From Acanthamoeba castellanii str. Neff (taxonomy: Eukaryota; Discosea; Longamoebia; Acanthamoebidae), in assembly GCF_000313135.1 (NCBI RefSeq), contig NW_004457574.1, positions 28,195-75,731 of the forward strand: a DNA stretch of 47,537 bases, in the 5' to 3' direction. The notes under the pieces are model-generated. The model saw nothing but the letters and a program-made list of their open reading frames with translations. It was not told the origin of the DNA and did not search any database. The position numbers and the translations under genes are program-made. Position 1 is the first letter of the stretch. Every line of letters starts with the position of its first letter. This document shows positions 1 to 47,537 of this stretch, piece by piece.

Positions 1-403
1 TGGAGCGTCGCGATGAAAGGCCTCCTGGCCCGGGCAATGCATCTGCAACAACACGTGGGACGTTAGGTTTAGAAAAAAAAAAAAAAGGAAAAATGGGTGG
101 AGCGTACCAAGATGGAGTGGGCCACCTAGTTCTCGGCACCTTGAACGAAAGAGAGCTGGGCGGCGTCATGGGGGGTGTGTTCCATTTTCTAAAATCTCAA
201 GACAAAAAGGAAATTGAACGAGAAGATAAAGAGCGAATGCAGAATGTTGGAAATTTGATCTTTTGGGTGCTGGGTCTGGTAGTGAGGTCGGGGTTGTGTC
301 GTCGCGGAAGGTTGGGTGAAGCTCTCTGGTGGCAGCGGTCCATTTTGAGCTCCCCCCCTTCGCGCTGTGCGTACTACCTCCGCCCTTGTCCGTTCAGTTT
401 TCG
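1..403. other. Left-edge DNA with normal CpG, no gene assigned
   Basis: CpG is present here at ordinary density up to the TCG at 402-403, so this segment belongs compositionally with the rest of the locus rather than with the CpG-empty block that follows. A run of A lies at 70-86. A 108-codon open frame (93-419, +) has no recognisable domain and low-complexity composition, and I do not call it. The segment could be the flank of a gene beyond the left edge. Confidence 0.4.
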
Positions 404-640
404 CCTACTTTTGGCATGAACAGCCTCACCATTTTTTCTGTTGTTTTCAAAGTAAAACACCATTCACACACCAAGAAGGTCATAGGTGCACTACTGAACT
501 ACATCTACAAAACCTAAGTAACCTTATATACCATTCCTTTACATATTTACTGACATATCTACACATGCCTCCTCTTCTCTCTCTCTCTCCTTCTCCTGTG
601 ATTGTGGGTTTGTTGTGTTGGCACAGCATGTGGAACATCA

Positions 641-678
641 GTGTATGTGTGTGTGCATGTGTGTGTGTGTGCATGTGC
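641..678. repeat. TG-rich microsatellite
   Basis: An imperfect (TG)n tract interrupted by CA lies just beyond the putative 5' splice site (minus strand) of the unknown gene ending at 686, so it would sit inside its next intron. Confidence 0.75.
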
Positions 679-685
679 AATTTAC

Positions 686-1407
686 CTGAAGTGGTGCTCA
701 GTGGCTCAGGAAATGCCCAAGTGTTGCAATTTTTTGCAGGAGCAGGTCCCTCATGTGCAGGCTTGTGGCCAAGTGGTGTGGCCATATTGATGGCCAACCC
801 ATTGACCACACCAATCTTGAAGCTGTTGCTGTCTGGCCCATTGGTGGCAAGCTCCTGCCACACAGTGTCTCTGTGACTGTTGTGCCTCCTTGCAATCCCA
901 CACTCATCCCAAGATCAGACACTAGGTACAGCCTCAGCATCACTCTCACTGTGGCCATCTCCTCTGTCACCCCAACAGTGGCTGCCTTGAGCACTGTGTT
1001 CACCTCAGCCAGCTCCCATGTTGCCATATCCAGGCTCCTCACCATTGTCTCCTTCCTTGTCTCCTTCACCTTGAGAAGCACCATTTTCACCTTGATCAGC
1101 TCCACTGCCACCATGAGCTGGCCCTCCAGCAGCTCCATTTTTACTGTGAGCAGATCTGTCTTCACCTGGGCCAGGCCTGCTTCCAGATCCACAAAGCTGA
1201 TCAGCAGAGACACAAAAGATGTGTAGAGATTGATGTCACATGCATACTGGGCTCACCAAAGATGAGTGTGTTTAGGTACTCCTGTGTGGGGATTGAGGCT
1301 ACCTTCTTTGCTGTGTCAAAGGCAAGCAGTCCCTTGATCATGGCTTGGGCAAGGCTCCTCACATCTTCCTTGTCCTCAATTTTGTCCTTTTGATCAAAGC
1401 AGCTCAT
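686..1407 (-). CDS. Unknown coiled-coil-like protein inside the CpG-empty block (partial model)
   Basis: Read on the minus strand, an ATG at 1407 opens a protein-like stretch (starts MSCFDQKDKIEDKEDV) up to a possible donor GTGAGC near 1258. A second stretch, about 1190-955, is rich in heptad-like Leu/Val/Met spacing and charged residues, suggesting a coiled coil, and ends at a possible donor GTGAGA. A third stretch, about 890-686, changes frame, includes the segment NGPDSNSFKIGVVNG, and ends at a donor GTAAAT. Met and Val are unusually common, as expected if ACG and GCG codons had decayed to ATG and GTG. I recognise no family. The exon joins are tentative, and it may be a pseudogene or a fragment of a mobile or viral insertion. 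Confidence 0.35.
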
Positions 1408-1655
1408 GCATGAACACTTCTCAGGTGGTCACCAGAGGCAGCATGACCCACTGAAGAGAATGGAAGAGGCCACACCAGGTCAATGCCAGGCTGGGAGGCA
1501 ATGCCAGAGGGGTGGATGATGGAGTAGGGGTGGTGGACATGGCTTTTGCTGAGTAGGCTTGAGGGTGATGTGTGCAGTAGGTGTGAGGCTACAAAAACAG
1601 CAGAGCCATCACACTGCTTTTTAAATCCTATTGAAGAATGTATGTGGATATCCTT

Positions 1656-2270
1656 GAACTTGTGGTCATTTGAAATGAGAGGTCACAAATGACTGTGGAA
1701 TTTTTGTTGTGCTAAAATCGTGTGAGATTGGACATTTTTGATTTACAGGACAGTTTTGAAGATTTGGATCTGCATGTGTGATTTTGACATGCTAGACTGC
1801 TGCTTAGAAGTGATATTGAGGGACTTGAGATGAAAATAATTTCATAAAAACTTGGAATTTGTGGAGTTAAAAGTGATTTTAGCAGTGTGGAATGGAGTGG
1901 AATTTTAACTTCAGGAATAGGGCTCCAATTCAGCACAAATGTGAAGAATGAAGTTCAGTGCATGTGTGCAACTGAGTGAATATGGTGTGAGGTTGTACAT
2001 GAACTGGATGTGAGGCCAGCATGTTGGCCACTGATTATGGAATTGATGGAGGGTATGAAAGCAAAAGCAAGGTGCAGTTTGAGGGTGTTCAGAGGAGCAC
2101 TTATGATGGTATTTTAATCTGCCATTTCTCAAGATGCTCCCAGTTTTGTCTTGCTATTCTTAAATTAAAACCATTTTTGTGTTGTCAAAACCATTTTTAT
2201 GAGCTTAAACTCACAAACAAAATCACTTTTCAAAATGACTGGACCTCTCATTTCAAATGACCACAAGTTC
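1656..2270. mobile_element. 615-bp element with 29-bp perfect terminal inverted repeats (MITE-like)
   Basis: Positions 1656-1684 and 2242-2270 are exact reverse complements over 29 bases, each beginning GAACTTGTGG when read inward from its own end. The 557 bases between them are AT-rich, contain one CpG and no convincing coding frame. Size, terminal inverted repeats and lack of coding capacity fit a non-autonomous DNA transposon. No clear target-site duplication is visible immediately outside the arms, so this could also be an old hairpin-forming duplication. Confidence 0.55.
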
Positions 2271-2351
2271 TTGATTGGCTGCTTTATTATTGCAGCCTCC
2301 TTAAGTGAGCACTGTACCACCAACCTGGACCAATGATGTTAAAGAACAACT

Positions 2352-2592
2352 TGAAATCTTGAGTGCTTCCTGGCAGTAATTTGGCAATTAAATCCCCTAA
2401 AGATCCTTGTGTTGATGATCTGATGTGTGTCAGATTGGCAGCATGTGCACACTCTGATGGCACCTGTGAACAAATCTTGTACAGTAGTTCAGGAAACCAT
2501 GTGTACTTCTTGCCAATAATTTGGCTATGATGGCTCTTGAAGTTCCTCATGTTTGTGATCTATCATGCATCAGATTGATAGCACATGCACAC
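2352..2592. repeat. Diverged direct repeat, period about 138 bp
   Basis: Roughly 100 bases from 2352 recur, diverged, from about 2490. The shared landmarks in the same order are AATTTGGC, GATCT near the middle, CAGATTG and GCACACT. The copies differ mainly at scattered positions, suggesting an old tandem duplication. No coding role is evident. Confidence 0.55.
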
Positions 2593-4049
2593 TATAACAC
2601 CCCCTTGGTACAATGGATGCTGTGGACTATGTGTAACATGTAACATCAAAACACTGTGTCCAGAAAAACGTGCCAGTGGCACCTTTTGTTAAGTAAAATC
2701 TGTACAAGTGATTTTTGTGTATGTGCAGCAAAAGCAGTACTTTTGTGAACATGGTGTGTGAGTGGTTTTGGCACAATATGTACAGAGAGTGGCAAAACAG
2801 GGAAAAATGGTGTAGGTCATGGTAAAAGCAGGTGGGGGCAATGAAGAATTTCAAGGCATAAGTGTAAAAAAAGGGCTAATGTATTTTGTTGAAAGAAGGA
2901 ACAGAACAGAGTGGAGGGAAACATTAGCCAATGGACTTCCACACTTTCCATGGACCAGAAGAGGAGGAGGAGCTGGTCTTGGGTGTGAGAGGGGCAAGGG
3001 CAGGATGTGAAGTTAGGCCTTGTAGGAAGGAAGTGATGGCTGAGATCTGACTCCTCCAGGAATTTAGAGTGGAAGGTGAGGAGCCAGTTGCCAAGAGAGG
3101 AGATGTTGCCCTCTGCTATGGGGGTAGAGGAGAGGCAGACAAAGCTGGAGTAAAGGGCAGCACAGAAGGAGAGGTAGTAGGTGGGATTTGCCTTATAGAG
3201 AATGTGGTAGGGAGTGGTGGGTGATGTGATGGGGTGGGGAGAAGGATTGGGAAGCTCTAAGCTCTGGATGAGGAAGCTGTAGAGGCCAATGTGAAGTGGG
3301 GTGTGGTCCAATGATTGAGCAGTGAGGAAAGCAGGAGCAGAGCAGACAACCTCACACATTGGGTGTGGGATGGGGATGTGGTGCAGATAGCAGAAGGGTT
3401 CAGGGATGGTGTCACTGGCCAGAGGATGCCAGATGGTGGACATGTTAACCCTCTTGTGGCTGAAGACCTGACCAGGAGACTGAGGAAGGCAAGCATTAAG
3501 ACATTCTTGTTCTCAGCAGCACAACTTGTCAGCCTGCAGGTAGAGGATAGAAGGGTGAGTGTTGGAGGTGGTGTTAGTCAAAAGGTGAGTTCAGATGTGG
3601 TGAAAGAGTGTGGAGATGACAAGGTTAGCATCTTTTGGCTGAGGGTGTAGAAAGAGGTGTTTGCCATGGCTGTGGTCAATGATACCACCAAGAACCATGG
3701 TGAATACCAAGAAGTCATCAAGCTGATCAGGATGTGGTTCAATTGCATGTGGATTCAAAAAACAGACTCATGTACCTTTTGCCTCTTGGGCTTGGGCAGG
3801 GCACATTTCTCATCCTCTTGAGGACATGACCTCTTCTCCTCCTTCTCCTTACCTGCACATTTGTTCAAGCAAGCTGCTTGATTACACTTCACACATCAAC
3901 ATTCACTCATCACTCACATTTCCAAGTTGCTTTTCTCCCGCCCTTGCACTTCACCCAGTGAGAGCTGGGGCATTTTTTAACAGGCTGGATGAACAGGATT
4001 CTCGTCAACTGGTGAGCTAAACTCCGGCTCTCGGAGCGGTGAACACACT

Positions 4050-4365
4050 CTCATTCCAAACATTCTGGAGATTACAATGTTAAGAGGGCGGTACTCGTCA
4101 TCCTACTCAATATTCTCCCAAAGAACGGATTTCGCTATCCAACACGCTTCTTTTTGTCGGATTTTCCAGGTTGAATCACCTTTCATGAATTCCGCACTTT
4201 TTCCCACCCACCCAACCAACCATACACTCGGTCAGGCTGGAAATAAAAGGGCACCCACCCTTCGCGCCGCTTCCCTCATCACTGTACCAAGTACAACCGC
4301 GAACAGCACAACACAACCCTCTCAAGTTTTTCAAGGAGACGCAGAGACCAGACCACAGCACCGCG
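4050..4365 (+). promoter_or_regulatory. HSP90 promoter: heat-shock-element-like sites and TATA-like box
   Basis: Two heat-shock-element-like sites precede HSP90. At 4057-4071 there are three contiguous 5-bp units (CAAAC, ATTCT, GGAGA) approximating nGAAn/nTTCn. At 4181-4190 the inverted pair TTTCATGAAT is perfect. An A/T-rich TATA-like sequence, AATAAAAG, lies at about 4242-4249, some 115 bp before the ATG. The sites are close to consensus but short, so binding by heat-shock factor is an inference supported mainly by the gene they precede. Confidence 0.5.
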
Positions 4366-6826
4366 ATGGCAGAGGACGTGGAGACGTTTGCCTTCCAGGC
4401 TGAGATCAACCAGCTGCTCAACCTCATCATCAACACCTTCTACTCAAACAAGGAGATCTTCTTGCGCGAGCTCATCTCCAACGCGTCGGACGCCCTCGAC
4501 AAGATCCGCTACATCGGCCTCACCGACAAGCCCGCGCTCGAGACCAACCCGGAGCTCTACGTGCACCTGGTGCCCGACAAGGCCAACAAGTGCATCCACA
4601 TCATCGACTCGGGCATCGGCATGACCAAGGCCGACCTCGTCAACAACCTGGGCACCATCGCCAAGTCGGGCACCAAGGCCTTCATGGAGGCCCTCCAGGC
4701 CGGCGCTGACGTCAGCATGTACGAGCGCCATCATTTTTATTGATTTTTCCTCTCTTTTTTTGCAACATTAACTCACCATCAATTGCAACTTCACATGCAC
4801 AACACATCAGGATTGGTCAGTTCGGCGTGGGCTTCTACTCGGCGTACCTGGTCGGCGATCGGGTGGTGGTGACGACCAAGCACAACGACGACGAGCAGTA
4901 CGTGTGGGAGTCGGCGGCCGGCGGCACCTTCACCATCAAGCGCGACACCGAGGGCGAGCCCCTGAAGCGCGGCACCAAGATCACGGTCTACCTCAAGGAG
5001 GACCAGCTCGAGTACCTCGAGGAGCGTCGGCTCAAGGACCTCGTCAAGAAGCACTCCCAGTTCATTCAGTACCCGATCTCGCTCTGGGTCGAGAAGACGA
5101 AGGAGAAGGAGGTCGAGGAAGAAGCTGAAGAAGAAGAGGAGAAGAAGAAGGCCGAGGAGGAGACTACGGCGGAGGCGCCCAAGATCGAAGAGGTGACCGA
5201 GGAGGAAGAAGAGAAAAAGGAGAAGGAAAAGAAGAAGAAAAAGGTCAAGGAGACGTACCACGAGTGGGAGCTGCTCAACAAGACGAAGCCGATCTGGACG
5301 CGCAACCCGCAGGAGGTGTCCGAGGACGACTACAAGCAGTTCTACAAGAACCTGACCAACGACTGGGAGGACTACCTCGCGGTGAAGCACTTCTCGGTCG
5401 AGGGCCAGCTCGAGTTCAAGTCGATCGTGTTCGTGCCCAAGCGCCCGCCGTTCGACCTGTTCGAGACCCGCAAGAAGCGGGCCAACGTCAAGCTCTACGT
5501 GCGTCGAGTCTTCATCACCGACGACTGCGAGGAGCTCGTGCCCGAGTGGCTCAACTTCGTGCGCGGCATCGTCGACTCGGAGGACCTGCCGCTCAACATC
5601 TCGCGCGAGATGCTCCAGCAGAACAAGATCCTGCGCGTCATCCGGAAGAACCTCGTCAAGAAGTGCATCGAGCTCTTCAACGAGATCGCCGAGAAGAAGG
5701 AGGACTTTGACAAGTTCTACGAGGCCTTCGGCAAGAACATCAAGTACGGCATCCACGAGGACTCGACCAACCGGTACGCACTCACCGCACTACGCCGCAC
5801 ACACCGCACACGACACGACACGCATGCATGTGACTCACACGACACGACACGACACACGCAGGACGAAGCTGGCGGAGCTGCTGAGGTTCCATTCGACGAA
5901 GTCGGGCGCGGAGATGACGTCGTTCAAGGACTACGTGACGCGGATGAAGGAGAACCAGAAGGAGATCTACTTCATCACGGGCGAGACCAAGAAGGCGGTC
6001 GAGAGCGCGCCGTTCGTGGAGGGCCTCAAGAGGAAGGGCTACGAGGTGCTGTTCATGGTGGATCCCATCGACGAGTACATGGTGCAGCAGCTCAAGGAGT
6101 ACGACGGCAAGAAGCTGGTCAACATCACCAAGGAGGGCCTCAAGCTCGACGAGACCGAGGAGGAGAAGAAGAAGGCCGAGGAGACCAAGAAGGCCAACGA
6201 GAACCTGTGCAAGGTCATCAAGGACATCCTCGGCGACAAGGTCGAGAAGGTACCGTCTACACTCCGACTCTCAACGTTCAACATATTGTACATCATGTTT
6301 TTTATATTCTACATTCTACATTCTACATTTTTACATTGTGCTACTGGATACTAATGACATGGCGATGGTGATGATGTAGGTGGTGATCTCGAACAGGCTG
6401 GTGGACTCGCCGTGCGTGCTGGTGACGGGCGAGTTCGGGTGGTCGGCCAACATGGAGCGGATCATGCGCGCCCAGGCCCTGCGCGACAGCTCGATGCAGA
6501 CCTACATGGTCTCGAAGAAGACGCTGGAGATCAACCCCGACCACGCGATCGTGACCGAGCTCAGGAAGAAGGCCGACGCCGACAAGAACGACAAGACCGT
6601 GAAGGACCTCGTGTGGCTCCTGTTCGACACGGCCCTGCTCGCGTCGGGCTTCTCGCTCGAGGAGCCGGGCGGCTTCGCCCAGCGCATCCACCGCATGATC
6701 AAGCTGGGCCTCAGCATCGAGGACACCGAGAGCGACCGCGTCATGGGCGACGACGACCTCCCGCCGCTCGAGAGCGAGGAAGCCAGCGCTGCTGATGAGG
6801 GCTCCAGGATGGAGGAGGTCGACTAA
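4366..6826 (+). CDS. HSP90: Cytosolic heat shock protein 90
   Basis: Exons 4366-4718, 4811-5773, 5862-6249 and 6380-6826 join in phase to give 716 residues, the usual length for cytosolic HSP90. The ATP-dependent dimeric chaperone matures kinases, receptors and other clients. The N-terminal GHKL ATPase shows [21 protein letters not shown] and [10 protein letters not shown] long Glu/Lys-rich charged linker follows (about genomic 5090-5250), then the middle domain with [16 protein letters not shown]. The protein ends in MEEVD, the cytosolic signature that docks TPR cochaperones. Introns start GTACG, GTACG and GTACC. The third exon-intron border falls inside the C-terminal dimerisation domain. 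The start is the first Met of [14 protein letters not shown], the expected N-terminus. Identification is firm. Confidence 0.97.
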
Positions 6827-6944
6827 GCAGCGCGCTTCTTCTTCTTCTTCACTTTACTCTTCCCTTTCTTCTCTTACACTACTGTTGTGCATTCACTTCC
6901 ATTCTCAACAATCAAACAACAACGTATTTATATATGAGCGAAAC
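6827..6944. other. Convergent 3' intergenic gap
   Basis: Only 118 bp separate the HSP90 stop from the stop of the opposite-strand WD40 gene. The sequence is pyrimidine-rich then A/T-rich. The 3' UTRs and poly(A) signals of both genes must fit or overlap here. No canonical AATAAA was seen on the plus strand. Confidence 0.6.
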
Positions 6945-9900
6945 TTATTGAGAGATGAAGCCAACGAGGCCGTCGGTGACCTTCTTGACTTCGTACTCGA
7001 TGGCGTCGGTCTTGAAGCTCTTGCCCGCCATGATGTCCTCCAAGTCAGCCAGCATGTTCTTGGCGAATCTGTCGCTCAACCCCCCCAAACACATCACAAA
7101 GTCAGACAAGCACGCATGGAGGTGGCGGAGTCTCTTTTGCTTGGGACCCGTACGCGACAGCTTTCTTCTTGTCCGCCTCCTTTCGGTTGGCCTTCTCGAT
7201 GTCCTTCCTGATGCTCTTCCACACGTTCCTGTTGTTGCCCACATCAGCGTTGTGTGTCGTGTTGTGTCGTGCGTGTGTGTGCGTCGTGTGCATCGTGTGC
7301 GTCGTGTGTCATGTGTTGAGAACGCACTTGACAACGGAGGGCAGAAGCTGCGTGAGATAGGAGATGTCCGCGCCGAGGGTGATGTTGAGGTCGAAGCTCG
7401 CGATCTTCTTGATGCACTCCCGCTTCGCGGGGAGCTTCGCCTTGGGCTCCTGGCAGCTGTCGAGGTAGTTGCTGAACGCCGGGAACACCACGTCCCGCAT
7501 GAAGTTGTTCACGTAGGTCTCGAACTCGAAGCCCTTTGCCTTGTGGGCCAGCTCCGTCGCCAGAATATAGAACGCGTCCCACGCCTGCGTCGCACACGCA
7601 CACGCACGACCGCACGCGCGCACAGTGTGTCTTTTAAGGTTCGGAGCTAAAAAGAGGGGGGCGCAACATGGTGTACCTCCTGGCGGAAGAGGGCGTTGAG
7701 GTAGGCCCGGTTGACGTGGGCCGAGAGGCTGATGAAGGACTCGACGTGGGTGCCCAGCAGGCCCAGGATCTCCTCGTCCGACGGGGGCCTGTCGCTGTAC
7801 TGCTTCCTTAAGAAGCTCCTGCGCCATCATTGGTGGTCAGTTGTTAACTCTCTCACGCCCGGTTGGTCAATTTTGTGTTTTGTTTTTACCGGAGAAGCTC
7901 GAACTGGTCGCCGACCGTGTCTTTGGTGAGGCTCTGCGCGAGCAGGCTCATCGCTTCGTCGTGCGCGGGAGAGTCGGCCGCCGTCTTTAGAGCGCAGCCA
8001 TGCGTGCGGTGTGCGGCGTGTGCGGCGCGTGCGGTGTGCGGTGTGTGCGGTGTGTGCGGTTCGGGTGTCAGTGTTGCTTCGCCGCAATGATCGGGAGAGG
8101 AGGAGATGGGGGGGGGGCAATTGCCTCAAAGATGCTGGGCGACAAGACGCTGGCCGCGATGGGAATGAAGTCCGTCCAACGGTCGGCCCGGTTGAATCGC
8201 TTGGCCAACTCCAGCGCCAGGTTGATCCCTGTACGCACACGACGCACGAAAACCGGTGAACAACGAAAACGAACACGACGACGACAACTGAGTCCGGGTG
8301 AGCGATGGTGGTGGTGGACCTTGGTCGAAGTTCTTGCTGAAGATGACGTTGACCACGTTCTGCAGCACGCTCGTATCGAACAGGTCGAAGTTGGCGTCCA
8401 TCTCCTCCAACATGGTGCTGTCGGCGTGGACAGGTCAGTGTCGTGTCGTGTCGTGTGCGTGCGGTGGCAATGGTACTCTTGCAGGGCGATGAGCTTGGCG
8501 TGTTGTTTCTTGCGGGCCAGTTTGGACACGCGCATGCCGAGTCGCAGCAGATTCAGTCGTCGCTGCATGCCGGCCGGGAACTCCTTGGGCAGCGGGTAGT
8601 TGTACGGTATCCTCCGCGCGTGCTTCAACGCCTCTTTCTACTCACGCACCACCGCACACGCACAACCGCACACGCACACGCACCACCGCACACGACACAC
8701 GCACCACCGCACACGCACGCACAAGGATGGGTTGGTTTGGACGAATTGGGTGTAAAAAAAAGATTGAGGGGAGCGCGGATACCTGGAAGGCGGTGGATGG
8801 CGGGGGCGTGTGGGTGTCGCTCCACTGTGAGGAACTCGAGGGCGAGACCGGCGAACACAAGCGGATCACCTCGTGCAGGTCCTCTTCGGACCTAAAAAAT
8901 GGAATCGCGTGAGTGTCGTGCGTCGTGTCGTGCGTCGTGTTGTGTCGTGCGTCGTGTGTGTCGCGTCGTGTGCCATTTCGTACTTCTTGAGCATGTGGTG
9001 CTTGTCCACGAGCTGTACGCCGAGCTTGAGCGCCGCCTCCAGTTCGCGGTCGTAGACGAGCCTCTCCAGCTTGCGTTCGTCGCTGGTCCTCTCCTCCACA
9101 GGAAACCTGCAGCATTCGCCCTCGCGTCATGTTGTGCGACGTGTTGCGTGTCGTGTCGTGTCGTGTTGCGTGTCGTGTCGTGTGTCATTTGAGCGCGTAC
9201 CGGGAGAGCTGTTGGGTGAGGGGTTCGAAGAAGCCCGGGCCAAAGCGGGCCGTGTGGATCACGCCGTTGGCCGTGGCCGCCACACACCGGTCTCGACTGA
9301 ATCCCGAACAGCCCACTGCACACCTCTCCATCAGTCCTTGTCCTGTGTGTGCCGTGCGTGTCGTGCGCCGTGTGTGTCGTGTGTCGTGCCGTGTGCCGTG
9401 TGTGTTGACTCTACTGACCTTGTGTTATTTGGTCTGTGAGGGTGCCGCAGGACATGGAGCCGATGACGGCCAGGTTGTCGGCGGTGAGCGAGGTCACGCG
9501 GAGGCTCCGATCGGACCCGCCCGAGACCAGCAGGTCCGGGTGCGCCGCGTTCCAGTCAACCGAATTGACCGGCCCCGTGTGGCCGTGGATCGTGCACACG
9601 GGCCTCGCCCCGTACCGCAAGTCCCACAACTTGACCAGCCCCTCCTCACCTAACCACTCTCGCGTCAGCACGTGCCGTGTACTGTGTGTGCGTGTGCGGT
9701 GGTGCGTGTGTCGTGTCGTGTCCGCACGTGCGGTGGTGCGTGTGTCATGTGTGTCGTGTCGTGTCGTGTGCGTTACCTCCGGTGGCGATCCAGTGGGGCA
9801 CGCAGGGGTTCCATTTCATCGCGCGGATGGGCGCTGCATGGGCCTGCCTCTTGACCCACACGCACGAGTATTCTGAGGACCCATCTCGTGCGTCGAGCAG

Positions 9901-9953
9901 CTTCATGGTACCCCTACAAGGCACACAATTCAGCTCAGCTCTTCTCAGCAGGC

Positions 9954-9991
<38 letters not shown>

Positions 9992-11194
9992 GCGTGTGCC
10001 GTGTGTCGCGTTGTGTGTCGTGTCGTGCGGCTACCGTTGACCGGCCACGCCAAAGATCTTGTCGTTGTGCGGATCCCACTCGGCGCAGAGCACCAAATCT
10101 TTGGACACCTACTGGCCCACGTCAGTGATTCAATACAATAATAAATAATATTCAGAAATTAATAACAAATACTAACAAATAACAAATGAACAATAATAAT
10201 AATAATAATATGTTATAAATGGCGGGGCACGAGACCCGCTTGGCGAGGAGGGGCGCGTCCGAGTTGGCGATGTCCCAGATCTGCACCGCGGAGCACTGCG
10301 CGCTGAGGAGGGTGGAGGTGGTGGCCAGCCGCGGGTGCAGCGCGACGCGTCGGACCCGCGTCGCCTCATCGCCCACCCACACTCGGCCCTCCGCCAGCTC
10401 CACCAGGTCCAACTCCTCATCCTGTCGTGTTTATAAACACGCGTGTAATGAATGGACCCGCGTTGTGTCGTGTGCCGTGGTCGTGTGCCGTGTGCCGTGT
10501 GCCGTGTGTGTGTGTGCGTGACAAAAGAAATGGATCGTTACGTTGACGCTCGGGCAAGTGAGCTCCTGCGGGGGCAATGCGTTCTCGGTGCCCAGAATGG
10601 TCATGGTGATCTTGCCCTGCGTGGGCGAAGAACACAAACACACACACAGGTGAGTTTCGCAGCAGCCTCAGGTCTCGAGCGGCATGCTTGTACTTGTGAA
10701 GAGGCGCAGATCAGGAAGGTGTCGCGCCAGGCGATGTCCCAGAGAGGACCCTCGAACGCCAACGTGCGTATCACCTGTGCAGTGTGCCGTGTGCCGTGTG
10801 TGCGGTCGTGCGTGTGCGAGTGAGTGCGCACAACAGAAGGGAACGTGATCGGGGGGGGGACACGGGCGCGCACGTTGAAGCTCTGCAGGTCGACGACCGA
10901 CACCGTGGCCGTGCTGTTGCCGTCTTTCACGCCCGACACCGCCCACGCGGCGTAGTTCATCTCCTGCATTCCCCCCCCCCCGAGTCAGCCGCGTACAACG
11001 TAGAAGCACACCAGTTGGTGGCGGCGGAGAGTGCGGCGTACATTGTGAGGGGCGAGCGCGCTGGCCAGTGGCACGAAGTCATGCGTGTTGGCCGTTGATG
11101 AGCTGCGCACCTCAACAGATGCCTCTCTGTGCAGTCCCCACTGCTGATTTACCGATTTATTTGGGGCAGAGCGTGCATCGACCCTGTGGCCCAT
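6945..11194 (-). CDS. WD40-repeat protein with long alpha-helical C-terminal region
   Basis: The 5' half encodes WD40 blades: VQIWDIA near 10270, KLLDARDG near 9890, LVKLWDLR near 9640 and VNSVDWN near 9560. It continues in frame across the junction at about 9207 to 9107 into a helical region (for example ELEAALKLGVQLVD), ending in GLVGFISQ and a stop at 6945-6947. About a dozen short introns, many filled with CGTGT-type repeats, connect in phase at the junctions I checked. One intron near 8124 appears to use a GC donor (GAG|GCAATT) to preserve the frame. The start is uncertain: an ATG at 11194 with a following GTACGC donor, or an ATG at 10969. I do not recognise the helical region, so the function beyond a scaffold role is unknown. 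Two adjacent genes are possible but the frame continuity argues against it. Confidence 0.7.
9955..9990. repeat. (GT)n microsatellite in an intron
   Basis: About 18 uninterrupted GT units lie within an intron of the minus-strand WD40 gene, next to CGTGT-type repeats. Confidence 0.9.
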
Positions 11195-11389
11195 TTTGTT
11201 TTTTAAATAAATAAATAAATCGAGGCTTAATCCATTGTCAATGAGCAAATAAATAAATGGCAAATGCAGTGTCACAACTATTGTCACTGCCATACCAATC
11301 CCTCCTGTCGCGAGTGGCCATGGGCAAAGCTCGATCGATTGAAGAGAAAAAAGAAATGTGTCTTTTTCTTTTACAAAATGGCATTTCGT

Positions 11390-11998
11390 TCAGGCTGCAA
11401 GAACGGCTGTGGACTGCAACTTCTTGAAGGTGTCGTCCCAGAGCGTCGAGGTCGAGTCTTCCGCACCGACCTGCTTCTTGCTGACCTCCTTGAGCATCAG
11501 CTTGCAGAGGGTGCTCAGCGCGTCTTTGACCTGCTCGAGGTCGCCTTCCTGGTGACCGTTCTTCCTCTTGTCCTCCTGGTCCGCCGAAGGTTGGGGTGGC
11601 GAGTGGGTCGCGACCTTGGCCACCCACCCGTACGCCTTCGCTTGGTTGTAGACCTGGCACGCATCGCCCACAAAGGGCGCTATGTTGACCAGAAAGGCCT
11701 GGTCCTTGGCCAGGACCGACTTGGCCCTGTCGCAGCTGTCGTCCAGCACCAACTTGGCCTTGGCCTTCTCCCCCTCGCGCCAGCCGGCCGGGTGGATGTG
11801 AATTTGGATCAGATGGTGGTGGAACACGATGGCGTAGAGGAGCCCAAGAAAGCCGAGAAGGAGGAGCGCGGTGAGGAACGAGGATTTGCGCAGCCACTCG
11901 CTGCCCTTCTCGACGAACTCATCCTTGGCACGATCCACCACTGTCTTCAGGAGCGCCTGGCTACTGGTGTCGAGGTCATCACTGTTGTGTAGTGTCAA
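11390..11998 (-). CDS. Single-pass membrane protein, unknown
   Basis: An uninterrupted 202-codon frame starts at the ATG at 11998. Residues 1-40 are hydrophilic and charged. A clear hydrophobic segment at about residues 43-62 (LTALLLLGFLGLLYAIVF) would form one membrane span, followed by a His-rich patch (HHHLIQIHIH) and a mostly charged, helical C-terminal domain of about 130 residues with three Cys. There is no N-terminal cleavable signal, suggesting a signal-anchor protein. I recognise no family. The gene is intronless, unlike its neighbours, and lies about 195 bp upstream of the candidate start of the WD40 gene on the same strand. Confidence 0.65.
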   Translation of the reverse strand: MTLHNSDDLDTSSQALLKTVVDRAKDEFVEKGSEWLRKSSFLTALLLLGFLGLLYAIVFHHHLIQIHIHPAGWREGEKAKAKLVLDDSCDRAKSVLAKDQAFLVNIAPFVGDACQVYNQAKAYGWVAKVATHSPPQPSADQEDKRKNGHQEGDLEQVKDALSTLCKLMLKEVSKKQVGAEDSTSTLWDDTFKKLQSTAVLAA

Positions 11999-12593
11999 CT
12001 ACACTTGCACATGACTCTGGTATTCCGTTATATCTTTATTAGGTAGTTACCATATATGTGACACGTACACGTTAGATAATAAATCAAAGAGGCTCTTCTG
12101 AGCTCTCTTATCTTTCCATCAACTGCGTGATACCTCAACAATCACATGATGGGAGAGGTTGGGGCTCCTTCTTGATGGAGCGCCCGTTGTTCGTCGTCGT
12201 CTGCGCTTGGTGGCTACTCATTCGAACGCTCGTGTGTTGGAGAGTTGAGGTGGAGAAAGGAGGGAGTGTGCGAGCAGAGGAACGACTCCATGGCTTCGCC
12301 CGAACCGGGTCTTTTTGCCCAATGACATATCTGGTCCACCGAACTAACGTGGTAGAGACTATTGGTCCGTAACATCCAATGGGCAGGTATGCTCGTTTCG
12401 AATTGGTTGCCGGGTACAACCCGTTACAAGCAATGTCGCTCTTTAGTTGGCTTGTTTCTGTCGACAGCCAATCAAGTTCGTACCCCCCCTTTTGGGTTCT
12501 GTGTCAGAGCCACCAACAACCAGACCTACCACCTGACAACGGGAGCCAAACGGGAGTCCCGAAACAACAAAAGTCTTCACCCCAACAAACACT
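11999..12593. promoter_or_regulatory. Divergent intergenic region (595 bp)
   Basis: This separates the minus-strand membrane-protein gene from the plus-strand gene at 12594, so it should hold both promoters. A CCAAT lies near 12377 and another near 12469. No open frame here looks coding and no repeats stand out. Confidence 0.4.
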
Positions 12594-13028
12594 ATGAACA
12601 CTCTCCTCCTGGCCTCGCTCGTAGTGGTACTCAGCGCCGGGCTCGCCTGGCAGAACGCGACTCTCCTCACTGCCGTCGAGACCCAACAGCTGTCCCTGAA
12701 CCAGCTCCTACGGGAGGCCACAAACACACCCAAGTCGAATCCTCAGCCGCAGAGCGATGAGGTGAGCCGACTGAAGCGCGAGCTGGCCCAGGCGCAGCAT
12801 CGGCTTGCTCAGGCTCAGGCGCACGCCAGCCCGGCACCCTCGTGTCCGCCCCCGCCAAAGCCAAGAGAACCGACGAACGAGCTGAAGGGACTGTGCCGTG
12901 AGGTGCTGGAGGAGGCACACGGCATGCGCATCGTGAGCCACTACAGCCACCAGACCAACGTTTGGGACCTGAGCGAGGAGGCCTTCCGCGCGCTGCAGGC
13001 TGAGTGCAACGAAGTCCTCTTTGGCTAG
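12594..13028 (+). CDS. Small secreted or membrane-anchored protein, unknown
   Basis: An intronless 144-codon frame begins MNTLLLASLVVVLSAGLAWQ, a typical signal peptide or signal anchor. A helical Gln/Ala/Arg-rich stretch (about residues 55-75, SRLKRELAQAQHRLAQAQ) predicts a short coiled coil. A Pro-rich linker then leads to a C-terminal segment with two Cys (CREVLEEA and AECNEV) that could form a disulfide if secreted. The stop is 93 bp before the start of the DUF2306 gene on the same strand; I looked for a splice linking the two and found no in-phase join, so I keep them separate. No known family. Confidence 0.6.
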   Translation: MNTLLLASLVVVLSAGLAWQNATLLTAVETQQLSLNQLLREATNTPKSNPQPQSDEVSRLKRELAQAQHRLAQAQAHASPAPSCPPPPKPREPTNELKGLCREVLEEAHGMRIVSHYSHQTNVWDLSEEAFRALQAECNEVLFG

Positions 13029-13121
13029 TGCGTTGTCCCGGTTCGGTGGAAGTCACCACATAAAATTACATTTCTTTGTATTTTCTTTTTGATGTTCATG
13101 TTTCATTTTTTTTAGCAGTTT

Positions 13122-13832
13122 ATGCTCGACATGCTGGGCTTCCACGCTTTCGCCACCCTGCCCGCCCTCCTCCTCTTTCTGCCCCAGCTCTACCTCTTCC
13201 TGTTCGGCATCGACTCGGGCTTCATCATCGTCGACCGCCTCTACCCGCACCCGCAGCCCCGCGAACCCTTCCGCCGCCACCCTGGCCTCATCTACGCCCA
13301 CATCTACCTCTCCGCCGCCGCCCTCTTCCTCGCCCTGGCCCAGACCTCAACCACCGCCGCCACCACCTCAACTACTTTTAATTCCCGACGAAGACACACG
13401 GTACTCGGTTGGCTCTACTTGGCCTGCTTGACCCTGGGCGCGGCCGCGGGGGTCACCTACGCCTGGCTGCAGGGCTACGGGTCGGACGGCGGTGTCGGGG
13501 CCTCAGTGGCCTTCACCGGCCTGGCGCTGGCCGGGGTCGTGCCGGCCTGGCTCGCCCTGTGGTGCGCCCTCGTGCGGCGGGACCGCGCGGCCCACGGCCT
13601 GTGGATGTCGCGCAGCGTGGCCGCGCTGTGGGGCGCCAGCGTGTTCTTCCGCGTCCTGGCCAACACCTATCTGGTCTGGGTGGCGCGCGTGTCTGCCGAC
13701 ATCTACCCGGGCTGGGTGGCCATGATCTGGATGAGCTGGGTCATCCCCGTCGCCGCGCTCGAGCTGTATCGCACACTGGCGAGCCCGCCGACCGCTGGCG
13801 TCGTCGCGACGAAGACCACCAAGGCCGACTAG
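13122..13832 (+). CDS. DUF2306-type multi-pass membrane protein
   Basis: This intronless 236-codon frame encodes about six hydrophobic helices. The region HTVLGWLYLACLTLGAAAG, followed by a Gly-rich loop and then a helix leading to RDRAAHGLWMSRS and FFRVL, matches the layout of the DUF2306 family: a conserved His before a membrane helix and an AAHxxWMxRS-like motif. DUF2306 proteins are predicted membrane proteins common in bacteria, and their biochemical role is not established. The start follows a T-rich stretch ending in TTTAGCAG that resembles a 3' splice site, so a short upstream coding exon cannot be excluded. The C-terminus is Thr/Lys-rich and presumably cytosolic. Confidence 0.75.
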   Translation: MLDMLGFHAFATLPALLLFLPQLYLFLFGIDSGFIIVDRLYPHPQPREPFRRHPGLIYAHIYLSAAALFLALAQTSTTAATTSTTFNSRRRHTVLGWLYLACLTLGAAAGVTYAWLQGYGSDGGVGASVAFTGLALAGVVPAWLALWCALVRRDRAAHGLWMSRSVAALWGASVFFRVLANTYLVWVARVSADIYPGWVAMIWMSWVIPVAALELYRTLASPPTAGVVATKTTKAD

Positions 13833-13903
13833 TGTCTGGTCTTCTACTTTCTTTACATCATTTAATATTTATTTATTTATTTTATTAACAAATATAGAAA
13901 TTG

Positions 13904-14557
13904 CTACTGCTGTCGTGCGAGGTGTTGGGCGCAATCGAGGACCTCGAGGTACCACATGGACTCGCGGTTGGGATCGGGCGAGAGGTCGACCAGCTTGGCA
14001 GCCACCACGACCCGGGCGCCGTCTTCTCGCCGGCCCACGCTGCCGATCACCATCACATAGGCACCTGTCCAGCCACACATTCGAGGTAACATCATCAATA
14101 AAATGCACGACACGCACACGACACGCGACACGACACCGACACGCGCAACACGCAACACACGCGTATGCACGCATCATGCACGTACCCAAGGGGCAAGGCA
14201 TGGAGGACGGCGTCGATGAAGGTAAGGAGGAAGAAGGGGCTAGTGGTGGCAGCTTGCGGGCATCGATGGGGAGTAGACCCGTGCCATCGTCCAGCACGAA
14301 GCCTCGCACCTCCGAGGCACCGCCGCTCAGCCCACCGGAGGCCACCGCCACGCCCTGCGAACAAACCGTTTATTTTATTTTATGTTTGAATTATATAAAT
14401 TAAGTATGTAATTATTTGTGTATGATGGGGGTACCTGAACCCAGACTCGCTCGGGCTCGTCCAGCGAAAGCTGCTGGGAGGGCGGTCGCGACCCGCTGCC
14501 GCCCACAAGGTCTGCCACAAAGCACTTGACCGCAGCAGCTGCCCCTCGTCCGCTCAT
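13904..14557 (-). CDS. RMI2: RecQ-mediated genome instability protein 2 (RMI2)
   Basis: Exons 14557-14435, 14354-14186 and 14064-13904 join in phase to 150 residues, close to the length of the human protein. RMI2 is an OB-fold subunit of the BLM/Topo III-alpha/RMI complex that dissolves double Holliday junctions. Diagnostic features are VWVQG ahead of the first strand, LDDGTGLLPIDAR in the barrel, GAYVMVIGSV, and the C-terminal VDLSPDPNRESMWYLEVLD, which matches the conserved NPxHESMWxLEVxDL signature. An insertion rich in Ser/Pro follows LPPLAP. Splice donors are GTACC and GTACG. The start at 14557 gives the expected length, though the frame is open upstream to 14689. Recognition is by eye but the C-terminal match is strong. 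Confidence 0.88.
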
Positions 14558-14734
14558 CCAACCGCTGTTGTTTTTGTTTTCTTTTTCCTTGCCTTCCGTT
14601 TTGTTTTCTTTTTCCTTTCTAGATTTCGAAGAAAAAGGGTACCCCCATGCTGACGTCACCAATATAAAACGAAAAGCATCACAAAACAAAATATCGCATG
14701 TCGCTAAAAGTGTAACACACTCTTGCGTGGTCAG

Positions 14735-17391
14735 TCAGCAGAAGTGAGCGGCGGCGCGACCAAGGCCGGAGCCGGTGTAGTCGGTCGTGAAGCTGTTCAC
14801 GGGCAGGTTCATGACGATGGCCACCTGGGCATCGGGCCGCGACGAAGACGGGCCGGCGGGCGACGACGTCACTCCCGATTGTGAGGCGGACAGGGATCCG
14901 CTCGGGCCGGCGCCCGCGTCCATAGATCGCACGGCGTGGGTGAGGAAGCCGCATGTGCGACACTTGTAGAGCCGCCACTTTGCGCTCTTGTTGATGGCGT
15001 TGTTGCCGCTGCCGTTGACGTTGATGGTGTTGGACTTGCTGTGGCGCAGGAGGCGCGGGACGTACTCGGCGGTGGTGTGGTCAAAGTCGCCCAGCACGTT
15101 GGCCATGGTGGTGAAGCCCCAGTTGATCTTCCCGGCCCGGTACTCGTGCTTGGCCTTCATCGCCTCGAGGAAAGCCGAACACGAGCCGACGTTGGGGCAC
15201 TTGCTCGTCTCCTTCGTCGGCTGCAAAGCATAAACATTGGTCAGCGTGTGCATGTTCGTGTGCGGTGATGTGTGCTGTGATGTGTTATATATAAAAAAAA
15301 AGGTTACCTTGCAGTCGCAGCCGAGCTTGACGAGGCTGGCATCGCCCGACGTGCCGTCGCCGCTCTCTTCCGCATCGGAGAGCAGGGCGATGATCGACGA
15401 GCCGCACAGACATTGGAACTGCTGCTTGCCCATCTGTGCCGCAGGAAACAAAACAAACAAATGAGAATTCAGAAACCCTAAAACACACACACACACGTAG
15501 CGCACACGCGCACACGCACTCAAAGGTCGCAGGGTCAGGTCATGTTACCTTGGTGAGATTGCGGAGGGCCTTGCGGTTTTCGCCCCATCGGGCCAGCTGC
15601 CGCACGAACCCGCGGTTGGGCTGGATGACGTAGCGTCGCTCCTTGACCAGGATGCAGGCCTCGAAGTAGCTGATGTCGCGGGTGTCCATCAGGAAGGCCA
15701 GCACCATGGCCGCCGAGCGCGACACGCCCCGGTCCGAGTAGACCAGGACCTTGCCCTTGCGGATCACCGCGCGGCGGATGAAGCCCACCACGCGCAGGAT
15801 CTGGGGCACGATGTCCTGGTAGGGCTCGTCCTGCATCTTGGCGTGGAGCACCTCGAAGTGGTCCCGCAGCATCGGGTTGGGCGTTATCGTGCAGTTGACC
15901 ACGTGACTGATCCCCAGCTGGCACTTGAGATAGGTGCGTTGCACCGCGCTGCTCGTCCCTATGTAAATGTTCTCCGTGATCTTGCTCGCGTGCTCCACGA
16001 AGTAGGCCGTCTCCTCCCTGGTAGTACAACAGAATACATAATATATATACAATTATTTAAATTATCGATAATAAATTGATAAAAAAATGAAATAAACCAT
16101 AAATCAAGAAAGCAAAAATGAGGGGCACAGCGAGGACGTACGGAGAGAGGATGTTCTGTACAGGCTTGTGTTGGTCCTCGACCTTCTCCACGGTCTTGTT
16201 GGCGCGCGGGATGCTGTGGGGCGAGGTCGCTGGCGACCCATCTGCACAAGCGCGCCGACCATAGGTGTTGGAACGCGTCCACCGCCTTTGGATTCCAATG
16301 GCAAGCCCGAATAGAATTGCGCACCGTTGTTGTGATCGGAAAGCGAATCGTAGAGCTGCTTCACGAAGGTCTTGCTCCGCCTGCCCTTCATGTCCATCCT
16401 CTCCATCAGCGCACTTATGATGCGAAAGAGAGAGTGCAGTCGATTAGTGTCAGTTCTTGGGGGGCGAAACAATGCGTTGAAAATGGGCGACGTACGTGGC
16501 GTGGGTCTTCTTAACGCCAGACACGAGCACGTTCTTGACCATCTGGAAGCGATTGATGACGTCGTTGATGGTGGGACGCATGTTGGGGTTGCGGAACAAG
16601 ATGAACTCCAGCAGATCCAGCAGCACCGAGTTGTTGTTGATCATGGCCTTCTTCTCGGCGTTGATAAGCTCCTGACCGGGCGACGTGACTCGAATGAAGA
16701 ATCGCACCCAATCGTTGTCGTAGAACAAGAATTGGCCTGTTGCAGTCGCATGTAAGTGCGTGCCGTGTAGTGACCACACCTCGAGGTGTGCATTGCGTCG
16801 TGTCGTACCTGTGATCAATTCGAAGAGCAGGCAGCCCAGCGACCAGATGTCCGACGCGCTGTTGGCCCCCACCTTCTTGCGTCGGTCGTAGGAGTCCTTC
16901 TGCTTCTGCAGGGCGTTGGCCACCACCAGCATCTCCGGCGACTTGATGAACTCGGTACCCCTACGCACGCGCGCGCAGCGTAAATCATCCATCAGCACAC
17001 AGGGCGGTTCGGCACGAGTCAGTCGACAGGCACTCATGCGCGTACCGGTTGCGTGTGGTGAAGCCCTCTTCCTCAGAGGTGTAGTACTTGGCCTCGCCAA
17101 AATCTGATTTGAAAGACGAGGGAGGGTGACCGTCTACGGTCAGGACCTGTTCTGCTTGTGGAATGCGAGCAATGTGGAGCGTGTGAACTGCGGTCATACC
17201 GGCAAGGACGATGAAGAAGTTGGGCACGTCGGAGGGCTGGTCGTAGAAATCCTCGTCCGTCGTGTCGGGGTTGAGCGGGTGACACAGAAAGTTGTCGCAC
17301 TTAAGGTCATAGTGATTGACATCTGGGGGGGGGTAAGGCCAGCGGTGAACATCAGTCGCACGCACCGCCGCACGCGCACAAGAACACATAC

Positions 17392-17450
<59 letters not shown>

Positions 17451-20400
17451 TAAAGGACGTACGGTTCTGGGTGAGGAAGAGCATGGTTTCCAGGACCTTC
17501 TCGTATATGTTGAGGTAGAGAGGCAGATTCTCGAACCAGGGCGTACGCTGCCGCTTGAGCCAGCCCTTGAGCGAATCCTTGTAGAGGCGCATGATGATCC
17601 AGAAGTTCTCCTCGTCCACGCCGTAGTCGTACAGGTGCACGATCTTGGGGTCGTTCTTGAACTTGTCCATCACCATGATCTCGGTGAAGATATCGTGCAG
17701 CACGCACCGATCATGCATCGACTTGGGAACCGTCATCCGCTTCACCGCCACCTCCATCTAATAACAGATTGCAATTAAGATTCGAATTGTTCGCATACCA
17801 AAAGAAAAAGTCAAGTGCGCTCTATCATACCTTCTCGCTCTCGAGGGAGGCGCGGTAGACCTGGCCGTAGGCGCCGCTGCCGATACGGATGAGGTTCTTG
17901 TAGGTGCTGGCGTCGAAGAGGCGACGGCATAGGAGCTTGAGCAAGCGATAGTTGGAGGCGCCCATCTTCAGGGTGCGCTCCACCAGCTCGGGGATGATGC
18001 CGGCGTTGACCTCGTGATTGAGATCTACGCAAGCGAAGCGAACGAAAGAAAGAAGAAAGAACGAAAGAGAAGCGAAGAAAGAAGACGATGAGTACATCAT
18101 CTAAAAGACGTCAAAGGGTCGTAAGAGACGAAGCTTCCGGACGTACGCAGCGTGAGGTAGAACGGGATGTTGAGCTTCTTGTTGTTCACCGGGAACTGAT
18201 CGTTGTAAAGCGGCTCCAACGTATTGCTGGCGGAAAAGCTCAATTAGCTCTGCACACGCACATGCAATGTGCGAGCACGTGAGGCGGACATACTTGGGAG
18301 CGAGCATCAAGGAAAAGATGAGCTGCAGAATGGACATCTGGAGGTCCTTGGAGCGGTAGATCTTGCGGTCCTCCCGCTCTCGCTCGTACAAACGCCGCTC
18401 CATGATAATATCATCGGGCGACAATGTGTTCTGGCGTTGATTCTATAGAAAAACAACATGTTTCCGGCGCATCAGTATATTAGAGGCAATCATGTACATG
18501 TGCGGTGGTGCTCGAGTGGTTTTTGAGTACCTTATCGTCTTCCTCGTGCGATGAGTAAGGGTTGCCGAGTAGGAGCTGCAGCTTGGGGTCGTCCGGATTC
18601 ATCTGCCGCTCCAGGTTCGACAGGAACCCGAACGCCTGGTCCACCTCGTAGTAGCCCAAGCTCTCGTCCGAAAACGCCAGGTCCTCCGCCTGCTTTTTTG
18701 CGGCCTGCACGCTCATGTATGGGCCATATTAGCTTCTTTCCGAGACCGACCAATCAACCGTTCGCTTGAGAGAGCAGTGCCGGCAATCCGTACGGTTTCG
18801 TTGCCGTTGCTGGCCTCATCCGCCGGCGGCTTGCTGGAGGCGGCGACGGTGTTGTCGGCGTGGGAGGCGATTCCCGAATGGCGGGGCGAGCCTCGCCCCA
18901 TGCCCATGCGCACACCCAGCTTGCTGCCACTCGTTTTCATGAGCAGCGCGCCTGCGACGTTTCGGTTCAGGTGAGCTCAAGTGAAACAAATGCGTGACAG
19001 AGGGTGGGAAGAGTACGTACCCAGTAGGCCCTTTTTCTCTTTGCCGCCGCCGGCTTCGTTATCACCCTTCTTCTTTACATCCGTGAGGTTGAGCGCGGGC
19101 ACGAAGGACTGCTTGCGCGCTGGCACGTCCTCCTCCTCGCTGCTATCACTCGATTCGCTCGCGACGCTGCACGCACACGACACGACACGACACGACACGA
19201 TACAGTCAGCACATTTATGGTCCTTAGGCAAGGGGTTCGTCACGTGCCTCTCTTCTTTCTGGTCGAAGAAGTGCTGCGGGAGCTTCTGCAGAGACATGGA
19301 CACTGGTCGCTTGGAACCGTTGCTGCCGATGGCGATGCACGACCCGCCCTTGCTGCGCATGGGGTCGAAGCCCAGCCGGTTGGCGGCGCCGGTGAGGAGT
19401 CGCATGGAGAGGGCCGTCTTCATCTTGTCCGAGTGCGGGTTGCGCGCCGAGCTGACAGAGGCGATGGCGGCTGCAGCGGTGGCCGACGCCGCGGCAGAGG
19501 CCGCCGGAATCGAGGAGGTCGAACCGCCCGAGCCTAAGGCCACCGACGCCGCGGCCGTTGAGGCCATAGACGGCGAGGGCGGGGCCATCATGAAGAGGCT
19601 GTTGCTCACCGACTTGATGTCGTTGCTGCCCTTGCCGTTCGACAACTCGGACAACCTGAGCGAAGGGAGGTCTTCGTGGTGCGGCGGCGCATAGTCGCGG
19701 TGATCTCCAATGCTCAAGTTTTCCGGTTTCTTCTCCTCGGCGGCTTCTGGCTCCGCGCTTGTCTCGGTGGCCCCTGTTGCCGCAACGGCCGGCTCCACGT
19801 CTTCGTTCTTCGTCGGGTCGCTGGTGGAGCCGTTGGCTTCCTGGTCCCGCGGCGACTTGGCGGCGATGGGCACGCCGCTCTTGAGGATGTTGGACGGGAG
19901 TGACAGGCCCAGCGGTCGCTTCTTCGGTCGCCGATCGCTGTCGTCGCTGTCGCTCGACGACGACGAGTCCTCGTCTTCGCCGCCGTGGCTGCCCTGCTTC
20001 GGGGGCGGCGGCAGTCCACCCTTGCAGATGCCAGAGGGAAGTGAGAGCGCCAGCCCCAGCCGCTTCGGTTTGTTGTCAACGCTGTCGTCGGACGAGCTGT
20101 CGTCGCTTTCGTTGTCGCTCGCGCTTGCGCCGTCGTCTTCGTTCTTTGGTCCGAGCGACGAGGGCGATTTGGCCGGCTGCGAGGCGCCCAGAGGGCCGCC
20201 CTTCATCAGGCCGGGTGGGATGCTCAGGAAGGGCAGCTTCTTTTTGTTCCTCCTCCTCTCCTCTTCGCTGTCCGTCTCGTCACTCTCACTCTCACTCTCA
20301 CTCTCGCTCGGCTTCTCGCTGACACTCTCGCTCGACTTGGCTTTGTCGCTCGGCACCCCTCCGCTGCCCTTGAGAATGCTGGCGGGCAGCAGCAGCGCCG

Positions 20401-23400
20401 CGGGCTTCTTCACCTTCTTCTCTTCTTCGCTGCTGTCGTCGCTGTCATCCGTCTCCTCCTCCTCCTCATCATCTGAATCGCTAAGCTTCTTCTTTTTCTT
20501 CTCCACCTCGACGCTGGCCTTCATCTTGTCCCCCGCGTCGGACGTGACACCGCCCTTGATGCTGCTCATCGGCAGCAGGAGCCTGGGCGGCTGCTTCTCC
20601 TCCTCGCTGCTGTCGTCGTCGCTTTCTTCATCTTCGTCCGTCTCCTCTTCGGACTCGCTGGACTTGGTCTGCTTGGCGGTCCTCTCCGACTCGATGCTGG
20701 CTTTCATCTTGTCCCGCACGTCGATGAACGCGCCGCCCTTGAGGCTCCGCATGGGGATGAGCAGCTTGGGCGGCCGCTTGGCTGCCTTCTCCTCCTCGCT
20801 GCTGTCGTCATCGCTGTCGTCATCGTTGCTACTCTCTTCGGAATCCTCTTCCGATCGACTTTGCTGTTGTTTCTTCTTCTCCACCTCGACGCTGGCCTTC
20901 ATCTTGTCCCGCACGTCGTTGAACGCCCCGCCCTTGAGGCTCGCGGCCGGCAGCAGGAGCTTGGGCGGCCGCTTGGCCGTCTTCTCCTCCTCGCTGCTGT
21001 CATCATCGCTGTCTTCATCTTCGTCCGTCTCCTCTTCGGACTCGCTGGACTTGGTCTGCTTGGCGACCCGCTCCGCCTCGATGCTGGCCTTCATCTTGTC
21101 CCGCACGTCGATGAACGCGCCACCCTTGAGGCTCCGCATGGGGATGAGCAGCTTGGGCGGTCGCTTGGCTGCCTTCTCCTCCTCGCTGCTGTCGCTATCA
21201 CGGTCGCTTTCGCTTTCGCTGTCGCCGTTGCCCTTGCGGCTGCCGGCGACCGGCTCCGTCACGCTTCCGCTGTCGAGCCACAGGTCCTGCGAGAGCGACA
21301 GCGTGGCGGCGGCGGCCGTAGGGAATGAGGAGGGGTCGGTCCCCGACCGTGGCGATCCGGCAGCCTTGTTCCTACTGTTGCCGTCGCTCTCATCGTCCCT
21401 CTTCTTGCTCTTGCCCTTTCCCGGCTTCTTCTTGTCGGCTTTACTGGTACTTGCCTCGTCGTTGTCGCCCCCCTTGCCCTTGCCCTTCTTCTTCATTTGC
21501 CGCTTCGACGGGCGACGCGTGGCCGGGCCGAGGGACGTGGCTAACGGATGGACCCCATTGCCCTGACTCAGCGTACGCGAGCCTATCGTAAGCCGCCTCT
21601 TCGGTCCCTGCATTGGTGGGTGTGCGTGCGTGTGCGTGTGCGTGTGCGTGGCGTGTGATGTGCGTGTGCGTGCGTGGGAACAGTGGTGCGTGTGTTCAGT
21701 GGTGCGTGTGTCGTGTGTCATGTGTCGTGTGTCGTGTGTCGTGTGCGTGCGATGAACTGTGAGCCAGCATAACAATGGAAATGGAGTGGGGTGTGGCGAA
21801 CCCTGGCAACAGTGGTCCTGGCTTGTGCGGTGGTGAAGCGGTTGTTATCCGCCGTAGCCTTGGTGTCGTCGTTCTCGCTGTTGTTGCTGGAGTCGTTGCC
21901 GCTGTCGTAACCGCCGGCCGCGGCGTTCGGGTCCTGCTTCTGCATCTCGCGGTTGAAGTTGATCTCGTACTCGAGCGTGATCTTCCGCACCAGGAAATCC
22001 ATGATTCGCATTTGGTAGAACTTCTGGATCGTCTTCTCGTTTTTGTGCTGCACAATACATTTGGTGCGATACGACACAGGCACCGGTGAGCGAGACAGTC
22101 TGCGCCGGGGAGGAGAGGGAGGCGATGTGACAAGTTACCTGAGCAAAGCACAGGAGATTCTGGAGGTGCAACGTGCATAGCGTGAGGGTGACGCTGTCGA
22201 CCGAGGGGCTGTTGTAGAGCTTGATGAAGCTGATGTAGTGCAACCTGGAGTGATAACGATGATGATGATGATAAGATTATCAGCCGATGTTGTTCTGCGA
22301 TCAACTCAGCACAGCCTAGTCGAGCGTACGGTATGTAGGTGTCGATGTAGCGGTTGCGTCTGACGAAGGTGGCCTGTCTGTCCGAGAAGAGCCGCTGGAG
22401 GAAGGTCAGGATCTCTATCTTCACCGCAGCGTTGTGGTGCATTGGCCCGGCCTCGAGGAAATTGAGGAGGAACCCACCGCCTCTCTGATCGGGGGGGTGT
22501 GTGTTGTGTGTTGTGTGTTGTGTGTGTTAGCCGAGCAGCGATGCCATCGAACATTGCCGATTACGATTTGTCGCGCGGCGTACCGGTTGAACGAGCGACT
22601 CCATCTTGCGGATCATGCCCTCCCTGTTCTTGTCCACAATGCGGTCGAAATGACCGGCCGCCCCGCCGGCCTGAGAGCCTTGCGAATGCATGTGGGTCTC
22701 CTCCAAGTTCTCGAATTTGGCGTAGATCATGTCATAACAGGTCTGTACGTTGTGCAACGTTTGGTTCAGCCAAACAAAAGCAAATTAAAAACAAACAAAA
22801 ACAAAAAAATCAGTAGAAAAGGGACAACGTACGCTGTAGTGCTTGACGACGCGGACGCGGTATTCGTCCAGCAGGGCCTGGCCGCCGTTGCGATCGTTGG
22901 TAATCTTGGCCTCCAGCTTCTTGTTCAGCATGATCTCGATGGCATATCGCCGGATGAAGGCGAACGTCTCGGACTGTGGCGTGGTCAAGAGTGAGTGGTT
23001 TGACATAGCGAGGCACTGCCGACAACGTACGCAAGCTTCGAACAAGAGGTCGAATAACAGGTCGTTGGTGTCGGCGTGCTTGTTCTGGTTGGCCAACTCG
23101 TCGAATACCACGAGCAGGCGATGGAAGGTCTGTATCGCCTTGGGCCTGTCCGGCGAGATCCCGCGAGACGTCACCACGCTCTGCGCACACCATCAACGGT
23201 TCAGGTTCAGAACGCCAACAAAGAGAGTGACACGGGCGGGCGAGAGAGACTGGCGCACCTTGAGCCGCAGGAGGGTCTCGAGGCACACTTCGATCACCTG
23301 AGAAGACATGACGCGAGTGGGGCAGTTGACCATATACTCCGAGAGCACCGAGAGGTAGAGCTCCATGTTGTGGAATTTTCTGGGGTTGGTGCCGGCACGC

Positions 23401-26400
23401 ACGCGTTGGTTGCGATCAGCAAGACAGAGGGAAAGAGCACTCAGTGGAGAGAACAAGAGGGAGAAGATCTCAAAACGCACTGGCTCTCCATTGCGTCGTA
23501 GAGCCGCTTGTCGAGACGGAAGATGATGGGGTCCAGCCGAAGCCGGAAGCTGCACTTCTCGGCATCCCGCATGCCTGGCCACGAATGAAGCGTGAATCAG
23601 CCGCGCCATTGAAGTTCCGGGCCGTGGGGCTGGCGCGTACCCTTGGTCTGGATCCGCCAGGTGCGGCGATGCGTGTACTCGACCTCCTCGGCGTACGAGT
23701 GGAGCACGCGGTAGATCTTCTTGCGGTAGTCCTCGTCCAGTCGCAGATAGTCGATCTGGGCGTGCAGGCCAAAAAGCGCGCGTGTGAGCTGACAAGCGTG
23801 ACCTCAACCCTGAGTAGGCGGCAACCCCGTACCTTGTGGCATAAGACCAGCTCCGAGAGAAGCACGTTGCATGGGTTCCGCGCTTGCTCGCGGAAGGCCC
23901 GGTTGGTGGAGAGAGTCGCCAGCACGTGGAGAATGCGAACCTTTTAACCACCATATCACGCGCATTAGTAAGCACACCGTGTGAGCTCGAAGTGAGAGAT
24001 ACGAGAGTAGACTCGCATACCTTGACCTTGTAGCACGCAAGCGACTTTAGCTCTTGCAATTGGGCGGTGAGCTCAGCCAACTCCTTTCTCTCCTTCTGCG
24101 TTGGGCGAGAGTGCGAGTTGATGAGTATAGAGAGGGCGGGGTACGAACGATTCGACCAGGACCCAAGGAGGAAACGTGCCTCGGTAGAGTCGAGCTGTGC
24201 GCTGGCCTTCTTCCTCGCCGTCATGAAGCCCGTGTCGTTCTCCTTGTACGCCGTCAGAGCGGTCAAATCGGCCGCAAGGACTGGTCAATCACAACCACGC
24301 ATCGTTAGGATTCCCACGCAGAAGCGGCGCACGTTACAGTCTGGGATTCGATAGAGCGTACAGGCTTCGCCGAGCTTGTTCGCCAGACTCCTCATTTCCT
24401 CCATGCCCGACTGTGGTGCTTCCTCTGCGTAAGTGGGTTTGGGGCGGTCGTTAGAAATGGCCGCCGGTGGGCGTTTGGGGTCAACCACACTCGTACCCTC
24501 GTCGCCCGATTGCAGGCCTCGCGCCGAGTTGACAGAGTAGGCCGGGCCGAGCGAGTCGATCTCCGATCGAGATTCGCGGGCCGACCCCATGGCCATCGAC
24601 CCGACGTACTTGGATATGCGGCGGGAGGAGCGGCTGCGCAACATGCTCGACTGTCGGTCGTTCTTGCCCGGCAGCTTAAGCTGCGGTACTTTCTTGGCCG
24701 CCCCGCCGCTGCTGCTGGGACTAGAATCGTAGAGTGTGAGCAAGCAATCAATACCTTAAACCTTAGGTAGCAAAGAGCGCGCTTTTACCTTTTGGCACTG
24801 AGCGGCGCTTGGGTGGTCGGTTCGGGCGTGTTTTTCCAATCGATAAGATTACCGCCGACGATTTGCATCGTCCGCCTGAGAGAGATCGAGCGCACGAGTG
24901 TCAGCAGCGGAGCGTTAATCGCTCTTGAACACGTTGACGGGGAGACAAGGCACCGTTTGTTGGCGGCCGATGTTGTGGCGGCGGCGGCGGGCGGTTGCGA
25001 AGCCGGCGGCGGGGAAGACGCCTGTGGCGGTGCGTTGGACATGGACGGGCTGGACGAGACGCGGTCCCCCTTGACCAGCATACGCGGCCGCGACTTGAGG
25101 TCCAGTGGCGCTGGTCGCTCGTCGATCTTGCTTCCCTGCGGGCTGGACGATGTCGGGTTGGGGAAGGCCATCGTCGCGCGGTTGCCCGAGAAGGCCCGAC
25201 GCCTGGGCTCGCCCGCCACACGTTCTCCCTGCATAGCCCGCAGAGATCTGATTAGCAAGCATTGGGGGGAATGCACAGCACAAGAGAGCTCGGTGGACGC
25301 ACTTCGGTACGGGTGAGCGAGCTGCGGCCCGGGCTGCCCGGAACGACGGAGTCGCGGCTGGGCCTCTTGGGAAAGCTGATCGTGTTTCGCCAATCCGCGT
25401 CCTTGCCGCTACCCCCGCCCTCGTCGCTCTGTCGTACGTTCGCGCAGACAAATAGACCATCAGGACTAAGCACCAAGAGAAGCAGCCCTAGCGCGTGTCG
25501 CAGCGGCAACGCACCAGTGACGAGGCGGACCGGAGCTGCTTCAGAATGCCCGGCTTCTTGGCTACCACAGGCGACGCGGGAGAGAATTTGTCCTCTGAAT
25601 CGATGCGACCGGATCGGGGTGTGGCGCCGCCAACCGATCGGACCACTTTGTTGAATATCTGACGGGCCGTGCGAAGCAGGTCAGAGACCGCAAAGCTTGC
25701 TTGCCCACCATCTATGAGGGGAGGGGGCGGTACCTTGCCCAGTCCTCGAGTGGCCTGATCGCCATGCAGCTCGTAGGACGCCTTGAAGTAGAGGTCCAAC
25801 AAGATGCTACCGCCACCGTACTGAATGAACAGCTGTTGATATTTTTATGGCACAGGTTAGTGCGCCGTGGTACCGTGTGTCCACGTCACGGTAGAGAGGG
25901 AGGCGTACTGTGCGAAAAGGCTCCACACGGATTAGCGTGGAGAGCGCCGATATGGCGCCCAGCTTGTCTCCGCATGAACCGGGCGTGGACAGGTGCGTGA
26001 AGAGCAGGGAGCAGAACTCCACGCTCCCCTCTTGGTTGCCGAGGATGAGGAACTTGATGATGTTGATGAAACACTCGCTCTCCTTCTCCTTTTCGTTTTC
26101 GTTGTCCTTCTCCGACATCTGCGCTCCGTTTCGGTATATGCCCTAACGCAACAAAGAGAACATGTCAGCGATCATCCCGTTTGGCGACGGCGGCCTGGTT
26201 GCCACGTACCGCTATCAGGGACCTGAAGATATGGCGGTCAATCCAGTCCATCTTCTCTACTACGTCGGTCCGCTTGAGCGTTTTCACCTGAACCACGAAT
26301 GCTCTTAGCCGGCGGCTGGCGCTGCGCAGAAGGGAGAGGAATGATCGCAATGTACCGAATCGAGTATGATCATGGCCACTTGCTCCGGTTCTCGCCGCGG

Positions 26401-27742
26401 AGACGAATCCTGCACATCGATACGAGTATTTGTAGTGTTGGCACTTCCATGTCTCAACCTTTGCGTCTCGTTGCATCGTTCATGGCTGATTGAAGCGCTG
26501 ACAGCATAGGATTGGGGAAAGAATACCTCCGCTCCGCCCTGGCACACAGAATTCTGCAGGCTCTTGATGAGGTCAGCCTTGTCCTTGCTGCCGTAGTACC
26601 GTGGCGTCCTGTTCTGCCCCTGTGTAGCGAGAGTTAGTTGCGATTATGAGATGAGAGGGCCAGATGGTGTTCGAGCCCAACAGTGACGAATACCAGTGCA
26701 AAGGTGGGCGCAATATCGTCGATTATGCTGTCGTCATCGTGGTCGTCGTGGTTGCCCTTGAGCATGTCCTCTCGCCGCTGCAGCACTTCGATCGCCAGCG
26801 CTTCATCGTCGGTCCCCACCTCCAAGAAATCTGTGATGTACATACACGCCGAGTCCACACACTATGAGTTGGCTTCCTCCGCCGGTTACGGTGTCAGAAA
26901 GAAAATGCGCACTGAGCAAGGCGGCTGCAAAGGTGTTGGTCTCGACGATGGGGGCAGACGGCTCGTCGCGCTGAGTGATGAACGTAGCATTCAGGAAGTC
27001 GATCCCTATCCGCATGCATTCGAGCTTGTTTTTACTCTGAGGCCAGTGCGTCATGAGGGACCAATGTCAGCTTACGCATCAACTGAAAGCCCAATTGAGT
27101 GGGGCACCTCGTTCTTCCGCTTGATGATGATCTTGTCTCCGCTGGGGTAGATAAAGCATCGACGGCTTTGGAGCTCGTTCATCAGCTCGGGATCAGCCAA
27201 CGCGTCGAGGTCCATCTCTGTTGAACCCACAGCGCTGTTAGTAGCTGCTGAGCCTACGGAGCGGAGAGCTCAAGCGCACGCACCAACAAAGTTCTGGTTG
27301 GTGGTGAACTCCTCGATGAACATCTGCAGCCGAGGCAGGAATTCCATGAAGACCTTGCGAATGTACTGGAAGGCGTTCTTGTTGCTGGCATGGCAGTAGA
27401 AGCTATGCTTGCGCTCCTTGAGTGTGAGTTGGATGTTCTCGAGCAGGTGGTGGAACGTCAACCCGAAGTATTTGTATGAACACGTCAGCCTGTCGTAGTT
27501 GCGAACGTCAGGCGTCGTGCAAGGCCATTGGATCGTGGAATGGAGGGGAAGAGGGGAAGAGGGCGATGGAGAACGTACGGAGCCTTGGGCGAATCGAGGG
27601 TGGCGTCGAGGCGGAGGAGGCAGGCGCCGGTGGGCATCTTCTCGAGCATGGCGTCTGCCTCCTCCTCGGTCATAATGTAGATCTTGGTCTCTTGTCCCAC
27701 ATTCTTGCGCAAGAACTTGCTGTAGACCAGCACGGCCTCCAT
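14735..27742 (-). CDS. Giant multidomain protein: helical repeats, LKGG acidic repeats, protein kinase, dual-specificity pseudophosphatase, Cys-rich tail
   Basis: About 30 exons read in one direction, and the joins I tested (27579/27505, 22053, 21612, 17760, 15540) keep phase, so one gene is likely. From the N-terminus at 27742 (MEAVLVYSKFLRKNVG) to about 21800 the protein is mostly helical, probably ARM/HEAT-like. The large exon at about 21612-18980 holds eight acidic Ser-rich repeats. The kinase (about 17890-16450) has GSGAYGQVY, VAVK, HYDLKCDN, DFGEA and DIWSLGCLLFEL, so catalytic residues are present. The phosphatase domain (about 16020-15540) has VYSDRGVSRSA where active enzymes have HCxxGxSRS: the nucleophile Cys is Ser (codon 15735-15737). 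The tail has paired CxC/CxxC motifs. Likely role: a scaffold kinase that binds phosphoproteins. Exon borders elsewhere are approximate, and the array exon may contain a further intron near 19160-19240. Confidence 0.72.
17393..17448. repeat. (CA)n microsatellite in kinase intron
   Basis: About 28 uninterrupted CA units sit in the intron that separates the kinase N-lobe exon from the exon carrying the catalytic-loop HYDLKCDN motif. On the transcribed strand the tract reads (TG)n. Confidence 0.95.
19870..21170 (-). repeat. Eight tandem LxxP...LKGG coding repeats
   Basis: Within the giant gene, eight units of roughly 40-70 residues each carry a hydrophobic core followed by KGG: LLIPMRSLKGG, LLLPAASLKGG, LLIPMRSLKGG, LLLPMSSIKGG, LLLPASILKGS, LSIPPGLMKGG, LSLPSGICKGG and LSLPSNILKSG. 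Spacers are dense in SDD, SSEEE and Lys, with many potential acidophilic (CK2-type) phosphosites. Units 1 and 3 are nearly identical at DNA level with an offset of about 387 bp, showing a recent two-unit duplication, whereas units 5-8 have diverged. The core is conserved while spacers vary, as expected for a repeated binding motif. Confidence 0.85.
22497..22530. repeat. Heptamer GT-rich intronic repeat
   Basis: Four to five copies of a 7-bp unit (GTGTGTT) follow a G tract in an intron of the giant minus-strand gene. A second heptamer array (unit GTGTGTC) lies at about 21712-21746 in another intron of the same gene. Confidence 0.75.
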
Positions 27743-28273
27743 CTCCCCCAACCCTCCGCCGATTTACAAGCGAGTAAAATAATAAAATAGAAAAATGAAT
27801 AAAATGCGTAGAATCGAGACGAAGAAAGGTCTTTACACTGGTGTAGAAGTTGATAAACGCGTAGATGATGCCTCACTTACGCCTTATCCTCCATCATCCA
27901 AGCCTCAATTTACGATCTAAGATGTCAAGCAGGCCCCTTAAGGGTGCGCTTCATTTTAGGCAATCAAGGCCAAGAAAAGGGAAGAGCACTGCCTTCCTAA
28001 GAATCTGTTTATTTGTTATTAATTGCGCTTATCTGTGACGCACGTCACGTACCCAACGAGCTCTCCATCTTCGAATCTCTTACGCTGCCGTGTTCTGCTT
28101 TCGGCGCGAAATAAATAATGTGAGTTGATTCCTTTCCTTCTTTTTTCTGTTTTTCCTTTGGCCTTTCTGTGCAGGATGAGGTCGATGTAGCTCAACAAGA
28201 AAAAGCAGAGCCAAGGCATTGCCCTCAAGGGAATCGTCAACACGCCAGTTGAGCACTTTGTTTTGCCAAGAGT
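27743..28273. promoter_or_regulatory. Divergent promoter region, giant gene (-) and RING gene (+)
   Basis: These 531 bp separate two divergent starts. The part at 27770-27900 resembles an intron or 5' exon of the minus-strand gene: on that strand ATGATGGAGGATAAGGC is followed by a consensus donor GTAAGTGAG, though I could not join it in frame to the exon starting at 27742. A pyrimidine-rich stretch lies at about 28130-28165. An upstream non-coding or coding exon of the giant gene is possible. Confidence 0.4.
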
Positions 28274-29595
28274 ATGCAGGCACCCATCAAGGAAAAGAGG
28301 GAGCTGGATGACAAACTAATCACGGCCTGCCGGGAGGGCGACATGGCCAAGATGCTGCGACTCATGGAGGCCGGGGCGGACGTCAACGCTGTGGGTCCGC
28401 TGAACCGCACGCCCCTCATGACTGCCGCCCTCTTTGGCCACACCGAGATCTGCCTCCACCTCTTCGACCACGGCGCCAAGCTCGACACCCAGGTACCAAA
28501 TTTTATTTTTAATATAGAAATAATTAATGAATTAGCATTATATATATGCTATTTTTATTTTGAAGTGCTTATATTAATTATATTAATTATTTCTTTTCTT
28601 CATTATTGCAGTCGAGCGCGGGCGAGACGGCCCTACACCTGGCGACGCTCAACGGACACTTCAGCGTCGTCGAGTTCCTCCTGCTCGAGAAGGCCGACCC
28701 TAACCTCACCAACAGCTCCGGTACGTGCCAGACCTCTCTTTCCTCCTTGACCCTCCTCCTTGGCCATGCGCTCGCGCTCACGGATCCTTCTCTGCTGCGC
28801 CTCATAGGGAAGAAGCCGCGGGACTACGCGCGCAAGAAGGACATGCGCGACCTCTACGCCAAGGCCGAACGCGGCGAGCTCGACCTCGACAAGACCACCG
28901 AGAGGACCGCCGCCGCACTCGTCCAGCGGTACCCATCTCCTACCCGTGCGTGTGCGCGTGCGCGTGCGGTGGTGCGTGTGCGGTGCTCACGACCAACTCA
29001 CAGGGACAACAAGGGCCCGGGCTTCAATCCGTCGAACAAGATGCTGGGCGATCTGGTCACCGCTGGCTTCGAGCAGGCCCTCGTGCTCCAGTGCATGTAC
29101 CGACTCTTCGAGAAAGGGTATGTAGCCGACCTGCCCGCCACGCTCTCCAAACAGACTTAGCACACCCCGGGCTCACCCGCATGTATGTGTGTGTCGTGTC
29201 GTGTCGCGTGTGCGGGTGCAGGAGCGACTACAACAGCGTGGGTCTGGTGATCGCCGAGATCGGGGAGGTCAAGAAGGAGAGGGCGGCTGCGGAGGCGGCT
29301 GCCGCTGGAGGTGCCGGCGAGAAGATGGACGAGGCCGAACCCGAGGACGAGAAGGCGTGCAAGATCTGCTTCGTCAACCCCATCGACAGCGTCCTCCTCA
29401 ACTGCGGTACGTCTCCCGTGCGTGTGCGTGTGCGCCGTTGTGTGTCGTGCATGAGCAGCAAAGCACTTACGCCACCTGCACCTGGCTTTCTGCACAGGTC
29501 ACCTGTGCTGCTGCATGGAGTGCGGAGGGGCGCTGGACCAGTGTCCCATCTGCCGCTCGCCCATCGCCAAGATCGTCCGCACCTTCCTCTCGTGA
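28274..29595 (+). CDS. Ankyrin-UBA-RING E3 ubiquitin ligase with IAP-type C-terminus
   Basis: Exons 28274-28492, 28612-28720, 28808-28928, 29004-29117, 29222-29406 and 29498-29595 join in phase to 281 residues. Residues about 10-110 carry ankyrin repeats (for example TPLMTAALFGHTEICLHLF and GETALHLATLNGHFSVVEFL). A UBA-like segment follows (LVTAGFEQALVLQCMYRLFE with a downstream DYNSVGLVIAEI), then a C3HC4 RING: CKICFVNPIDSVLLNCGHLC through CPICR. The last residues, IAKIVRTFLS, match the C-terminus of animal inhibitor-of-apoptosis RING ligases, where this tail supports dimerisation and E2 binding. No BIR domain is present. Likely function: substrate recognition through ankyrins and ubiquitin transfer through the RING. 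All splice donors are GT, mostly GTACC/GTACG. Confidence 0.9.
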
Positions 29596-29673
29596 GCCCC
29601 AAGTAATAAATAAATAATTATTTATTTATTCTTCCGTGAACAAATAAATAACTGACCGCTATGGCGTCAATAT

Positions 29674-32204
29674 TTAGAGGATGACTGAGTCCGCGGCAAG
29701 TTCGTAACCTGAACAAGACAATGATGAAGACGATGAGCGAAGGAGTGTGGAGTATGATGGGTTGTATGTAATACCTTGCTCCTCGTGCCTTCGCCGGAAG
29801 CATCGCACGACGCAGAGTACGGCGGTAAGCGCCAGGGCGCCCACGATGATTCCGCCGGCGCCGACGCACACGACGAGGATGATCACAGTCTTGTGGCTCA
29901 GGAGCTTGGTCGGGTCGTCGGCGTCGCTGTTTGCGGGACAGCCCTCGATGCCGCACAGCTTGTTGAAGTCGCAGGTCAGCGAACGGGCGTAGATCTCCTT
30001 GAACTGTTAGTTACGTGAGTTGGTTGGTTTTCGATCAGTCGTGAACACACAGCACGCACGTGCGGGGCTGGAACGGAACAAGCGCAACACGCACCTTCTC
30101 AAACGGACAGTAGAGCTTGTTGTCGCATTGGGGGATCTGGTACTCCTTCTCGCTGTGGAACAGCTTCACACGGAAATCAGCGGGACCCTGTGTGTGCGTG
30201 TCGTGTGAGCCGAAACGACTTTCAAAACCCAACAATGCAAAGTCGACGTACGCTGGGCTTGGAGCAGTTGTAAGTGACCAGGGCCACGTTGGCAGCAAAG
30301 GTCGAAATAATGCTCTGGCGCCAGAGGCGGTTGTCAATCTGCTCCTGGGTGTTGGTGGCTCGGAGGGGAACGCTGTCGTTGAACAGGCCCAGCAGACTGG
30401 TGGTATCGCCAAATAAAAGAAGAAGGGCAGTGGTGAGCATCGCTATCAGAACTCAAATAGTTGTGTGACGAAGTACCTTAGGAAAGGCATTACGGTCTCG
30501 GCGTGAGCGAAACGCAGGGTGGCCCGCAGCGAATGCGTGTCCACGGGGTTGCTGGTCACTTGGGTGATGGCGTCCTAATAAGAGGGTGAAGAATGAATAA
30601 GCAAAGAGTTGGCTTCTGCTTCAGCAAAGCGACAATGGCGACGATAGCCAGGTACCACAAAGTTCTGCATGAGGACGCAGGAGATTTCGTAGTTGATAGG
30701 ATAGCCGTAGCCCTTGACCCAGTACGACGACAGATCGTCGATGTAGTTCATGATGCCCACATCGTCCTTGTCGAAGAAGCTGCAGAACTGGTCTACAATT
30801 CGGCACATCGAAATCAAGAGTTGAGAGAGGTCAGAGAAGCAGCTCCGCAATCGAGACGGTGTGCGATCGCCTAGAGTGAAGACACACGCACCTGATATCT
30901 CCTGGGCGGAGAGCTGGAAGACGCACAGGGTCCACAGGGTGTTGACCTGCGACAACGGGTAAGGTGAGCCAACATGGACCAAGTTAGGCAAACCAGAAGG
31001 TAAAGAAAGCGGGCAACGTTACGTCGTCGGTGGTGAGTGTCCACCCGGCGACGTTGATCCTCTTGGTGAGCTTGTCGGCCAGACCGGGCAGCTGCTTATT
31101 CGCGTAGAACTGACTCTCGGCAGAGGCTGGAAAACAGAATGCCACGGTTAGTTGCGCCGAGTTATCACTTTGACAATGAAACAATAATCATGCGACGTCG
31201 CACACCTTTCTTGTTCTTCTTGACGCCACTGATGTAGTTGGGGCAGGTCTTGAAGAAACGCAGCTCGTTGTCGGTCGTCGCGTTGTTGGTCACGATGAAG
31301 AAGGGGTCAAAGTCCGTCGGTCCGACTTGGCCACGCTTCTCAAACAGACCGAAGCTGTAGGCGCTGGCGCTCATGCCCGCGCGAGAGATCTCGGTCGAGT
31401 GGATATCGTAGCGCGAGGGCTGCGGGAAAGTAACGAAGCGCAACACTACTCAGTAACGAAGCGCGACACACGACACACGACACACGACACACGACACACG
31501 ACACACGACACACGACACACGACACACGACACACGACACACGACACACGACACACGACACATACAAGGCCCAGCGTACCTCGAAGGGGCAGGTGCCGAGC
31601 AGGTCCTTGTAGAAGGCGAGTGCACGCTTGGCCATGTAGTAGTGCTCGTACTCGCCTTGCACCTGCACACGGCGGACGAGGGAGCTGGCGGGTGAGACCG
31701 AATGAAAGATGAAGAGTGGCTTAGAAAGAGCATGTACGGTGAGGTAGTCGGCATCCTCCAGGTCGAAAGGGTTGGTCCAGTTCCGCATCCAAGGGTAGGC
31801 TCCTGCACATCAAGCCCTGATGTGAGGAATCGATACAGCATGAACAAGTAGCACGCAAGTACGAACCCATGGCATCGTGGTGCCCCTGCAAGATACCGTG
31901 AAACTTGTTGAACTGCTTCACATCACCCCTGATGAATGAGAAATAAGTCTTCTCGTCAAATGCACTTGCCAAAAGACAAGATTGAGCGCTACCCGCTTGG
32001 GCGACGCGATCCGTGACGTGCGAGAAGATTGAAATGGACAGGGTGGCAGCCATCGGGCGGGGGCGTGTAGGTCGTGTCATTTTGTTGGGGCCAATAGGGT
32101 GTCTTCGATCCGAGGTGGTAGCGAATGTCGAAGTCCCCCACAGCAGACACAACCACCACCCCAAGCAACAGTACGATGCTGAGGGTAATCGCGACCTTCA
32201 TCAT
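29674..32204 (-). CDS. Multiple inositol-polyphosphate phosphatase-like histidine phosphatase, type I membrane protein
   Basis: The start at 32204 gives a signal peptide (MMKVAITLSIVLLLGVVVVS). The first catalytic motif LLARHGSRRP lies near 32008-32022, and the second, HAET, near 30497-30505; both are hallmarks of the histidine acid phosphatase/MINPP branch, which removes phosphates from InsP6 and related molecules. The middle region contains FCSFFDKDDVG and a nearby WVKGYGYPINYE, typical of MINPP. About eleven exons are linked by short introns. A membrane span near the C-terminus (IILVVCVGAGGIIVGALAL) is followed by a basic stop-transfer CFRRRHEE and a short Ser-rich tail, placing the enzyme domain in the ER/Golgi lumen, vacuole or cell exterior. 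Exon ends are approximate. Confidence 0.85.
31464..31562. repeat. Heptamer tandem array (CGACACA)n in an intron
   Basis: About fourteen near-perfect copies of a 7-bp unit lie in one intron of the MINPP-like gene. On the transcribed strand the unit reads TGTGTCG. The array is open in reading frames only because it lacks stop codons; it is not coding. Confidence 0.95.
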
Positions 32205-32381
32205 GCCAGTTCTCGCGAAATGGCAGCGGCTGTTGCGTTCAGAAAAATGTAGCGGGCCAAAATTTTGCGGGCGGTATGCTTGGTATATTTCCCTGCTAAT
32301 TTCTACGTTAGATTTACACCCACGTCAGATTTTGCGTCATTGATTCAACAATCGATTGTTAATTAGCCAAGAGGAAAGAAA
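32205..32381. promoter_or_regulatory. Bidirectional promoter, MINPP-like (-) and SDHC (+)
   Basis: Only 177 bp separate the two divergent ATGs. The plus-side half is AT-rich (32275-32370) with ATCGATTGTTAATTAG just upstream of SDHC. No canonical TATA box is evident on either side. Confidence 0.55.
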
Positions 32382-33205
32382 ATGCTGAGGCAGGCCACCG
32401 CTCGCACCGCTCCCCTGTTCGCCGTACGCGGCACCGTCACAGGCCTTCAGGTCCTCAGCCGCTCGCCGGTGGCGCTGGCGACTCGCACCCTCGCCACCCT
32501 CCCCTCCGATGCCTCGACGGAGGCCAAGCCCAACAGGCCTCTTTCGCCCCACGTCTCCATCTACAGGTTCCCTCTGCCCGCCTTGACCTCGATCACCAAC
32601 CGCGCCACTGGTGGTGCCCTCACCGCCGGTACATACACTCTCCCATCTCAATTCTTCGAATATGGGGGGGCCTTAAGGGATATTGTTGATTATCGCGATT
32701 AATTTATCCGAGCAAGACCTGCCGTAGACGGCGCATTCTAATCGCTTGAGCCGCCAAAATTCGGATGATTGCCTGGCATCGTCACGACATTATGCTCACA
32801 ACATCGCGCCGTAGGTATCTACACTGCTGGTGCCCTCGCTCTCTTCGGTGCTCACGATCTTCCCGTCTACATCGACGCCTTCAAGGCTGCCGTGCCCCTC
32901 CTTGTCTACCCCACCAAGCTCCTCGTCTCTTTCCCCTTCGTCTACCACACGCTGGCCGGCATCAGGCACTTGGTGCGTGATCACTCCACTTTCCTCTTCA
33001 CCAAGGAGCTCGCCTCATTCTCGTCTTGTCGGAGCACTCGGCTCACCTCATCACCGTCTTCTTCATATGTTGTGCCCTTGTGATGTGACAGTACTGGGAC
33101 TACACGGCCAAGGGACTCACCCTCCCCGAGGTCTACACCTCGAGCTACGCGCTCATGGGCGCCACGGCTCTGCTCACCCTCGGCCTCACCTTCTACTCGA
33201 TCTGA
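32382..33205 (+). CDS. SDHC: Succinate dehydrogenase cytochrome b560 subunit
   Basis: Exons 32382-32628, 32815-32972 and 33092-33205 join in phase to 172 residues. The first ~50 residues (MLRQATARTAPLFAVRG) are Arg/Ser/Ala-rich, a mitochondrial targeting sequence. The mature protein starts near RPLSPHVSIYRFPLPALTSI, the family signature, and SITNRATG supplies the Ser and Arg expected at the ubiquinone site. Three hydrophobic helices follow. HTLAGIRHL corresponds to the conserved heme-ligand region. The protein anchors complex II to the inner membrane, passing electrons from succinate to ubiquinone. It shares a 177-bp bidirectional promoter region with the MINPP-like gene. Confidence 0.93.
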
Positions 33206-33337
33206 TCGTCTCGCTCATGATGACGGCCGACCGCCGTTCCTTCTCTTCGGCGTTTGTGGTGCTGCTAGTTGTTCACGATAAACGTCGTACCTCTATTTCT
33301 ACATCTAGAGTGAGTGCTTCTCAGGAGGTGAGCCCTA

Positions 33338-34866
33338 CTAGTCATCACCTGGAATGAGTGGCGCGAGGAAGAAGTTGAGGTGGCCCGTGTTGGTCAGCTG
33401 GCATAGGAGGCTCAACGGCGCTCCTGGACCCCTGGGCAGAGAGGACGGCGATGGTGAGAGAAAGAAGAGCGGTGAAGGCAAACGTTTATAAGACCTGGCG
33501 GGCGTACAGTTGCAGGAGCAGGGCCTCGCAATCGGGGAGGCTTGCACATCCCTTGGCGATGGCGGCAAAGAACTTGAACGCGAAGAGTTCACTGTGGTCC
33601 TGCTGCGTGTGGATGGCCAAGATGCCCGTCTCGCTCCCTTTCTGTGTGTGTCGTAAATGGCCAAGTTCTAAGACGACGTGGTTGGGCTGTCTGAGCGTAC
33701 CGTCTCTCTCAGGCTCACCTTGGCGGTCGTGAGGGCGTTCTCGACTGGATAGCTCCCAGGGTGAGCAGCGTGAATAGGAGCTGTGTTGAGGGCACGGTTG
33801 GTCTTTCGGTACCTGAGAAGCTCACTCCCGATCCACGTTTAACCTCGACGCGCAGCTCTTGGCCCAGGCCGTAGAGGTCGAGGCAGGCATCGGCCAGCAC
33901 TTGCGGAGGCAGAAGCACTTCTGCACCGATATCAGCAGCTGAACCGCATGTCGTCCTCACGCTTGTAGCGCTGGTTCACTTACCGCAGGGATACTGTCGG
34001 TCAGGGATGTGGATGCGCTCTGTGGTTCAGTACCGCGAGATCAACCACAGGCACATAGACATCAAGAACTACAATCTTGCCTTGCGTGACGTACCGTGAT
34101 TCAGCAGTGTCATTTGCGAGAGCTGCGCAGAGCGAAGGGAGGTCAGTACGAGGAGCTTGGAAGATATCCCCCCCCAAGTTCGTCATACCTGGTATACACT
34201 CTTCTTGTCCACGTCGCCTTGGCTGGAGTTGACGATCTGGGCATGTTCAATTTTGCGATCAGTACGCCAATGAAGTGAGCGGACAGTCTGGTACGAGCGT
34301 ACCACAGTTAACGGGCAGTCGGGATCGTCGTTGGCCAACGAGAGTACCAAGTGGTCGTATTTCTTCACGCGCTTGAGCACTGCAGCCAAGCAAGAGGACA
34401 TGAGATTGTGTCGTCGTAGATACATGCACCGTGTGGGATGAAGAACCTTTGTAAAGAGCCGATATCTTCAGGCTTAGCGTAGTGACTTGTTGCTGCTGCC
34501 TGTAGGGAGGCAAGATTCAGCGTGGGTATAACTCTATGAGTCCGAGGGGGAGTGGAGGCCAACCACTTGAAGACACGGAAGGCCTTATCAGCACGTAGCA
34601 CCACCTCCAGAAGGAACACCTGTGCCGCTACAGCACAAGTGAGCGCAATCCGCTGAAGGGAGGCGAGGTGCGTACTATCCAACGTGAGGATGTGGAGTCC
34701 TTCCTCGTTGATGTCGATGTTAACGGTGTCAAGGAGCGCGTTCAACATCTTCACCAGCTTCGCAAACGACAGCGGGTGCGTCAGCCTGTACGGAACAGCT
34801 ACGTATTAACTCACCGACCAAAGACATGGTGGCAAGAGGAGATGCGTACTCTGCGTAGAACTGCAT
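33338..34866 (-). CDS. Divergent PCNA-like sliding clamp
   Basis: The start at 34866 reads MQFYAE, then after an intron LTHPLSFAKLVKMLNALLD, followed by INEEGLHILTLDSTHLASL, which fits the PCNA N-terminus (MFxAxL...ILKKVLEAL...GVNLQSMDSSHVSL). Further matches: VLKRVKKYDHLVLSLANDD; LLPPQVLADACLDL then LRVEVKRGSGVSFSG, equal to the PCNA segment preceding the second domain core; SELFAFKFFAAIAKG; and the terminus TNTGHLNFFLAPLIPGDD, equal to GHLKYYLAPKI. PCNA forms a ring that tethers polymerases to DNA. The sequence is far more divergent than expected for a replicative PCNA, so it may be a paralogue with another role. Exon borders between about 34640 and 34390 are uncertain. Confidence 0.75.
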
Positions 34867-35220
34867 GCTTCACTGCTACGTGAGTCCGAGCTTGTTCGGA
34901 GGTGCTAGCTGGCGGCCCTCCGCAGCGGCCAACACCCCAAGCGAAAACGCAGGCAGAAAGGTTTCCCGCCAAATCACCATCACAACCATGATGAAACGAA
35001 GGCCGTGCAACGTGTGTTTACCACACTGTGGCATACTGTGGAGATGATCAGTTAATGCAGTAATGCAATGATCAAGGCGATACGTGCATTGGTTTGCTGT
35101 TTGGCTGACGTGGAGGCCAAGCTTGGTTATTTCCTGGTATCGGAGCACTAACAGCTACTGTAAATTTTATTATTTTTATAACCTGCAACCTCCAGCCACG
35201 CGCACAGCATCTACCACAGC
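34867..35220. promoter_or_regulatory. Divergent intergenic region, PCNA-like (-) and AGC kinase (+)
   Basis: These 354 bp must contain both promoters. An AT-rich stretch (AAATTTTATTATTTTTATAA) lies at about 35161-35181, some 40-60 bp before the kinase ATG. Nothing else stands out. Confidence 0.4.
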
Positions 35221-37182
35221 ATGGAGTCCAAGAGTTCACCTTCTTTAGCACGGAGAACCAAGCAGAAGGATCGCGACAAAGATGAAGAGCGTAAGAAGAA
35301 AGACAAGAAGGAAAGGCGCGAGAGAGATCGAGAGCGAGAGCGCGATCGAGACAGGGACGAAAAGAAGCGCGAGAGGAAGAAGAAGGCCGAGAAGGAGAAG
35401 TTGCGGGAAAGAGGCGAGAGGAAAGGCCACGGCAAGACGGGCAGGAGGGAGCGGCCCAGGCATGATGAGGCTAAGAAAAAGAAGCGTGGGGAGCGTTCTG
35501 AGGTGAGCCGCAAAGATTTTGAGAAATTGAAGGTGCTGGGCAGAGGTGATGTCGGTAAGGTCTACCTGGTCAGGCACAAGGACAAGCGCAAGCTCTACGC
35601 CATGAAGGTGCTCGACAAGAGCGAGATGATTACCAGGAACAAGGTGCATAATCCTTCAAATCTCTGTGTTTGTGTTGATGCACTTCCTCTTTTGCCGATC
35701 GTTGCTTATGCCCTCCACTGCCCAACAGGTCAAGAGAGCCCTCACGGAAAGAGAGATCTTGGCCACGTCCAACCATCCCTTCATCGTCACGCTGCACTAC
35801 TCATTCCAGACGAAGAACAACCTCTACTTCATCATGGACTATTGTGCGGGAGGCGAGTTCTTCAAGATGCTGCAACGCCAGCCTGGCAAATGCCTTACGG
35901 GTACGAGCATTTATCAATTTATTAATATTTGATAAATGCTAAAATCTTACATATCATCATTTGGTGCTTTAGAGGACCAGGTGAGGTTTTATGGTGCCGA
36001 AGTTCTTCTGGCGCTCGAGTACCTGCACATGATGGGCTTCATTTACAGAGGTAAAGTGCCCGTCAACAGTGATTGATGAATAATCTCACCGATATGCTTC
36101 TTTAATTTTAGACCTGAAGCCGGAGAACCTGCTGCTCGACGGAAGCGGGCATGTCATGCTCACAGATTTCGATCTGTCCAAGCAATCTGTGACACCCGTG
36201 AATCCCAAGGTGGTGACGCAGATGCTTACCGGCAAGATGAAGCTCGACACCAGACCCTCCGTGGTTACCAACTCCTTCGTGGGTACCGAGGAGTATATCG
36301 CGCCTGAGGTGATTGAAGGCTACGGCCACACCTCATCGGTCGATTGGTGGACCTTTGGCATTCTCCTCTATGAGATGTTGGTACGTCCTCTCCTTATCGC
36401 TCACTGTGCAACTTGTTGAGCCGTCATGCTAATGGTTATATTTCCTTATCAGTACGGCAAAACGCCCTTCCGCGGTCGCACCAGGGAGCACACGTTTGAC
36501 CACATCCTTCACAAGACCAACATCAAGTTCCCGGAGACGCCAGCGGTGCGTTTTGCAGCCATTGCTCTTCTAACTCATCTAAGTGAGTCACTCACTTTCT
36601 TATCTTCTCCTTACGCTGGCGATGATCTTGAACAGACGAGCAAGGAAGCCAAGAGCTTGGTCAAGAAACTGCTCGACAAGGACCCTCGCAAGCGCTTGGG
36701 CTCGGAGCACGGTGCTGCCGATATCAAGGTACTTCTTCCTCCTTTGTGCCCGCTGCCAGCGGCGCTCACTCCATCAGAATGCGCAACAAACTTGAGCCAA
36801 CGTTGTCGATCGTCTTTGTGACCATCACAGGAGCATCCGTTCTTCAAGGGCAAGGTGAACTGGGCTCTCATCCGTAATCAGGTCCCCTCGATCATCCCCG
36901 AGCTGGACAAGAAGCTGCTCGAGGCCGAGCCTCTGACCGACTCTGAGGACGAGTCGGATTCGTCTGAGTCCTCCGACTCTTCCGACAGCGACTCAGACTC
37001 TTCAGATTCGTCCGACTCTTCGTCTACCGACGACGAGTACTTCTCTTCCTTTACCCCACGTACGTTGCGCCCGCCTTCGTCTTGTCCGAGCTCCACCTGT
37101 TGTGGTCCGCAGTTCTTACACACACGTGTGTGTGATGTTCTTCTTCTTCTTGTGTTCATCAGTGTCCAGGAAGGAGAGCTAA
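35221..37182 (+). CDS. AGC-family Ser/Thr kinase (AGC-VIII / NRC-2-Fpk1-like)
   Basis: Exons 35221-35643, 35729-35900, 35973-36050, 36112-36380, 36453-36545, 36636-36728, 36831-37059 and 37163-37182 join in phase to 458 residues. The first ~95 residues are an extreme Arg/Lys/Asp/Glu tract. The kinase shows [28 protein letters not shown], and DFD in place of DFG (TDFDLSKQS), the mark of plant/fungal AGC-VIII kinases. A longer activation segment leads to [14 protein letters not shown]. After the C-lobe come ~35 acidic Ser/Asp residues, then EYFSSFTP, a probable hydrophobic motif (FxxFT). Fungal relatives phosphorylate phospholipid flippases; that role here is an inference. Catalytic residues are all present. 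Confidence 0.9.
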
Positions 37183-37584
37183 GCGCTCCGTTTTCAGCTC
37201 TCCTGCGACGCAGCGCAAGGACCTTAGACAACCTCTTCTTGCCTTCCTCTGGACACCAACCACCTGCGTAGTCGTGAGGAGAGTTCCACCCACATCCACA
37301 CACACGGCCATCGTCGGTTCTTTGTGTACACAAATACAACTCAGCCACAGCCCTCAGTCCGTTCTCGTTCACCTTCATCACCTTCTTGTGCGCAGTTCCG
37401 CAGCAACAAAGCAGAAAATAACCGGTGATGGTCGGGAGGACTAGAGAGCGCGAAGCAAGCGCCAGTTATGTTCCATTCCGAAATCAGAAAGCTCGAAACA
37501 TCTGCTGACACGCCACGACTCGGCCACGAGTTAGATTCAATTGAACGCATCTGCTACAAAAGGAGGATCTGCCAAAGTGAGCAC
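37183..37584 (+). promoter_or_regulatory. Intergenic region before the hydrolase gene
   Basis: About 400 bp hold the 3' end of the kinase transcript and the promoter of the next plus-strand gene. An in-frame ATG at 37468 precedes the chosen start and extends the frame by 39 residues of unremarkable sequence. No repeats or coding signal otherwise. Confidence 0.35.
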
Positions 37585-39525
37585 ATGGAGGGTGGTCCTT
37601 CTCTTTCGTTGGGATTGTCATCCATCGGCGGCACCTACAGCACCATGGTGGAGGCCATCATAAGGCCACCTCGGTACGATGTTCGCGATGCCTACCCCCC
37701 TAAGTACCCTAAAATAACAACATTTGCTGCATTCCTACAGAATGCACTACACCACTGCAGATCTGGGACCACCCAAATTCCGTCTGGGCAGGAGGACCTT
37801 CCAGAGAACTGACTTTGAGGTGCTGAGATGCCCCCTCACCTCTTCCTTTATTGTTCATCGTTCTTTATTTTATCATCTATTTAATCGTAAAAAAATTATT
37901 TTAATTTGCTGACCGTGGCCACGACGCGGCGCAGGTGGTGAACAAGCGGGGCTTGACCATTCAAGCGAGTCACTATGAGCCCGTTGCAGGCGAGCGACCG
38001 CGCAAGCAGCTGCCGTGCGTGATCTACCTCCATGGCAACTGCGGCTGCCGTCTGGACGCCCTCGAATGTCTACCCATCCTCCTGCCGTACAACATCACGC
38101 TCGTCGCTCTCGACTTCACCGGCTCAGGCTCATCGGAGGGTACGCACGCAGCACTCAAGACACTCAAGACACGACGCACACGGCGCACATGGCGAGTTGG
38201 AGCTAACGGCGCCGTTGGGTTTGGTGTTATCAGGGGAGTACGTGTCGCTGGGCTACTACGAGAAGGAGGACCTGGTGGCCGCGGTGGAGCATCTGCGCAG
38301 CACGGGCACCGTGTCGCGCATCGGCCTGTGGGGTCGCAGCATGGGCGCCGCAACCTCGATCATGTACGGCGCAACGGATCCGTCCATTGCGTGCATGGTG
38401 CTCGACAGCCCGTTTTCGTCGCTCACCAAGGTCGCCAAGGAGCTCGTAGAGAACTCCCCTGTACGGTCCCACTCGCGCGCACCGCGTCTCCTTGTCGACA
38501 AGCGAACTTGGGGCTAACGCTGCACGATCATTCCAGGTAAAAATACCTAAGATGATGGTGAGCATTGGATTGCGGATGATTCGCAAGACGATCGTGAGCA
38601 AGGCCAAGTTTGATATCAAGTACGTTTTGCCTTTTGGACTCCCACCGCTCCTCTTCGTTCAAACTCAAGCCGCCCGCCTCGAGCTGACGAGCATTCGCTT
38701 TCTGCGTTGTGGGTATCCACACAGCAAATTGGAACCGATAGCCGTGGTGGGCAGTTGCTTCATTCCGGCTCTCTTCGTGCACGGAGAGAGTGACACATTC
38801 ATTGGCTCGCACCACTCTCACGAACTGTGCGTCCGCCGACCCTTCGCACACGCGCACCGCACACGCGCATGCACGCACACGGCCAGACGCTGACCCTTGG
38901 ACACGACGGGGCAACACACACACACACACGCTCATCGCTACACTAGGTATGAGAAGTATGTGGGAGACAAGAACCAGCTGCTTGTCGAGGGCGACCACAA
39001 TTCGGCCCGACCTCCTTTCTTCTACGACTCGGCCAGCATCTTCTTCCACAACGCCCTGCTCTCCGCCGAGGAACAAGGTGCGTCGTGCGGCCACCCCAAC
39101 ACACGCACCACCTTTGGACGGTGGAGTGTGGCATGTGCGAGGCCCAAACTAAAGAATGCTCAACATTCTTCTATTAATGGTCGTGCAGAGGAGACGATGA
39201 AGGTGGCAGAGGCGCTGGAGGGCACCTCATCGGGCGGCGACTCGTACCGATCGCCGAGAGTCGTGCCGGACGTGTCGGCGGACTACGATCCGAGCATGGA
39301 GGACATGGAAGACGAAATGCTTCGCCAGGCCCTGCTCCTATCGCTCCAGGACTGCACCTCCCCCTACGAGATGTGCGTCCCGTCTTCGTTCTTCTTCATT
39401 CTTCATTCTTCTTCTTCACGTCGATGAGCTCACACTGGCATTCGTTTCTTCTCGTGGGCTGGACCAGCAGTCCCGACGAAGAGGAGAAAAACTCGGCAGC
39501 AGAGGACGAGAGCGCCCGAGCATAG
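37585..39525 (+). CDS. Alpha/beta hydrolase with C-terminal ubiquitin-interacting motif
   Basis: Exons 37585-37673, 37741-37819, 37935-38139, 38234-38460, 38537-38619, 38725-38826, 38947-39077, 39189-39372 and 39471-39525 join in phase to 384 residues. The fold markers are YLHGNCGCRLDA (oxyanion region), LDFTGSGSSEG, the nucleophile elbow GLWGRSMGAATS, VLDSPFSSL, FVHGESDTFI carrying the acid, and EGDHNSARP with the catalytic His. The order matches a plant family of UIM-bearing hydrolases beginning with an IRPPR motif, also present here. Near the C-terminus MEDEMLRQALLLSLQD fits the UIM consensus (acidic-x-L-x-x-A-L-x-x-S). Substrate unknown. A second ATG at 37645 with a strong context (CACCATGG) would give 364 residues. 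Confidence 0.9.
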
Positions 39526-40046
39526 GAGAGGAGAGAGCTCTACCGGACGGGGACGTGGTTCAACGGAACGTTTCCAGAGGCTTCCCCTTTCCTTCTTCTT
39601 CTCTCTCTTTTGATCGCTCTTGCTCTGTAGCTGTTTTGTCAGTTGTTGTACAGGAACCTGGCGTGGTGTGACTGGTTGTCCAGAACGCAGCAGAAAACTT
39701 AATCACCCATCAACCCCTCGCTTGCTTGCTTGCTTGACTTCGCCGGAGCCGACATTGACGCACCACCTCTGGTGTGTGGCGCAACTCACACCATAATCCG
39801 CACCCCCAGCCAACAGAACTAGTTACTTGCAGATTGCGCCAATCTGCGGGCTGACAGGTCCACTTCACCGAAGATAAGGTTTTCAGCTCATTTGGTGGCG
39901 ACATTGACGTTGTCTTCCGCAGCTCAATGCCTTCACGATGAACTGAAGACTGGACCCCTTAATCTCCGACTTCTTGAAGTCTCTACGTATTGTTCAACTT
40001 GGAGCCCACACCAGTACCCAAGCATTCCACCATCACCATCACCATC
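39526..40046. promoter_or_regulatory. Intergenic region with perfect 8-bp-arm palindrome around CCAAT
   Basis: Between two plus-strand genes, 521 bp contain a (CTTG)n tract near 39719-39736 and a palindrome at 39829-39847 (arms GCAGATTG and CAATCTGC with a 3-base centre) that includes a CCAAT box. The 10-mer GACATTGACG occurs at 39751-39760 and again at 39900-39909. A CATCAC/CATCACC run precedes the ATG of the next gene. The regulatory role is inferred from position. Confidence 0.4.
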
Positions 40047-41728
40047 ATGACCGCCGCTCCCGCCAAGGTGCGCTCACGCACTGCTCTTTTCTCAACTGAG
40101 GTTTTTTTTGCAACAACAAACTTACACTCATCGCTGGGCAACAAACCAGGTCAGCCTTACTGCTGCCTACCCCTCCGCCACAGATGACACCAGCAAGCCC
40201 TCAACGCTCACCTACTCCGGGCCGGCTGTCGACATTGGCTCCAGCAAGGCCCCGGCCTACCACACGCTGGTCAGGGATCTCCTGGCCGTGGGCGCCACCC
40301 AGCACACCTATGTGCTCAACCCCTACGCCGCCGGAGCCCACTTGCGGGCGCACACAGCAGCCGACGTGTTTACCTCTCGATTCGTCGGCACTGCCGCCAA
40401 CGGCCACAACCTGTGGCTTCCCCAGGGTCTCGGTATGTTGTGTGCGGTGTGCGGTGTGCGGTGTGCGGTGTGCGGTGTGCGGTGTGTTGTGCGGTGAAGT
40501 GTTCTGAGCCACTCGGACCCAGGCACGATTACGGAGGAGCGCTATAAGTTTGCCCTCTACGAAGGCGAGTTTGTCAACGGGTTCAGGCAGGGCTTCGGCA
40601 AGGCGCCCATCTTCGTTCCCAACACCTGTTCCTCCGGCGTGGCCTTCGTCGGCACTTACCGGTAAATCTACGCGCTCTCTGCTCTCAGACAGCAGCACCG
40701 GCACGCGCGCATCGCTCACACACACACGCAACACCGCACACGCATGCGGCACAGGGGTCAGTGGGATCACGGCCACAGGCACGGATTCGGCGAGCAGGTC
40801 GACCACTTGGCCGGGACGACGTTCTCCGGCGAGTGGCGCTACGACCGCAAGCACGGGCGCGGCGAGGAGGTCTATGCCGACGGCAGCCGGTACGTGGGCC
40901 TGTGGGCCAACGGACAGCGCCACGGACCCGGCCGGCTCCACTTGGCCGAGGGCGGCAGCGCGGCTCGCGACTACGCCCACGGCTCTCCCGTCACACGTAC
41001 CACGCTCTGCCTTTTTTGTGTGGCACTTGTCAAATGGATGCTTTGAATTGAATTGGTTTTGTTTTTATATTTTATTGTATTGTTGCAGTGCAAAGCGCGG
41101 GTGCGGTGGGCGAGGGCAGCGCCCTGGAGTCGTGGCTGGCCGAAGCCAAGGAAAAGTTGGCCCGAGTGATCGAGGAGGTCGAGTCCTCCATCCCCGCCAC
41201 CACCGCCGGCCTCAGCGTACATTCACCCAAAGCTCTCCTTGGCTCTTGTGTTGCACAGCCATTAACGCTCTTCTTTTTCTTTATTTTACAATACTGTAGG
41301 GCGTGTCAGGCAAGGTGGGGCTGCTCGATCGGAAGCAGCTGGCCCAGTTCAAGGAGAAGGACATTCCCTCATTCGCTCAGCAGCTGTCGCATCTGGCCGG
41401 TGGGCCGGTGGAGCTGGTGGTCGAGACCGGCAGCTTCCTGGCCGGGCCGCAGAGCAAGGTGGCCGTGACCCTGCTCATCGAGGGTCAGTCGCAGTTCCTG
41501 CTGGCGCCGCTGCTCAAGGGCGTGGCGAGCGTGTGTGCGGAAGATGCGGCGGCGAGGGACACGTTTCGGGCCAGCATCGGCAAGCTGACAGTCCGGCACG
41601 ACCCGACCGCGCGGGAGGTCACCCACACGCTCAGCAACAAGGAGTGGACCGTGGCGGGCAACTTCGAAGACCCGAGCGAGGTCATCATGCCCAACAAGGT
41701 CACCTCCTGGCTGGAAGCCAACATCTGA
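40047..41728 (+). CDS. MORN-repeat protein
   Basis: Exons 40047-40067, 40150-40432, 40523-40661, 40755-40996, 41089-41216 and 41300-41728 join in phase to 413 residues. The first exon encodes only MTAAPAK. At least three MORN motifs are visible: YEGEFVNGFRQGFGKAP, GQWDHGHRHGFGEQ and GEWRYDRKHGRGEE, with GLWANGQRHGPGRL following. MORN repeats form beta-hairpin ribbons that bind phospholipids or scaffold proteins at membranes. The C-terminal ~180 residues (from about GSALESWLAEAKEKLARVI) form a helical then mixed domain I do not recognise, ending VTSWLEANI. An intron at 40433 is filled with a heptamer repeat. Confidence 0.82.
40440..40489. repeat. Heptamer tandem repeat (GTGTGCG)n in MORN-gene intron
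   Basis: About six copies of a 7-bp unit begin soon after the 5' splice site of the second intron of the MORN gene. Confidence 0.9.
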
Positions 41729-41846
41729 TCTCTGGGCACTGTCGCCGCCGTGTGGGGTAAAAAGGAATTCAAGGAATTGTTTTACACACGCCCATGGGCC
41801 GCACCAAAATAATCCTAGGACTGAAACAACACTCTACCGCCTGTGG

Positions 41847-44544
41847 ATGGAACAGCAACAGAGGGAGGGGGCGGCCTTCTTGGAGGCCGCTGCCACTGGC
41901 AACGTGCTGGAAGCACGGCGGTTCTTGCAGAACAGCCCTCGCTTGGTTGACTTCGTTGATCGCCTTGGCTGGTTCCACCCCCTTTGACATTACTTTGTCT
42001 TTCAAGTTTCAATAATATAAATAATCAATAAATAAATAAATCAATAAATAAATATTAAGGGTGAAGCGGGGCAGGACGGGGCTGCTGGTGGCGGTGGAGG
42101 CGCGCCACGTGAAGATGGTGGAGCTGCTGCTGGCCAGCGGAGCCGACCCGCACCACCGGTCGAGCGTCGATGGCATGCACGCCCTCCACGTGCTCGCCGA
42201 ACAGGGCCAACGCGACTTCCTTTCTGCTGATGCGGTGCACTTGCTCCCCTTTCCTCCTGCGTATGTTTTCCTCTCTCACCGGCTCGCCAACAACAGGACG
42301 AAGTCGAGGAGCGGAAGGCTGCGGGCAAGCTGCTGGACATCCTGCTCGACGCCGGCGTCGACCCCAACGTGCCCACCACATCCGGCGAGGTCCGCTGATA
42401 CTGTCTGTCGTGTTGTGGGTCGTGTCGTGCCGTGTGCCGTGTGCTGAATGAAATTTTGTTCAATTGAATTCACAGACGGTGTTGCATCTGATGTGCCTGC
42501 GGGGCAACATCGATGGCGTGCGCGAGCTCCTCGCCCGGCGCCTGGTGGCCGACATCGACGCGCGCAACACCCACGGCGACACCGCCCTTCACTACGGTAC
42601 GTACCTACCCTGCCCTACTCCGGAGCTCTCCCAAAAACTGTTGGCTTGCGGGCTCACGAACTGGGGCAGCGTCGCGCAAGGGCCATCAGGAGATCGTGCG
42701 CCTGCTGGTGGCCCACGGCGCCTCGCCGGCGGCCGAGAGCCAGTTCGGCACACCGGGCCAGGTCGCGAGCGAGTCGCGGCAGGATCACATCACTGAGCTC
42801 CTCCGCAGTCTCTCCCGCCACCACACTGACGGCGATGACGACAATGACGACCATGACCTGCAGCGGCTCGGTCTGTGGAGCCTTCCTCCGGTGCGTCGTC
42901 GTCGTCTGATGAGTTCGGCTCCTCGTCTCCCTTCGCCACACTTATTGTCCGTCGGTGGTGGTCATGGGCAGGAAGTGGTGGTGCACGCGCTGTCGTTCGT
43001 GGCCAACGCTCGCGACCTCTGCTCGGTCTCCCTGGTGCGTAGCATCATAGCTTGCAAAGGGCCTCATAGAGGGTTGGGGGGGGGTGGCGAATGTCTAGTC
43101 GCTTGGCGCTGAACGAAGTGGTGCTCACGTGGGTGTTCAGACGTGCCGGGCGCTGGCAGCGATCAGCAGAGACGACGGCCTGTGGAAGCCGCTCGGCCAT
43201 CCCTCGTGGGCCGACCACCAAGTCGCGTACGCGCCGTTCCTATCCTTGCATTCCATTCCAGACTCCTGTATGACGTAAGCTGCATTCCTCACATTGATGC
43301 TCTTGCGTGTACCCTGAACAACAACGCCACGCAGAGAGGAAGGCGGGTGGAAGGGAGCCTACATGAAGTGGCTGCGCGCCGCCATGGCACAGTACAGGCA
43401 CGTGATGACGATTCACTCGCCGCACAGCTGCGTGGCAGGACCAACGTGTTTTGGTGAGTTTGCTGATCGTAACTCGTGACCTGGCTGGCAGGAAGAGGAA
43501 GCCCGCATCACCGGCCCCATTGCCCCCCGCAGGCGGACAACAGCAAACGACGAACTACGACCTCCTCGCCAAAGTCGTCATGCTCGGCATCACGTACGTT
43601 GATGTGTGGCCGTCTATTTGATGAATTGATGTCCCACTCGTGCGGTGATGCCTCGTGCGTGTGTGGATCTACAGCGGGGTGGGCAAGACGTCGGTCCTGC
43701 ACCGCTACACAAAGGGCACCATGACGGTCAACAGTCTTCCCACTATCGGATCTGACTTTGTAAATCACCCGGTCACGTGGAACGGCGCACGGATCAAGGT
43801 GCGGGCGCGTATAGTGTGCGTGTGTGCGTGTGTGTGTGTGCGTGCAGTTGTGTGTGATTCCACCTCTAACCTGAGGGTGGTCCACAGATGCAATTGTGGG
43901 ACATCGCCGGGCCGGAGCGATTCACCAGTGTAACACCGATCTATTATCGCGGCGCGAAAGGTCTGGTCCTCGTCTACGACATCGCCGACCTGTCGAGCTT
44001 CAACGCCACCGCCGGTTTCCTTCAAGAAATTCAATGGTACGAAGTCATGTTTTTTCAGCACTCTCCTTCCCCTCTAGCCTCACGCACGCACGCACGCACG
44101 CACGCAACGGGCATACAGGCACGCGCCCGAAGATGTGAGCGTGGTGCTGGTGGGCAACAAGACCGACCTGGCGCCAGACAAGCGCGTTGTGACCGAACAG
44201 ATGGGCAGGTGCGTTGCCGACACACACGCAAACTCGACACACAACACGCACGCTGACACACGAACGCATGCGTGTGCAGGCAACGGGCGGAGGAATGGGG
44301 CGCGCGGTTCTGCGAGTGCTCGGCCAAGGCAGGCGAGGGCGTGACCGATGCGTTCGATATGGTCATCGCGGGTATAATGGGCGGCTGGCAGTACGTGTCT
44401 GGCATGGCGACGCCGGCGCATGTGCCCAGCGACGCTCTCCTCGCCCAGCTCTTTCCTACTCCCACCACCGCCACCGCCGCCTCTTTCTCCTCGCCGGGCG
44501 GCAATGGCACCGAGACCCAGCAGCAGCGGTGTGTGCTGCAGTAG
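41847..44544 (+). CDS. Ankyrin / F-box / Rab-like GTPase fusion with CaaX tail
   Basis: Thirteen exons (first 41847-41971, last 44280-44544) join in phase to about 558 residues. Residues ~1-230 are ankyrin repeats (TGLLVAVEARHVKMVELLL, GHQEIVRLLVAHGASP). An F-box follows (LPPEVVVHALSFVANARDL, then TCRALAAISRDDGLWKPL). The C-terminal GTPase has P-loop GITGVGKTS, switch I PTIGSDF, WDIAGPE, NKTD and CSAK. The switch II Gln is Pro (GPE, not GQE), which should weaken GTP hydrolysis. It ends RCVLQ, a CaaX box, whereas most Rabs end in CC or CxC. The ankyrins and F-box suggest an SCF-type ubiquitin role anchored to membranes by prenylation. The intron after 43397 uses GC-AG, or GT after 43445 adding 16 residues. 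Confidence 0.87.
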
Positions 44545-44637
44545 CGTGTCTACATTTATTTACCTTTTTTTTTTCATTTCAATTCCGAGATAAATGAATT
44601 AAGTTATTTTACACAACGAGGTGGCAAGCCGAAAGAG

Positions 44638-46156
44638 ATGTCCGAGCTCCTCTGGGGTCTGGCACACCAACACGGCGATGACGGCGGCGACCAACAGCGG
44701 CTCGGTCTGTGGAGCCTGCCCGCAGTTCGACACCGCATCACGCCCTCGCCTCTGCATGCTCAGCTGTTTTAATACTAACAATGGCGGTGGGGGGGAGGGC
44801 AGGAGGTGGTGGTGCACGCGCTGTCGTTCGTGGCGAACCCTCGCGACCTCTGCTCGGTCTGCCTGGTGCGTAGCATCATAGCTTGCAGAGGGCCTCACTG
44901 GCCGATGCCACCGGTGACTAATCAGTTGCGTGCGTCGTGTGCGTGTCTTGCGAGGGTGTGCAGACGTGCCAGGCGTTGGCAGCGATTAGCAGAGTCGATG
45001 CGCTGTGGAAGCCGCTTGGGCATCCCTCGTGGGCCGACCGCCACATCACGTACGCACCCTCATTCCTTCACCACCAACTGTGTGCCCACTGCACGACCAC
45101 TGCAATGACGCCACGCAGGGAAGAAGGCGGGTGGAAGGTGGCCTACATGAAGTGGCTGCGCGCCGCCATCACCCAGTACAGGCACGTGATGATGATGATG
45201 GTGAAGCACTAGCCGCACAGGATGCCACTGACTATCGGGCTTATTCCAGGAAGAGGCCGGCAGCACTGTCGCCCCGAAGAGGAGAACCCGAACGACGCTC
45301 TACACCGACAAACTACGACGAGCAGATCAAAATCGTCGTTCTCGGCCTCCCGTACGTTGATCGCACGTAATATTTTTTCTTGACATTGCTGTTCTTACCA
45401 GATGTGACTACTGGACCGACAGCGGGGTGGGCAAAGTGTCGATATTGCGCCGCCACAAACAGAGCACCTCGGCCGATAGTCCTGCTCCTGCCACCACCAC
45501 CACCACCAGTAGTGGTTGGTTGGACCTTGACATCCGCCTGTCCCGTACACGATTCTCGAGCGCGAACTTGAGCTTCTGTCAAGTCACGAAAGGTGTGCTG
45601 GTCGTCTACGACATCGCCGACATGCCGAGCTTTGACGCCACGACCGTGTTTCTGCAGGACATTCGAAAGTACGCACGCCCTCCCTTGAACATGCACCAGC
45701 GCACAATAGTGGACTGCATCGCGTGGGCATTATATGCAGGTATGCGCCTGAAGATGTGAGCGTGGTGCTGGTGGGCAACAAGACCGATCTGGCGCCGAAG
45801 AACCGCGTTGTGACCGAGCAGATGGGCAGGTGCGCCGCCGATCGCGCACACGTCGACGTTCTACACGACACACGACTGACCGACGTACGTACCGTCGCGT
45901 GTGCAGGCGGCGTGCGAAGGAATGGGGCGTGCTGTTCTGCGAGTGCTCCGCCACGGCGAACGAGGGCGTGGACGCCTTTCTTCTTCTCGTCGCAGCCATG
46001 CAGACCAGCTGGCAGCGACCGGCGGGCATGGCCACGCCGGACCACGTGCCGAGCGAATCCCTCCTCGCCCAGCTCTTCCCTCCTCCAGTCATCGCCGGTG
46101 CCGAGCCCAGCAGCACCGATGCAGAGGCCCAGCAGCAGTGGTGCGTGCTTCAGTAG
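44638..46156 (+). CDS. Truncated tandem copy: F-box plus degenerate Rab-like GTPase
   Basis: Exons 44638-44724, 44803-44865, 44964-45049, 45119-45181, 45250-45351, 45423-45668, 45740-45829 and 45907-46156 join in phase to 328 residues. Five exon lengths (63, 86, 63, 102, 90) equal those of the upstream gene, proving tandem duplication. The ankyrin exons are missing and a new ATG (MSELLWGLAHQHGDD) opens the frame. The F-box is kept (EVVVHALSFVANPRDL). The GTPase is damaged: GKT is GKV, switch I is replaced by a Thr-rich low-complexity run, and DIAGPE has become DIRLSRT. NKTD and the CaaX end CVLQ remain. It probably cannot bind nucleotide normally, but it has no stop or frameshift, so it may be a functional pseudo-GTPase. 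Confidence 0.7.
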
Positions 46157-46264
46157 CATCGGCAAGAATGTGAGCGGGCACAGTAGATTGGTTGGCAGCA
46201 AACTTCAACAGTATATGTCGAACAATATGTTCTGTGTTTTATCTGTTCTATAGTGTGTTTTAAA

Positions 46265-46900
46265 TTAGACCATCTCGACGGGAGTGGTGGCGGCGACGGC
46301 GGCGGCCTCGTTCCTCCTCACGGCCTCGGCGGTGGCGAGGTCGCGGCGGGCGGTCTTGGCGGCCTTGTACTTCTCGGCGCTCACGATCTTCTTGCCGATG
46401 GGCCACAGGGCGAAGATGGCCATCTTGGGGAAGTTGAGCGCCGACGGGATGCCAACGATGGTGAGGGCCTGCACGATGCACATGCCCAGCAGCATGACCG
46501 AGATCGGGATGCCGAAGAAGAGCGCCCAGATCACGTTGGCTGCCACGGTGAGCGGCGACTTGGGGTTGCGCAGCGGGTTCTTGCCGCGGCCCGACGCCGG
46601 CACGGCCTTGTATCCGATCGGGCAGAAGGCGTAGCGCGCCACCTTGAGCAGCTCCCACGCCACCGGGAGGCCGATGATGGTCACGGCGAAGGCGATGGCC
46701 GACATGACGAAGAGCAGGGCGAGCGGGATGCCCGAGAGCAGGATCCACACCACGCGGCGGATGGCGAGGATCGGTCCGTGGTTCATGCGGGCCTTGAGGC
46801 GGCCGAAGAAGCCCTGCCTCTTGACGGGCGTCGACACGGTCGTGTTGGTCGCTACGCCGAGCGGGACTGCGGGGGTGGTGGCTGCAACGGGTGTCGACAT
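46265..46900 (-). CDS. Membrane protein with two YccF (DUF307) modules
   Basis: An intronless 211-codon frame starts at the ATG at 46900. After a Thr/Val/Pro-rich N-terminus come hydrophobic segments containing two copies of the YccF signature: ITIIGLPVAWELLKVARYAF with CPIG, and LTIVGIPSALNFPKMAIFAL with WPIG, each preceded by a helix. YccF-domain proteins are known mostly from bacterial inner membranes; their function is unsettled. The basic region MNHGPILAIRRV precedes the first helix and a Lys/Arg/Ala-rich cytosolic tail ends the protein. The gene converges on the F-box/GTPase copy with 108 bp between stops. Confidence 0.85.
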   Translation of the reverse strand: MSTPVAATTPAVPLGVATNTTVSTPVKRQGFFGRLKARMNHGPILAIRRVVWILLSGIPLALLFVMSAIAFAVTIIGLPVAWELLKVARYAFCPIGYKAVPASGRGKNPLRNPKSPLTVAANVIWALFFGIPISVMLLGMCIVQALTIVGIPSALNFPKMAIFALWPIGKKIVSAEKYKAAKTARRDLATAEAVRRNEAAAVAATTPVEMV

Positions 46901-47537
46901 GTGGAGTGTTGTAGTGGGTGGCGGATAGGGTGGAGTGGGGCTGGGTTTGGGTGTGTTGGGCTGAGATGAACTGGTGTAAGTGAGTGAGGCCTCTTTTTAA
47001 GGGGAATGGGATCAATCTGGAATTGGGTGGGTTATCAAGAACAGAGAAATTCAGCAGGAATTTGTGTTCACACTGTCCTCGGGGTCACATGAGTTCCTGT
47101 CGGAATTCCTGCCATTGATCCCCTGGCACAGCGCTGCACTCCACCAGGAGCCGGCAGGGCGCCGTGAAATTGTCGCCTTCCTTGCTGTTTGCTTCCCTCA
47201 ATTACAGAGGGGTTGTACAAGTCCGCAAGGTTGGCTGCTGTTGCCTAGGTGGTTGGTGAGGAGACCAGCCGGGCACCTGCACCGGTCGGGCCTCCATCAT
47301 GTTGTAGTGATTATCATGCAGATCTCTGTAAGCCATTCACCCCGGCAAGACGCATTGCCATCCCTTTTCTGCACAACTCTACACTTCGTCAACTTCCACG
47401 GACGAGATCCAACTGGCGCCTGTTTTAGTGGCCTGGCATGCCTGGCCGCGGTGAGTTCGCGCAGCTCCTCTTCGAGGAGGTACCAAGAGCGTGTGTGGTC
47501 GCTTGTAAGCCCCAAAGACTTATGAAGCAAAATAAAT
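46901..47537. other. Right-edge region, promoter of the YccF gene and unassigned sequence
   Basis: The first ~100 bp upstream of the minus-strand YccF gene include a T-rich TTTTTAAG element (about 46992-46999) that could serve as its core promoter. Beyond 47050, open frames exist on both strands (153 codons + at 47064; about 78 codons - ending at 47297), but neither shows a recognisable domain or clear splice signals. The minus frame could be a terminal exon of a gene beyond the right edge. Confidence 0.35.

What the first reader, a model, noticed from the sequence alone, without database searches (positions are those of the whole stretch)
404..3938. A 3.5-kb CpG void with knife-edge borders
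Only two CpG (1719, 2669) occur in about 3,535 bases of moderate GC, while the flanks and the other 43 kb are CpG-rich. TG and CA are in excess. Such near-total loss over a sharply limited block implies targeted, sustained CpG methylation and deamination of a silenced insertion, or insertion of DNA from a donor with a CpG-poor genome. Either would be notable: the first points to an active silencing system in an amoeba, the second to horizontal transfer.
Basis: partly seen in the sequence, partly recalled or inferred. Interest (0 to 1): 0.88.

Follow-up and report, generated by a model that had tools for sequence, protein, structure and literature searches.

The report
Transposon graveyard stripped of CpG
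A 3.5-kb stretch of Acanthamoeba castellanii DNA, made of dead jumping genes and the DNA beside them, has lost almost every CpG; copies of one of these elements elsewhere in the genome show that CpGs are destroyed after insertion, hundreds of times faster than other sites mutate in the youngest copies, much like the fungal defence called RIP.

Summary
The void is real: 2 CpG in 3,535 bp against about 187 expected (O/E 0.011; rest of window 1.03). The genome is Acanthamoeba castellanii Neff, apparently the 2013 Illumina/454/Sanger assembly. The block is not one insertion but a mosaic: a 613-bp TIR element (4-bp TSD CTTG), a rearranged piece of a larger DUF7869-type DNA transposon (817 bp plus a 237-bp inverted piece), another repeat fragment, and single-copy DNA that is also CpG-free. 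Eleven copies of the larger transposon, one still CpG-rich, show the history: 113 of 119 CpG sites appear as both TG and CA among copies, so CpGs were lost independently after insertion. In five young copies CpG cytosines changed about 490-870 times faster than other sites; non-CpG cytosines show no comparable excess. Depletion runs 175-650 bp into flanking DNA, then stops. Outcomes are strand-coordinated over up to about 400 bp, though not in the two youngest altered copies. CpG methylation of repeats is published for this strain (retrotransposons mainly), making 5mC the likely cause. Whether deamination is passive and unrepaired, or active and RIP-like (my searches found no report in amoebae), is open. 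A CpG-poor donor is rejected for the larger transposon; a nanopore artefact is unlikely.

The parts
404..3938 (.). CpG void (2 CpG)
404..1482 (.). CpG-free DNA, single copy at DNA level apart from one 40-bp match at 638-677 (TG-rich); no Pfam domain above cut-off in the three open frames tested
1483..1645 (.). repeat fragment found at 3 other places at 91-97% identity (C235, C65, C180), plus two shorter matches (C47, C229)
1657..2269 (.). element A: 613-bp internally deleted TIR transposon; 29-bp perfect inverted pair at 1656-1684 / 2242-2270, of which 28 bp are read as the TIR; a related copy runs to about 1.34 kb
1653..1656 (.). left target-site duplication CTTG of element A
2270..2273 (.). 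right target-site duplication CTTG of element A
2650..3466 (+). element B: terminal 817 bp (TIR AACACTGTGTCC) of a larger DUF7869-type DNA transposon; other copies 93-97% identical
3468..3704 (-). element B: internal fragment from the DUF7869 coding part, inverted relative to 2650-3466
3705..3938 (.). single-copy CpG-free DNA next to the transposon; read as spreading zone (inference)
4366..6371 (+). start of the HSP90 gene (ATG at 4366, an intron near 4.73-4.81 kb, by eye); CpG resumes 427 bp upstream of the ATG. End coordinate is that of an open frame, not of the gene

Best explanation
The void is a graveyard of DNA-transposon relics beside the HSP90 gene of A. castellanii Neff. Transposon B arrived with a substantial CpG content, and after insertion its CpGs were changed to TpG or CpA independently in each copy (both shown by the copy alignment). 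Adjoining host DNA over 0.2-0.65 kb shares the depletion and the TG/CA excess (shown); that this was lost after the insertion, by spreading, is inferred. The likely chemistry is CpG 5-methylation by the cell's silencing methyltransferases followed by deamination to T (inferred; methylation of repeats in this strain is published, mainly for retrotransposons). Loss ended where the silenced domain ended, on the right 427 bp before the HSP90 start codon, giving knife-edge borders (inferred). CpG cytosines in five young copies changed about 490-870 times faster than other sites, so in effect the process works like repeat-induced point mutation restricted to CpG. Whether an enzyme drives the deamination or it is passive and unrepaired is not settled; the first two rivals are those two versions.
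For: (1) One copy of element B (L040) keeps 113 CpG in 2,950 bp (O/E 0.64); nine other long copies keep 5-31 (O/E 0.07-0.20). (2) 113 of 119 sites with any CG show both TG and CA among 11 copies; the next-highest control dinucleotide shows 7 of 197. (3) At sites lost in two copies, outcomes agree in 0.37-0.61 of cases in the pairs with 40 or more sites (e.g. L037/L046 33 of 61, with 3 of 1785 non-CpG differences), so losses are mostly private to each copy. (4) CpG hazard per cytosine over private non-CpG rate: L037 605, L046 707, L038 874, L043 615, L039 489; L047 322, window 259, L044 234, L045 110, L042 80; the CpG-rich copy L040 24. (5) Private non-CpG changes show no comparable C-to-T excess: 29 C>T/G>A, 20 A>G/T>C, 70 transversions. 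(6) In 9 of 9 B loci picked because the outer flank regains CpG (from 17), depletion continues 175-648 bp past the transposon end with pooled TG/CA 1.73/1.68 against 1.16/1.28 beyond. (7) Interior stops in reverse transcriptase matches are 23 TGA, 2 TAA, 0 TAG and in integrase matches 9 TGA, 0, 0, as CGA-to-TGA predicts. (8) Cytosine-C5 methyltransferase matches are in the genome; CpG methylation of repeats in Neff is published.
Against: Methylation of this block was not and can hardly be measured. Elements A and B are DNA transposons, and Sarre et al. report that DNA transposons overall are not enriched for 5mC, though some inserts are highly methylated; elements with no CpG left cannot show it. 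Element A copies share fixed TG/CA at many sites, so that family had largely lost CpG before it spread, and one pair of A copies has no CpG-type difference at all (L019/L024). DUF7869 matches have stops 15 TGA, 9 TAA, 4 TAG, less skewed than the other two families. A short-read assembly can blur near-identical copies and vote out private changes, which would inflate the ratio. The single-copy part 404-1482 reaches over 1 kb from the nearest repeat fragment, farther than the measured spread. The state of the flanks before insertion is unknown.
Confidence: 0.85

Rival explanations
1. Version 1 of the best explanation, active: an enzyme-driven, RIP-like process recognises repeats or their 5mC and deaminates many CpGs on one strand of a tract in one event, followed by spreading into flanks.
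For: Outcomes at CpGs of the same copy agree more than chance at close range (0.629 at <25 bp, 0.600 at 25-50, 0.560 at 200-400; within-copy shuffle 0.53; 0 of 400 shuffles reach each) and not beyond 400 bp by that control; copies differ in strand bias (chi2 p 1.6e-8; L038 24% TG) while sites do not (p 0.99). Seven of 10 copies (L040 left out) have fewer TG/CA runs than shuffles at p<0.05. L040 and L046 each have 2 private non-CpG changes, yet lost 4 of 112 and 62 of 78 CpGs, which looks like a switch rather than a clock. Retention depends on the 3' base: CGR 3%, CGY 20%, p 9e-8 over 111 sites.
Against: The two youngest altered copies (L037, L046) and the window copy show no clustering, where single bursts should show it best. 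A second region of the element gave p 0.064. The coordination length is close to the 400-bp pseudo-reads of the assembly, so mosaic assembly may shape it. No APOBEC_N match was found, but that search has no positive control. Repeat-dependence was not tested.
Confidence: 0.38
2. Version 2 of the best explanation, passive: stably methylated CpGs deaminate spontaneously and the T:G mismatches go unrepaired in silent chromatin, in a host whose ordinary mutation rate is very low.
For: CpG-only target, both TG and CA products, extent like a methylated domain. No clustering in the two youngest altered copies. With recalled figures (5mC deamination near 5e-8 per day; amoebozoan base mutation near 3e-11 per generation) a ratio of several hundred to 1000 is possible without any enzyme.
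Against: Independent events in duplex DNA should give no strand clustering, no copy-specific strand bias and no contrast such as L040 against L046. A uracil-glycosylase-family match exists, so T:G repair may be present, although its substrate is unknown.
Confidence: 0.5
3. Sequencing or assembly artefact, such as methylated C miscalled as T.
For: Such errors would also give TG/CA at CpG only, independent in each copy, in methylated DNA. Only one of the five Neff contig lengths equals a contig length seen here, so the assembly version is inferred.
Against: The 2013 Neff assembly was made from Illumina, 454 and Sanger reads (PMC4053784 passages), not nanopore. ACA1 records of Neff match this genome: P0034 (ACA1_205900) shares 6 of 7 exact 25-residue blocks with the window, P0029 shares blocks with L047, and its contig length of 614,167 equals that of C93. 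CpG retention falls from 21-25% in the youngest altered copies to 0-11% in the others rather than being all or none.
Confidence: 0.04
4. DNA acquired from a donor with a CpG-poor genome, or an element that evolved CpG-free.
For: Element A copies share fixed TG/CA at many sites and have few CpG, so that family partly spread in a CpG-poor state.
Against: Element B has a CpG-rich copy, and the others lost CpG independently. The CpG-free state also covers DNA beside the transposons, which at 3705-3938 is single-copy.
Confidence: 0.03

Closest known systems
5mC silencing of transposons and giant-virus insertions in Acanthamoeba castellanii Neff (PMC12344493; PMC12210455)
   Same: Same strain; CpG methylation on repeats and silent DNA, heterochromatin marks, domain-like extent.
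   Different: The passages I saw describe methylation, not its mutational result. In term searches of the two texts 'hypermutation' and 'repeat-induced' do not occur; 'deamination' occurs once, in a reference title of PMC12344493, and not in PMC12210455. PMC12344493 reports no general enrichment on DNA transposons.
Repeat-induced point mutation (RIP) of ascomycete fungi (recalled)
   Same: C-to-T changes on either strand, private to each repeat copy, far above background, leaking into flanks.
   Different: Neurospora RIP prefers CpA and acts before meiosis (recalled); here the target is strictly CpG and the timing is unknown. Host is an amoebozoan.
RIP-like TpCpG hypermutation of Microbotryum (PMC5381629, passages)
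   Same: CpG-centred hypermutation of transposons found by comparing copies.
   Different: There 1.7 of 35 target sites per copy are mutated on average; here 74-100% of L040's CpG sites are lost in the altered copies and the context bias is CGR over CGY. Microbotryum is a fungus.
CpG decay of methylated repeats in vertebrate genomes (recalled)
   Same: CpG to TpG/CpA after insertion, TG and CA excess.
   Different: The excess there is of the order of tenfold (recalled), against about 490-870-fold in five young copies here.

Membership tests
Passive 5mCpG decay | Changes confined to CpG, with both TG and CA products | tested here: met
   113 of 119 sites with both products; no comparable non-CpG C>T excess
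Passive 5mCpG decay | Sites mutate independently of their neighbours | tested here: inconclusive
   same-strand clustering up to about 400 bp overall, in 7 of 10 copies, but absent in L037, L046 and the window copy; mosaic assembly not excluded
Passive 5mCpG decay | Loss proportional to time since insertion | tested here: inconclusive
   L040 and L046 with 2 private changes each differ 4/112 vs 62/78 in CpG loss; counts are small
Passive 5mCpG decay | The locus is CpG-methylated | not testable with these tools
   no methylation data; 2 CpGs remain
Repeat-induced point mutation (RIP) | C-to-T hypermutation of repeated DNA, private to each copy | tested here: met
   element B. Element A is mostly fixed TG/CA
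Repeat-induced point mutation (RIP) | CpA as main target (Neurospora; recalled) | tested here: not met
   CA in excess in the void (1.69); only CpG lost
Repeat-induced point mutation (RIP) | Strand-coordinated tracts | tested here: inconclusive
   present in 7 of 10 copies, absent in the youngest; weak in a second region
Repeat-induced point mutation (RIP) | Dependence on duplication, sexual phase and a RID-type methyltransferase | not tested
   needs experiments; methyltransferase matches present but not classified
DUF7869-type TIR DNA transposon (elements A and B) | Terminal inverted repeats | tested here: met
   A: 29-bp inverted pair in the window; B: CACTGTGTC at both ends in L047 and L048
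DUF7869-type TIR DNA transposon (elements A and B) | 4-bp target-site duplication | tested here: met
   A: exact in 6 of 12 TIR pairings, including the window; some pairings may join ends of different copies. B: 2 of 2
DUF7869-type TIR DNA transposon (elements A and B) | Encodes a DUF7869 protein | tested here: inconclusive
   B: met, L071 and L072 frames E 3e-8 and 1e-8. A: only DUF7869 matches near A copies on C210 and C124. The window pieces themselves gave no Pfam match
Non-LTR retrotransposon (LINE) | Reverse transcriptase in full copies, no far TIR | tested here: not met
   no above-cut-off RVT_1 match within about 6 kb inward of the B ends, coordinates compared by eye; TIR at far end

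The most novel reading that the evidence does not exclude
A. castellanii has an active, RIP-like genome defence outside the fungi: once a transposon is silenced, a methylation-guided deamination process strips nearly all its CpGs in strand-coordinated tracts, with preference for CpG followed by a purine, and spreads a few hundred bases into neighbouring DNA until it meets an active promoter.
Probability: 0.33. Interest if true: 0.87.

Novelty: new variant of a known kind. Interest (0 to 1): 0.62.

Why it matters
Transposon copies here record their own silencing. The mutational scar shows where methylation probably acted even when no CpG is left to assay, so methylomes that find DNA transposons unmethylated may miss old targets. 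A CpG mutation rate hundreds of times the background, if confirmed on long reads, would be either the first sign that I could find of RIP-like hypermutation in an amoeba (searches, open-licence papers only), or an extreme case of unrepaired 5mC decay. Both can be tested in a strain with published long-read and methylation data. The sharp stop next to HSP90 gives a model for how active promoters may limit heterochromatin spread in this lineage.

Tried and rejected
LINE reading of element B: copies with one fixed end and varied truncation suggested a 5'-truncated, 5'-inverted LINE. Rejected: TIRs at the far ends of L047 and L048, 4-bp TSDs, a DUF7869 frame, and no reverse transcriptase match inside.

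Void as one insertion with a TSD: CCGCCCTTG occurs at 380-388 and 3938-3946, but 39 of 2000 random 60x60 comparisons (pairs under 200 bases apart skipped) give 9 bp or more, no TIR was found, and 389-403 holds two CpGs. Not used.

Nanopore artefact: considered because the pattern would look alike; made unlikely by the assembly methods, given that this is the 2013 assembly. Viral copies of element A: 0 exact TIR matches in viral contigs. Protein domains in four open frames of the void: none above cut-off. APOBEC_N: no match, and no positive control. Second test region for strand clustering: 8 copies, 21 sites, p 0.064. Element A as a second copy test: few CpG-bearing sites, many fixed TG/CA; its bivalent-site count (28) cannot be told from TA ancestry. 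In one search the C94 methyltransferase piece was given in the wrong strand and matched nothing; the frame is seen on the minus strand. tRNA scan of 1-6000: none.
Full report
WHAT WAS CHECKED. The void is as described: two CpG in 3,535 bases, O/E 0.011, TG 1.58 and CA 1.69, against O/E 1.03 in the other 44,002 bases. About 187 CpG would be expected; the three longest CpG-free runs of the window are all inside it, and the next is 158 bp. Among other dinucleotides CA and TG are clearly up; CC, GG, CT, AG and TC differ more mildly from the rest of the window.

ORGANISM AND ASSEMBLY. The window is C84:28195-75731 of a 38.4-Mb, 250-contig genome. A protein search with an open frame from element B returned 8 proteins, 5 of them named as Acanthamoeba castellanii Neff records with ACA1 numbers. 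P0034 (ACA1_205900) shares 6 of 7 exact 25-residue blocks with the window itself, inside the void, and P0029 (ACA1_199590) shares blocks with L047 on C93. The contig length given for P0029, 614,167, equals that of C93; the other four lengths equal none of the contig lengths I saw, so the assembly version is inferred. The 2013 Neff paper (passages seen) used Velvet-assembled Illumina contigs cut into 400-bp pseudo-reads together with 454 and Sanger reads. A nanopore miscall at methylated CpG is then excluded, but blurring between near-identical repeats is not.

ANATOMY. A search of the void against its own genome gave 104 matches (40 of 153 candidates scored, so counts are lower bounds). Element A occupies 1657-2269 with perfect inverted ends and a CTTG duplication. 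Another copy is 1,339 bp long, so the window copy is internally deleted. Element B occupies 2650-3466, starting at a fixed end AACACTG; 3468-3704 is a piece from further inside the same kind of element, turned round. Two B copies have the inverted end at both sides and 4-bp duplications, and B loci encode a DUF7869 protein; the 3468-3704 piece overlaps DUF7869 matches elsewhere. DUF7869 matches also lie near A copies on C210 and C124, so A and B may be of one superfamily; this rests on position only. The part 1483-1645 is repeated at three other places. The parts 404-1482 and 3705-3938 have no other copy at DNA level beyond one 40-bp TG-rich match; 2274-2649 has one 52-bp match and was not searched alone. 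HSP90 begins at 4366.

CPG LOSS HAPPENS AFTER INSERTION. Copies of B were aligned over up to 2,950 bp (11 rows including the window). L040 has 113 CpG (O/E 0.64); L037 has 31, the other eight long copies 5-17, the window's 817 bp one. Of 119 sites where any copy has CG, 113 have TG in some copies and CA in others; the highest count for another dinucleotide under the same rule is GC, 7 of 197. At sites lost in two copies, the outcomes agree in 0.37-0.61 of cases for the pairs with 40 or more sites (e.g. 44/98, 59/97, 33/61); pairs with few sites scatter more, from 0/2 to 16/22. Copies thus lost most of their CpGs separately from a CpG-bearing source.

RATE. Private non-CpG changes are few in the young copies: L037 3 of 2637, L046 2 of 1784, L038 4 of 2667, L043 5 of 2659, L039 4 of 1412. 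Their CpG losses are 83 of 111, 62 of 78, 102 of 110, 100 of 111 and 45 of 48. Hazard per CpG cytosine over private rate is 605, 707, 874, 615 and 489. L040 gives 24 (4 of 112 lost). The private counts are small, so each ratio is rough. Private changes at non-CpG sites over all copies are 29 C>T or G>A, 20 A>G or T>C, 70 transversions. The same surplus is seen in pairs from other repeat loci, for example L022/L024 with 4 of 697 non-CpG differences and 12 CpG-type differences; a counter-example is L019/L024, 4 of 546 and none.

SPREAD AND EDGES. From 17 B loci I took the 9 whose outer flank regains CpG. In all 9, depletion continues 175-648 bp past the transposon end. Pooled, the depleted flank has CG 0.06, TG 1.73, CA 1.68; beyond it CG 0.76 (0.41-0.96 by locus), TG 1.16, CA 1.28. 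I did not test whether these flanks are single-copy, and their state before insertion is unknown. Spread would account for single-copy CpG-free DNA at 3705-3938 and for sharp edges. The 1.08 kb at 404-1482 is longer than the measured range; it may hold relics too old to recognise.

ACTIVE OR PASSIVE. For an active process: neighbouring outcomes within a copy agree at 0.629 (<25 bp), 0.600, 0.576, 0.582 and 0.560 (200-400 bp) against 0.53 in within-copy shuffles, with 0 of 400 shuffles as high in each bin, and not beyond 400 bp; copies differ in strand bias, sites do not. Retention is 3% at CGR and 20% at CGY (111 sites, p 9e-8). L040 and L046 have equal private counts but very different CpG loss. 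Against: L037 and L046, the youngest altered copies, show no clustering; a second region gives p 0.064; YCGY and RCGR, which mirror each other, differ (p 0.037), which a strand-symmetric enzyme would not give; and the tract length is near the assembly's pseudo-read length. I lean slightly to passive but unrepaired 5mC decay with some strand-asymmetric component, and keep an active RIP-like process as a strong second.

GENOME-WIDE SIGNS. Interior stops in reverse transcriptase matches: 23 TGA, 2 TAA, 0 TAG in 11 of 31 matches. Integrase: 9 TGA in 6 of 18. DUF7869: 15 TGA, 9 TAA, 4 TAG in 44 matches, less clear; introns may add stops. Cytosine-C5 methyltransferase matches lie on four contigs (three confirmed with Pfam, the fourth given in the wrong strand there). 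By eye (recalled motifs) C155 looks DNMT1-like and C215 like a bacterial-type enzyme.

LITERATURE. Sarre et al. 2025 (abstract, section 6 and passages): Neff methylation is at CpG, on LINE and LTR copies, younger ones above all, and on silent genes; DNA transposons show no general enrichment though some inserts are highly methylated. Blais et al. 2025 (passages): giant-virus insertions in Neff are methylated. My searches for RIP or hypermutation in Acanthamoeba or amoebae (listings only) and for RIP-like processes outside fungi (listings only) showed no such report by title and abstract start. The library holds open-licence papers only.

VERDICT. The void itself is ordinary for repeats of this genome; the copy-by-copy record of fast, CpG-only, post-insertion loss is the notable result.

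Noticed in passing
L040 alignment against other B copies: CpG followed by A or G is lost more completely than CpG followed by C or T (retention 3% vs 20% over 111 sites). The mirror contexts YCGY and RCGR differ (0.17 vs 0.05), which a strand-symmetric process would not give.
   Followed up: partly
Element A long copies (L015, L016, L019, L020, L024, L029), about positions 1028-1079 of the 1,342-bp query copy: A patch of about ten CpGs within 50 bp is kept in 6-8 copies although the rest of the element is almost CpG-free.
   Followed up: no
window 1-403 and C84:8195-28194: The two 10-kb stretches just left of the window read N throughout (L035, L036), so the void lies 403 bp from a gap or withheld stretch.
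   Followed up: no
L019:2243-2796 and L024:2804-3350: Two element A copies differ at 4 of 546 non-CpG sites and at no CpG-derived site, so some A copies seem to have spread after losing CpG.
   Followed up: no
void, element B region: A database protein, ACA1_205900 of Neff (181 aa), shares 6 of 7 exact 25-residue blocks with the window in the void, so this relic seems to be annotated as a gene.
   Followed up: no
window, e.g. 17194-17707 and 5700-5800: Many open frames contain low-complexity runs (CVCVCV, TRHDTHTTRHD) as if TG- or CGACA-rich repeats sit in many introns.
   Followed up: no
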